Shown one piece after another: positions 1 to 64,000 of a stretch of 64,000 nucleotides of DNA. Position numbers and translations under genes: made by a program. Source of the DNA: Heterocephalus glaber (taxonomy: Eukaryota; Chordata; Mammalia; Rodentia; Bathyergidae). Location: positions 3,882,529 to 3,946,528 of the forward strand of contig NW_004624865.1 of the NCBI RefSeq assembly GCF_000247695.1. Direction: 5' to 3'. The first letter of the stretch is position 1. Each line of letters opens with the position of its first letter. Under the pieces are notes generated by a model. The model saw only the letters and a program-made list of their open reading frames with translations, ran no database searches and had not been told where the DNA came from.

Positions 1-414
1 GAGAGAAAATTTAAAGTCATCCAGACTGTATCTTTCAGGACTCATGAGAATCTAAGTCTTCAAATTCTGTCACCTGACTTACCTCCAGTAGGATAAATTT
101 ACATGATCTAGAAATATTCTAGGGAACCTGAAAGCCACTGAAGAATTAAAAAAATAAAATACAATAAGAGCATCGGGAAATATAGGCACACTTCCTACTA
201 AGGAAGAATAAATGTGCAGATTCTTACCCATTTCACCAGCTGTGGAAACCAGGAGACAAAGAAAAGATGTGTTCAAACTGTTAGGAGACAATAACTGCCA
301 ACAAACACCGTTCAAGAATAAGAGCAAAATTTAAAAACTTCACATAAGCAAATTTAACAAATTCATTACCCATAGACACACATTGCACAAATTTAAAAAT
401 ACATTTTTAGGAAG
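1..414. other. AT-rich sequence, nothing recognised
   Basis: I see no gene, SINE or LTR in this stretch. Short open frames here lack domain character and look like chance frames. Confidence 0.5.
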
Positions 415-432
415 AAAGAACAGGACATCGGA

Positions 433-524
433 GGGCTGGGGATTTAGCTCAGTGGTTCTGCCACCTGCCTCACAAGCACAAGGTCCTGAGTTTGATCCCC
501 AGTACCAAAAGAAAAAGAAAAAGC
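433..524 (+). mobile_element. ID SINE (tRNA-derived), first of a tandem pair
   Basis: The body starts GGGCTGGGGATTTAGCTCAG, which includes the tRNA-type A box, and continues through a B-box-like GAGTTTGATCCCC to an AGTACC end and an A-rich tail. ID elements are nonautonomous retroposons derived from a tRNA, transcribed by RNA polymerase III and moved by L1 machinery. A 17-bp direct repeat lies immediately before this copy (415-431) and recurs after the next ID (631-647), so the two IDs share one target-site duplication. Confidence 0.95.
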
Positions 525-534
525 CACATCTATA

Positions 535-632
535 GGGGCCGAGGATTAAGCTCAGTGATTTCGCCACCTGCTGCGCAAGCTCAAGGACCCGAGTTTGATC
601 CCTGGTACCAAAAAAGAAAAAAAAAAAAAAAA
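535..632 (+). mobile_element. ID SINE, second of a tandem pair
   Basis: A second ID (GGGGCCGAGGATTAAGCTCA start, GAGTTTGATCCCTGG B-box region, long A tail) lies about 10 bp after the tail of the previous ID and in the same orientation. The 17-bp repeat AAAGAACAGGACATCGG follows directly at 631-647 and matches 415-431. The pair may have inserted as a dimer, or this copy may have landed in the tail of the first. Confidence 0.95.
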
Positions 633-647
633 AGAACAGGACATCGG

Positions 648-1700
648 GGGAAAGTTTGAAAAAGAAAATGTGATCGGAGACACTAGTTGGAATAAATCTA
701 AATAGATATTGATGACAAAAAATAGAATCATAATGAAAGCACCTAGTGGATAGGATTATAAAAAAGAAGAGAAACTTAATGCCAACAATTATATTCAGAA
801 AGGAAATGATGGGAATAAAATAAATTAAAAGCTGAATATTGTTTAGGAAGAAGGTAAAGCTATTAATTTACTTTATACTATCCCAATTTAATTGCCATAG
901 TATCTAGGGTAGTGGGTAAGAAAAGGTAATCTGGTTGATTTCCAGATCAGTAGAAAAGATGGACAAAGAAATTATACTTAATCTACTCAGAGAAAGATAA
1001 GAACTTTTTAAAAATGAAATAAATAGAATGCAGAAAAAACAAAATTCACAAAATAACCTGAAAGTGGATTAGTAATAACACAAAAATATAAACAGTATTA
1101 GAGGACATATGAAAAAATGCAAATGTATTCAGAACGAGATTACTACCCAAGACACAAAGATACAGAAATAGTTTTATGTATATGTCTTCAAGAAAAAGAC
1201 AAAGACCAAGCATAGACTGTGGAAGCCCTTGAAGTTGCCAATGCTGAGACAAAATTATGCAATTTTCCTGTCAGCGATTTTCCCCCAAAGAGAAATACTC
1301 CTAATGGCGCAGAGCTCTGTCTTCATGGAGATCTGTTTTCCTTCTGTGATATCTTAGTGTGAGGCCTTGAGGTTTTTACCACTATTACAGATGTCCCACT
1401 CTGCCTCCAAATGCAATAGGGGGCTCATTTTTCCATGATACAAATGTCAGATCTCCCCCTTCTTTGCCATCTTGCAGTGAGGACAGCAGTCGTGGCTTTT
1501 TACAATTATTCCCTGGGAGACAAAAATCCACTGTGCTGATCAACTGTTTTACCCATCCATGCCACTGGAGACCCTTCACACTGGTTAGTCACTGTCTGCA
1601 TGCACATTCCAGCTCTGCCTGAGGTTGTGGCCATCGCTGTAGACAGCACAGTGGGAGGTGGTAACAATCCAGCCAGGACACCCGCATTGTGCCTTGACGC
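648..1700. other. Non-genic sequence, partly A-rich
   Basis: The interval 650-1260 is strongly A-rich on the plus strand and could be a very old L1 fragment, but I found no motif to prove it. From 1260 to 1700 composition is balanced and no repeat or exon is recognisable. Confidence 0.4.
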
Positions 1701-1703
1701 TGC

Positions 1704-1796
1704 CTTTTTTTCTTTTTTTGGTACTGGGGATCGAATTCAGGACCTTGTGCTTGAGAGGCAGGTGGCGGAGCCACTGAGCTAAATCCCCAGCCCAGG
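1704..1796 (-). mobile_element. ID SINE
   Basis: The plus strand shows the reverse complement of an ID: a T-rich tail, GGTACTGGGGATCGAATTCA (B-box side), then GAGCTAAATCCCCAGCCC (A-box side). It is full length and typical of the family in this window. Confidence 0.95.
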
Positions 1797-1849
1797 CTTT
1801 TTTTAATCTATAACTTTCTGAAACTTTGAACTGAGCTGAGGACAAGCCC

Positions 1850-2165
1850 ACTTCTGGACTCCGTGGACCTTTGGATTCTTGAAACATTCTCTGCTAACCT
1901 CCATTTACCTTCTATATAAGGGACCCCTTTCCAGGCACTGAGACGACACCTAAATCCTCTCTTACAGCAGCCTTACTTCTACCAACACCTATCCTAATGC
2001 TTGACTGACCTGTAAAGTAATTTCCAACCCCCTTGTGGTCTAAAGCTATAAATACAGCTGCCATTTTTAAAACCCAGAAGCACTTATTCTGAGCAACCAG
2101 ACCACTTGTTTCCTTGGTGACTATCCTGGTTTTGGCTTACATAATCTCTTTGTTATCACCTGGGG
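1850..2165 (+). repeat. Possible LTR-like block
   Basis: A TATA-like CTATAAATAC lies near 2046. It is followed by sequence ending around TTTGTTATCACCTGGGGTGCC, which resembles the R/U5 part of endogenous-retrovirus solo LTRs in general layout. No terminal TG...CA pair or target duplication was confirmed, so this is a tentative call. Confidence 0.25.
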
Positions 2166-3990
2166 TGCCTCAACTTGTCTTTTGGGTTGATGGTACAGTC
2201 AAGTCAATGGACTCAAAAGAATAAAGAATTGACTTGGTTGTACAGAAGCACTTCACAAATACATACAATACTGCATATGAAGTATGTGACTAAGTCGAGC
2301 ACCCCTCACTTGATTAGTCTGAAGCAGTTAATTCTGTACATACTGAGTTGTGGCCTCACAAAGTTGAAGAATGAAATCTTCAGTTGAAGAATGGACAAAA
2401 GAATGAAGTTCATAGAGAAGTTATAGGGAGGAAGGAGAAGAAAAGTAGCTCCTGGATTTCCAGTGCGTGTCCAGAGTGGGTGGTCATGGGCTCCTTGGTG
2501 CGGAGCAACTTACAGACAAGCGCAGCACAGGAAGTCCTGTGTTACTCAGTGGCCACCTATCACTGGCAGCTCTGCAGATTTAAAACAACCAGTTTCAACT
2601 CAGCCTCTCTAACCCAATTCCTCAACATGTAAGGTTTAAAGAAAACTGGAATTTTAAAGAAAAACCAGTTATTTTGCATTTTAAGTTCTTCAAAGCTCAA
2701 GAGTTTAGTAGGAAGGGGCTGGCATTCCCTTTAATAAGGAGGGGCTGCAGTCCATGTTGCCTGAGAAAGTTCACTCTTTGTCCAAAGCTCTAGTTCACTG
2801 CCTATTCTTATTTTAATTCTTACCAATATGGCTGATCACCCACCTCTATCTCAGGCCTTACTCACAAGCTAACTAATGAACAATAATTTTCCACTAGGTA
2901 AAGACTGTTGGCACATACATCTTCTAGACAAGGAATCAAGAGCCCAAAGAAGTACTACAACTTTCTCAAGGTCAGGAATGAAACCCAAGGTTGTCTAACC
3001 AAGGCTGTCTGTGCTGTGGGTAAAGGGGCGTCTCAGTCAGGAAGGTGGTGGCTTCCTGGCCTTCTAAGGCTCTGCTGTCACCACTGTGAGACCACAGAGG
3101 GTCAGAACATGCTTCACCTTCCTGGCAGGACTTTACAGGTTGGTCCCTGTGGACTGGGCACCTTCCAGGGTGACACTGAACTTCAACTCCACAGCTCAGT
3201 TTGTTTGTTTTCTATGAGGAAGACAACAGAAATTGGCCACACCACTGAATCATATCCAAAGCTAAAGAACCCCAAACGGCTGCAGGTATAAACTTTTGAT
3301 GGTTTCAAAATGGATAAGAAAACAGCAAAAGTGAAAAAGGAGAGTAAAGGGGAAAAAACACCTTCCTTAATCAGCAGAGACACTGAACAAACAGATGAGT
3401 AAGAGGAAGTGTTTGAAGGCGAGGTGAGATATGGAGGAGGAGAATCTCAGGAAACACCTTTATCACAGAGAGCGGGCTTCCTTTCAGGCTGAGTTCTGAA
3501 AGCTGAAATAAATAGCCTGCTTCCAAGAATGCTGTTTTCTCAAAGGGCGAAGAGCAAACACATTAAAGTGTTCTGTGTCTTTGGCAAGGCAGCTGAAGGG
3601 AAATTCTTCCTCCTTCTGGACTGATGTGCACACATGCTCACCAGCAGGATCAGAATAAACATCCAGCCAAGTCAAGGGTCACTATGACTTCTTAGAGCAT
3701 CAATTTTCTCACTTAAAATGACAGCAATACCATTATATGGTTGCTGTGAAGAGAAGAGAAAAGCATCCAGAAAAAAACTCTAAAGACTGCTTTTCATATG
3801 ACGTAAGCTACAATAAAACCCTGTTACTTCCTTGTGGCTCTGTACTGAATACAGTCACAAGTCTAAGTCTGGCGTGTGATCTGACTTTTATAAAGACAAT
3901 GCCTCAGATATTTCAGAATGGCAGCCTGGTGTGCAAATGTCAGTCCAGGTTAATTTAGGTAAATACTTTTTGCTAAGAGATTTCTAGCTG
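2166..3990. other. Mostly unassigned sequence with a possible MIR fragment
   Basis: A MIR-like core (CTTTCTCAAGGTCAGGAATG) lies near 2960-3010, and a possible MIR tail near 3695-3745. A plus-strand open frame at 2908-3291 (127 codons) overlaps the MIR-like piece and shows no domain, so I do not call it a gene. Confidence 0.35.
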
Positions 3991-4029
3991 GTCTTGTGAG
4001 GCAGATAAGAGAGGTATTTCTCACTTAAC

Positions 4030-4790
4030 ATTTTCCCTTGGAAAAATTCACCAGATGCCCGGGTCTCCTTCAGGAGGTGTTACCCTGCCCTAACCTCAGA
4101 TTGCCCTTTGACCTTGCTAAATTTCTGTGCCTCCTCAGTCTTGTTTATCTTTCAGGACTGGAAGCCTCTAGAAGCCAGAGCACCCTCTCTGGGTGGGCTA
4201 TCCAAAACTGGCTGGATCCAGATGGCTGTCAAAGTGACAGCTGGCAGCCTTCACCTTCATTATAATCCCGTCTGCATGATGAGTGACCCACCACCCCCCA
4301 AACGAGGACAGGTGACAATCGGTTGTTTGATGACCCCAAAGAACCACAAAAGGAGCTGAAAAAGGTGGTACCTACATTCCCAGAAAATCCCCCCCTGCTC
4401 TAGAAGAGGAATGGATGTTCTTCCCTGTCATCAGCCTATCTCTCCCTTCTTTTTACTCTATTTCTCCCTTCCTTTCTTTTCTCTATATCAACCCCCAGTG
4501 GGTTGAGAAACTGAGTTTATCTCCCATTTTCCTTATTCTTGGCCAAGAATAAAGTTCTAGGTCTTGCTACGTGCTAGGTCTCCTATTCAGTGCTAGGTCT
4601 TGTTACCGGTTCCACAATCCCATCACAGATAAAGAACCCAGTACTGGGTCACCAATTAGTAACAAAGCCACAATTCAGCCCCCACTACATAACCCATGGT
4701 GACCAGCAAACCATCACTCCAAGGCTTCTATGTCAAAGAAGAGCAGCCAGAGATACTATAAAACAAAGCTTTGTCCTTTAGGAATATTTT
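4030..4790 (+). repeat. Possible ERV-type LTR
   Basis: The block carries a pyrimidine-rich stretch (4430-4490) followed by an AATAAA signal in CCAAGAATAAAGTTCTAGG near 4547, and then a U5-like tail. The order resembles a class I retroviral LTR on the plus strand. I could not fix the ends or find a target duplication. Confidence 0.3.
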
Positions 4791-5281
4791 ATTAACTATG
4801 AAATATGGTAGGGTAATACCGATACATGACTCAGAACAACCTTACAAATTACAAAAAATATTTCAGTGTCATAATTTTGTAGAACTCAATAAATACTGCT
4901 GTATTAATGTGATATTGTCCTTGGTCATATAATTTGCATGTCTTGCTGTTCTGCAAATGTATTTATTATGCCATCAAAATTTATACTTTTTGGAACTTCA
5001 TTTTCAATCTCTATAATGGAAAGTGACATCAGTCACTCTGGCAAGATCGCAAATGATGTCTGATAATTTTTAATTTTCAGAAGGCTCTTTCCACCGATAC
5101 AACTGTTAGCGGAGGTGCTGAGGGTGTATTGTATGGATGGTGACAATTCTGACAAATTGTTCCAAAATATCAACTGTATATCTAGAGCTGATGACTCTCT
5201 CATGGGACTTTTTTTCTAAAAATGTTTAACTCTTCATCCAATCAGCTTCATCAAAATCTGAATTTAGTTTAAAATATGAAC
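4791..5281. other. AT-rich sequence, nothing recognised
   Basis: No repeat, exon or RNA gene could be recognised here. Confidence 0.5.
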
Positions 5282-5469
5282 CAAGCTTGGTGGCACATGC
5301 CTGTAACCCAGCACTCTGGGCGGCTGAGGCAGGAGGATTGCCAATTTGAACCCAGCCTGGACAACTTAGCAACTTGCGAGACACTGTCTCAAAATAAAAA
5401 ATAAAAGGGCTGGGGATGTACCTCGGTGTAAAGGTCCTGGGTTCAATTCCCGGGACAGCAAAAAAGTAA
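5282..5469 (+). mobile_element. B1-dID SINE
   Basis: A B1 monomer (CTTGGTGGCACATGCCTGTA, then GGCTGAGGCAGGAGGATTG and AACCCAGCCTGGACAACTTA) is joined through an A-rich linker to a shortened ID (GGGCTGGGGATGTACCTCGG ... GGGTTCAATTCCCGGGACAGC). This 7SL/tRNA chimera is diagnostic of several non-murid rodent lineages. Confidence 0.95.
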
Positions 5470-6012
5470 AATGAAATAAAATACAAGGTTATACTATGGA
5501 TTTTGTGTTCCTCTGGTATTTCCTAAAGCTCTGACCATACAAGAACTCTAAGTGACTTTTCTATTTGCATTTGATTTGGAATATCTCTTCATGAAATTTA
5601 TCGCTGTTCTGACAACAATGAACATTTTTAATATCATCTTTCTCAGCCACCAATAAAATAATTGTTTCTTCTGAAGCTTCATACAAAATTAGTACTCTTT
5701 TCAATCAAATGTAATAATCATTCAATTTAAATATTTTTATTTCTAGGCCTGTGGATATTTGTTTTCAATGTTGTGACGGGTTTCCAACCCACAGATTCTA
5801 AACCCTAAAGAATTCTAATAACTGGAGTTTATGTTTCATTACAATGTTCATGAATACAGTTTATTAACATGATATTCACATGTCACAGGATTAACTGAGG
5901 TTTTCTAAGGGCACTGTACATGTAACAAATTGCATAGTACAAATGTACTTTGTACACTTGACTTTTGTGCATGTACCTTGCACACTACAAATGTAACCTT
6001 TTGACATTTGTA
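5470..6012. other. AT-rich sequence, nothing recognised
   Basis: No gene or confident repeat. A local cluster of related short words (TACAAATGTA, TGTACTTTGTACAC) at 5930-6000 gives weak imperfect repetition only. Confidence 0.45.
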
Positions 6013-6145
6013 AGCCAGGTGTGGCGGCACACATCACTAATCCCAGCACTCTCAGGAGGCTGAGGCAGGAGGATCACTGTGAGTTCAAGGCCAGCCTGAA
6101 CAGATTCTGCCTCAAAATATCGAAAATAATAATAACAATAAATAA
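6013..6145 (+). mobile_element. B1 SINE monomer
   Basis: The sequence AGCCAGGTGTGGCGGCACAC, then GAGGCTGAGGCAGGAGGATC and GTTCAAGGCCAGCCTG, is a B1 body with an A-rich AATAATAATAACAAT tail. No dID half follows. Confidence 0.93.
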
Positions 6146-6149
6146 ACGC

Positions 6150-6300
6150 ACATTTGTATGTCTTCTTTGGAAAGTACCCATTCTAGTCTTTGCCCATTGT
6201 AGGGATCATTGCCTTTTTATTGTTGAATTGTATTCTTTATATATTCTGAATATGAAATGCTGGTATAGATCTTATGTGTCATTAGATTTAATTATATGGA
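6150..6300 (-). repeat. Old L1M fragment
   Basis: The plus strand reads like antisense L1 3'-region sequence common in mammals (TTTGCCCATTGTAGGGATCA, then TTCTTTATATATTCTGAATA). It is a short truncated relic. Confidence 0.55.
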
Positions 6301-6359
6301 ACTGCTGATATTAAACTATTTTAATGACTTATTTTCTCTTTTCTCCTTTCTTATCCTAC

Positions 6360-6401
6360 CTTTTCCTTTCCTTTCTTTTCTTTTCTTTCTTTTTTTTTTT
6401 T
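6360..6401. repeat. Pyrimidine microsatellite at a SINE tail
   Basis: A (CTTTT)n-like tract followed by poly-T directly abuts the 3' tail of the adjacent antisense B1-dID. Confidence 0.85.
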
Positions 6402-6570
6402 TCCTGGTACTGAACATTTACACTGAGCTACAACCTCAGTGTTTTGTTTTGTTTGGAGACAGAATCTTTCTAAGTTTCTAGGTTGCCCAGGCTGGACTTT
6501 AACTTGTGATCCTCCAGCCTCAGCCTCCCAGAATGGTGAGCTTACAGGAGTGCTCCACCAGGCTCAGCTA
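6402..6570 (-). mobile_element. B1-dID SINE
   Basis: Read on the minus strand, a B1 body (plus-strand text CTCAGCCTCCCAGAATGGTG and CCAGGCTGGACTTTAACTTG) precedes a short dID (TGGTACTGAACATTTACACT on the plus strand). Confidence 0.92.
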
Positions 6571-6814
6571 ACTGTAATGGTTTCCATATGGCTCAACTCC
6601 CTGTAACCAAGGGGTAAGGTGTTGGTCACACCCTTGTGGGAAGTTGAAGTGTGTGTACAGGCATTGCTGAAATCATGAACACCCCAGTGACTCTTTCAGA
6701 AAGCTACATCAGATGAGATGCTAATGGCTCTTTGAACCGGCAGAACGTGTGCCTCACACACACCTGTCATCAATTAGTTTGCAAAACGCTAGGTAGGAAA
6801 GAGCCAGTTTAACC

Positions 6815-7580
6815 CGAGGTGGGGAATGGAGAATGACAATATCCGGAAGCCACCGCAGAGCCATCGGTCCGGACTTGCTGCTGACAGACCGGCGAGAGGA
6901 CACCACGACAGCGGTCCCAGCCCTGCTGGTACCGGGGACCGGTCTCACAGGAGACGGGTTTTCCACTGTGGGGGTGGCTTCGGGGTGGCTCAAAAGGGCG
7001 ACAGCCCAGATCCTGCACATGTGCGGTCCGGTAGGGCCAGGGGCCTCTGAGCACCTCGCGCCCAGAGCAGGCCTCCCTGACTTGTCCCCTGCCCACTTCC
7101 CGCCGGGTGGCCGTTCTTGTAACACAGGGGTCGGGACGTTGTCCCCGCTAAGTGGCTCCACCCCCAAGGCCTCGACCTTGCAGAGAGAGAGGATGAAACC
7201 CAGCGGAGGGAAGGTGACTGTCACAAAACCGTCCCAAGCGGCTTCGACCAAAGAGGGGTGCCCAGGCCCCTGAGCTGCTTTCTGTACAAAGGCAGCAGGC
7301 ACGCACCGCAAAGGCGCTTCTGCGTTAACCTGCGCCGCAGAGGCTCTCCGAATTTCCCCCGAGCTGCGGCCTCGTGGTCACAGCTGAGGTCCTCGGAAGC
7401 AGGTCTGTGCGTTCCCGTTCCCCCTTCACACCCCCCAGAGTGCGATGCAAACTAAACTAAGGCCTTAAAAGGGCTGTTTTTCTTCCATCCTAGAAGAGGT
7501 GAGACAAGTCAGGTCGCTAGATGTGCTTAAGGACCCGGGGACTCTTCACCTGTGCGCTGGGGCACCGGGGCTGCGCGCGG
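6815..7580. promoter_or_regulatory. CpG-rich block, possible CpG island
   Basis: This interval holds roughly fifty CpG dinucleotides in about 760 bp and is clearly GC-rich, while flanks on both sides are AT-rich and CpG-poor. It contains overlapping open frames on both strands (minus 6754-7311, 185 codons; plus 6833-7273, 146 codons), which is what low stop-codon density in GC-rich DNA produces. I recognise no protein domain in either. It could be a promoter-associated CpG island of an unseen transcript, an orphan island, or a GC-rich insert. No SINE or LTR body is recognisable inside it. Confidence 0.6.
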
Positions 7581-7619
7581 GCAAATCTACATTTTAACTG
7601 AAATATCAGAACCAGAAAG

Positions 7620-7775
7620 TCCTGGGTTAAAAGCCTACCATGCACAATCAGAGTCTCAGAGTCCAATTTTTATCCCGTGATGGCCTCTACCCCCTTGTGC
7701 CTCGGTTTCCTTCTCTGAAAAGTGGGAGAGTCCAGTGTCTACCATACACACTAGTGATTATGAAGTAATTATTTC
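7620..7775 (+). repeat. MIR fragment
   Basis: The order GTGCCTCGGTTTCCTTCTCT, then GAAAAGTGGGAGAG, matches the MIR core (CTCAGTTTCCTCATCTGTAA type) on the plus strand. Confidence 0.6.
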
Positions 7776-8429
7776 AGGAACATCTGCACTTCGTGCCCCT
7801 TTTGAGACAATGCTGTAAATACCCAGCCTCTACAAAAGGGAGCTGAGTTCAAATTACCAGCGCCAAATATGTTTCTGGGGGAACAATTATTTGTCTTCTC
7901 CGCAGACTTCTCCTACTCCTTGGAGCTCAGGGAAGAATGGCAAGGGTGGAGAATACAGTTAGAAGAATTCACCTGTCTTGGGAGAGAATCCTTTAATAAC
8001 TGGGAAGTGTCTGTAAGCCCGAAGTATAGTATTTTGTGGGCAGAAGGATGCCCTATGATCTAAGAGGGCCTAGACTTGCTCCTGTCCTGCATTCTTATTG
8101 TTGGGTTCTTCTTAGGAAACTGCACAATGAAACATTGTAACTGACGATGGGCTGTCATAACACCTGGGGCATGGGGAATAAAAACAGTTAGGTCTCACTT
8201 GCTTTATAATTTCTTCATCACAAAGACCCACTCCTGATACCCATAAGCAAGTAACAAAACCTCTGTGAGACCCACCTTTTTAAACTAAAAGTTGGTATAA
8301 TGCTAGCACCCCAGGGAACAATGAGGTCTATGCATATATTAAGCCAGACATCAACTTCAGTGGGGGGTATGTTCAGTGCTCGGTAAACGCCCGTCATTCT
8401 GGTCATGAGGTCAGTAAAGCTAGATATTC
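7776..8429. other. Unassigned sequence
   Basis: No gene or confident repeat is visible. Two short open frames (7869-8063 plus, 8218-8406 minus) have no support. Confidence 0.45.
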
Positions 8430-8545
8430 TGACTTCACAATGACTAGCCCTGTGAGGCTAAAGAAACAACCTTTTTGAGTCTTCTATTCCTATCTATAAA
8501 ATTAAGACGATGCTATTTACCCTGTTGAAAGGATACTTAGAAAGA
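8430..8545 (+). repeat. MIR fragment
   Basis: TGAGTCTTCTATTCCTATCT followed by AAAATTAAGACGATGCTATT and ACCCTGTTGAAAGGAT follows the MIR consensus order. Confidence 0.6.
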
Positions 8546-8556
8546 ACAGCAAAAAA

Positions 8557-8761
8557 CAGGCATGTGATAGCACAGACATGTAATCCCAGGAGTCTGGGAG
8601 GCTGAAGCAGGAGGATTGCAAGTTGGAGCCCAGCCTGGACAGCTTAGCAACTCACTGAGATCCTGACTTAAAGTAAAAACATAAAGTTAAATTCAAAGGT
8701 CTGATGATGTAGCTCAGTGCAAAGATCCTGGGTTCGATCTCCAGTACCAAAAAAAAAAAAA
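8557..8761 (+). mobile_element. B1-dID SINE
   Basis: A B1 body (CATGTAATCCCAGGAGTCTG, GCTGAAGCAGGAGGATTGCA) is linked to a dID (TGATGTAGCTCAGTGCAAAG, GGGTTCGATCTCCAGTACC) and a poly-A tail. Confidence 0.95.
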
Positions 8762-8972
8762 TTAGCAAGGATACAGAAAGCTCCTGGGCCTTGTGGTGTC
8801 TTTAGTTTTCCCTTCTCTTGACCACCTGCTGGTCTGGGGGTCACTCTTAGGACACCCTTGAGAGAATGATTCAGCACAGTTGTTTCAAAGGTTCCAACCA
8901 GCATGAAGTGAGTTCAAATGAGGACAAGGCATTTCCCCCAGCACCAGCAAAGGTGTGGGTTTTCTTGGTCCG

Positions 8973-8975
<3 letters not shown>

Positions 8976-9016
<41 letters not shown>

Positions 9017-9018
9017 CG
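8976..9018. repeat. (TG)n microsatellite at a SINE tail
   Basis: About twenty TG units end in TGCGTGCGCGC and abut the 3' end of the adjacent antisense B1-dID. Confidence 0.95.
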
Positions 9019-9181
9019 CGCTGGAGATTACTCCACTGTACTTCCAGCCTCCTTTTCATCTCATATTTTGAGAGGGGGATTTTTAAGTCACAAAATTGCC
9101 GGGATGAGCTGTAACTTGTGATCTTCCTGCCTCAGCCTCCCAGAAGGCTGGGATGACAGACCTGCACCACCACGCTTGGCT
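9019..9181 (-). mobile_element. B1-dID SINE, dID half decayed
   Basis: Plus-strand text TCCTGCCTCAGCCTCCCAGA and CACCACCACGCTTGGC marks an antisense B1. The dID half (CTGGAGATTACTCCACTGTA) is degenerate. Confidence 0.88.
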
Positions 9182-10372
9182 TGTTGGTCTGCTCACACTT
9201 GCGTCTGCTTCTCAGCTTTTCTTCAAGCTCTCAAAGTTTGGCTCTGAGTTATAAAATCATATTAAGTTCTGACAGTTTAAAAAGCATGCCCAGAAAAATA
9301 ACCAGAGCAGCAGGAAGGAGAGGAGAAAGTATTTGAAGGTACAGATGGGTTTTGCAGCTTCGGGGAGGAACATTAGCGTTAGACATGAAGAAACGTCCAG
9401 CACGGAGGCCCAGTTTCCTTGTGCACAAAGGTCACTGTCACTGCGGTGTGAATAGAATCACGTGGAAGGTGCCACATGGCTGATGTCGTTTATCATTTCC
9501 TCCCTCCCGAAAGGTTCTCAGCTTGGCAACATTTCCCCTCCACTAATCCAAGTCTCCTTGCAAAATGTCATTCTGCTTAAATTTTCATAGCTCTACCCCC
9601 CTCTCAGGCACCTGGGATTTCCGGATCAAAGCTGTTGATCTGGTGAAACTAGGAGCCCATGGGTGGTGAGGAGAGGCAGCTTATTACTGTGAGTGCCCGA
9701 GTGAATTAATTTCAAAGAAATGCCAAGCAATTTCTTTTCTGCCTCTCTCCCTTCTTTGGCTTTTTCTGCTGACATCTGGGTGTCTCCATGCACAAATACG
9801 GTCAGCTCCCAATGGGCCTCTCCTGGAAAGGAGCCTAAAGCATGGGGACCCTTTCGGGACAGATGAAAGACAGGGCAGATGGCCTCATGCCAGGAGGGTG
9901 GATGGAGGTGACCGCTGTGGAAGAAGCTGCCATTTCCCACCCTTCCATTCCACGCACTTCTGCTCAGGCAGAGAGTACACCAAGTAAACTACTTTCGGAC
10001 AGAGCAGGGGCGGGAAGGAATACTTGAATCCAGCCAACCCCAAAACTCTCTCTCTTTCCCTGTACATGTAGTCAGGGTCACATAGGAATTTGGGGTCAGC
10101 AACCTTATAGGAGAAATTTAAATGCAGTAGAATCAGATATTTTGTGGACTTAGGAGACTTCACAAAGCCTGTGTATTAACACCAGTCACACACAACACAG
10201 CAATTGTGTATTTGGAAGGAAACATTCAATTGTATGCATTTTTCTTTATTCTGAGAGACACACCCAGGTTAGTTAATTATCTGTGATCTCATGTATTTTG
10301 CTTAAGGCATTTAAGAAACTGGGGACTAAGCCATAAAAAAAACAAAAATCAATTTCAAAACCATTAAATGTC
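9182..10372. other. Unassigned sequence
   Basis: Moderate GC with no recognisable repeat or exon. The minus-strand frame at 9626-9940 (104 codons) shows no domain and overlaps other frames. Confidence 0.45.
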
Positions 10373-11410
10373 CTATAGAGTATGTTCTTTTGTCCACAGT
10401 GAAATTAAGCCAGAAATAACAAAAAGATACTGATAAAAATCCCCAGATGTTTGGGAATTAAGCAAGACACTAGTAAATAACACATGAGTCAAAACAAAAA
10501 TTTCATCAGAAATTAGGAAATATTTTCAATTGACTGCTAGTAAAGGTACAGCATTATTCATTGTGGCATTGGGTAAAAGTATTACTAGAGAGAAATTTCC
10601 AGTGAAATTTGAAACAGAGAAATTAAAAGAAAGAAAATAGGAATTCCAAGAGCAGAAAAAAATGAAGTAGAAAACAAAGAGAAATACAGAGAATAAAAGA
10701 ATCCTCAAAATATTGGTTACTGAAAAAATTATTATGTAGTAAATTATTTAAGACTAAGGAAGAGAGAAAGAGGGAAGGAGGGAAAGAAAGAGAGAAATAG
10801 ACAAAGAAATAGAGAAGGAGAAAGGTAACCCCATCAACATCAAAAATCACAATGACATAAATGACAAAGTCAATTATTTGAAATCTCCTAAATGCCTACC
10901 AATGGTACAACAGATCAAGGAACTGTGGCATATTCATACAAGAGAATATTATACAGCTATGAAAATGACTTAACTTCTGCTACATGCCTCAACACAGAAA
11001 GTATCACAAGCCTAATGTTGAGAAAAAGAGGCCCGATATAGGGCCGGGGATGTAGCTCAGTGGCACAGCACCTGCCTGGCAAGTTCAGGGTCCTGTGGTC
11101 GATCCCTGATACAAGAAAAAAAAAAAGGCCCAATACAAAATAGTCCTGCTTTGAAATTAACATTAAATTGTAAAGCAAGGAAAACCCATATATGGTAATG
11201 GGAACCTGAGTAGTGGGTACCTTGGTGAGGGAAAGGAAGGGTCACTGAAGGACAGGAAATTCTGAAGGGGATTTGGGACCTTGTTAATATTCCATTTCTG
11301 GGTCTGGACAGTGCTTATCTGGAAGTGTTTATTTTGGAAATGTTGAGAAGCTATAAATTGTGATTTGTGTATTTTTCTGAATGTATGCTGAAATTTAAAT
11401 TCTTATTTTA
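10373..11410 (+). mobile_element. Old LINE-1 fragment, ORF2 remnant to 3' end, interrupted
   Basis: The region 10373-10760 is A-rich and resembles an eroded L1 ORF2 segment on the plus strand. From 10880, TACCAATGGTACAACAGATC, GGAACTGTGGCATATTCATA and GAGAATATTATACAGCTATG follow the classic L1 3' region. An ID interrupts it at 11041-11127. The reading frame is destroyed by stops and indels. A purine-rich patch lies at 10755-10830. Confidence 0.75.
11041..11127 (+). mobile_element. ID SINE inserted in old L1
   Basis: Body GGGCCGGGGATGTAGCTCAG ... GTGGTCGATCCCTGATAC with an A tail. Imperfect target duplication: AGGCCCGATATA before and AGGCCCAATACA after. Confidence 0.94.
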
Positions 11411-11574
11411 AAAAATAGTAGGTGGTATTTTAGCAAAAGGATGCCTCGTTTGAAGGAAATAGAGGGAGAAGACTGATTACTAGATGCTTCCTCAGTCATT
11501 AAAAGAAGATTTGTAGAACAACGAGAAATATATAGATATCATCGGGTTTCAGGGTTATGGAGCAGCCAGCAGCT

Positions 11575-11790
11575 ACTTTGGGATCAAATAGACCACAAAA
11601 TTGAATCCTGCTTTTATCATCTAAAATCTTGCTTTTATCATTTGTAACTTTGAACAAGTCTCGGAACCTCTTTGAGTCTCCTTTCCCTTGTCTATATAAT
11701 GTGGATGATGAAATCGAACCTACAGCATATATTGGTGGAAGAATTAAATATTTATGTTACACAGTAGGTCTTTCATAATCACTAGTACGT
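11575..11790 (+). repeat. MIR element
   Basis: ACTTTGAACAAGTCTCGGAA, then CTTTGAGTCTCCTTTCCCTT and ATAATGTGGATGATGAAATC, follows the MIR consensus through its core and into the tail (TACACAGTAGGTCTTTCATA). Confidence 0.75.
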
Positions 11791-12872
11791 CCTCTTCCTG
11801 TTACCACAGTAGATTTTCAAGGCAATGTTCTGAGCTGTTAATACTGTAAAGCTACAGTTCATTAGTCTTTCCTAGTAGTCTTTTATTTACATAATCACCC
11901 AGAGTTTCCAAAATCCAAACCAAACCAAAAAAGGATAGGGATGAGTAATATCCTTTTGTGGCTTTGTAAAGCTTGGCCCTACATCCATAGGATTAGATGG
12001 AGGGGTTGTGGCTGTGTACTGGGAGAAGGGCATGAATATCATATTAAAAGATCTGCATTCAAGGCCATTCACTGTGGAAATCAGCTTTGGAGCAAAAATG
12101 GCATATCACTCCGGTATCTTCCACAATGAAAATAAAGAACTTTTGTTAGCAGCTATTTCATGTGCTGCTCTACATGTTAAGAAAACAATTCAAGAATAGT
12201 TGAGCATCTATTTTTGACTTTATAATAAAAGGAATGAAAATCTTTGATTGGACCAATCGCTCTATTTTGTTGGTATTTGTGTTTTTGTAACATTCGTGCA
12301 GAAAAAGTTTTGTTGTAGCCTAATGTGAATAAGAACACTTCATCTCTCCTATGAAACAAAATTATTTTTCCCATGGGGATTTCAAATGGAAAAGTTGGCA
12401 ACTAGATGCCTTTTTATTTAAAGAGAATCTGCTGAAGTTGTTTCTTGGATGATTTTTTTCTGTAGAGGCTAAATTTGCCCAGGCCTTTAAGACAAATAAA
12501 TCTCTCTCAGTTCTCAAAGATCATTGGCACATATAAGAAAATACAAAAAATTTCCCCCAAACCTAGGCTAGTGACTTCCTAAGTTATGGTTTATCACCTC
12601 TTATTACCTTTAGTCACTAAGTTCATAGCCAACTTTTCAGTTTAGTTTCGCAAATGTTTCCTAAACCACTATCACGTGTAACATGTTCCAGACGCAGACC
12701 AGAGCCTTGGTTTAGTTGATGAGTGGGGAAGAAGATAGAAAAAAGATAATTTAAGTCGTATAGTGTTTGGTGTGCCAGAATGAGTGTGCGGTTTGTCCCC
12801 AGGACTAGTGGAAATTATCATTCTTCAGAAGAAGATAAGTAAATTTACAATCTCTGTAAAGAAGAAAAAAGG
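11791..12872. other. Unassigned AT-rich sequence
   Basis: No gene or confident repeat was seen. Short open frames around 11887-12401 occur on both strands and overlap. Confidence 0.45.
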
Positions 12873-13069
12873 AGGCAAGCGTGTTGGTGGATGTCTGCAC
12901 CCCAGCACTCAGGGAGTCTGACGTAGAAGGGTGACAGGTTCAAACCCAGGCTGGGAAACTTAGGGACTTAGGGAGAGAGACCCTCTTGAAACAAAACATT
13001 TTTAAAAGGCAGGCCATGTAGCTCAGTGTGAATGCCCTGGGTTCAATCCCCAGTACCATCAATAAATAA
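12873..13069 (+). mobile_element. B1-dID SINE
   Basis: A diverged B1 body (CACCCCAGCACTCAGGGAGT, GTTCAAACCCAGGCTGGGAA) is followed by a dID (CATGTAGCTCAGTGTGAATG, GGGTTCAATCCCCAGTACCA) and an AATAAATAAA tail that runs into the GA microsatellite. Confidence 0.93.
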
Positions 13070-13070
13070 A

Positions 13071-13118
<48 letters not shown>

Positions 13119-13345
13119 NNNNNNNNNNNNNNNNNNNNNNNNNNNNNNNNNNNNNNNNNNNNNNNNNNNNNNNNNNNNNNNNNNNNNNNNNNNNNNNNNN
13201 NNNNNNNNNNNNNNNNNNAGAGAGAGAGAGAGAGAGAGAGAGAAGGAAATGAAGAAGGAGGAAGAGGAGGGGAAAGAAGGGGAGGAGGAAGAGGAGGGGA
13301 GGAGAGGAAAGGGAAGGACAGGAGAAGAGGAAGAAGAGAGAATAC
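13070..13345. repeat. (GA)n microsatellite and purine tract with assembly gap
   Basis: Perfect (GA)n flanks a run of exactly 100 N at 13119-13218. A purine-only GGA/GAA-rich stretch follows to 13345. The true repeat length is unknown, and translations across the Ns are meaningless. Confidence 0.98.
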
Positions 13346-13640
13346 ACTGCTTATAATTCATCAGTGTCCAATTAAAAATACCTAGACAGCCAAAGAATTA
13401 AGGCCTAATCCCCAGCAGCACAGAGAACAGCGCTCAAGTAGTTACTATAAATATGCTTCAAATTTAAAGAGCATTTTCTCTGCTGGTTGCATTTCCTATT
13501 TTCTCTTTAAATTTGTTTTTTACAGTTGGCTGTGATTTGCCTAGGTGTGGCTTTTTAGAGGGAAGTCACTGTGTACTATGATTTGTAGCTTGACATTTTT
13601 CTTAAATTTTTGAAAAATTTCAGCTATTTCTTTTTTGTCT
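13346..13640. other. Unassigned AT-rich sequence
   Basis: No gene or recognisable repeat. Confidence 0.45.
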
Positions 13641-13644
13641 TTCA

Positions 13645-13828
13645 GAACTGGGTATAGTACCCAGGAATGCTCTACTACTGAGCTACAGCTCCAGCCTTCT
13701 TTATTTTTATCTTTTATTTTGAGACAAAGTGTTATTAAGTTGTCCAGCCCGGAGATTCAAACTTGTGATCCTCCTGCCTTAGTGTCCCTCAGTGCTGAGA
13801 TTAAAAAATGTATACCACAACGCCATGT
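13645..13828 (-). mobile_element. B1-dID SINE
   Basis: Plus-strand text AGAACTGGGTATAGTACCCA and CTACTGAGCTACAGCTCCAG (dID) then ATTTTGAGACAAAGTGTTAT and TGATCCTCCTGCCTTAGTGT (B1) gives a full antisense dimer. Confidence 0.93.
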
Positions 13829-13929
13829 TTGCTATTTACTCTTTAAATATAACTTCTGCACTATTATCTACATCACTGCTAAGAAAATTCTACATATGCG
13901 TGTTACTTCTTCTCACTCTATTCTTTCTT

Positions 13930-14420
13930 GATCTTCGCATTTCTCATGTGTTTTCCTTTTCTCTCTGTGCATTTTATTCCAAATACTTCTTTTTGCTGTG
14001 TTCTTCAGATCACTGATTCTCTTTTCAATTTCTTCTGATATACATTTGAAAATATTGTGTTCTTTGTATCATAATCATAATTGTTATATCTTCCAGTTTT
14101 ACATTTCCCAATTGATTCTTTTTCATTGCTTCTACTTTTCTATATTTTTACTTAACCTGTTGTTTTATATCTTTGTACATAAAAACATTGTTATTTCATA
14201 ACCCATCTAGTGACTTCTCTTCTGGATCCTTACGTCTATTATCTGTTTCATATTCATGTTGTCTTTTTACCTGCTTTGTTGTTTTTTATCGAGCACCAAA
14301 CACTTTGTGGTCAGTCACCTTTCAGAATCTTCCAGGGCTAGTTTCAGGATTGCTGCATGCTCTACTCCCTTGTAAAAGTCTGCAGGACTGACATGCAGCA
14401 AACACATATACTACTGTCTA
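13930..14420 (-). repeat. Probable old L1M fragment
   Basis: The T-rich plus strand (TTCTTCAGATCACTGATTCT, then TTTCCCAATTGATTCTTTTT) resembles a common antisense L1M segment. It is diverged and truncated. Confidence 0.5.
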
Positions 14421-14926
14421 CTTTCAATCATTTCTGGATGATTTATGATACCCAATACAATGTAAATTCAATGTGAATCATTGCTTTGCTATATTGTGTG
14501 GGGAATAATGATAAGAAAAAAGTCCACATTTTTACTACAAACACAATTTTTAAAAATATACTTGATTCACAGTTCAATCTGTGCATATGTAACCTATGGT
14601 TAGGGAGAAAAAACTATTATCACGTGGTTTCTCTTAAAAAATATAAATAAACTAAGGAGCAAAATAAAAGATATGGAACAGGGAGATAGATCTTTTGCAA
14701 ACAAGAAGGAAATCAACAGATGGAAGGAGAGGAGAGAAAGGAGGAAAAGGGTCATAAAAAGGTGTGTTACGTGCATGCACCAACTCCTGGAGATGAATGC
14801 GATTATCTTGTAGTGCAAACGTGGACTAATAAAATCAAGAGTTATAGAAATTAGTGAAGGCCAGTAAGACGTTACTTTTCTCCAGGAAAGAGACAAAGTC
14901 TAAGGCCAAAGTCCATCTGGATCATC
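14421..14926. other. Unassigned AT-rich sequence
   Basis: No gene or recognisable repeat; a minus-strand frame at 14600-14896 is low complexity. Confidence 0.4.
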
Positions 14927-15319
14927 TGTTATGCACTGACTTGTGTCCTCCAAATTCTTACATTGAAATCCTCCCTGTAGCTCCCCAGAATGTGACTGTG
15001 TTTGGAAATAGGAGCTTTAAAGAGGTAATTAAGGTCAAATGATGAGATGATGTCACATGGGTGGACCTAACCCAACACAATGGGTGTCCTCATAGAAAGA
15101 GGGGGTTGGGACACAGACAGACACAGAGGGAAAACCAAGGGTCACCTAAGAACCAAATGGCCATCTATAAGCCCACAAGAGAGACCTCAGAAGGAACCAA
15201 CCACATTGACATCTTGACCTTGGATTCTGCTCCTTCAGAACTGTAAAGAAATAAATTTATTTCATTTAAGCCACAGAGTCTGTGGCATTTTGTTGTGGCA
15301 GTCCTAAAGATGTAATACA
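14927..15319 (+). mobile_element. MaLR/MLT1-type LTR (ERVL-MaLR)
   Basis: It starts TGTTATGCACTGACTTGTGT and contains ATGTGACTGTGTTTGGAAAT, then GGTAATTAAGGTCAAATGAT, TCAGAACTGTAAAGAAATAA (polyadenylation signal) and CACAGAGTCTGTGGCATTTT, ending TAATACA. This is the standard order of a mammalian MaLR LTR. No viral coding region is attached. Its right end overlaps a target duplication used by a later insertion. Confidence 0.88.
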
Positions 15320-15322
15320 CTA

Positions 15323-15658
15323 TTTCAAAGTATCAATTATTAGTTATTAATCCTTTTAGTCCTTATTTACACTCTCAGTTTCTCACACTAGAGAAACTAT
15401 TTGGTATTTACACATGTGTAGGGGTGGTAGGAGGGGAAGGGGAAAGGAAAGAATGGAAAGGAAAAATCATGAGAAAAGAAAAATAAACGGAAACAAAGTG
15501 TGTAAATAGGGAAGGGTTTGGGGTGAAGGGCGCACAGGTAATGGGGAAAAAATAAGAAACAAGATACATCATGTACAGGTGCAAGCACCCAAAGCTAAAT
15601 CTAAATGTACTGTATACCTAAAATGTACCAATAAAAGAATTGAAGAAAAAAAAAAAGG
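15323..15658 (+). mobile_element. 5'-truncated retro-insertion, L1 3'-UTR-like
   Basis: The 336-bp insert ends CCAATAAAAGAATTGAAG plus poly-A and is flanked by a perfect 12-bp duplication TGTAATACACTA (15311-15322 and 15659-15670). It includes a purine-rich stretch (15420-15500). Structure and tail fit a truncated L1 3' end. Insertion was into the terminus of the preceding LTR, so it is younger than that LTR. Confidence 0.7.
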
Positions 15659-15794
15659 TGTAATACACTAACTTAATTATCAAGAATCAAGATCAACATG
15701 AGACCCTACTATGTTCACCCTTCCTCCCAAAGTATTGTTCCATCTGGTCCCACCAAGCCCAAGTTTGAGAACTACTTGGCTTCCCTTCCTTTTG

Positions 15795-15890
15795 TAGAAG
15801 GTAGAATTTATATTTTATAGGTGAAGAAACAGTGTCTTAGAAAAGATAAGTAACTGGCTCAAGGTCACAAAACAATTAGGGAAATAAAAA
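15795..15890 (+). repeat. MIR fragment
   Basis: TAGGTGAAGAAACAGTGTCT followed by AGTAACTGGCTCAAGGTCAC is the MIR core. Confidence 0.75.
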
Positions 15891-16300
15891 AGAGAAAGGA
15901 TAAAAAATTTAGAGTAACAGATTGTCTCTTTCACTCATAGTTTATATATTAATTTGAGTTTTTTCTGATATTTCAACCATACAAACTCAGTTCGCCATGG
16001 GGATTTTGTAGAAGCCACATCTCCACATGTCACAGATCCTCTTCCCAGGATGACATCTCGTGAGTTACACATGTCCGCTCTCTGTAGAGTAGAAACCCAT
16101 GGCTTGCCTTTAAGGTCACCAAGCAATAAGGAAGTGTTTCTACCAAAGTGTTTAAAATTTGTTCTCCTTACTTCAGTGGGAGGAGGTGGATTCCCAAATC
16201 AAGTATTATTTTTTCTCAGACCCAAAATACATGCATCTTTGTTATAAATTAGTTAGAAAATAAATTATTAAGTTAAATAAGCACTTCTAACAGACTACAG
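15891..16300. other. Unassigned sequence
   Basis: No gene or recognisable repeat. Confidence 0.45.
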
Positions 16301-16304
16301 ACAG

Positions 16305-16415
16305 CGCTGATGAAATGAAGTGCATTTCCGATGTCGGGTGTGATGTTGGGAAGTTACTTCCCCTCTCTAGGCCTTATTCTCCTTCCCTAACAAATGAGGC
16401 AGCAGATTACACAAG
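16305..16415 (+). repeat. MIR fragment
   Basis: GATGTTGGGAAGTTACTTCC followed by TCTCTAGGCCTTATTCTCCT fits the MIR core order. Confidence 0.65.
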
Positions 16416-16779
16416 CTTGTCTGAACGTTTTACGTCATACAGTCCTTTGAAGTGTCCCCTGATTAAGCTTGGAAACTTTCCTTTAGCTTCACTGTGTACT
16501 TTTCTTATTGTATGAAGGTATCAATAAAGCTAGGGCTGTGCTGTAGATTTTATGTCTGGGAATACATTCCAGAGTAGACTATTTCTCAGGCCTTTTAAAA
16601 CTCTAATCTTTCGTATTTTTAGGATCACCATTAGAAAGCATTCTGAGTATATGGGTTCATTAGCTACCAGCAGAAAGCTGGCAAAGCTGAAATTCATTTC
16701 TAGTTTTTATGGTCTTTGAATTTAATATAAAAATTCTCAAAAGGGAGGGGGCCAGGAGAGAAAGGGAGCTGACATTGAT
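16416..16779. other. Unassigned sequence
   Basis: No gene or recognisable repeat. Confidence 0.45.
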
Positions 16780-16890
16780 CCTATAAGGCACTGTCATTCC
16801 CATTGTTTTCAGTTGGGGAAACTGAGGCATAGACTCAAACAACTTGCTCAGTGTCAAAAACAGTTGGTCAAATATGGGACCTATATAGTT
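16780..16890 (+). repeat. MIR fragment
   Basis: CAGTTGGGGAAACTGAGGCA followed by ACAACTTGCTCAGTGTCAAA is a clear MIR core. Confidence 0.78.
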
Positions 16891-16919
16891 CTGGCTGGTA
16901 AGCAGCGCTGTTTAAAATG

Positions 16920-17210
16920 AGTACATGTTTGCATAATGATAACACTCAGTGTGGGAAGATGGTACATGCACACAACACTTCTTAATTCTTTTTCGATCCC
17001 CTTTCCTTTCCCTCCCCTGCCTTCATTTCTTGGTCCCCTTCCCATATGCCAAAGATCTTTCTCCCTGTTTCCTTTTATCCATCTCTCATTTTGCTCTTTA
17101 TTTATACTTTGGGTTTCTCATGTAAGAGAAGCCATGTGATATTTTAGCTTGTGTGCCTGATTCATTTCACTTAACATTATGGTCCCGAGGTGCACACATT
17201 TTCCTACAAA
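16920..17210 (-). repeat. Probable L1 3'-end fragment
   Basis: Plus-strand GATGGTACATGCACACAACA is followed by a pyrimidine-rich stretch and CATGTAAGAGAAGCCATGTG, the antisense look of an L1 3' UTR with its polypurine tract. Confidence 0.45.
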
Positions 17211-17473
17211 CAACTCAAAGTTATCCTTCTTTATAGCACCATCCCAGAACCAGGCAATCCTATGAAAAACTCCAACAGTCTCAGAAATGTCTCTCCTTCC
17301 CCATTGTCTTAAAAGGGATTGGGATGAGTGTTTAGAGGGACACAGTAGAGTCTCCTCTCTCCTCTGACATCACACACACCTCAAAAGCAAATTTGTCAAG
17401 TGGCAGGAAGGTTCAAAACTGTATTTCCCTCATTCAGATTAGATTGATCAACAAACAACTAAAAATTATAGTA
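17211..17473. other. Unassigned sequence
   Basis: No gene or recognisable repeat. Confidence 0.4.
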
Positions 17474-17555
17474 GAAACTGTGAGGAAAAGGGAAGCATTA
17501 AGGCTGAAAGGTTTTTTTCAGCCTTAACTGGCTGATTCCAAACACACACAGTTTC
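17474..17555. repeat. 82-nt inverted repeat able to form a hairpin
   Basis: A perfect 12-bp inverted repeat TTAAGGCTGAAA/TTTCAGCCTTAA (17498-17509 and 17516-17527, 6-nt loop) sits inside a second perfect 9-bp pair GAAACTGTG/CACAGTTTC (17474-17482 and 17547-17555). Size and shape would suit a small hairpin RNA or a MITE core. Neither is shown. Confidence 0.75.
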
Positions 17556-17813
17556 CCCTATGGTGAATAAAATATTGTATTAATAAACGCATTAAGGATT
17601 TTTGTTAACCTTAGCCTTTAATTTAGAAAGGGCAAATAATGACTAGAGCTTTTTAGGTATTATTCTCTTTAGGATCTTTATATAAGTAGTTAGGATTATG
17701 TAAGTGCAGGGAAGGAGACAGGCTTTATGCTAAAAACTCGAGAAAGAAATTTAAGATCATGCCCACAGCTCACGGCAGATGAGCTGTGCCAATAAGATTT
17801 TTGTTAAGATTAT
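17556..17813. other. Unassigned AT-rich sequence
   Basis: No gene or recognisable repeat. Confidence 0.4.
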
Positions 17814-18165
17814 TGTATCAGTTTTCTATCACTGACACAACATACCTGAGATAAATAAATTTTAAGGAGTAAAGTTTATTTGGGTTCATAGTTTTAGACA
17901 TTTCAGTCCACAGGTGGTTGGCTCCACTGCTTTGGGGCCTGTGGTGAGAGAACATCATGACGGCAGCAGAGTGTAGCAAAGCTGCTCATTTCATGGTGAC
18001 AAGTTTGCAGAGAGAGAAGGTACCAGGTTCCAATATCCTCTTCAAGGCCCAGCCTCCAATGACCTGACTTCCTCCCACTAGGCCACACCTCCTAGAGATT
18101 CCACTTCCTCCCAACAACATCACAGCCTTGTGACCAAGGCTTCAACACAAGGCCTCCACAACAAC
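17814..18165 (-). mobile_element. MaLR-type LTR
   Basis: Plus strand TGTATCAGTTTTCTATCACT, then ACATACCTGAGATAAATAAA, CAGTCCACAGGTGGTTGGCT and GCCACACCTCCTAGAGATTC is the reverse complement of a rodent MT/ORR1-like MaLR LTR. No internal coding region is attached. Confidence 0.85.
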
Positions 18166-19985
18166 AGAATGCTCAGAAGAAGGCAAGTGCAGGTTCTTTG
18201 TTGGCAGAGAAGGTGACTGATCAGAAATGGAGGGGGGATGTGCTCAGGGAGTCAGATAGCGTTACTTGGGCTTAACATTTTAGGATGAATAACTTTAGCC
18301 AGAAGTGAACTAGAGGGAACAACCTCTAGAAAACAGGAGCCACGGCAGTACAAAATATACTACATGCTGTTGATTTTGAGTGTCCATGATTCCAGATACC
18401 TGCTCAGACAACCACGATGACCCCTGGTGTCCCTTCTGGCTCGGCCTCAGAGTCTCGTGTGGCCTTGTCTTTGACGAGAGTCTCAGAGGAGCCTCATGGA
18501 TGGCTGCCGCCCTCCAACCTAAGGTCTAAACTAGATTCACATTGGCTATAGGGCCCATTCCTTCACACCTCCCTGTGGAGCCGGCCAGGGCATTGCCCTC
18601 ACAGACGTGACATACAAGGATGGGGTCTTCCTCCCCTCATAACTATGTCCCTTTCCCTCTTCTTTCTCTCTAAATCCAATATCCATCCTGTCAGAACCTC
18701 CTACCAGACCCTGACCGGAGGTGAGTGACTGCTGGAGATGCCCCAAGGTAGTCCTCAGTGAGTCACCCTGTGTGACGCCCCCCCGTGATGGCATCTGTGA
18801 CATAGCTGACACGACACTATATGACTCCTCCTGTACAAGCTGGAGAGAGTGAAACAGCTGTTTTCCAGCTCCCATAAACAGGGACACACGGCAGGGAACT
18901 GAGGTGGCCTCCAGGATATGCAGCCTCCATTCTCCAGCCCATAGGAAGCTGATGTTCTTAGTCACACAGCTGAAAGAAAATCGTCTGTCCCTACCCGAGG
19001 GAGAGTAGAAAGGGTCTTTTCTAGCTGCCAGTCCAAATGAGAGTCCAGTGTAATTAGTGCCTCGGTTGCAAGCTTAAGAAAAGCTGAGCAGAACATGGAG
19101 CTAGGGTTTCCTGATGAGCATACAGCGTGAGCTAATAAATGTGTCGTTTAAGGCCACTAAAGCTGTTGTCCTGTGTAGCGCAGCAACAGTAAATGAATCC
19201 AGCACCCGGCCTTATCTCATGACACCACCCACCCGGAGCCCTAAAGGAATGAAGACCTCGGGGGGAAGGAAGTTCTGTCCCACTTGCACCTCTCTTCTCC
19301 GCAGAGTGACCAAGCTGTTCTCCCACTCATGTTTACATCATCTTGCTCTCCTTGCATCGTGGTGGACAGGGAGCACCGGGAGTGGTTAGACATTTCCTAT
19401 ACAAGAACAGAGGAAAAAACCTATGGGAAGAAGCATAAAACTGTGTTGGTGCACTAGGACAAAAAGCAAAGCTGACACAAGAAAGAGGTGAGGGCCATGC
19501 AAAGGGCAGCAGACAGGCTGAAGAGCAGGCAGTGGTTTGCCCCGGGGGAGCAGCTGTGCAGTAGCTTTCCAAACCGACCCCTCCACCCGCTGGAGCACAG
19601 GGTCCTTTTCCATCCAGAGCAGTCAGATGTGAGAAAAGAGGCAGCAAAGTGGGAAGCAGGCTCAGATCTCCCAGGCTTCTGTCCACAGGTGAATCAAGAA
19701 GTTGGCCCCACCCGTGGAGCGGCAGGCTCCCCCGTCTGCACACCCATGGGGCTTGCAAGGGCTTTCTTTCCCGCTGGGGTTTGTGCGTTGCCTATAAACC
19801 TTTGGCTCTGTGGCCTGGTCTCCTTCAGGACAGAGAACGTAGAGTAGCAGCCTGTGACCGACCACACAGCACAGACACGACAGGATCCAGAAAAGGGTTC
19901 AGGATTCTGATACCAAGGTCCCCTCTTTCTCCTCTAGCATAATAGTTTTCACCCCTGGGAGCTTTGGGGGAAAAAAACCCTTCCA
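18166..19985. other. Non-repetitive, moderately GC-rich sequence
   Basis: This is the longest stretch in which I recognise no transposon. Open frames of 119-141 codons occur on both strands (for example 18546-18965 minus, 19333-19758 minus, 19488-19847 plus) and overlap each other. None shows a domain or convincing splice-site pair. It could include exons or regulatory DNA, but I cannot support one. Confidence 0.35.
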
Positions 19986-20034
19986 GAGCAATCGATTAGA
20001 ATTTCTGAGGGTGGGAGGCAGGAATCGGGCTGGG

Positions 20035-20245
20035 ATGTTTTCTTTTCTTTTTTTCCTTTCATTTCTTTTCTCTTCTCTTCCTCTTCCTCTTCCTCCTCTT
20101 CTTTCACCTCCCTTCCTCCTCCTCCTCCTTCTTCCTCTTCTCCCTTTTTCCCTTCTCCTGCTCCTCCTGCTCTTCCTCCTCTCCCTCCCTCTCTCCCTTC
20201 CCCTTTCTCTTTCCTCTCTCTCTTCTTTGTTTCATTCTTTTTTCT
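20035..20245. repeat. Polypyrimidine tract (polypurine on minus strand)
   Basis: About 200 bp are almost entirely C and T with CTT/CCT runs. Serine/leucine-rich translations here are compositional artefacts. Confidence 0.93.
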
Positions 20246-20450
20246 TTTAAGCTTACCAAAAGATTCTAATCTGCAGCTGGGATTAAGAACATTTGCTTTG
20301 TTCCACACTGCCATGAGGAGGTAGCAATTTCAAAAGCTCAGAGTGAAGACAATTCCAAGAGGCATTTGAGGGAGGCAAAGGCTGAAACTATGAAACTTAG
20401 AATTTTTGGCATGCTTTTTTTCCTGCTGCTTTTGAAGATTCTCTTCTTAG

Positions 20451-20485
20451 ACACACGCACACGCACACGCACACACACGCACAGA
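20451..20485. repeat. (CA)n/(CACG)n microsatellite
   Basis: ACACACGCACACGCACACGC-type repetition with interruptions. Confidence 0.9.
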
Positions 20486-20599
20486 TTTTTACCAAATTGA
20501 ATGCCCTAACGTTGCTTTCCTCACATTCACAGTTTCTCTTTCAAGTCGGGATCATAAAGCAGCTCACTGCATTGTTAAAAAATAAATTAGACATAGCAC

Positions 20600-20745
20600 G
20601 CCTAGGGGACTGGGATGTTTCTGTTGACCAAACTCTGTTACTAATAACTTGCATCATCCTAGGGATCTATTTAGTCTGTTTGAATGACTTATTCTGTGAA
20701 ATGGGGAGGTTGGCTTTGCTAATCACTGAGGTCTTTTCTAACTGA
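20600..20745 (+). repeat. MIR fragment
   Basis: AACTCTGTTACTAATAACTT through TTATTCTGTGAAATGGGGAG follows the MIR consensus order. Confidence 0.6.
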
Positions 20746-22360
20746 GAATTTCTGATAGTTTCATAATTAAGAAAAGAATATGAGAAGGACACATATATGG
20801 CATAGCTGTGGTAGATGATACTATAAGTGAAAATGTTTTATGGAGTATTGATTGCTGATAATTTTATCTGGATGCTGCTCTGTATGTGTGTTCCTTAGTT
20901 TTGTCTACATTTCACATGAAAAAAGAAATGCCCCAAGAGCGTTTACATGTCCACACTGAGCTTGTGACTTGTGTCCTGGAAGTCACACATGCAAAGTTAA
21001 AGAGCAAGTTCTCTGGGATGTCTCAGGCAGTGGCATACAATGATCAAATGACCGTGGGAGGTCATTTCCCTCCCAGACTCTAATTCCTCGCTTTTAACAC
21101 TAGGATAACAGTAATGCATGCTTAGAATAGAGTGAGAACCCAGCAAGTTAATAGAAGCTGCTCAATACGATGTCTACTGCATAATGTACAGTCACTAACT
21201 TTAGTTATTATGATGTCAATTTAATCAGCTAATCTTTCCCAACATCCCAGAACTAGTTTCTACAATACAGAGGTGAGTGGGGACAACTCGGCGGACGAAG
21301 GGTAACCTTAGAGTCATATTCTTTGGCAAGCAGCATAGGGACGAGGTCATGGTTAACCCATTTGATACCAGGGTTGGGCAGGGACAAAGACGATCTCTAT
21401 TCGTACTGGGCGGGGGAGCTGTTCCAGAGCCTCCCCTGCCCCTGCCCGTGTCCTTGGACAAAACAAGAACCCAGTGGACTGAAAACCTGAATTCTAGCAT
21501 CAACTGTACCCTCACCATCCCCTCAGCGCCCCTTGCTCATGCAATGCTGGGGACTCTTATCCCGTTAGGAAGCCCGGTCCACCCCACTTTTGCCAGTCTG
21601 AACTAATGAATTCAGGAGCACGTGGAAGAGAAGCTTTTTGCAGTCAGTCAGATCCGCACCCCTGCCAAGACCCTGCAGGCTGAAGCACCCCAGGGCAGTG
21701 CCAAAGTGCCGCTCCCCGGAAATCACAGCCAGACCTGAAAACGTGCTGTCTATGTGTCAGGAGATAAAAGACACCTGGTCTACATCCCATGGTTGTCATG
21801 ACAGCCGAGTCTAAAATAGACTTTCAGACACAAGAGCTGTTTGGCTGCCTCTGACCTACATGTAAGCATGAATATTATTCACGTTAGAAAGAAAGCCATT
21901 TTCTGTTTGATTCAAGGAGATATTTGGAAAACAGGCTGTGGATTTGCTCCATGGGGATATTAGAAAGTTTGAAAGGAGTGCCTACATTGTGAAGAAGATA
22001 ATAGTTTGTACTTCTTGTAATAACGCCCTTGAACAAGGTGACACTAGCATGCTCTAATTTCCACCTGATCATGTGTTAGGAATTCAGTCTATATAGCAAG
22101 AAAAAAAATACAAAGCTGAATAGTTATGAATATTCTTATCTGTTCACCCTTTACCACTTCTGTTCACTAGCAAGAAGAAAAAGAAATAGGCAGCTAGGGA
22201 GGCTGAGGTGAGGTATTTGGCGTAAGAATTAATTTCTTTCTCCTTCCTCAACTTTTACTTTTGTTGGGTTTGCTCTGCCCATGACAGTTCTACAATAGCT
22301 CAGAATGTTTTTATGAGCAGTAACCCTGCCATTTTCCTCTAGAATTTTCCACTAGTAAAA
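20746..22360. other. Unassigned sequence
   Basis: No recognised repeat or exon. A plus frame at 21277-21606 (109 codons) and its minus-strand shadow 21225-21518 lack any domain. Confidence 0.4.
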
Positions 22361-23100
22361 GACATGGGCTGAGGACTTGTGCTATCCAGTGTGACAGCTG
22401 TGAGCCACTTGAGGCCACTAGACACTTGAAATGTGCTTGGAATAGATGACACGTGCCTTAAGGGCAAATACACGCACATGTACGCACACCAGATTTGGAA
22501 GATTTAGTATGAAAAGTAATGTAAGATGTTGCCTTTATATATTTTATACCAATTACCTATTGAAAATACTTTGGATATGTTTGTCTATTAAATAAGTTGT
22601 TATTAAGTTATTTTCCCCTGCTTTGTTCACTTTTTGAATGTGATCACTTAAAAATTTTAAATTATGTACATGGTCTACATTAGGAGTAGATGGATACATG
22701 TTAGGTAATAGATGATTGCTAGCCAAATAATTTATGATAGAATGTGAAGTTGGAAAAGAGGACAAGAGAGGAAGGGAAGAGAAAGAAAAGGAGAGAGCAC
22801 ACATCGGTCTGGGGTCAGAGTGCCTGGACCTTACTCAGCTTTTTGTAAATGAGTGCATGTCCACAGCACAGAGTGACTGCATGTGTCCTGGAGAGCTGGT
22901 CCTTGGACGCAATACATCATCACTCCTCTGTGATTTTCCATTCCCTACCCTTCTCCCTGCCTGATCCTTCCAACTCTTGATCCTCTTCCCATTTGCAAAA
23001 CCTCCATTTTCATCAGCGTTTTTCCTTTCAATTCTATTTTTTTCCATCTCCTTCCCCTCACTTCCTCCACCTCCCTCTGTCTCTTGTTTCCTATCCATTT
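22361..23100. other. Unassigned sequence
   Basis: A short block at 22370-22460 (CTATCCAGTGTGACAGCTGT ... GAGGCCACTAGACACTTGAA) vaguely resembles a mammalian DNA-transposon relic. Otherwise no feature, apart from a purine-rich patch at 22745-22800. Confidence 0.35.
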
Positions 23101-23101
23101 C

Positions 23102-23190
23102 AGAGAGAGAGAGAGACAGAGAGAGACAGAGACAGAGAGAGACAGAGACAGAGAGAGACAGAGACAGAGAGAGACAGAGACAGAGAGAGC
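23102..23190. repeat. 16-bp GA-type minisatellite
   Basis: The unit GAGAGAGACAGAGACA repeats about four to five times with near-perfect periodicity, preceded by plain (GA)n. Translations are Arg/Glu- or Ser/Leu-rich artefacts. Confidence 0.92.
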
Positions 23191-23991
23191 AAATAAGAGA
23201 CAAATAGGAAGTAGAGAGAAGCTCAGACCTTTGCTATTATTGTTGTCTACGACCTTGATCATATTGCTAACTTATTTGCCCCTCAGTTCTCTTATCTGTC
23301 ATGAGAGGACAAAAACATAAATGCTGCTTTAGAAGATTAAGCATCCAAGACAAGATTATTATCAAATAAAGCCCAAACTTCTTTATCCTACACTCAAGGC
23401 CTTCATATTTTGTGCCCCCAATTTTACACTCTTACCTCTCCCCGTTTTTAAAATCAGTCTCACGCGTGGACCAAATGACCTTCATGCAGTTAAGCCCAGG
23501 TTTGCAGGACTCTCGCCTTCTGCCCTAGATGAGGACCCCTCCACCGTCGGAGCGGACGCTAGCTCACTAGGTGCACAAACCAAGAGGCAGAGTCACCCAG
23601 GAGCCTTCTCTTCTCATCCCCTCCTGCCCCTGCCATGACCCCAGCTGAAAGCGTATCCTGGCTTTCCCCTCTCTCCACCCTTCGGCCCACACTCCACTAC
23701 CTGACACTGCCTCCCATGCCCAGCATCCTCGGTGGTCCCCAAGCCTCCAGCCCTGCTCCCTCTCACACACATGGTGGGAGTGAACTTCTAACGCAGAAAC
23801 CAGACCACACCCTGCCTCTCTCCGATGACTTCTCATTGACTAAAACTCTTTATCCTTGCTTGACAGGATCTGAGTGGGCCCCATCTGTGACTGATTTTCT
23901 TATGGTTTTCTCCCCAAAGGATAAACTGGTCTCTGTCTGGAGAGTGAGTCCAGCTTGGACCTCCTTTTGTCCTTCCTGCTTCACTGCGTGG

Positions 23992-23995
<4 letters not shown>

Positions 23996-24043
<48 letters not shown>
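23996..24043. repeat. (CT)n microsatellite at a SINE tail
   Basis: Perfect CT dinucleotides directly before the antisense B1-dID; on the minus strand this is (GA)n growing from its 3' tail. Confidence 0.95.
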
Positions 24044-24047
<4 letters not shown>

Positions 24048-24052
24048 TTTCC

Positions 24053-24208
24053 TATTTACTGGTACTGGGGTTGGAGACCAAAGCCTTCGCACTGAGCTAC
24101 ATCCCCAGCTCCTTTTATGTTTTTATTTTGAGACAAGGTCTCCCTAAGTTGCCAAAATGCCCAAGCTGAGCTCAAACTTGAGATCTTCCTGGTCCCAGCC
24201 TCCCAGAC
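24053..24208 (-). mobile_element. B1-dID SINE
   Basis: Plus-strand ACTGGTACTGGGGTTGGAGA and GCACTGAGCTACATCCCCAG (dID), then ATTTTGAGACAAGGTCTCCC and TCCCAGCCTCCCAGACACAC (B1). Confidence 0.94.
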
Positions 24209-24210
24209 AC

Positions 24211-24333
24211 ACTCTTTCTTTTTGTTTTGTTTTGTTTTGTTTTGTTTTGTTTTGTTTTGGTGCCGGGGATGGAACTTGGGACCTCGTACTTTTGAGGCAG
24301 GTGCCGGAACCACTGAACTAAATCCCCGGCCCA
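24211..24333 (-). mobile_element. ID SINE with (CAAAA)n tail
   Basis: Plus-strand (GTTTT)n at 24221-24259, then GGTGCCGGGGATGGAACTTG and AACTAAATCCCCGGCCC. The 3' tail has become an eight-unit pentanucleotide repeat. The element lies at the end of the preceding B1-dID. Confidence 0.95.
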
Positions 24334-24650
24334 CTCATTCTTTTTTTGATGAGTTCTTTTCTCACAGTTCAGATCTCTACCCAAATGTCACCTTTCATGA
24401 AATCTGTCTGGCTGATCTAGAAAGGAGCGCGGTGACCGTTCCCCTTTCCATCAATGTCCTCTTTCTTCTTTTGCATTCCTAAAATGGCTTAGCACTTCCT
24501 CTCTGCAGGTGGTCTCATCTGTTTGTATCTTCAGCCTGTCTTCCCTCCCTAGGGTGGAAGGCTTGTCTAACTTGGTCACCACTTCACGCCCAAGCATTAA
24601 CAGATATTCATGAAAATCTCTGGGTGCACTCACTCATTTATTCTTTGGTT

Positions 24651-25110
24651 CACTGATTCATGGGAAGCCTGTGGTCCCACTGGCTCATGTCTTGGCTTTG
24701 CACCCTCTTTCTCTCTTTATGATGCGATAAACTGATCAGTCTCCTCCCAAAATACAACTCCAGCTGACCTCTAGGTTCTCTCACAGCACTCATCTGTGAC
24801 CTCACAGAACCCCGGGCCAGGAAATCACGATGCTTCCGCCCAGTGATCTGTCTTTCCCACCTACTCTGAGTCCCTCCAGGGGAAGAGCCAGAGCTCCTAC
24901 CTCTGAATTCCCAATGCTCACCAGAAAGCTCAGCATCCTGGTTAGGGAGAAAAGTAAAAACCAGAGCAGTGAGTGACTCAGGTTTAAATCTCTCCCCTCG
25001 TTAACAGATGATTCTGAAGGTGATTCAGATCATCTCTGATTCTCCCTGTCCTTACTGCTGGGTGGAGGCTTCCTAGGTGACTGTCTTCAGAAGTTGCTTT
25101 CATCTTTGTA
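24651..25110. other. Unassigned sequence
   Basis: No confident gene or repeat, apart from a weak MIR-like patch around 24960-25030. Confidence 0.4.
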
Positions 25111-25114
25111 AGCA

Positions 25115-25745
25115 TGTGTGATATGTTCTTTTATTTTTTCACAAATGAGAATGTATGATGTATGCCAGCTTGTTCCCTGCTTCCTGCACTTAACAACTTG
25201 TTATAATTTAATTCAGAGATCCTTTCTTACCTGCTTTTTGCAGCACTTACTCTTTTGAATGGTGGCATATTATTGATATTATGGATTATTACAATTATTA
25301 ATTGGTTTTCTACTGGTTGGCATTCATCTTATTTTTAATCTATATTTCCAAAATAAAGATGCTGCCTTGAAGTAGCCTTGAATGTGTATATGTCTGTGGC
25401 AAATCTATCCATAAGTAAAAATGCTATAAGTTAAACTGATGACTGAATCAAAAGGTGTGTCCATTTTTCATTTTAATTTTTGCAATTTGTTTTGGAACAT
25501 TATCGATAATATATTTAAAATCCCATCAATAATTCATAATAGTGTATGTTGTTTCACACTGTGCCGTGTTATCAAAATCTTGATTTTTGCTAATCTGATA
25601 AGAAATGTAATATAATAATGCCTATTTGCATTTCCCTTATCATAAATAAAGTTGAATATATTTCTACATATTTGAAAGCCATGTGTATATAATTTTCTGT
25701 GAATTAGTCCACCATATAAGTTTCCCATTAATTCCTTGTTATTCT
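25115..25745 (-). repeat. Old L1M 3'-region fragment
   Basis: Plus-strand TTTTGAATGGTGGCATATTA, CTGAATCAAAAGGTGTGTCC and TGCCTATTTGCATTTCCCTT lie in the order expected for antisense mammalian L1M. Confidence 0.7.
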
Positions 25746-26329
25746 TTTCTTATCAATATAGAGAAACTGTGTATAAAGGGCACGAAGGGTATATTAAGGA
25801 TATGATGCCCATGCAGATATTTCTCCTGTTTTTGTTTGTTTGTTCATACAGTTAAAATTAATAATTTGTGGACTCATTTTTTCTTGTAAAGTGCTCCCAA
25901 ACCGAGATGTGCTTTTAACGTTAGAATATTTTCTTCTAACTTAGAAATTCACTTTTTATGCCTAACTCTTAGCTCCATCTATAATTTATTTTATGGCAAG
26001 TTGTGAAAGAACTATCGGCATCACTCTTTCCAGATGGTTACCCAGTTGTCCCTATTGGTGTTCTGTGATCAGAATTCTCGAGTTTATTATAGTCTTAGTT
26101 CTGCAGTTAAATAGATTCAATTTTCCCTGCCATTTGTTACAGCTCTCCACCCCCAACTGTTCTCAGAATTGTTTTGAGGATAAAAGTTAATATCAATTAG
26201 CCTAACACAGGCAAAGTGCTCAATGAGTTTTATCTCTGCTGTTATTGAAAGCCTCATTGTATCATTCCACTTATTCCAATATAAACTTAAATTCCTCTGC
26301 TTATTTAAGAAAGAACTATTACAACAACT
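25746..26329. other. Unassigned AT-rich sequence, possibly more L1M
   Basis: Composition resembles the preceding L1M piece, and part may continue it. No distinct feature recognised. Confidence 0.35.
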
Positions 26330-26935
26330 CAAAGCGTCGCATCAGGCTCCTGGTCAGGGAACTGAAGATGTCACATCTGGGCGACAAGACCACTGCTCTG
26401 CTACCCCTGCAGCCCACTGGGGTGGTAAACTCGGCCCCAGTAAAAACTAGAAGGACAAAATGTAAGGAAAGAAAGACGCTTTATTTGTAAAGAGGGAAAG
26501 GAAAGGGGGGAGTGGAGAAGGTAGATGGCTACCACGGTAAAGAAGAATCACGGTGGGGGCTCCTTTGTTCCCAGCTGCTTTTACATGGCAGGGAGTGACA
26601 CTGCCCCCCTGGGGCCCTCTGGGTACCTCTGTCTAACGTCATCTCTTTGGGTGGTCTATGTGCAGCTTCTGTCTGTCTGTCTGTTTACTTGTCCTTGACC
26701 TACCTTTTAGAGCCTTATCTTTAAGGTGAGCAGCTAGTTGGCAAGGGAGTGTCTTATTCTTGGTTAGCTTAGAGTTAGTAAGGGCCGTGTGGATGTCCGT
26801 TGTACCCTATGATGACCCCAGAGTGAATAACATAGTGGCTCTAGAATGAACACACATGTAAATGAGTGTGTATGTTAGTGCATAGGTGTGACTACATATT
26901 GCCTTAAAGTTAGCCCCTCCCCTTTGTTTTCCTAG
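26330..26935 (-). repeat. LTR-like block
   Basis: On the minus strand the block has a GGGAGGGGCTAACTTTAAGG start region, a (GACA)n-like patch, a promoter-like GTAAAAGCAGCTGGGAACAA, and an AATAAA signal (CAAATAAAGCGTC) followed by a pyrimidine-rich U5-like tail. This matches a class I or II endogenous-retrovirus solo LTR. No internal viral region is attached, and ends and target duplication are not confirmed. Confidence 0.4.
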
Positions 26936-27079
26936 ATTTTATTGGAGGTGGGGGGTGGTATTTTTGTGCCCCTGGCCTTCTCTCTGTGTCCTGTCAGCTT
27001 TTTTTTTTCTTTTTCTGATCTCTTGATGCAAGTCCTAAAGCTACGTGGTGCCTTTCTTTATCTGGTTTTCCTCTCTTTT

Positions 27080-27182
27080 TCTACCCCTGTCTTTGCCCAG
27101 GCTGGGATCCAACTTTTGATCCTCCTGCCTCAGCCTCCCAGAGAGCTGGGATTAGAACATATGCACCACCACTGCCAGTTCA
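27080..27182 (-). mobile_element. B1 SINE, partial
   Basis: TTTGCCCAGGCTGGGATCCA, TCCTCCTGCCTCAGCCTCCC and CATATGCACCACCACTGCCA mark an antisense B1; the dID half is not recognisable. Confidence 0.88.
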
Positions 27183-27319
27183 TCATGACCTTTTAATATT
27201 TTATTCTATTTCTGGTCTTTTTTCTTATTTCTTTCTTAAAACAACAATTGTATCATATGCTTCATATATTTTTTAAAAGATGAAATTCTGTGTAAAACAT
27301 TTAAACCATTACCAGAAAT

Positions 27320-27960
27320 AATTTCCTAAGCAATTATGTTCTAGACATCAGGAAAAGATGGTAAACTAGACAGCAATGTCTTTGCCCTCACAGAACTTAT
27401 ATTCTAGCTGGGAAGAAAGATAATAAGCAAACAAGTAAGAATACATCTGATAGCCAAAGGATGAGTGCTCTGGAATGTTGGGTTTTTGTTTTTTTAAAAA
27501 AAAAAAAAAAAAAGGCAGGGTAACAGAAACTGAGAGAGAGGGCTAGCAGCCCTGTAAAAGGGGGTCAGGAAAGGAGGACAGGACACTGAACACATCCAGA
27601 ACAAAAGCTAAGTATAAATAAGGAAGAATAAATACAGTGTGTTTCCTGGGTTGTGTTACTTGTATGTCTCAACAATTTGAGTATATCACTTGTGATTCCT
27701 TTTTTGATTCTAAATAAATATTTGCCTTCATTTCAAAGAAAGTACAATTTTTGGTCTTGCAGACAATAAGAGACAGACAAACGAACAGATAATTCTGTGT
27801 CTATTAGACATGACAGAACAGAATGTCACAGGAGCTGAGCTAAGGAGGTAAGTAGCTAATTAAGTGGGATCTGGAAAATAGATTGGGTGATATCCAAGAT
27901 AAGTCAAGAAAACCTAAGGAAAGAATATCAGAGGCAGAGGAGTCCTGAACGTGTGTGTGT
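27320..27960 (-). repeat. Probable L2 fragments
   Basis: TTTGCCCTCACAGAACTTAT, then ATTCTAGCTGGGAAGAAAGA and TAATAAGCAAACAAGTAAGA, is the well-known antisense L2 word order (total supply words such as CCCTCATGGAGCTTACATTC). Pieces to 27960 may continue it. Confidence 0.6.
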
Positions 27961-27978
27961 GTGTGTGAGTGTGTGTTA
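27951..27978. repeat. (GT)n microsatellite
   Basis: Short, interrupted GT repeat. Confidence 0.85.
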
Positions 27979-29185
27979 AGGAGTTAAGATGAATGAGATA
28001 AGTAACATCTAAGTCCAACACTAAAGTTGTAAACAGAGTAGACCTGGAAGACAGGAGCCGTAATGGAAGAAATTGTATTAGAAATTTTTAGTTGGAACAA
28101 TTCAATGCACTGGTAATAAAAGCGAAGGTTGAGGACAGCTGGTATTCTAGAAACTATGCAAAAACAGCACTGATTGTTATCCTAGTGAACATAGTTTTAG
28201 ACAATGTTTTGGGCCCCTAACTATCTCATAAGTAATCACATGCTTTTGATTAAAATTTTCTTTCGAACGAGTAAGTCTTTCTCTTCCTGACTTCCTTTTG
28301 TCTATGGGATTTGGTTCATTTTCATCTTAACTTGGGTCAGTCTCTTAAATAAATGTTCATCTTTCATCAAGTGCTTCAACTGCTGATCATGGCTGCATTT
28401 TGTAGAATACTTCGCATCTATTAAAACAGATCTTATACATAAGGAGGTGATGTGTTATTAATGGAAAATACACAGGACTTGGGATCAGTTCTGAGCTCCT
28501 TCTCAGCTCCAGGACTTCTAGACAGGCACCTCTGAAACGGAGGGTCCTGGAGTCAGATAAGAGTCAGTCTCAATTTTATGGCTGCATGGATTTAACCCCG
28601 ACCGTGAATGTGAAAAATGTTCTTCACGACCTGTGAAATAGTCTATGGAATCCCTTTGATTTTTGTGGATTTTTTTCAGCCCAGCTTGAAAAGAGAATTT
28701 ACCTTCCACTTGTGTTGAGGTTGTCTTACTTAAATTACTTTGTGCTTTAATTTAAAAATTCTTTTGAGCTTTAAGACTAAATTGTGAGAGCTCTTGGGTT
28801 GCTGAGCTGATGGTGTCTCCTAGTCACACTATAATCATAACCTTCCTGTTTTCAGAGATAACAGAGATAAATCCTGCAATTTCCATTTCAAAGTGGGAAT
28901 CTTTTATTTCTCCAAGCTTCTGGGTTAACTCTTTGATTGTACTTAAAGTGAAATACACCGAGACGGTCCCTGTATTGCAGTACCAGGTTTCTACTATAAA
29001 TTAAGATGCACAGTAGTCTTCCGAATCTTTTCTACATGTCTCCTCAGAGAGTCAGGGATATTTTATACCCCAAACCATTCTTTTTCTAAAGCTATCTTCA
29101 TTATGATGACCATAATTATCGTTGAGTACTTTCTAAGAGAAATGTATTTCTCCTGTGTACATTTTTGCATTTTGTATTCATTATC
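27979..29185. other. Unassigned sequence
   Basis: No gene seen; a weak MIR-like region may exist near 28530-28640. Confidence 0.4.
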
Positions 29186-29189
29186 ACAT

Positions 29190-29345
29190 GTTGATTCCCT
29201 AGAACTACTTTATATATTAGCTTCTATTATTTTGTCTGCCTAACAGAGAAGGTGCCTGAGGCTCAGAGACACTGACCAGTTTCCTCAAGGTCACACAGCA
29301 GACTGAGTAGGATGTGAATATGATTTTGTCTGATTGCAAGACCAG
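29190..29345 (+). repeat. MIR element
   Basis: GTGCCTGAGGCTCAGAGACA, then CCTCAAGGTCACACAGCAGA and GATTTTGTCTGATTGCAAGA give an excellent MIR core. Confidence 0.85.
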
Positions 29346-29395
29346 ACAGACAAAGATTGGCAATGAAGACAATAATGAAATTGGAAATCATACAT

Positions 29396-29435
29396 ACATA
29401 TATACATATATATGAATTATATATATATATATATA
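29396..29435. repeat. (TA)n microsatellite
   Basis: Alternating ACATATATAC/ATATATATAT tract. Confidence 0.9.
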
Positions 29436-29479
29436 GCTTTTGTAGAGTTGCAGGCACTGAGTCTTCAGAATAAACTGGG

Positions 29480-29650
29480 TTAAATTTTAATTCTTGTCAG
29501 CAACTAAGAATGTGAATTTAGGCAAATTTACTGAACATCTCAGAACGTGCATTCCTCATCAGTAAAGTGATGATAATGTCTGCCAACTTGTTGGTAAGAA
29601 AATTTTATAATTCTGTGTTTCCTTGGGCTATGTTGAATTTTTCATACCAG
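29480..29650 (+). repeat. MIR fragment
   Basis: GAATTTAGGCAAATTTACTG, then CATTCCTCATCAGTAAAGTG and ATGATAATGTCTGCCAACTT, follows MIR. Confidence 0.7.
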
Positions 29651-30009
29651 GAAAATCAATAGCAGCCACAACCAGCTATTATGCATATCACTGATATTCA
29701 TATTTAAGGGTAAATAATATGCAAAACTTCCATAAAAATTTTTGTGACAAATGGCATTCCTGTTATTTTGGATTTACAGTGTGTCATGGCACCTGGAGCA
29801 TACTGTAGAATCCTACGTCTTGAAGGGGCCTTAAATTAGATAAAATTATTAACTAGGAAAATGCTAGCTACTTTAACAAATAAGCCCCCAAGTTTCAACA
29901 ATTTAGCAAAATAACTATTTATTTTTCTGTCAAATTGCAGTGCGATGTTATCATTGTGATGTGAAGGCAACTCTCTTTCACATGTTGATTCCAAAACCCA
30001 CAGTCCTCT
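29651..30009. other. Unassigned AT-rich sequence
   Basis: No gene or confident repeat; 29890-30000 may belong to the MaLR-associated sequence that follows. Confidence 0.4.
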
Positions 30010-30832
30010 TGTTTCAAAGCTGTCCTGGGGTCAAGAATTGAAAGGCTGGAAATACATTTCCACAGCTCATGTCTGGTCCACGCGTGAGATCACTTCCTCC
30101 CAGGGATATTCCCATGATCTCTTTCCAGACGGTAGAAGCGTCCCGGCCCTACTATGCCTCCCACACCCAATCCAAGTGGCTCCACTTGGTCCTCCAGAAT
30201 AGGTGCTAGGGTCCTTGTCACCCCACCACGCAGTCTCCAGATCTCAGCTCATGCTCAGGGACCCTCGACACTGACCTGACCTTGATCAAACACCAGTATT
30301 TCTGAGCTCAATCTCTTCCCTCACAAACTGAGGGATTCAATGTGGTGACTTTACCTTTTACTGAAACATGAGGATTTATCTTAGAAATCAGAAGCCAAGA
30401 TAAGAGAAAATATAGGTGCAACCAGTGCTCTTGTCACTGTCGGTACATCTGAACATATATGTTTTAGATGTCTTAGTCACTTTCTCATCACTGAGGTGCA
30501 ATACCCGACATCTACAACTTAAAAGAGAGGCTAATTTTGGCTCATGGTTTTAGCCCATGGTCAGCTGGCTCCAAGGCGGGAACATAGAGGAAGGGTCTGG
30601 CCGAGGAGAGCAGCTCATCTCATGGCAGGAGGGAAACAGAGAAAGGGAGGATCTGGGGAGGCAGACAAAGCCTTCCAGGTCACCAGTTCACTGACATTCC
30701 CTCCAGCCAGGCCCCACCTCCTATTGGTAACAGCACATTTAGGTCTAACTATAGTAACCCTTGACACAATCCAAAGGTCCATCTCTGAGCACATGAGCCT
30801 TCCAGGGGACATTCTAGACCTCAACCATAACA
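30010..30832 (-). mobile_element. MaLR copy A: LTR plus internal-side sequence
   Basis: On the minus strand an LTR (30832 down to 30469, TGT...ACA ends) is followed by about 450 bp that recur after the LTR of copy B at 55.1 kb, so the extra sequence is probably MaLR internal or linked DNA. It contains a 287-bp core (30073-30359) nearly identical to the other copy. The plus-strand frame starting at 30069 is cut by TAG at 30207-30209. No viral protein is recognisable. Confidence 0.75.
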
Positions 30833-31127
30833 CACCTGTAAGCGGAACAGAAAGCTAACTATTTCCACCTTCCTTTCTGACCAGCAGATCTGTGAGGAAG
30901 CACTTCTCTCTATCCAGAGACACACGCACCACTGAGCTGTGGCATCAGCAGCAAAAAGTGAACCACCTTGGGGGGTACTGTGACCTTGATATCACATCTA
31001 GAGTTGACTCCGTGGTCTGGTGATCTATGAACTAGGAAGACCAGAAGTATGTCCTCCAAATCCACATCTAAGACACAGGGGTGTAGCCGGGCTAGACAGA
31101 GCAAAAAAGGAACTCCCACATAGAAAA
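30833..31127. other. Unassigned sequence
   Basis: No gene or recognisable repeat. Confidence 0.4.
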
Positions 31128-31302
31128 GGAAGGTGGGTGGCATGGACCTGTAATGTCAGCACTTTGGAAGACTTACATAGGAGGATCGCAAGTTCAAGCC
31201 CAGGCTGGGCAACTTGGCAAGACTATGTCATGAAATAATAAATTAAAAAGCTGGGGCTGTAGGTCAGTGTGAAGGTCCTTGGTTCAATCCCAAGTACTGG
31301 AA
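31128..31302 (+). mobile_element. B1-dID SINE
   Basis: B1 (ATGGACCTGTAATGTCAGCA, TAGGAGGATCGCAAGTTCAA) plus dID (GCTGGGGCTGTAGGTCAGTG, GGTTCAATCCCAAGTACTGG). Its tail runs into a long purine tract. Confidence 0.93.
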
Positions 31303-31625
31303 GAAGAATAAGGAGGACAAGAAAGAGGAGGAGGAGGAGGAGAAAGAGGTGGAGAGGGAGAAGGAGGTGGAGAGGGATGAAGGAAGAGAAGAAGGAGATG
31401 GAGAGTGAGAGGGAGGAGAAGGGGAGGAAGAAGAGGAGGAAGAGAGAGGGAGGAAAAGGAGAGGGAGATGGAAAAGAAAAAAGAGAAGTATAAAGGGAAG
31501 GGGAAGAGAGGAAAGGAGAGGAAGAAGAGAAGGAGAAGAGGGAGAGGAAAATAACAATGAAAGGGAGGGGGGTGGGAGGGAGCAAGGAGAGAGAGAAAGA
31601 GAGAGAGAAAGAAAAAAAGAGAGTC
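31303..31625. repeat. 320-bp polypurine tract
   Basis: Nearly all A and G in GGA/GAA/AGAGG runs, starting exactly at a SINE 3' tail. Such mirror-like purine tracts can adopt triplex (H-DNA) forms. Open frames of 97-165 codons through it are artefacts. Confidence 0.95.
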
Positions 31626-31951
31626 ACAGGGCACCCAAGGAGCATCTGGCCCCTTGTCAGATGGGTTGCTGGTGGCCAGAGACAGCCCTGAGGTGCCATG
31701 GAGGAAGGCCCTGGAATAACCTGTTGAGGGGGACTCAGGGCTCCCCGTGGCCCTGGCTCCAGCTTGTAGGGTGTGAATCACAGTCCTTTGTCCTCCAAGG
31801 TTACGTGAGTGTGAGGGCTTTTGCAGAATGGTTTCTGCTCGGTGAACAGTGGGAGCCGAGAATTGTTTTACTGTAAGCAGCCTTTTCTTTTTTTGTCCTA
31901 AACATCTAAGAAAATTATGTCTTTGGTAAAATAATTTCCTCCAAAAATTCC
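31626..31951. other. Unassigned sequence
   Basis: Moderate GC; no recognised feature. Confidence 0.4.
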
Positions 31952-32340
31952 TGTTATGGGTTGAATTGTGCCATCCAAAATTAATATATTGACATTCCAG
32001 CCAACAGTGCCTCAGAAAATGCCCATATTTGAAGACAAGATTTTTATAAAGTTAAGTTGAGGTCACTTGGGTGGGCTGAATTCTTAGGCAACTGGTGAAA
32101 TAAAAGGAGAAATAACAAGAAATTTGGAGACAAATTTCTTTCCAGGGAAAAGGTCATGTGAAGCTGAGGTTGGCGTTCTATTCGCCGAAGGAGAGGATGG
32201 GGACAGATCCCTCCCTTGTGGCGTTGGGGAGGAGTCAACTCTGTCAACACCTTGATTTTGGACTGGAAATGTAAGATAAGCTCCATTCTCCAGCACCCAG
32301 TTTGCAGTCCTTTGTTGTAACTTAGCAGACTTAGCTAATT
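31952..32340 (+). mobile_element. MLT1/MaLR-type LTR
   Basis: Starts TGTTATGGGTTGAATTGTGC, with TAAAGTTAAGTTGAGGTCAC, CTTGGGTGGGCTGAATTCTT, CAACACCTTGATTTTGGACT and CCAGTTTGCAGTCCTTTGTT in consensus order. Confidence 0.83.
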
Positions 32341-32570
32341 CGTGTAATTCCTTTAAAAGTTTCTGGTCTATTTTCAGTTCCACGTACAAGACTTAAAGTT
32401 CTTTTCCAGGCATCGTATCAAGTTTGCTTCATTCTCTGCTCTCAACTTCCACACCTGTCTGTATTTGCCCAGTTAGTATTTGATATCGTGGATTTCTCTG
32501 AAGCATTAGACTTGCACAGAAGCGATTGCTGCTCATCTGACCTCTGCCATGGGGTTGATTTTTCTTTTCT
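32341..32570. other. Unassigned sequence
   Basis: No recognised feature. Confidence 0.4.
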
Positions 32571-32746
32571 TTTTCATGGTCCTGGGGACTGAACCCAGGG
32601 CCTTCATACTGAACTACATCCCCAGACCTTTTTTTTATTTTTGATAAAGATAGATAGAGTCTCACTAAGTCACAAAGTTGCCCGGGGTAGGCTCAAATTT
32701 ATGATCCTCCTGCTTCAGCCTCCCAGAGTGCTAGGATTACAGGATA
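32571..32746 (-). mobile_element. B1-dID SINE
   Basis: Plus-strand TGGTCCTGGGGACTGAACCC and TGAACTACATCCCCAGACCT (dID), then TCCTCCTGCTTCAGCCTCCC (B1). Confidence 0.94.
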
Positions 32747-32859
32747 TCTTTGATCTTTTAACCGAGTAGACTCAACGGGTTTCTTATCATCATTATCGTT
32801 GATGATGACCTTTCCTAGACTGATGCTGGCCATTTAGGATTCAGGTACCATTCACTTGT

Positions 32860-33190
32860 CAATCTGGTCAAAACCTAAATTTCTGCACTGTCTCCATTTC
32901 CCTAATCCTTCACTTCCAAATCAGCCAGACCATTACTGAGCTCATCTCCTTAATGCTTAGATTCTTTCTAACTGCTTCCTCCTGAGCTTCAGGTTCAGTA
33001 GGAATTTTTTTTAGATGGTGTCTAACTTGCAATCCTCCTGCCTCAGCCTCCCAGAGTACTGGAATTAAGGGCAGCCAGAATGTCATCTGTTTGCAGGCAA
33101 TAGTTTCCTCACATGACTAGAATAATATTCTGGGCTATGGTTGTCTTTGTCATGACTCTTTCCTAACTGCTGGGGCAAAGCTCCCAGTTT
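32860..33190 (+). repeat. Possible L2 fragment with a B1 piece
   Basis: Pyrimidine-rich text (ATTTCCCTAATCCTTCACTT, CATTACTGAGCTCATCTCCT) resembles L2. A partial antisense B1 lies inside it at 33009-33075. Confidence 0.4.
33009..33075 (-). mobile_element. B1 SINE fragment
   Basis: TTGCAATCCTCCTGCCTCAG and CCTCCCAGAGTACTGGAATT mark a short antisense B1. Confidence 0.85.
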
Positions 33191-33795
33191 AGATATTTAC
33201 TGAGGCAGAATTTTCTTTCCTGTGGCGATTCATGTAATAGTTTTCATCATGGTAACAGCTGTGATGAATCACACTCCGAAGTTTGGTGATATAATACAAC
33301 AGAAGTTTATTTCTCATGTAAGGGATACATACAAGCACTTAGTGCTTTGCCTTGCTTTGTTATTGTGTGGGAACTGAAAGACCCAGCTCCTTTCATACAA
33401 CAGCTCCACCGCAGTCTGCAGGCGACTGCTAGACAGAAGACAGAGTGGGGGAAGACATATTTGCTTCATTAAAACTTTGACCCTAATGGCATCTGGCACC
33501 TCTGCTCTTTTCCTGCTCTCTGAAAGCCAACCCTGTGGTCATTGCTAATCACCAGAGAGACCAGTAGTGTGTTGTGTGCCCTGGAATACAGGGATGCTTG
33601 CCTTGCTGTGAACAGATGTTTTCTTGGCCATTGAAGATGATCTGTTTTCCTTAGAGATGAGAAAATGGGAGCTCATAGAGCTAACATAACTTACTCAAAA
33701 TCACATGGGTTTATTATTTTTTAATCAACCTTAGTTGATTAAACATTGTTAGGAGTGACTTGATTGGTGATATAAAGGATCCAGTTGTCAGATTT
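33191..33795. other. Unassigned sequence with MIR trace and small palindrome
   Basis: A MIR trace lies near 33660-33715 (GAGAAAATGGGAGCTCATAG). A perfect inverted repeat TTAATCAAC/GTTGATTAA with a 4-nt loop lies at 33721-33742. Confidence 0.5.
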
Positions 33796-33799
33796 CTGA

Positions 33800-34080
33800 A
33801 ATGACACACATCCGGAAATGTAATATACTGGTTTGTTCCACCATTCACTCATTGAAAGAAATCTGGATTATTTCCAATTCAGGACTATGACAAATACAAC
33901 TATCATGAATATTTGTGTACAAATTTTTGCATAGAAATAAGAGCACAGCTCCTGGGCTATATAATGAATGTGTGTGTAGTTTTTTAAGGAACTCTCATGT
34001 TGTTTACCTGAATGGCTGTCACACTTGTACACCCTCCCACTTGCAATCTGGGAATTTCTTCCCAACTCACCATTTTTTTA
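33800..34080 (-). repeat. Old L1M fragment
   Basis: Plus-strand CACCATTCACTCATTGAAAG, TTATTTCCAATTCAGGACTA and AACTATCATGAATATTTGTG is antisense L1 3'-region sequence. Confidence 0.7.
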
Positions 34081-34084
34081 TTTT

Positions 34085-34200
34085 AGCCATTCTTTTTTAA
34101 TTTTTATTTTTATTAGTACATGTTTGCAGTACATAGTGATTACAGTCATCATGGGGAGTTGGTACATTCTCATAAGGGATCACTTAGAAGGGAAACGAAT
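34085..34200 (-). repeat. L1 3'-end fragment
   Basis: TTTTATTAGTACATGTTTGC mirrors the L1 3' end seen on the plus strand near 60880 (GCAAACATACACTAATAAAA). Confidence 0.55.
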
Positions 34201-34869
34201 TCATGTGCATCTGAATCACATGCAAAAGACAAACCAGAGGAGGTTAGCAGGATGGTTGGTACTCTGGAAAGTACAATTCACCAGATTTAGCAAACAGAAA
34301 GACAAGCATTTAATTAAATTTGAATTTCAGAGAAACCACAATAATACATTTCACATAAGTATGTCCTGGGCCACCTCAAAAGCTGGCATAAAATGAATGT
34401 TTTAAGAATTAAAAATAGAAAGTACAAAGAAGACATAGAGAGGAAGGCACAGAATGTGCTTAAATATATCCTATGTATTTCCAAAAAAATGATAATGCCT
34501 TAAAATTACAAGGATGCTCTTTTTGGCTTAACCCAAGAAGGAGTTGGCATGAATTAGAGCCACTCCTTGAAATGAGATCCTTGTCACTGAAAGTGTAAAG
34601 TGAGGCCTCTCGGGGGAAGTAGCTGAAGAATCCATGAATTGTGTTTCTTTCCTGGGAGATGTTTGTAGATAATGACAACTTCACACCATGTAAGGTGATA
34701 TTCTGCAGTATTACTGGCTATTCCATGTGGCATTGAGGAAATACAAATAGGAAACTATTCTAAGGCACAGTAAAAATAACTTTTATTGTATTTATAATAT
34801 GTCAGATGTTTACATTCATGAAACTACGAGTTGTATCAAGAAGTAACTGAGTAGACTTAAAGAGTGTTG
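34201..34869. other. Unassigned AT-rich sequence
   Basis: No gene or confident repeat recognised. Confidence 0.4.
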
Positions 34870-35655
34870 GGCCTACAGCTTAATCTCTTACCATCTTGGT
34901 CCGTTCAAGGTACCTCAGAGTGAGTAATGTATCAACAATCAAAATGGAAATGCATTGCTCACCATCCAAAAGAAGGGAGTCCAAGGTCAAGGCCAAGATG
35001 GTGGAAGACTATGAAGACTTGCTGTCTGCTCCAAAGATGGAGCCTCTCTGGTGAGACCTCCAACAGCAGAAGGCAACAGTCAAACAATCTTCCTAAAGCA
35101 CTTTTATAAGAGCACTAATCCTATTCACGAAGATGGGACCCTCACAACTTAACTACTCCACAAGACAACGCTTCTTAAATATATTGCATTTGCTACTGTC
35201 TTAGTTCCTTTTCTCTCATTGCTGGGACAAAATACTCAACTCCCAACATTAAAGAAGAAGAGGTTTATTTAGCTCACAATTTGTAGAGGTTTCAGTTCAT
35301 AATCTGCTGGCTCTGAAGTAGGATGGCACGGCAGACAGGCATCACAGAGGAGAAACAATTCATGGTGGGCAGAAGGTAACAAAGCAAGCAAGGAGCAAAA
35401 TAAGTCTCTTTTTGTCTCTTATACTTTATACAGGTTACCAGAATTAGAGTCACACCAAACCAATCAGTGGACTGATTTAGTAATCACCCACCCTTAATCC
35501 TAGCATTGCACCATGAATCAATCACACACTCTAGATTCAGCAACCTCTGAAGAAGCCCCATCTATGACTGCATGAGTCTTTAGACACAAGCCGTAACAGC
35601 TATTAAGGTTCTGTATGAATTTTGGAGGCACACAGACATTCACACCACTGAATTG
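34870..35655 (-). mobile_element. MST/MLT1-type MaLR LTR, split by a nested LTR
   Basis: The left part (AAGGGAGTCCAAGGTCAAGG, then TATAAGAGCACTAATCCTAT) and the right part after 35603 (TGTATGAATTTTGGAGGCAC, CAGACATTC) together give one antisense MaLR LTR. The LTR at 35197-35598 interrupts it. Confidence 0.75.
35197..35598 (-). mobile_element. MaLR LTR nested in an older MaLR LTR
   Basis: Runs from TGTCTTAGTTCC to AGCCGTAACA with the 5-bp flanks GCTAC (35192-35196) and GCTAT (35599-35603), a 4/5 match to the target duplication expected for ERVL-type integration. This gives exact ends for a 402-bp solo LTR. Confidence 0.88.
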
Positions 35656-36779
35656 GTCACCTCTGATCAGATACCATTAGCTTTTACCCATCTGCATATA
35701 TTATTTAGCACTCAGGGAAGTGTGACAAGTGCAATTGCTTCACATCATGGATGAGATAAATGAGGTTGAGTTTTTCCAAGGACATTTTTTAGCAGATAGA
35801 ACTCTCAAAGGCCTTCATTGAGGTTACCTGAGGCTTAATTTACCCATGTCCATTAAGGCGATTGAAAAACAATTCTCCCCTGCCCACCCTCTTCATAGTT
35901 CCCCAATGTGAGACACACAAAAATAAAACCAATATCTGGAAATTATATGATTTGCCAACAAGTTCATCTGATAAGAGATTATAACAGGCCCAGCCACCAT
36001 CTGTAGAAGGCTTTGTCGCCATGGTGAATGAAAACCAAACCTTTTCCTTCTACCTCCTGATTCTCCAAACAACAGTCACTTGACAGTGATTCCTAGTTGT
36101 AAATTAAAGACGGCTAATGGATGTTTTGTTTTGGTGATTCTGTTTTTAAATAAAAGCAAGGTAATATCCCGTCACATTCTCTGCAGATGCAATCTTTGGC
36201 AGTGGCATAAAACAGACCTTATTAGAGCTGATTAAGCAATGACTCCTAGTCATCAAAAAGTATTCCATTAAGCTCTACAGTTCCCTAATAATTTGCTCAG
36301 TATGTTTTTCAATAATTGGAAAATCCACAGGCATTTCCATTCCAGCACCACTAGAATGATTCATCCTTTTATTTTAGCAACAGAATGGGCACAAGAGGAG
36401 AGAAGGTGAATGTCAAGGGGATATTAGAAATGAGAGTGCAGAAAGGGCCAGAGAATATGCCAGAATCATCTCTAACTGCTGAGCAGTGAACATTTTAGCA
36501 GAAAACATATATTTCATTAGCTAAATATTAACCTTGAACAAGAAACGTAGCTGCACTTTGAGTTTAAAAGCAGTCTATTCACATAAGAACTATTGTAATA
36601 AAGCTTGGTTTAAGTCTCATCAACCTACTCAATAATCAATTGAGATCTTGCAGAATTTCTGCTTAATTAATTTTTAAAATTATTGATAAAAGCTATGGGT
36701 CTTTCACCTGTTAGGATCTACATTGTTTGATCAGCTAAGTTTGTGCAAAGGATGTTATGGAATAAATCTGATTTGTTTT
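35656..36779. other. AT-rich, apparently non-repetitive sequence
   Basis: No transposon recognised from about 36050 to 36780; a weak MIR-like patch lies at 35680-35850. Candidate for conserved noncoding DNA but without direct evidence. Confidence 0.35.
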
Positions 36780-37070
36780 CTTTTTCTAGTTTTATTGAAG
36801 TATAAAATATAAAATAAAAATTGTCTGTTTATGGAGCAATGTGTTGTTTTGATATATGCATCCATTGTGAGATCATTACCATAATCTAGCTAATTAACAC
36901 AACCATTGTTTCACATATTCATCTTTGCATGTGTATATGTGAAGAACATTTGAGATCTACTCTCGTAGCCATTTTCAAATATAAAATAGATTGTTATTAA
37001 CTATACTCAACATGCTGTAATTAGAACTCCAGAACTGACTTTTCCTATTTTTGAAGAAATGTAGAATTGT
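36780..37070 (-). repeat. L1M 3'-UTR fragment
   Basis: Plus-strand TTTTATTGAAGTATAAAATA, GATATATGCATCCATTGTGA, AACATTTGAGATCTACTCTC and TTATTAACTATACTCAACAT is textbook antisense L1 3' UTR. Confidence 0.88.
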
Positions 37071-38596
37071 TTATTTTTGAAATAGCTAAAAGAAAAGTAC
37101 CTCAGGCATCCCTAATTATGGCTAGAAGAACTCATCTTCTGTCAGGAAAGTTGTTAACCTTTGGCATATATTTTTTAAATTTTTCTCTTCCTCTTCCAAT
37201 TATTTCCTCCTGTGTGGGCTGGGTGTCTACTATGTGAAAATTAAAATATATGACCTTGAGTTATCTAAAGAACCTCCCACACATTATTAGCTAGTGGTTA
37301 AATTGGTGTGTTAAATTTTAAAAAAAAATTGGACAAAATTTGGAAATGATGATGTTGATGTTACTGTCCAAAAAAACTATGTCCTCTTTGATTAGTTCCT
37401 CTGCCAAGCATTTGAATATAAATGTTCTTCTGAAGATTCAGTGTTAGGGAGCTGCTTCTGGACTAGCAGAGTAACCTTTTTAAATAAATGTTTCAATGCA
37501 CTTTGCAGATCTTTTGGGAGACTCTGAGGTACCAGGGGGAGGGTATGGATTTTTGAATCAAGGGGATGTGCATTCAAACCATCTCAGCCTCTACTAGGCC
37601 AGGTACTGATCAGAAAAGTAACTTCTTTCCTCCTGTCTTGCACACGTGGTGATGAAGAAATGTTGTGTGAAAAATAATTATATGCAAAGAACTCAGAAAG
37701 GTCTCATGTGTAAAAAGCTCTCCATAAATGTGATAAAAGTTTAGATGGCATTTTAGCATTTATAAAGCAGTTTTTGCATTATTTCTCCTGCTCACCATTA
37801 GTTTGCATAAATTAGATTATCACCCTGGCAGCCAGTATCAGAAAACTACTTTTAGGATATCAGAATGAAATAATGCAGAAATGTAAAAGAAAGCAAAATA
37901 ATAAAATGGAAATAGAAGTCCTAATTTCTGGCATGATGGAAAAAAAAGATTCCCTGGGAGGAAAAAAATCTTTCAAACCCTAAACATGGCAAATAAAAGT
38001 TGGAAAACATCTTTTGAGACAGCTGAGTTAGTAGAAAAATCTCAAAAGGGAAAGAATAAAAAAAAAAGATAGAAATTAGAGTGTTAAGATTTTGGTGAAC
38101 TCAAAGCTACTAGAGTAGCTCCTGCTGATCCAATTAAACAAGACCCAGGGGAGCAACCATCCCAAAAGAAAATGGGAAAGATTCTGGCTTAGGGAAAGGT
38201 GGGCAGCAGGTGCTGGAACCAGGGCCACAGTGCTGCTCCGAATGACAGGATGGTGAAACTAAACCCAAACAATTCAGACAAGTTCACACTCAGCAGGGAA
38301 GCCACACTGAGGACCTTCTCCACCCTTGGCCCTTCTCTTAGAAGAGTAAAGAGTCTTCTACGAACTCCTAACCAGAGAACAGATAATGTGATGTGGAGGA
38401 CAGATAGAGACCAGAGGTAAAATACCCTAAACTATTTGTCTTTGGAAGAATAGTGGCGAGATTAATTATGTATCTACACATTTTTAAGATGGTTCTACAT
38501 ATTATCACTTTAATACTGACCACTAGGAAAAGGAGAAATCAAAGTCAGGAGTTCAAAGGTGTGTACAAGTAGAATCTTTTCAGTCTTCATTATTAG
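37071..38596. other. Unassigned AT-rich sequence
   Basis: No gene or confident repeat. The poly-A-rich interval 37860-38090 could be an old L1 piece. Confidence 0.35.
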
Positions 38597-38672
38597 CAGG
38601 ATGTGGTAGAACATACCTGTAATCCCAGCACCGAGGCAGCTCAGACAGGAGGATCCAAGCTCGAGTCCATGC
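38597..38672 (+). mobile_element. B1 SINE, partial
   Basis: GCAGGATGTGGTAGAACATA, CCTGTAATCCCAGCACCGAG and CAGACAGGAGGATCCAAGCT. Confidence 0.88.
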
Positions 38673-39804
38673 CTTCAAAAGTATGTACAAATCCAACTTT
38701 TCAGCTGGGCACATATCCTAGAAACAGTTCCACAAATAACACAATCAGATATGTTCACACCTGTTCAGACAAGCACAGATTTTAATACCATACAGTCAGA
38801 AATTACAGGTTTACTGTAAAAGAAACTAAATAATTTTTATTTAATGGAATACTATAAAGAAATGCAAATAAAGGAAATAGTGTGATCATTATCCACATTT
38901 GCACACACATAAAGTTTATTTATCCACATATGCATATTTACATAAATAAATATTTATTTATTCACATATATACATATATTTGCACTATATAAAACACAAA
39001 TCAAATACCGAGCATTAAAAAATTAAGTTACCAAAGAACATATTTAACATGCAGCTATCTGTATGAAGGTTTAAATGTCAAAGTAACACCAGACATCTTT
39101 TTAGACACACGTACATATATTTGTAAAAGTTAATGGAAGTTCACATGAACAGTAAATGCCTACCTCAGGTTAGTGGCTACAGCTGCTGTAAAGTGGGAAG
39201 CAAGGGAGATCCGGACAGGCAGAGTTTATAGACGATTGCAATTAAACAATTCTGAAGCTGGTCCATGAGCACATTCTTTACATATTTTCTTGACAGGACT
39301 CATTTATCATTTTAATTTTTAATTAAAAACAAAAAGACTTCAATATTTGAACTAATACATCCTTACTTCAAAAATGATGTACTCAAAGTCGCAGATAATT
39401 ATAATTTCTGAGGCCAGGGGAAATGGGAAAATGTTGGTTAGAATTTTCTAATAGGACATGAAGAAAAAAGACAAAGAGTAGATTTGGGGGAAAAGTAATG
39501 AGTTCAGACCAGTGCTTGATAACTTAAATTCCTGGAGTGAGCAAACAGATAGGCTGTTTGACTTGTGTTCTACACCTCAGAGAAAGCTGAAAATGTTTAT
39601 TCAGTGTCATCTGCAAAGCATGGTAGTTTCAGCAATAAGAGCAGATGCATTTCTTCAAAAAGAACACATATAGGGGAAAAAATTACTGTGACACTAAAAT
39701 TGCTTGCCAAGAACAAAAATTTTCAAGGAGATGGTCAACTCTACCAAATGAGACTGAAAAATCATAGAAGGAAAGTTGAAACTGCCCATGGGATTCAGCA
39801 ATAC
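38673..39804. other. Unassigned AT-rich sequence
   Basis: Contains an ATA/ACATA-rich low-complexity patch at 38900-39000. The plus frame at 39565-40155 (196 codons) runs into the next LTR and is not credible as a gene. Confidence 0.4.
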
Positions 39805-40163
39805 GAACATGTTGGTCATGTTATTATTTACATCTACCTGAAGTGTCCTCCAAAAGCCTCATATGTTTGGAAGGTGACTGGACTATGGGGTGGTGAGTTC
39901 ATGGGGCCTGGTGGGAGGTGGTCATGGGGGTGGCCTGGAAGGGTGCATTCCCGTCCCCAGCTCCTCCCTTCTCTCTCTGCTTCCTGGCCACCATGGAGCA
40001 AGCAGCTTCCCTCCGCCAGGCCCTTCTGCCATTCCATTTCTGCCTTGGAAACACCCGACCATGGACTGAATCTCTTGAAAACTATGAGCCAAATTAAATC
40101 ACCCCTCCTTGAAGTTATAGGGATCAGATATTTTGTCCCAGCCAGGACAAAGTGACTAATATA
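39805..40163 (+). mobile_element. MaLR-type LTR
   Basis: AAGTGTCCTCCAAAAGCCTC, GTGGGAGGTGGTCATGGGGG, a CT-rich stretch, CACCATGGAGCAAGCAGCTT, CATGGACTGAATCTCTTGAA, GAGCCAAATTAAATCACCCC and ATATTTTGTCCCAGCCAGGA follow rodent MT/ORR1-like LTR order, ending near GACTAATATA. Confidence 0.87.
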
Positions 40164-40474
40164 GGCTATTTCAAAATATAAAGGTATAAGAATCATAAGT
40201 TTCCTTTCGTGATAAATTATTTGCCATAATAAAGGGAAATGAGGAACTATGTTGGCCAAACTGACGAATAGTCCCCAAACTCAGAATCCTCAGAAAAATG
40301 AACCTCAGCTTGACTCAGAAAGTGATCTAACTCACTCAAGAAACTCAACATCTATGCCTCCAAGAAGAGAGGATTTACAGTTGCTATGGGCTGGGCCACT
40401 ACTGCTCAAAGTGGATAGACTCTTAATGGGATCAGTGACACTTGATTTGGGGGGATTTTTAAAAAATAAAACAT
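40164..40474. other. Unassigned sequence
   Basis: No recognised feature. Confidence 0.4.
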
Positions 40475-40568
40475 GGCCTGGGAATTTAGCTCAGTGGTTC
40501 TGCTGCCTGTCTTGCAAGTTCAAGGTCCCAAGTTTGATCCCGGGTACTAAAAATAAAAAAAATAAAAA
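40475..40568 (+). mobile_element. ID SINE
   Basis: GGCCTGGGAATTTAGCTCAG start, AAGTTTGATCCCGGGTACT end and an A-rich tail. Confidence 0.94.
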
Positions 40569-42054
40569 TTTTAAAATATTGCATGATAAAATATTAAGAG
40601 CATAACAGTCGTGAAAGCTCTGTGTATCATTATCTTCAAAGTAATTACTCCCAGGGCAATACTCAGGGCCATGTCCTTTAGGGAGTTTTGATTTCCCTTG
40701 TGCTCACTTTGGTAGCTCTTTATTGAGTCAGGACCAGGAAAACAGGCTTCACTTTGTTCATGGGTCACAAACCACAGAAACACATGCAGCAGAAAAATTT
40801 TACCTGGACCTCCAAAGGTAGTGAGAAAAATCTGACAATGCTGTTTATCTTTCCTCTGTCTTATCTCGGGCCCCCTGCCCTATTTGAAAAGAGCAATACT
40901 TGAAAATCTTAGACTTAGGCCCCATTCTTCCAGGAGATAAAATGCTCTTTCACTAAGTATACTTCCTTTAAAGTTTTCCTTTAATCATTCATGTATAGAA
41001 AAATGTTCTTTTTATACTCCATAATTGTTGCTTATTTGAACCTATTTTTAAACATTTAATGACTGGTATCTATTTTACAACAAGAAGTAAACTTCATTAT
41101 CTTACAACTTTATGAGAATAAGAAGCAATATTAACATTACTTTTTGAGTTGATAACCTTGAACCACAGGTGAAAATTTGGAATTAATTTCTGTAATTGCC
41201 TGGAAATAATGAAGAATGACAATGAAACCTTTCAATTTGACTTGTAAATTACTTTATCTTAGCAAAGTAAATGTCCCCACTACAAATTTTAAAAATGAAT
41301 AGAAAAAATGTTTTGAAAAAGCATTCAAAACAAGAATCATTATCTATTGCACTGAAGCCAATAATTGATTTTTTTCTATTAAGTCATACTGAATAAGAGC
41401 CATAGCTATTCAACTTATTTTAATATAAATTAATTACCTTGGTTAACTTCTGACTCATGATATTTCTTCTTTTGTTTTTCTAACTCAGATTAGACATGTG
41501 GAAAAATTATAAGATGCACTGAGCCCTTCTGCTACCTCACATTCAAGTCTTTAGTGCTTAGTGTATGTGCATGTGTACAGAGGAAACCAAATGATTTTCT
41601 ACTGATTTTCTTTTGAACTCATTTTCTTTTGTTTGAACCAATCACAGATCCACATTATTAAGCATTTCTGGAACATTCCAAATTTAGTAGAAGTAGAGCT
41701 GAGATCCAGACAATGCAGTCACTATGTCAATCCTAAAAGTATTCGGGGAGAGGATTCTTCCCCACTCTGGGTACCAAAGGAACAAAAGGATTCATAACAC
41801 TTGTTAAAGATGGTAAGGAAGATTTTCTTAAAGGGAGAACTACAAAGACTGAGTAGGTGGGAGCCAGAGACTGAACCTGACTCCCAGTAAAACAAGGATG
41901 AGTAGAGATTTCTACAGCCAAGGAGCTGGGCCAGTCAGTGAATGGAAAATTAAAAGATGGTATCCAGGGTCGAGGGGATATGGTGTGACCAAAGAGTATG
42001 GCATATGTTTAAATTAAAAATTTACCATCAATCCACCACCCCCACCCCCACCAC
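40569..42054. other. AT-rich, mostly unassigned sequence
   Basis: No recognised transposon or exon. The run 40970-41500 is very AT-rich. Confidence 0.35.
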
Positions 42055-42195
42055 TGTGAACACCCTCATCCCATCCTCCTCACCACTTCCTGCAGCAGCT
42101 TTGGAGTCCTCTTTCCTGGGGGTCTTTAGCTGCGCTGTCCTGGCTGCCTCCATGTCCTGAATGGATTCAAAACTTCTCCATTTCATGGTCATTTA
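42055..42195 (-). pseudogene. mariner-type transposase fragment (C-terminal end)
   Basis: On the minus strand this translates to a stretch beginning FESIQDMEAARTAQLKT and continuing KEDS, which I recognise as the late part of a mariner-family transposase (KGxxFESIQDI...AxxQLKxxxKEDF pattern). A one-base deletion then breaks the frame. Transposases of this family are DDD enzymes that cut and paste a short DNA transposon; this piece lacks the catalytic region. A related sequence occurs twice, as an inverted pair, at 54.4-54.85 kb. Confidence 0.7.
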
Positions 42196-44029
42196 TGGAT
42201 CTGCAACTTTGTTAATAAATGAAGGTGATCAATTAGGGTCCTAGAAAAACTGGGGCCAGGTTGGGCAGAGAAATGGAATTTGGCAGAGTTCAACATGTGT
42301 TCCTTGAGTACTTGAGTTCAAAGGGAACACGAAGGTCTAAGCCCCATGGCAGGTCTATCTACAAGAGGAAATGGCCTGTAAAGTTTTCTCCCAGACCATC
42401 CTTTCCATTTTCAGTTCTAAATCTAACTATGCTATGCACAGAGTATGATGACAAAGTGAGTTTATTTTCAGACAGATTAGACCATGACTGTTCTTTTGTC
42501 AGGTGTCTTTTTGGAGAGAATCAGTTGAGAAGGTGAAAGTACAGCAAAGAAAAGCAGAGATGGGAAGAAATGGTGAGATAACTTAGGAATTCTGCTGAAC
42601 TAAATCCTAGGAAGTTAGCTGCATTATAGGCTTGGAAGACAACCAGAGTTAGATCAGGAAGTGAACAGGCTCCAAGAAGAATGTCTTCAAGATGAGAATG
42701 AAATAGAATTCAAGCAACAGAGTGACTAAGAGGCTGGATTAGATCAGTGATTTTGTGGCAAAGGGAAAAAAGCACACATTTCTTCACCCATCAAAAAAAA
42801 GTAGAAAAGCCAATTAGGGAAAACAAAGCATTAACTGCAACAACAAGAATATGCCAAACTCCTAAACAAAATATGAGGCAAACTAAAATTTGGCATGTTT
42901 TTAAGACACTGGGTCACCGAAGGAAAAAGAACCCTTTTGTCTTGGGTGGCAGAAACATTTCCATTAAAGTCACACAAATCTTAACCTTGGGTCCATGGAA
43001 ATAGAAGTGAAATCTCAACACTATTCAGAATTTTGCAGGGAACACCCATAAACAGTAATAATTGGACAAATATTATTCATTTTAAGTTTTTACAGCAAAA
43101 GAGAAAAATTTGGAGGACTTAAATGCTTTTGTTGAGCAGCATGTTATCTAAAATTGATAGAGATTGGGAAGTCAGTTAGCTTTTTGTAGAAATCCAGTGG
43201 AAAGTCAAAAGACATCTGTCTTTTTCTTTTTTAATGCTTTGCCATAAATATTTGACAATTATGTTTATGATTTTTATATTATGTTGTAAAATGTGTCCAT
43301 TATATTTTTGGTTTTATTTTTACAAGCATTTGAGTGAATGAAAACTCGAGTATTTCTATAATAGTTCAAAATAATTATCTCCAGAGGTATCCAAATCTGC
43401 AAGACCAAGGGATGGAGATTTAAGGTCCAAAAACAACCAAGTCTTCTGGTTAGAATTAGACCTGTCTGCAGGTAGGAAGGATCTGAATTAGCACTTGTTT
43501 ATGTAAGATGACAGTTTATCCGTCTCTCACAGAAAAATGCAGGAGACAACTCTGACCAGACATGCTTTATGAAGGCCTGGGGGCCCTTGGTTTATTTAAT
43601 TTTCTTTCTTTACTGAGTGAGTCATTGCTCACAAGTGAGCTTTGTCGTGCAGAAGAGCTGCTTCCACAGACATGCCTGCTTCCAGCCCGCAGAAGCCAGG
43701 AAGGGAGAAAAGGAACCCAAAGGCACATCTCGTCATTTTAAGAAAGTCCCTCAAAGCCATCACATAGCTTTGATTCTTACATGCTACAAGGGAAGACTCG
43801 GTCACACACTACAGCTGGCTGCCAGGAAAGGGAATCGTACTCAATTCTTGCAAGTTGAAAATCAAAATAAATAAGTAAACCTAGATTCTGTTGTGATGAT
43901 ATTTGGGAACAATGGGAGTTTATGTTCTACCAATGAAAACCCTAAGAAAAAGAAGACAGCATCTGGAAGAGAACTGAAAGCACTGCAGTGTTAGTGAGTT
44001 TCCACTCTGCTTGGACCCCTCAATAAGGT
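42196..44029. other. Unassigned sequence
   Basis: No recognised repeat or gene. An AT-rich patch runs 43220-43380. Confidence 0.35.
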
Positions 44030-44247
44030 ATGCTGGTAGTGGGAGTTGGAGCATTTCTATAATCCCTGCACTCCAGGAGGCTGAGGCAGAAGGGTCACAA
44101 GTTCGGCTCCTGCCTGGAGAACTTAGTGAGACCCTGTCTCAAAATTTTTTAAATAAATAAATTTAAAAAGCAAAGCTGAAAAAAAAAAAGAAAAATGAGG
44201 ATGTAGCTCAGTGCAAAGGACCTGGGTTCATTCCTCAGTATTGTACA
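44030..44247 (+). mobile_element. B1-dID SINE
   Basis: B1 (CTATAATCCCTGCACTCCAG, GAGGCTGAGGCAGAAGGGTC, AGTGAGACCCTGTCTCAAAA), A-rich linker, then dID (GGATGTAGCTCAGTGCAAAG, GGGTTCATTCCTCAGTATT). Confidence 0.93.
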
Positions 44248-44766
44248 CACCCCAAATAGATTGCGATCTATGGGGGTGGATATTGAAAATGCTAAAACTG
44301 AAAGTTGCTTTTCTCTGGTTCATAAAAATCAGCATAAAAAGCAAGAGGCCAATGCTTTGCATCATAACTTACCTGTAAGATATAAAGCTTTATAAATGGA
44401 GAAGGAAGGAAGGTTCTATCAACACTCTTAACAGCTCATCTAAGGAAAACAGCCTATGGACTTGATGAGGAAGTAAGCCGTGGAAGAATAAGACCTATGC
44501 CTGCTTGCAGGAGGCTGGAGAAAGGAGGAAAGGAAGCTGTTCATTCAGATCTCTTGCGTCATTAAAGCTTTGCCTACGGCTTGACAACTTCCCGTCTGTC
44601 ATCAGCCTCTTTGCCCTTTCCAGGAAATCCCTTAGTCTGAATATCCGCCAAGATCTGAGACCGTGGTCTGCTATGTGGTCTGTCGATCGGGGTGGGGGAA
44701 GGATTACCTCTTACCTCATGCTAACATTCTCCTGGAGCAGCCTAGGTTTGTACTAAAATTCGGAGG
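44248..44766. other. Unassigned sequence
   Basis: No recognised feature. Confidence 0.4.
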
Positions 44767-44958
44767 ACCACTGGGCATAATGCTGCATGTCTGTAATCAC
44801 AGATCTCTGGGAGGCTGAGACAGGAGGATCCAAGTTCGAGTCCAGCCTGGGCAACTTAGTGACTTAGCAAGACCCTGTCTCAAAATTAAAAAAAAAAAAA
44901 AAGGCTGGAAGAGTAGCTCATTGCAAAGTCCTATGTTTATTCAATCCCCAGTACTACA
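44767..44958 (+). mobile_element. B1-dID SINE
   Basis: B1 (CATGTCTGTAATCACAGATC, GAGACAGGAGGATCCAAGTT, AGCAAGACCCTGTCTCAAAA), poly-A, then dID (GAAGAGTAGCTCATTGCAAA, TTCAATCCCCAGTACTACAC). Confidence 0.93.
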
Positions 44959-45099
44959 CACACCTAAGAATGTTTACTTGCATAAACATACATATATATA
45001 TATATATTTATATCACATGAGTGTCACTTGTCTATTCTATCGAGCAATGGCATGTGGAAAAACATGAACTTAATGATCAGTCTCCCACTCACTTTCCAT

Positions 45100-45545
45100 C
45101 TCATGCTTCTGTTCACCATTAAAATTCCAAACTGGAATTACTAGGTATAAGTGTTTTGTATTTTTAATATGGCTCTGATTTTTAAAAGAGATACAGTAAT
45201 GCACATTCTCACTGACAGAAGAGTGTCCACTCCCACACATATTTGCTATATTTCTGTCAGTCTGCAGATTGAATAATGTCACATTGGTTCATTAATTCAT
45301 ATTTATCTGACTATTAGGAAGGATGAATATCACGTTATATGTTTATTGTCATTTGTATTTTCTCTTATAAGTTGTTTAAGTATCTCTCCTCTTTTCCTAT
45401 CTTTTTTATTAGTTTGTAAGAGACTTGTGTGTATATAAACAATATTTCCCTGTTATCTAGGCTGCAAATATTTGCTGTAACACTTGTCCTTTGAATTTTT
45501 AATATGTTTTCATAAAATTTGTGTATATTTTGGTTCTTTTTTAAT
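45100..45545 (-). repeat. Old L1M fragment
   Basis: Plus-strand CTGGAATTACTAGGTATAAG, then a TTTTTAATATGGCTCTGATT stretch and TTTGTATTTTCTCTTATAAG, fits antisense L1M. Confidence 0.6.
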
Positions 45546-45574
45546 ATGTAGAGTTGCTTTCCTAATTTGGGAAG

Positions 45575-45763
45575 AAGGAGTTACTGGAGATTGAACCCAG
45601 GGCCTTCACCCTGAGCTACATCCTCAGCCCTTTTTATTTTTCATTTTGAGACAGGGGTCCATAAGTCACTAAGTTGCCCCGGCTGGGTTCAAATTTCCGA
45701 TCGACCTGCCTCAGCCTCCCAGAGTGCAAGGGCTACAGGCATGCACCACCGCATCTGACTCTT
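45575..45763 (-). mobile_element. B1-dID SINE
   Basis: Plus-strand TACTGGAGATTGAACCCAGG and TGAGCTACATCCTCAGCCCT (dID), then CATTTTGAGACAGGGGTCCA, CTGCCTCAGCCTCCCAGAGT and CAGGCATGCACCACCGC (B1). Confidence 0.95.
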
Positions 45764-46204
45764 TTCCTAATTTTTAGGACACAGATGAGTGACTGTGAAC
45801 ATGGGTACTTCCATAGGAATTGCAGGTCATTATCCCAAAGACATGAAAGATATCCATGGGTCTGACTCACAGGAACAAGTTCATGAGTGCAATTGAAAGT
45901 TTATATCAACATCTTGCATGATGATGGAATCAACCAAGCTTTCTGGTCCACTGACTTCTGTAACCTGAGAAGGACCAAAGAAAGCCATTAAGTAACCCGC
46001 AGCTCACATCATGGTCACACACTCATCCAAAACAAATGTTCCTGACCTTACCTTTGAACCTCCTCCTGTGAACTGCAACAGTGAGCTGCTTTGCAGTCAC
46101 TCAACAATGGGGTCCATTTGTCCCGCATCTGCAAGTTACTTGCAGAAAAGCTTCATTTCATCAGTCCACCAAAGACACCAGTGCACTTTATCATCTCTAA
46201 CTTT
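45764..46204. other. Unassigned sequence
   Basis: No recognised feature. Confidence 0.4.
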
Positions 46205-46312
46205 CTGATCAGAAAAAGATTCACAGAGGTGATGAGTGACATACTCAGAATAAAACAAGTCGGTGGTCGAGATGGACTAGAACCCAGTCCCAGCCCCTAG
46301 GACTTCCTTCCA
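46205..46312 (+). repeat. MIR fragment
   Basis: GTGACATACTCAGAATAAAA, then GGTCGAGATGGACTAGAACC and CAGTCCCAGCCCC, fits the MIR 3' half. Confidence 0.65.
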
Positions 46313-49002
46313 GACACCAAAATTCAACCTCACACATCTAGGAATTAAAAGAGAAGGCATAACTAAATGCATTCTGCTAAGCTTCAAATGCTTTGAAAAT
46401 GCACAATTCTAAAGGAGTGTCTAGTGAGGTTTGAGGGGCAGTGGTTTTCTCATGTTTTCCTTCTTCCCCTTTGGATCCCACTTCTGCACTGACAATCACA
46501 TCACTAGGATGCTTCCCAGCTCTCGACTCCAGACACCAAGGCTCCAACAGAGCTGCATGACAGATACCCAGGCCTGAATGTGGAGTGATATTAGCATCCA
46601 GGACTAAGTGGTGACTTTTCCCCCTGAGGCTTTTTATTTTGCTTTGACTAAAAACAATGTGAATTGAAGGTAAAGCCCTAGGTTCACAATGTAAGAAAAA
46701 AACTATTCAGGAAAAGAAGAAAACACTCTGTTGTTGAGCTGTTGGTTCAAGTTCACTTCAGCAGAGAGCACAAAAAGAAGAGTCAATTGAAGAAAGCAGC
46801 CCTTTTGGGGTACATAGAGGTGGGATATGGGATGTGGGGCTGTCCCGTTGACCAGCAGCACATGCCCTGCCTCTGAGAGAGGGGCCAAGCAGATGACAGG
46901 ATCGCTGCCCTTTGCGGGCCCTTTGCTAGCTTCCAGGGGCCACTCTTTATGGGGGTTGTTGGGGACCCATGTACAGAGCCACTGTGAGGATAAAAAACTA
47001 AGAAAGTACTAAGTGGCTCTTTCCACATCACTCGGGTTTGATAAATATGGGGGGGGGGGCGCCACTTGGGCAGGAGGGAAGAAGCACCGATGCAAAGTCT
47101 GCTAGAGCACAATTCAGAGGAAACAGGAATCCACCATGGAAATGTGATCTTTGTCTACCCAGGGTTACAGTGTGGCAGACATTGCTAACAGTAATTTTTT
47201 CACCAACAACAAAAATGAATTTGAGATAAGAAACTCATTGTAGAAGATACAATTCTGCTGGAAGGAAAAGTAGCCTTTAACACATTTCCCCCACGTTTTG
47301 TGGCTCTGGATTGTAAGATCACTTTTCTGTATTGGAGTCCATTCAGATTCACCTTGGGTACAATGTTCTCAGGGATCTGAATCTAAAATTATCCCTTTGT
47401 ATTTGGGAACTCATAACTAGTGCGCTAAGTGGAGAGGGGAAGTGTTGCAAGTTCTTCATACGTTTATTACTCCTAGGTGAATTGTTGTCGCACATCATCT
47501 GTTGTCTCTATTATGCCAGACAGGTGAGGCTGTTCAGAGACCCGGGGACATTACCTGAGCTCAGGGATCACTCGAGTGGACATCCTTCTTCCCATTTATT
47601 GAGAGACTGGCTGGCTTCACATCTCAACAGATAGCCCAAAATGCTTGCAGATTTTTGCTGATTGATGTATGTAACACATAACATCCTGAACTAACTGTTC
47701 AATTGCCAAAAACTCCACTAAAGTCAAAAGTCTGCAGAAACACTGCCAAGTAACCTTTTATGAAGTCAATGTATATGGGGAATTCAGGGAGCTCTGTAGA
47801 TTGTTCTTTTAATTGCAAGATCTTTTTGGTGTATTTCACAGTGGTATGAATATAAGTGTAAATTCAGGGGATAGCATTGGAGGTACCCCTTGGTTAATAC
47901 AAATATATCTCCCAAATGGCTTTATTTGGGAGCAACTGGAGAATAAATTAAATCCAACACACTTGGATGAATGTATACCAGCTCGTGCCATTAGAGAAAT
48001 GGCTTATATCAGATTATTCTTCTTTAGTAGATCTACTTTATTGTAGAAAGTATATTCTAGGATGCCACATCAAGAAACAGATAACACAGTCAAAAAGGTA
48101 AGCCCATGTCATGCAATTCTTTGTGTTCAAAAGATTAAGACTTAAAATGATACATCAGTTATTATTATCAGTAAATCCTCAAAAGTGTGACACATTCAAC
48201 AAAGTTGATCATGGGAAAAGCTATAAGGCCATGTTCAAGTGTTCAAGGATTTGACAGCTATTTTTATTTATTTGGTTTTTTATTTAATTAATTGTCAGGG
48301 GAAAATACATGTGTGGCCCTAAAATTTGCTTTGCAGGGCATCCATTTTAGAAATTATCTTATCATCTTTACAACTCTAGAGGTGAGAATTTATTTTTAAC
48401 TAAACTGCTTCTTAGAATCTAGCAATCATTTCTGAGTAAGACAGGATGTTTTAGTCCAACCAATTTCAAATCTGAGTTCATTTTGACCTGTTGTGCTTTC
48501 AAGAGCCAACAGTCAATGTGCCAGATGGCTTTGACTAATCTTATATTGCTCCAAATATACCTATTTATAACTCCCCTGGAACCTTGACACTAGTTAGTAT
48601 ATGAAAGATCACCCAAGAGTAATAACTGAATGAAAAATTTGTCTGGGCTGCACATTACCCAAGCATACAGTATTCAAAGCAGGCATTCTGCAACCTACAA
48701 ACCAATTATTGAAATCCACAGACACTCTCCTAGAGGAGGACAAGATGATACACAGCCCAATTTAAGGGAAGAGCAAAACCAGGATAAATCAAATGCCTGA
48801 AAGTTGAAAAAGCAATTTTATTGCAGGTGAAGGGTTTTGACAATAGGTCAATCCTGAGATTGCTTTCCATTGCTTCATAGATTCGCCATGGCATGAATAC
48901 AAATTACCAAATAATATTAGCAGCAGAAAAAATAAATCAATCTATAAATAACAGGGAGAAAATTCTACATAATAAAACTCAAAGAAAAAAAACACATTAG
49001 TC
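46313..49002. other. Long stretch without recognised repeats or genes
   Basis: Balanced to AT-rich DNA with no SINE, LTR or L1 that I can identify over 2.7 kb. A G homopolymer of about 11 lies at 47049. Frames at 46783-47112 (minus, 109 codons) and 47332-47634 (plus, 100 codons) show no domains. Confidence 0.35.
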
Positions 49003-49275
49003 ACTGGAAGTGGTGGCTTACACCTGGAATCCCAGCACTCTGGGAGGCTGAGGCAGGAGGATCACAAATTCAAGCTCATGTCTCATTCAATCATGTCTCA
49101 AAAAATGTTAAAAGGGGGCAGGGAATCTAGCTCAGTGGTGCCACCACCTGCCTCACAAGTGCAAGGTCCTGAGTTTGATCCCCTATACCAAAAAAAAAAA
49201 AAAAAATTTGAAATGGTCTGAGAATGTAGCCTTGCGCAAAGGTCTTGAGTTCAATCTCTAATACCGAAAAAAGAA
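49003..49275 (+). mobile_element. B1-dID SINE split by an ID
   Basis: B1 (GTGGCTTACACCTGGAATCC, GGGAGGCTGAGGCAGGAGGA) occupies 49003-49110, and a dID (GAGAATGTAGCCTTGCGCAA, GAGTTCAATCTCTAATACC) occupies 49212-49275. A full ID lies between them in the linker. Confidence 0.9.
49115..49206 (+). mobile_element. ID SINE inside the B1-dID linker
   Basis: GGGGCAGGGAATCTAGCTCA start, GAGTTTGATCCCCTATACC end, long poly-A tail. Confidence 0.95.
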
Positions 49276-49765
49276 AAAAAAAGCAACCCAAAAATCCCTT
49301 ACTAGTAAATTATTTAAACTGCTAGAAGAATAAATTATTGACAATTTAAACTAATAAACTTAACATAAAAATATTGAACTCAATAGAAATAACAGCCCCC
49401 TCAGAAAAACACATAACAAAATTTCTAACCTGCAAGATTTTTTTAGAAACCAAAGCAACTAATCAACAAAATATTTATTGTAAAATTTGTAGGGAAAATA
49501 ATGGATTCCGGTGAAAATAAAGTGGAAAATAGTGGAAATAGCTTGAGTGACATGTAAAGAACACCTATTAAGAATTAAAGTGACTTAATGGAATTTGTTC
49601 TGAAATGTGCTATCTAAATCGAAATGCAATGATTTTCTTATAATGTTGGATAATTTTAGTCAAAATGTTTATTTTTGAAACATCCTAGGTACTCAATCAC
49701 TTATAGTATAATTATCACTGAATGAATGTGGCATGATCAGAAAAACAGTAGAAAGGCAATTTGTA
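49276..49765. other. Unassigned AT-rich sequence
   Basis: No recognised feature; A-rich, possibly an old L1. Confidence 0.35.
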
Positions 49766-49769
49766 CCAA

Positions 49770-50078
49770 TTTTTAAGATTTCCCCCTCTCTAGTCATCTC
49801 CTCCATCAAACAAATTTTCTCTTACCTCTGAACTGCTCCTTTCATACCCATAACTTTTTGTTAACATTCTCATTGCCTTTCTGAATTCCCTCCTTCCCTT
49901 CACACTTAAGTCAACCAGTCACATCAGCCAGATAATTCTGTCTACTGAGGATCTTTCCTGTGAATACTCTGTTTCTGTTCTGTATGATAATTGCTACTTT
50001 GTTCAAATGTAAATTTCATCACACCATCATCCTACTCACAAACCTTTGGCTTCAGCCTCTGGTTTTAACAGATTAACT
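49770..50078 (+). repeat. L2 fragment
   Basis: Pyrimidine-rich text with CCTCCTTCCCTTCACACTTA, CAAATGTAAATTTCATCACA and CACAAACCTTTGGCTTCAGC fits the L2 3' region. Confidence 0.5.
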
Positions 50079-50079
50079 G

Positions 50080-50480
50080 TGTATTAGTCAGCTTTCTACT
50101 GCTGGGACAAAACACCCAATACACACAATGTAAAAGAGAAAAGGTTTATTTGGGTTCATTGTTTCGAGCGTCCAGTCCACAGTTAGCTTCCCTAAGACAG
50201 AAACATGACAGAGCAGCATGATGGAGGAAAGCTACTCAATTCTGGCACCTGTGAAACAGAGTAGAGGAAGAGTCAGAGAGGAAACAAACAGGGACCAGAT
50301 ATAGTCCTTCAGGTCATGCCCCATGACTGACTCAGACACACCCAGAAGTGTGCTTTCCTAATCCCCCAGGCATCTCTCAAGTCAACCAAGTAGACAATCA
50401 AGAGTAAGCCTCACAAAGTGTTACCAGACTTGCTCTCTATAAAACAATTTCAAAGTGACTGTTTGCAGGCATTGTTTACA
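50080..50480 (-). mobile_element. MaLR-type LTR
   Basis: Plus-strand TGTATTAGTCAGCTTTCTAC, CAAAACACCCAATACACACA, AGGTTTATTTGGGTTCATTG and CGTCCAGTCCACAGTTAGCT is an antisense rodent MaLR LTR. The right end is uncertain. Confidence 0.85.
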
Positions 50481-50948
50481 TGTAGTGCATGACTGCGATC
50501 CTTGAAGGAAATAAAATTCACGAGGTAGGTCCTGTCTTTACCCTTCACTTCAGCCTATTCAGGGACAATTTTCCAGCTGTGCACGGGGAGGGAACAAGAG
50601 TGCACCGCGGTCCTGATGATGAGCTCAGGAGTCAGACATCAAGTGTGCAAAGCTGCTGAGACAGCAATGAAGCTGCTCAGCGGGGTGGAGGGGAGCCCCA
50701 GAAGTCTGTGGAAGGTTCTCTGCAGGCCTCTTGCACCAAGGGATGTAATGCATGTGCTCAGGATGACACTCCTTGAGGACTGGCACAGTGAGGTCAAAAG
50801 CAGATAAAGGTGCAAAATGCCAAATCTACCGGGGAAGATGGAAGTTCTGGGAGGTCTTGTTAGCACTGTGGCATTCAGATGAAGCATCACTAAGTTCACA
50901 CCTGAAAAGTAAGGACTGGAGTAACATGTCTAAAATACTAAGGACTAA
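50481..50948. other. Unassigned sequence
   Basis: No recognised feature. Confidence 0.4.
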
Positions 50949-51102
50949 AATGATTTGCTGGGCACAGTGGTCCATAACTGGAATCACAGCACTTGGGAAA
51001 ACAAGAGGATTGATTGCAAGTTCAAGGCCAGCCTGGAAACCTAGTGATTTAGCCAGATTCAGTGCAAAGGCCCTGGATTCAATCTCCAATACTGAAAAAG
51101 AA
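50949..51102 (+). mobile_element. B1-dID SINE, internally deleted
   Basis: B1 (GGGCACAGTGGTCCATAACT, GTTCAAGGCCAGCCTGGAAA) passes almost directly into the dID end (CAGTGCAAAGGCCCTGGATT, CAATCTCCAATACTG). Confidence 0.9.
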
Positions 51103-51170
51103 TAGGATAGGATAGGATAGGATAGGATAGGATAGGATAGGATAGGATAGGAGAGGATAGGAGAGGAGAA
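51103..51170. repeat. (GATAG)n pentanucleotide repeat at a SINE tail
   Basis: About ten near-perfect GGATA units with GAGAG variants at the end, starting at the A-rich tail of the B1-dID. Confidence 0.95.
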
Positions 51171-52375
51171 TTTAAATGATATAATGGAATTTAGAATTTG
51201 TCACTCTAGATAAAATGACACTCCACACCCAGTCTACCATACCTGAAGTCAAACTTTGAAAAGATCAGACAGACACCAGTGTAAATGAAACTACCTCCCA
51301 GGGCAAACCAAACAGTCCTTATAGGAAATAACACAAGAAAACTTCCAACAACACAGCAAACATTATGCTCAACATAATATCAAAAATTACTAGACACATA
51401 CAGAAAAGGGAAAGTCTGGCCCATAGTTTTGTTTTGTTTTGTTTTCTAAATCTGATTCTAGTATCCCCTTTTCACTAGACACCAAAATAAAAGCTTTAAT
51501 GGTATGCTAGACCCTTGATAATTTAGCTTATTTCCAGTGTTACACTTTAGTCCAGCCGCTCTTTCCCCACATACACTATCCACTAGAATCTTGTGAGTTT
51601 TCACCATGCTTCTCTGTTACCTGAACAAACCATCCATGCATCATCTGTGGCTTTGCAAACATTGTCCCCTGGAATTCTATAGTTTCAGTTGTCCAGAGTA
51701 CATCCCTCACCATCTATCTTCAGGACTAGCTCATATTCACAGCACGTATCAAACAGCATTTATTAGGAATTCAGGGGGAATCTACTTAAACAGCTCTGCA
51801 GTACATTCCTACACTACTTACCATTCATTCACACTGAGTGTGTGTGTAATTTATGTCTAGTTGGTGTGAATAAATCAATTAGACATACTTCCATCACACA
51901 CACAAACGCCCAAATACATATACACATATACTCAAGAAATGTTTACGAAATCTTGAAATGTTGCTTAAAATCCAGAACATTGTCACTCCAATTGTTACAA
52001 AAACTAATCCATTTTTAAATATATCAACTTGTAAATGTGTAATTAAAGGTTACCAAAATTACACATTCAAATATATGCCCATCGCAAACAGTTATGAGGA
52101 AACCATAACTTGAAATTTTTAAAAGGCACTGAAAAGGAGAAATGCTTATTCTAACAGTCTACATTTTAGTCCTAGTCTTGGAGACTTTCCTATACACATA
52201 TGCAACCAACACTGAGCATAGTCTCATTTTCTTCAAGTGTTTCTCAAATTTAGGGACCACCTTTTGCGCCCCTGATGCCTTCTGTGTAAGTTATCTACAT
52301 CTCCGCGAGAGGTGTTCACTTCTATTGCTCAAGGGTACCCCATGCTTCAAGCCCAGTTTTTCTGAGTTCCATAAT
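51171..52375. other. Unassigned AT-rich sequence
   Basis: Contains a short (GTTTT)n at 51426-51445. No exon or transposon recognised. Confidence 0.4.
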
Positions 52376-52379
52376 GTAT

Positions 52380-52952
52380 TGTCTACTATTTTCCTACTGC
52401 TGCTGTAAGAAATTAATCCATATTTGGAGGGTTGGCACATCCATGTATCCTCGCCCAGTTCTAGAGATCAGGAGTCCAGGCAGTATCAGCTGGTTCTTCC
52501 GACCATTTCTCACAAGGCTGAGACTCAAGATGTCTCTTGCAGCTGAGCTCTTATCTGGAGGCTCCCTGTGAGAAGTCACTTCCAGGCTGATTGCAGAGTC
52601 CAGGCCTCTCTTTCCTGCTGGGTGTCAGTTGGGGCTTCTCTTGGCTCCTGTAGGCACCCCCTTGTCTAGCAGCCCCTCTATCTTCAAACCAACAGCAGCA
52701 GATGGAGTCCTTCTTATGTTTGGAATCTCTGATTTCTCCTTCTGCCTTATCTCTTCTGCTGAGAAAAACTTTAGCTGCTAAGGTCCACACGATGAGATGG
52801 AGCCACTTCCAGTAAACCAGGAAATCTTCCTATCTTCAGGTCTATAAACTTTACACATTTCCCAACTTCTTCCTTCCGTGCAACAAAATATATTTATAGT
52901 TCCAAAGATTAGGGCAAGGGCATCCCTTTGGGGAGTTATTCTGCCTGCCACA
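52380..52952 (-). mobile_element. MLT1-type LTR (ERVL-MaLR)
   Basis: Plus-strand CTGCTGCTGTAAGAAATTAA, CTAGAGATCAGGAGTCCAGG, ATCTTCAAACCAACAGCAGC, AAAGATTAGGGCAAGGGCAT and GTTATTCTGCCTGCCACATG follow antisense MLT1 consensus over its length. Confidence 0.88.
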
Positions 52953-53769
52953 TGTAACATTTACAACTTACAGCCTTTATTATATCATTGGAACAAAGCT
53001 TCTTGCTAATGCTACCCACCCTGCTGCAAAACAGCCATGGCAGGCTCACTGTGCTAGAACTGGATTTAGAAACACACATTTGGCTCATGGCATTGGAGCA
53101 TAAACAACAAGAAAAGACATTTCTGTTTGATGAAAGCATGAGAAAAAAACCCTCCTATTTGTATTTGTAAGGAAATGGATATTTCAAGACATGTTTATAT
53201 ATGACTGCCTTACTTCCAATCACATCATGATTTGGCATGGTGAATACATCTAGCCTGGTGCCCAGATTTATTTTTAGCAGTTGATATTAGTCCCTGCTTC
53301 TCAAAAAAAAACCCAAAAACATACATTTAATGATCTGTTCTCAAGATTTGGTGCACTGGAATGTAATGAAAGAGGAATGAAGTTCATCAACTGCTGATAC
53401 AAATGACTACAGAAATAATTTTTTTCTTTTAACCATGGCATTTCATTAACACATTTACTGAGCATCCATCTAATGGGAGCTGCTGGGCTTGGCATGGAGT
53501 GCAAAGATTTACACTGTCACATGGACCCTACATGCCTATGTTCCTCATGTTTCAAAAGTGAGCCTCCAGAATTTTAATAACTGTTCAATGACTGGGATCA
53601 TTAAAATAAGAGCACTTTTGTGCTTTTAGTACCTGGAAGGGAATAATATCTTCTCATTATAGCATCAGGACCATAAAACTTCAAATAATTCACCTCTGAT
53701 CATCTACATTAGAATTCAGTCCAGTCCTGCCAAAAGCAATGCTTTAATGACTAAACCATACTTCAAAAT
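52953..53769. other. Unassigned sequence
   Basis: No gene or confident repeat. Confidence 0.4.
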
Positions 53770-53776
53770 AGACTGG

Positions 53777-53848
53777 GGCCAGGGATTTAGCTCAGTGATA
53801 CCACATGTGCCTCACAAGACCAGAGTCTTAAGTTCAATCCCGAGTACC
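53777..53848 (+). mobile_element. ID SINE without a poly-A tail
   Basis: GGCCAGGGATTTAGCTCAGT start and GTTCAATCCCGAGTACC end. AGACTGG occurs on both sides (53770-53776 and 53849-53855), and no A-run follows the body. Confidence 0.88.
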
Positions 53849-53855
53849 AGACTGG

Positions 53856-54420
53856 CCTCATAGAAGTCCTGACTAAATGTTTAGGAAAGCTTTTGGGATA
53901 TAATCCTGGGGGCCTTTACTTTAAAGCCTTATGAGTAGTCAGGGGCAACAGCGGCAGGAAGATACAGCCATGCCTTTTTCGTCCTGGGTTTTATAAACAA
54001 AGTTTCTTCAGAGTGAATGCAGACATGCACCTTACTGTCCATTTTTCCTGCTTTGTCTATGTTTTTTCCTTTCTTCTCAGAACTGAAATGATGTGGAAAA
54101 ATGCCTGCTGTGTTCTGATCTACAGCAGCAAAACACAGCTGTGTTTCAGCTAGCATATGTACATGTAATATTTAATTCTGTGTTGTTGATAAGTAGCAAC
54201 TATTTATTTTTAAGCAAGTGCAAGTTCAATAGTGTGTACACATAGCTGAAGTGTATGATGCCTGACTGAATTATTAAATTTGTTTATATGAAACACGAAA
54301 ACTGTTCTTCTGTCTTTGCCTTAGTCTCCTATCTTATCTGACCAGCACTACACTTAGAATAAGCCTGACCAAAACATACAGTGAATGTTTAAATTTTTTA
54401 AATGTATTTCAGCAAAAAAT
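53856..54420. other. Unassigned sequence
   Basis: No recognised feature. Confidence 0.4.
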
Positions 54421-54528
54421 GCATTATCATGAATCTTGTCAAAATCCTCCCCCTCACTTTGAACACACTCATCCCATCATCCTCCCCACTTCCTGCAGCA
54501 GCTCTGGAGTCCTTTCTCCTGAGGGTCT
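54421..54528 (-). pseudogene. mariner transposase 3'-end fragment, left arm of inverted pair
   Basis: The reverse complement of this interval aligns at roughly 80-85% by eye with 54744-54852, covering the last part of a mariner-family transposase (GGACTCCAGAGCTGCTGCAG shared word). It has no open frame of useful length. Confidence 0.75.
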
Positions 54529-54569
54529 ATACAAGATGTAATCAAAAACACAGTGAATGCTGTTGCGGA

Positions 54570-54852
54570 GCACCATCCAATGGAAAGGCAGCTCATAAAT
54601 ACACAATGCCGTGACTTCATCCACCTCAGTCACCGGATCTGGCACCATGGAACTCCTGTTCTTCCTAAAAGTCAAAGAGACTACAAAAGGAAAACATTTT
54701 GAATTAAATCAGGACATCGAGGCAGCCAGGACAGTACAGCTAAAGACCATTGGGAAAATGGACTCCAGAGCTGCTGCAGAAAATGGCAAGGATGATGGCA
54801 TGAGTGTGTTGGAAGCAAGGGGGAGGATTTTAAGGGGGATTCATGGAAATGT
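54570..54852 (+). pseudogene. mariner-family transposase fragment
   Basis: Translated fragments include PPQSPDLAP (54621-54647), the motif that carries the third acidic catalytic residue of mariner transposases, and, after a frameshift, KGKHFELNQDIEAARTVQLK. The two pieces are in different frames. The DNA-binding and first catalytic parts are missing, so it is a dead fragment. Its tail is repeated in inverted orientation just upstream. The 136-codon frame at 54611-55021 is partly explained by this relic. Confidence 0.78.
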
Positions 54853-55084
54853 GTCTTTTACTGTAATCAATTTTTTAAGTTTGACATTAACAGTATTTTT
54901 TATTAACAGTATTTTTGATCACACCTCATATAGATCTCATCTTCTTCTGAGGAGACAATGTTACTCGAGCTACATAAACAAGGATACATCCCACTCTCTT
55001 CTCCTCGCCCCTGTCCTGTAAATCGCATGGTTTGCTGATGATACCTCAGCACCTCCCTCTGCCTTCTCCCTTTCCCCATCCACA
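54853..55084. other. Unassigned sequence with short tandem duplication
   Basis: ATTAACAGTATTTTT occurs twice in tandem at about 54886-54916. No other feature. Confidence 0.45.
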
Positions 55085-55920
55085 GCTGTGTCTCAAATCA
55101 CAAGTCAGCTGGGCTTGGATCTGGAGAACTGAAAAGCTGGAACTAGGATTCCACAGTTCATGGCTGGTCCACGCGTGAGATCATTTCCTCCCAGGGATAT
55201 TTCCATGATCTCTTTCCAGACGGTAGAAGCGTCCCGGCCCTGCTATGCCTCCCACACCCAATCCAAGTGGCTCCACTTGGTCCTCCAGAATAGGTGCCAG
55301 GGTCCTTGTCACCCCACCATGCAGTCTCCAGATCTCAGCTCATGCTCAGGGACCCTCGACACTGACCTGACCTTGATCAAACACCAGTATTTCTGAGCTC
55401 AATCTCTTCCCTCACAAACTGAGGGATTCAATGTGGTGACTTTACCTTTTTGCTGAATCATGAGGATTTATTTTAGGAGTCAAGAGCTAAGCTAAGAGAA
55501 AATAAGGTACAATTGGTCCTCGGGTCACCGTTGGTACACGTGAATGTGTTGCTTTCAATGTCTTAGTCACTTTCTCATCACTGGGGTCCAATACCTGACA
55601 CCCACAAGTTAAAGAAGGAGAAGTTTATGTTGGCTCATGGTTACAGTCCCAGGTCAGTTCGCTCCAAGGCAGAAACAGGATGGCAGACAGTCCTGGAGAA
55701 TAAAAAGGTAACCACATCACGGCAGCCTGGCAAAGAGAAAGGGGAGGAGCCAGGGAGGAAGGTACACCCTTTAGGGTTTCAACTCCAATGACCCTCCCCT
55801 AACCAGGCCCCATCTCCTAACAGGAAGTCAGCGATATCGCGCCATAATCCATCCCCTTCCACAAGCCCCACCTACGAGCACATCAGGCCTTCCCGAGACT
55901 TCTTGGTCTACATCAGAACA
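55085..55920 (-). mobile_element. MaLR copy B: LTR plus internal-side sequence
   Basis: On the minus strand an LTR (55920 to 55559, TG...CA-type ends) precedes about 450 bp homologous to copy A at 30 kb. The 287-bp core 55164-55450 differs from copy A at five positions only. A plus-strand frame at 55160-55396 (78 codons) lies in the core. All five differences change its codons, and one is the stop in copy A, so protein constraint is unlikely. No viral protein is recognisable. Confidence 0.75.
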
Positions 55921-56729
55921 GATGCTTTGCACAACGTTTTTGAAAGTGAAAAGCTGAGATATATATACAAGAAAGGATAATGAATCTAATGCTCTCCATC
56001 TTCTTTCAATATTTGAAAGCAAATCCTAGCCATAATGTTCTGTCACCTATACGTTACTCCGTATATATATCTAAGACATAAGATTTTTAAGAAACAATCA
56101 CAATACTATCAGGAAACCTAAAAATTCTCTGAATACTATCAGTTCTCCAATCTTGCCCAACTATCCTCTTAGGGTATTTATTTTTAATGACATATTGAAT
56201 GGAAATCTGCTTTAACAAGAAAGTGTGATTTGCATTGAAACCAGGTCTACATCTCACCAGAACACTCAGTTAGTTTATCAATTTGGAGTATAAATAACAA
56301 AGCTGGGGAACGTACAATCTTTCAAAGTACCAGGGCTAAAAAACAAAGACCCCAGAGTTTCAAATTAATCACTGTGATTCCAGAGTAGTCCGTTTTTAAA
56401 AATGCTCGTAGCTATGTTTTTATATATTTATTGTATTTATTTACTTGGGTCTTGATTTGTTTATTTCTTTTCAAGAAAGTAAACAGTACTAGAACACATA
56501 GAACAAACATCAATAGAAATAACCGATACTAATCAGAAGGAGATCATTCCAAGAGGCCTGCTTGGTGCTAAAATTCTGTGACTTTAACAGCAATAGGGAC
56601 TGTGAAGGAAAAGATCCCACCCAAATTAGGGAAAAGAGCTTTCTACATTAGAGAATGCTTTATAAAACAAGGGCAGTCAGCTGGCTCAACTAAAAGCTGA
56701 CTTCAGCTGGTAGAAGTATTTTTTTCTTA
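55921..56729. other. Unassigned AT-rich sequence
   Basis: No gene or confident repeat recognised. Confidence 0.4.
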
Positions 56730-56865
56730 GTCATTTGATTCTTTAACTCATATAATGAACACTTACTGTATGTTCCTGGGAGACACAATTATAAGAGCTA
56801 GAAAAACAATATTTTTAATCCCCACCCTCATGGAGCTTGCCTTCTTGTGCAGAATTTGAGTGCAT
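56730..56865 (-). repeat. L2 fragment
   Basis: CACTTACTGTATGTTCCTGG followed by CCCTCATGGAGCTTGCCTTC is the antisense L2 word order. Confidence 0.65.
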
Positions 56866-57039
56866 GAGTTGAGTTATGTATTTTTTGGTGCTTTGCTTTC
56901 AGTCTCTTTTTTTAATTGATTAGGAAGGGTTTTTTTTTTAAATAAAAGTATGCCCTCCTCAGCTAGGCCATATAGTTGTGTGTTTTCATACTGGGCACAG
57001 ACTCATACATGTGTGTATGTATCTGTACAAATACTCAAT

Positions 57040-57320
57040 ATGCACAATATACTCAATACTCAACATGCACAACTTAAAGGAGGAGAGGTTTAATTTGGCT
57101 CACAGTTTCAGGGTATTCAGTCCATGGTCAGCTGGTTCTAAAGCATAAGCAAGAAGGCAAAAAGAGGTGGTGGAGCAAAGATATTTAGTTCACGGTGGAG
57201 GGAAGGAGAACAGAGGAACAGCTCCTGAGAGGAAAGAGTGGGAGACCTGATACAGTTCCCAAGGTTATGGCTCCATAACCCAGCCAGACACAGACACTAC
57301 TGGATGGGTTATGGAGGGGT
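57040..57320 (-). mobile_element. MaLR-type LTR
   Basis: Plus-strand CACAACTTAAAGGAGGAGAG, GTTTAATTTGGCTCACAGTT and CAGTCCATGGTCAGCTGGTT mark an antisense rodent MaLR LTR. Its first 40 bp contain a local duplication of ACTCAATA/TGCACAA words. Confidence 0.78.
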
Positions 57321-58907
57321 AACTTAATGGATACACATACACAGACATAGGCACACACAATCAGCATTTGAGTCTGTGGCAGTCTATTATAAAGCAAAAC
57401 TATTTTGCCTTCAAATAGATATAATGACCAATTCTTTACTTTTATTCATTAGTGATTATTCATCATTTGGGGGACAACTTTTGTATCCAACATGCCATGA
57501 TTGACCTTGACTCTGGGGAAGGTGCTGAGCTGGAAGCCAGTAATATGGAGAGCACTAAGTCCCATCCCATGACTTCCTGTCCTGTATCTCTAGTGAGATA
57601 CCCCAAAAACGGCTCACTAATATCATGTGCCACTGCTATATTACAACTGTCAGAAGTGGTGGGGAGAATGGGAAGCTACTTCTTCCCATCCAGGGAGAGA
57701 AAGAGTCCAGGAAACTGACAGATAGACACGTTCTCCAGGGCAACGAAAGGGGCAATCTTAAATGTAATGATGCTATATGTATAGGCGTAGCATCAATGAT
57801 ACAAAGTTTGCTTCAGAAGGTTTGTTGCTGCCTTTCAGCAGATTTGTTTCTGTGACTACACAGTTCCCATCATCTTCATGAGATTGTGTGGTTGTTTGCT
57901 AGATCTACTTCACTTCCAATAAGTACAAATTATATCTTAAAATGATTTAACTTAATGCTCTTTTGCTTCAGGTCATTATGCTCACAGATGTTAAATGCTT
58001 ATTTCTTTGAAAAGATAAGGATACTAACAAATATTATGGGATGATTTATATGATGATGGATTTCATTAGAACCAAGGTACAACGTTCCCCCGTGCAGATG
58101 CTCTGTCTTTACATTTTAGCACACAGTAAAGGATCCTCACAGTGGAACTAACTGTGCAGAATGGCAGAGCTAAATGGATTTCTTTAGACATAACCTCTGG
58201 CCTCCTCCTCCTCCAGATGAGACAATCCTTGAAGCACCCAGGAAAGCTGGGAATAGTTGCAGACTGTCCAGGCTTACAGTTTCAAAGCCATCCTCCCCTG
58301 GTGCTTTCTAAGTAAACATGCTAAGTCAGACACGAGACCAATGCCTCCCTGTCCACCCTCCCTGGAGAAAGCAAATTGAACAGTATCCTCCTCCTGGAAT
58401 GCCACATGTATGCATTTGAAACCAGTTGTTTTCAGAACCTTCAGGATGCCAAACATGTGCATGTAACCAATGGAGCTTCAGTGTTAAGCATTCCAATCAA
58501 CTGGATTTCAGTTTCTTTTCCCCCCTGGACCTTTTAACCAAATATGAACCTGAAAGCTTACTGAGAACCCCTGATTCTTCATCTGAGGTCATCTCTGTTG
58601 CTTTTCTAGACATCTTTTGCAATTCCCGCACACTCCATTTTGAAATAGGAAAGAAAATTTAGTCCCCTTATTGTACTAGTGGTTTGGTGAATATTTGAAC
58701 ATCCTGGGTGTAAATTTTCACTCTTCAAGAAATCAGACACCTTGAGCAAGAGAAATACTTGTTCATCCCTTTTAGAAAGACCACACTAAGTGTTTACGAC
58801 ATGGAGTTTGGAAATTTCCCCTTCTATCCACCAATTCCATCTAACCTGTTTTTATGCTTCCACTACTTACATATTAAATAGCTAAATCTATTTCTCTAGC
58901 GCTTTTT
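57321..58907. other. Unassigned sequence
   Basis: No transposon or exon recognised over about 1.6 kb. Short frames (57452-57718, 58426-58662) have no domain. Confidence 0.35.
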
Positions 58908-59090
58908 TTCCACTGTGGATTGAATCCAGGACCTTTGCACTGAGCTACATCCCAGCCCTTTCTAATTTTTTTATTTTGAGACAGGGTCTTGCTAAGTCTC
59001 TAAGTTGCTTAGGCTGGGCTTGCATTTGCAGTTCTCCTGTCTCAGCCTCCTAGAGAGCTAAGATTATAGTCACACAACCACACAGGCTTC
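58908..59090 (-). mobile_element. B1-dID SINE
   Basis: Plus-strand GTGGATTGAATCCAGGACCT and GCACTGAGCTACATCCCAGC (dID), then TTTTGAGACAGGGTCTTGCT and CTGTCTCAGCCTCCTAGAGA (B1). Confidence 0.95.
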
Positions 59091-59277
59091 CTCCTTAGAT
59101 TTACTACCACTAAGCTAAAATACATTTTTTTGCACACGTTCCACCAAATACTACTTCACACTCTACTAAAACTAGGGCAATCTGTCATATATATAAATCT
59201 AAGTCTGATTTTTCCATCTCCCTGTTTAAAATTAGTCAGTTGTTCCATATACAGACTTCTTAGCCCGGCACGGGAGT

Positions 59278-59943
59278 TTGTCCAAGACAGAGCCTAGGTC
59301 TTCCAATGCCCTTCTATGGTGTAAGCCCCAGGGACACCCACCTACTCAGCTGCTTCAAACCCACTCTGGAATCTACAGATCCTCTCCTTTCAATGCCCCT
59401 CCAGGGCCTTTCCATTCCTTTACCCATCCACCCCCACTGCCTTGGCCAGCCCTCTCCAAAATGGGACAAAAGTACAAGGACGTACTACCTTTTGATGCTT
59501 ACCTTACAAATCAAGAGCCCCACCTGGGAGACCCCAGCTGCTTTCCTGTTTCACAGGCACAAAGGAACAATGCCCTGTGTTTTCCTTCTGGGCCACGTTT
59601 GCAGCCACCAGGCTCTTCCTCTGCAGGAACAGCTCCTAACAGGCTAGCAGAACACAGAGAGGAAGTGCAACTGTTAAAGGATGGGACCATTCCCTATTAT
59701 CACTCACAAGAGTGTGGGCCCAAGTTGTACCCCCCAAATAAAATAAAATTACATCAGGCCACAGTGACTGAACTCCAAGACATTGTGGGCTTTTTGGTTT
59801 TGGTTAGGGTGGGCAGGACGTCAACAGGGAAGCAGAAAAGGTCAGACAAGAACATTCCCATGGCCTCCAGCCAGAAGTCACACAGGGCAACCAGTGGTGC
59901 TTTGCCTTTAGCCCTGGAGTCCTGTGCTCCCCATCTCCAGTGA
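59278..59943 (+). other. Longest open frame in the window, coding status unproven
   Basis: A 221-codon stop-free frame begins at a TTG; the first in-frame ATG is near codon 61. The translation is proline- and serine-rich with no signal peptide, membrane segment or domain that I recognise. The DNA is balanced in GC and overlaps no recognised transposon. One frame of this length is not strongly unexpected in 64 kb. It could be an exon, a decayed retrocopy or chance. Confidence 0.2.
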
Positions 59944-60520
59944 GAAAACATGTGAACAGAACCGTGCAGGGGCTAACCCGATCCCAGCGCAAACCTGAGG
60001 TGACCTGAATTCCAGGGTGCACATGGAGGAGCTAGGTTTTACACGTTGCACATTCTTTGTGTTTTTAGGGAATTGGATTGCTGCATACTTTGTCCTGATT
60101 TTTTGGAACATTTCTTCTTGATTAATTTGAATTCGTTGTGACTTTAATTTTCCCAAGAAAGACTGATATCACCTGCTGTGTTGCTTTGCCTTGTATAACA
60201 GACAGAGAGAGCTTGAGATTAAATACCGAGAGAGAGACACACAGAGAGACAGACGGAGGCTGTGAGCGCTCTGGCCTTTGACTAGTCCACCCTCTCCTCC
60301 TCTCTACTTTGCTGTCTCCGGGCTTCCGGTCCTGGGTCTCCTCCCATTTGTGTAGAAGACCGAGGTGCTAAGTGATCGCTGACCCCGTCACTTCACCCTG
60401 AGACTTCATCTCACCACCCCACCACTCACTTGCCCTTCAGCCACTAAATATCCTGTCCTTCGAGCCATTCTAGGTGACTTCCGGCATCCTCAACTGTGTC
60501 GGTGACAAAAAATCTCCATG
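59944..60520. other. Unassigned sequence
   Basis: Includes a small GAGA/CAGA-rich patch at 60200-60260; otherwise no recognised feature. Confidence 0.4.
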
Positions 60521-60524
60521 GAAC

Positions 60525-60897
60525 TTGAGCTCCTAATGCTAAGTGAAATGGATCAGACACAGGAAGTTAAATATGAGAAACCTAAAATGAAAGAAAGAGA
60601 AAAGAAGGAAGGAAGGGAGGGAGGGAGGAAGGAAAGAAGGAAGGGAGGAAGGAAGAGAGAGAAAGAACAAAAAAGAAAGCAAGAAGGGAAAGAGGGGCAG
60701 AAGGAGGGAAGAAGGAAAGCAGCAAGGAAAGAAGGAAGGAAGGGAGAGAAATAAAGGAGAGAGAGTGGGAAACATGGCAGATTTTTTGGAGATAGGGAAG
60801 GACATCAGCAGTGGGGAAACAAATGGATTAAAAATGATCAAGACATGTTTTATGCCTGTACCCCCAGTAGCAAACATACACTAATAAAAATGAAAAA
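60525..60897 (+). mobile_element. L1 3'-end fragment with expanded purine tract
   Basis: ATGCTAAGTGAAATGGATCA starts the usual L1 3' region. A GAAG/GGA-rich tract (60585-60768) sits where the L1 3'-UTR polypurine tract lies. GGAGATAGGGAAGGACATCA, TGATCAAGACATGTTTTATG and CACTAATAAAAATGAAAA end the element. Confidence 0.7.
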
Positions 60898-60904
60898 GTA
60901 AATA

Positions 60905-61250
60905 ATGTAAAGAAAGGAGAGTTTTATTTTGGCTCATAGTTTCAGTCCGTGGTCTTGGCACCGTGATTTTGATGATGAAGAGCATCATGGTGCCATGTGT
61001 GGTCGACGACGGTGCTTCTTCCATGGAGGCTGGGAAGCAAAGGAAGAGAGGCTGGGTCTGGAGAGCCCACCGCGTTTCCTCTCAACTAAGAAAGGCTCCA
61101 GCACCTCCCGAGGGTGCCACAGCTGGCCTGGCAACCAAGGCTTCATTCAGCCAATGGCATTTGGGGAGCTCAAGGTCGAAGCTCCCACATCAAGCAAGGT
61201 CAGCTCCGCCGCTAGAGGTCAGCACTGTGCGCCACACAGTGCAGACCCCA
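60905..61250 (-). mobile_element. Probable MaLR-type LTR, decayed
   Basis: Plus-strand GTAAAGAAAGGAGAGTTTTA, TTTTGGCTCATAGTTTCAGT and CCGTGGTCTTGGCACC match the start of antisense rodent MaLR LTRs. The remainder is diverged and relatively CpG-rich. Confidence 0.55.
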
Positions 61251-61531
61251 TTCCTCTCATGTGCTTTCACCTTGGTTTGAGTTTAAATTCTGTGACCTGT
61301 TCCTGAAGGCTACCATCCATAAGCATCAGCTGGGTTACTGTCTCGTTTTTCCTCTCACTCCATTACTTTCTAAATCTGTGCTGTGACATTTGAAATTGAA
61401 GGTAATGGCTTCCTTAAAAGAGACATGATGTAATACATTAAAAAAAAAAAAAAAAAAACAGACTGGAAGTGAGACCAGCCTCACTTTGTCTAAAACAGAC
61501 TTGCTGTGTGACCTCAAGAAAAGCTATGAAA
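61251..61531. other. Unassigned sequence with poly-A run
   Basis: An A18-type run lies at about 61440-61458, just before the L1 region. It may be the tail of another retroposon. Confidence 0.45.
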
Positions 61532-61688
61532 CAGCTCCCAGCACAGAGGAGGCCTCCAGGTCACAGTGCCATGGCTCTCAGCCCAGAGGAGGCTTCTGGG
61601 TCAGCATGCCACAGCTCCCAGCCCAGAGGAGGCTTACAGGTAGGCATACCACAGCTCTCAGCACAGAGGAGGTGAGCTGCAGGGGTGC
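61532..61688 (+). repeat. Four tandem ~40-bp units in the L1 leader
   Basis: The unit CACAGCTCCCAGCACAGAGG plus about 20 more bases repeats at 61532, 61571, 61610 and 61650 with moderate divergence. The unit length is not a multiple of three. Position just upstream of ORF1 recalls the repeated monomers or length-variable region of some rodent L1 5' ends. Confidence 0.88.
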
Positions 61689-61713
61689 CAGCAGCACCCC
61701 CCACCCCATCGAA

Positions 61714-62683
61714 ATGAGAAGACACATAAACAAGCCTCAGAACCAGACTTCCAGAACACCTACAGCAACCCCAAAGGGAACCAGATGGAACACTCTGATA
61801 CTCAACCACCTGGACTCCCTGAACTGGCAACGAAAGAGTACCTGGAAAAAATGAAAGCAGAAATAATTTCTCACATAACAGCAGAGATTGTGCCCATAGT
61901 GCAAGACATGATTAATATATCTAGAGAGGACACAGATAAAAAATAAAATGGAAGAGCTGAGGAACATGATGGAATCCCAACATAGGAAACAAATTGAATC
62001 CATAAAACAGATGCAAACAGATTTCCAGGAGATTAAAAACTCCATTGAAAGTCTACACAGCAGAATGAGCCAATGTGAGGACAGAATTTCAGATATAGAA
62101 GATAAGATTGCAATTAGTGACCAGGAAAAGAAAAATTGCTTCAAAATAGTAAGAGAACATGAGAAATCAATCCAGCAGCTGCTAGATGATGCAAAGAAGA
62201 ATAACATAAGACTGATTGGAGTCAATGAAGAAACAGGAGAGAGTGCAGATGACATACAAAAATCCAGTTCACAGAAGTGATGGCAGAAAACTTACCAAGG
62301 AGGGGCAAAGAACTTCATATACAGGTAAGTGAGGCATATAGGACTCCAGCTAGCCTTGATCAAAAAAAATCTACACATAAGCATATAATTATTAAGATTC
62401 CACAAACAGAACAGAATAACAAAATTCTACAAACAGAGAAAAGAAACAAATCACATACAAAGGAAAACCCATCAGAATCACAGTAGACTTCTCAGTGCAA
62501 ACCCTCAAGGCAAGAAGAGCTTGGAGTGATGTATTTCAAGCCCTAAAAGAAAACAACCTCCAACCCAGATTGAGGTACCTTGCAAAATTCTCTTTCAAAA
62601 TTGATGGAGAAATAAGATGCTTTCATGACAAAGAGCACCTTAGAAACTTCATGAATATCAAACCAGCAATCCAAAAATTTTAG
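61714..62683 (+). pseudogene. L1 ORF1 protein relic
   Basis: ORF1p is the RNA-binding chaperone of L1: coiled-coil trimerisation domain, RRM, and C-terminal domain. Here a charged coiled-coil stretch lies in one frame at 61948-62160, followed by the RRM start (RLIGVNEE near 62208-62235). The RRM end lies in another frame from 62277 (HIIIKIPQ near 62380). The C-terminal domain lies in a third, with ARRAWSDVFQALKENNLQPR from about 62510 and a stop at 62681-62683. Frame changes fall near 61945, 62278 and 62430-62450. The true start codon is not settled: an ATG at 61714 exists but in the wrong frame. Confidence 0.92.
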
Positions 62684-62802
62684 ACCAAATCCAGGAAAAA
62701 GACAACAAGGATGACAACCCCAGGAAGCTGAGCAGAATGAATCCACCAGGCACAACAAGAAATTAAAAGCAAACAGGGAGAATCAAACCAAAAGAAAAAG
62801 TC

Positions 62803-64000
62803 ATGACAATGATAACTCAATACATACCAGTTATAATCATCAATGTTAATGGTCTCAACTCACCAATCAAAAGAAATAGACTGCCAGAATGGGTCAATAA
62901 GAAAGATCCAAAAATATGCTGCCTACAAGAAACACACTTAATTCAAAAAGAAACTCATAGACTGAAAGTTAAAGGGTAGAAAACAATACTCCATGAAATA
63001 GGAACCCGAAAAAAAGCAGGAGTAGCTCTCCTCTTTGCACACCAAGTGGATTTCAAACCCACAATGCTTAAGAGAGACAAAGAAGGACACTATATCCTTG
63101 CAAAGGAAACAATCCTGGAGGAAGAGATGACAATCATAAATATCTATGCACCAAACACTAGTGCACCCAATTATATAAAACAAATACTAACAGACATGAA
63201 AAACCATATAATCACTAATACAATAGAAGTGGGGGACCTTAATACCCCATTGTCACAAATACATAGATCAACTAGACAAAAAACAAGCAACGAAATACTA
63301 GAACTCAAGCAAACTCTTGAACAAATGAACTTAACAGATGTTTACCGAGTGTTTTACCCCACAAAATCAGAATACACATTCTTTTCAGCTGCACACAGGT
63401 CGTTCTGCAAAACAGACCACATACTCACTCATAGAATACATTGTAATAAGTGCAAAGTAATTGAAGTTATCCCCTGTATATTATCAGACCATAGTGTGGT
63501 GAAATTCGACATCACCAGCAAAACAAACTGCAAAAACTTCATAAACACATGGAAATTGAACAAGACACTTCTGAATAACCAATAAGTCACAGAGGAAATT
63601 AAAGAAGAAGTCAGACAGTTCCTTCAATTCAATGACAATGACAATACAACATATCAGAATCTAAGGGACACAATGAAAGCACTCTTATGAGGGAAATTCA
63701 TACCAGTAAATACTCATATTAGGAAAACAGAGTGAGCCCAATTAAACCACCTGATGCTGAACCACAAGATGCTAAAAACAAAGAGAAAGATAAACCAAAA
63801 GCTCATACAAGAGAGGAAATTATAAAGATCAGGGCAGAAATCAATGCAATGGAGACTAAGAAAACAATACCAAAAATCAATGAAGCCAAGAATTTGTTCT
63901 TCAAAAGAATAAACGAAATTGACAAACTCTTAGCCAACCTTATCAGAAAAAGGAAAGAAAAGGTCCAAATCCATGCAATTAGGAATGAAAAGGGTGAAAT
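62803..64000 (+). pseudogene. L1 ORF2 relic, endonuclease domain and beyond (partial)
   Basis: ORF2 encodes the L1 endonuclease and reverse transcriptase. From ATG at 62803 the frame shows the APE-like endonuclease: INVNGLN (Asn), CCLQETHL (Glu), INIYAPN, GDLNTPLS (Asp/Asn) and SDHS (catalytic His near 63490). Thus catalytic residues are visible, but the frame has stops at 62977-62979, 63583-63585, 63688-63690 and 63733-63735. The match to the region after the endonuclease then continues in another frame from about 63816 (REEIIKIRAEIN). The reverse transcriptase lies outside the window. Confidence 0.95.

What the first reader, a model, noticed from the sequence alone, without database searches (positions are those of the whole stretch)
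30073..30359. 287-bp core ~98% identical between two MaLR copies whose flanks are much more diverged
Copy A (30073-30359) and copy B (55164-55450) are in the same orientation, 25 kb apart. By direct base-by-base comparison they differ at five sites, all transitions, with no indels. The homologous sequence immediately to the right, including the LTR, is only about 80% identical by eye and has indels; the left flank is also clearly diverged. Six CpGs survive in both cores, unusual for an old repeat. The sharp edges suggest recent gene conversion of the core, strong local constraint, or a younger sequence carried in both. No known MaLR feature that I can name predicts this.
Basis: partly seen in the sequence, partly recalled or inferred. 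Interest (0 to 1): 0.75.

Follow-up and report, generated by a model that had tools for sequence, protein, structure and literature searches.

The report
Gene-conversion patch between old repeats
Two old, decayed copies of a retrovirus-like repeat share one nearly identical 287-letter stretch, most likely because DNA repair copied that stretch from one repeat onto the other fairly recently, a clean example of a known process.

Summary
Core A (30073-30359) and core B (55164-55450) differ at 5 of 287 sites, all transitions. Aligned flanks differ at 8/39 sites (left), 26/107 (right internal) and 24/122 (near LTR); the rest of the LTR is worse. A two-rate scan gains 67 log-likelihood units against at most 11 in 200 permutations. 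Among 51 repeat pairs of the window this pair scores 39 and the next 9.9.

The element looks like an old MaLR on the minus strand (LTR 30469-30832; name recalled, no repeat library). Eight LTR copies in the window are 49-65% alike, so A and B look like separate old insertions. The core has stops in all six frames and no clear RNA fold (copy A).

Best reading: ectopic gene conversion long after insertion, perhaps B to A (weak). Selection on both cores is not excluded: the genome search did not complete in 12 tries, and no orthologues were available.

The parts
30073..30359 (-). Core, copy A (strand given in the sense of the LTR)
   Evidence: 5 of 287 differences from copy B; best low-divergence block starts at 30073 and ends at 30359 (BLAST alignment) or 30379 (MAFFT alignment)
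55164..55450 (-). Core, copy B
30034..30072 (-). Diverged homologous left flank of copy A (partner 55125-55163)
   Evidence: 8 of 39 mismatches; no detectable similarity beyond it
30360..30468 (-). Diverged internal stretch between core A and its LTR (partner about 55451-55558)
   Evidence: 26 of 107 mismatches
30469..30832 (-). MaLR-like LTR of copy A, TG...CA ends on the minus strand
   Evidence: 66.5% identical to the LTR of B by BLAST
55559..55922 (-). MaLR-like LTR of copy B, outer end not clearly preserved
   Evidence: BLAST extent; alignment

Best explanation
Two separate, old insertions of one MaLR-like LTR element lie 25 kb apart in the same orientation. Long after insertion, a non-allelic (ectopic) gene conversion, probably repair of a break in one copy with the other as template, overwrote about 290 bp of one copy's internal sequence. 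Later mutation added the five transitions. Shown: the sharp identity block, the diverged flanks, the absence of coding or clear RNA signals, the decayed look of the core. Inferred: that conversion made the block, its age, and its direction (B to A, weak).
For: Core 5/287 mismatches against 58/268 in left flank, right internal and near LTR together (Fisher p 8e-15). Two-rate scan gain 67.3 vs at most 11.1 in 200 permutations; highest of 51 repeat pairs, 39.3 vs 9.9. A and B LTRs are 65% identical, hardly closer than to a third copy (64% each), so the copies are old and separate. Flank CpGs decayed independently (0 of 16 sites shared) while 6 of 7 core CpGs are shared. Core CpG density equals that of flank B (6/287 vs 11/534), and TpG+CpA is in excess (1.26 and 1.35; window 1.20): the core was already decayed DNA when homogenised. 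About 290 bp lies within the 14-450 bp range of maximum tracts reported for human LTR conversion, and closeness in cis is stated to favour it (PMC4921805, passages). No coding or clear RNA signal.
Against: PMC3924818 (passages): in rodent cells the rate falls dramatically near 80% identity and efficient processing needs roughly 200 bp; the same text says conversion below 80% does occur at a low rate. The longest identical run outside the core is 26 bp, so conversion must have begun inside the core. The family's ancestral CpG content is unknown, so the decay argument is indirect. No orthologue, no third core copy and no donor tree were available. The direction rests on A's core vs flank CpG density (7/287 vs 5/545), p 0.12.
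Confidence: 0.72

Rival explanations
1. Purifying selection: both cores were co-opted, for example as a regulatory element, and have stayed nearly unchanged since insertion while the flanks drifted.
For: The low-divergence block is confined to one stretch, and six CpGs are kept in both copies. Without orthologues the A-B comparison alone cannot separate this from conversion.
Against: It needs the same 287 bp frozen twice with sharp edges. Stops in all six frames, fold z-scores -0.65 and -1.83 for copy A, no Rfam match at gathering thresholds. The core bears the CpG-decay signature, and CpG density no higher than flank B.
Confidence: 0.12
2. Mosaic family: A and B are insertions of different LTR subfamilies that shared one core through recombination between elements, so the core identity is family-wide and the flank differences are subfamily differences.
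For: No other core copy could be examined, so a family-wide pattern was not tested.
Against: A 1.7% core distance would make both insertions young, but no partner LTR closer than the other copies was found, A's right flank has CpG o/e 0.18, like the whole window at 0.21, and the LTRs are no closer to each other than a scattered old set (49-65%).
Confidence: 0.1
3. Assembly error: one core was filled with sequence from the other copy.
For: The window has one 100-N gap, at 13119-13218.
Against: The gap is about 17 kb from A and 42 kb from B. A misfilled core should be identical, not carry five dispersed transitions. Reads were not available.
Confidence: 0.03

Closest known systems
Ectopic gene conversion among human LTR elements (PMC4921805, passages read)
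   Same: Short tract copied between dispersed LTR-element copies; maximum tracts 14-450 bp; closeness in cis favours it
   Different: There the LTRs are described as highly similar and the tracts are seen as clusters of SNPs among people; here the flanks are 76-80% identical, the tract is internal sequence, and donor and population data are missing
Interlocus gene conversion between duplicated sequences (PMC3924818, passages read)
   Same: A high-identity block bounded by diverged sequence on one chromosome
   Different: Usual partners are above 80% identity with about 200 bp of homology; outside the core the longest identical run here is 26 bp
ERVL-MaLR elements (PMC10735291, passages read)
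   Same: LTR with TG...CA ends next to internal sequence; resemblance of the LTR is recalled, not tested
   Different: No gag-like frame recognised in the internal stretch; subfamily not determined; the paper treats primate members

Membership tests
Ectopic gene conversion tract | High-identity block with sharp edges inside diverged homologous sequence | tested here: met
Ectopic gene conversion tract | Tract length within the known range | tested here: met
   About 290 bp; published maximum tracts 14-450 bp (PMC4921805, passages)
Ectopic gene conversion tract | Partners similar enough, with a sufficient stretch of uninterrupted homology | tested here: inconclusive
   Flanks 76-80%, longest identical run outside the core 26 bp; identity of the core before the event is unknown
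Ectopic gene conversion tract | A and B closer to each other than to their orthologues, in the core only | not testable with these tools
   No rodent genome reachable: the genome search unanswered 12 times
MaLR element | LTR with TG...CA ends | tested here: met
   Copy A 30832 to 30469 on the minus strand; the outer end of LTR B is not clear
MaLR element | Match to a MaLR consensus | not testable with these tools
   No repeat library; naming is recalled
MaLR element | Gag-like internal frame | tested here: inconclusive
   Only 435 bp of internal sequence compared; stops in all frames; four frame pieces without a Pfam match at cut-off
Co-opted, constrained element | Low divergence between species in the core only | not testable with these tools
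   No orthologues available

The most novel reading that the evidence does not exclude
Both cores are co-opted copies of one MaLR leader segment, held almost unchanged for the age of the insertions, possibly helped by recurrent conversion, so that an old retroelement's 5' internal region acts as a pair of regulatory elements 25 kb apart.
Probability: 0.1. Interest if true: 0.6.

Novelty: new member of a known kind. Interest (0 to 1): 0.27.

Why it matters
If conversion is right, old dispersed repeats with flanks only 76-80% identical can still exchange sequence over 25 kb. That is near or below the identity at which mammalian conversion is said to be strongly reduced (PMC3924818, passages), and it would mislead dating of repeats by pairwise identity. 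A genome-wide search for such blocks in old repeat pairs would measure how often it happens.

Tried and rejected
Coding constraint: not supported. Stops in all six frames of both copies; four frame pieces gave one sub-threshold Pfam match (E 0.095, 13.3 bits, cut-off 22.6); one protein search with an 87-aa frame piece of copy B found no candidate. RNA structure: z -0.65 and -1.83 for copy A only; no Rfam match at gathering thresholds in the window.

CpG anomaly: rejected as evidence of youth or constraint. Duplication of a larger block: the 600 bp left of the homology score 19 against shuffles of mean 20.8 and maximum 28; beyond the LTRs the alignment shows none by eye.

Further copies elsewhere: three exact words in IMG/VR gave 0, 0 and 2 hits. 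The two hits (L001, L002) match only over the 20-base word, other matches being at E 0.66 or worse, and have CpG o/e 0.83; taken as chance. One genome-contig scan gave 0; phage records gave no match. None of these collections is a rodent collection.

Full report
Observation. Copies A (30073-30359) and B (55164-55450) differ at 5 of 287 positions, all transitions. A global alignment of the element (30034-30865 vs 55125-55945) gives mismatches of 8/39 in the left flank, 5/287 in the core, 26/107 in the right internal stretch, 24/122 in the near part of the LTR and 106/243 in the far part. A two-rate scan finds the best low-divergence block at 30073-30379 (7/307 inside, 162/491 outside), gain 67.3; 200 permutations of the columns reached at most 11.1. 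That scan includes the poorly aligned far LTR; the shorter BLAST alignment (682 columns) still gives 39.3 with a block of exactly 287 columns. As a local control the same scan ran on 51 BLAST repeat pairs of the window, A-B included. Pairs under 90 or over 5000 columns and mirrored duplicates were dropped. A-B was first, the next best 9.9, a pair that runs into a GA microsatellite.

What the element is. On the minus strand the sequence from 30832 to 30469 begins with TG and ends with CA and reads like a MaLR-type LTR (recalled; no repeat library). In that sense the core lies about 110-395 bp downstream of the LTR. Homology of A and B ends 39 bp beyond the core; the next 600 bp score like shuffles. 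The window holds six further pieces similar to the LTR, near 17818, 35197, 39893-40163, 50080, 57054 and 60902; the ones near 17818 and 60902 are the weakest (best E 5e-4 and 5e-6). In one alignment the 28 pairs among the eight pieces are 49-65% identical; A-B is the highest at 65%, while A and B are each 64% identical to the piece at 39893-40163. So A and B look like separate, old insertions. No nearby piece stands out as a partner LTR: the nearest on the internal side is 50080-50288 for B, 61% identical, and about 12 kb away for A. The internal sequence matched nothing else in the window except 18290-18359 (E 0.016), which overlaps only the last 14 bases of the core. For the four of six other pieces whose internal-side end was found, the neighbouring 600 bp had no match better than E 1.0.

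CpGs. The six shared CpGs are real, but 28% of 1121 overlapping GC-matched windows here have 7 or more. Density in core B (6/287) equals that in flank B (11/534); core A (7/287) exceeds flank A (5/545) without significance (p 0.12). Of 16 flank CpG sites none is shared; of 7 core sites 6 are (Fisher p 7e-5). The core also has a TpG+CpA excess of 1.26 (A) and 1.35 (B), window 1.20. Together this suggests an already decayed piece of DNA with one recent common ancestor, not a stretch that resisted decay. It is not proof, because the family's ancestral composition is unknown.

Function tests. Stops in all six frames of both copies. Of four frame pieces one gave a Pfam match far below its cut-off, and the one protein search found no candidate. 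Fold z-scores for copy A are -0.65 and -1.83; on the minus strand 9 of 200 shuffles fold as well. No Rfam match at gathering thresholds. Nothing here positively supports constraint.

Mechanism. The best reading is non-allelic gene conversion between two same-orientation copies 25 kb apart. The core distance (K2P 0.018; 95% interval of raw divergence 0.6-4.0%) is about one fifteenth of the near-flank distance (0.26), so on a constant clock the event is that much younger than the copies' common ancestor. Published LTR conversion tracts (maximum 14-450 bp) and the stated effect of closeness in cis fit (PMC4921805, passages). MaLRs are cited as linked to recombination hotspots (PMC10735291, passage); that was not tested here. 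The tension: in rodent cells conversion is reported to fall dramatically near 80% identity and to need roughly 200 bp, although it can occur below 80% (PMC3924818, passages), while the longest identical run outside the core is 26 bp. Conversion must then have begun inside the core, possibly more than once.

What could not be done. The search of the window's own genome was asked 12 times and never answered. The other scans gave no related copy. Constraint and a mosaic family therefore stay open at low probability. In the titles and abstract starts listed by my five paper searches I saw no description of a conserved or conversion-prone block in MaLR internal sequence; I read only passages of three papers.

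Noticed in passing
61531-63998: A 40-bp tandem repeat (3.5 copies) followed by frames with a coiled-coil-like stretch (61912-62277) and an endonuclease-like stretch (62980-63582, Exo_endo_phos_2, 20.1 bits, below its cut-off of 27.4). Looks like a LINE-1 copy running off the window (name recalled).
   Followed up: partly
13073-13243: The only N run (13119-13218, 100 N) sits inside a GA microsatellite, as scaffold gaps of fixed size often do.
   Followed up: no
17818-18094, 35197-35398, 39893-40163, 50080-50288, 57054-57403, 60902-61102: Six more pieces similar to the LTR of A and B, about 49-64% identical to them and to each other.
   Followed up: partly
18290-18359: Weak match (64%, E 0.016) to A's internal sequence 30346-30414, about 200 bp from the LTR piece at 17818-18094 but on its far side; perhaps chance.
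   Followed up: no
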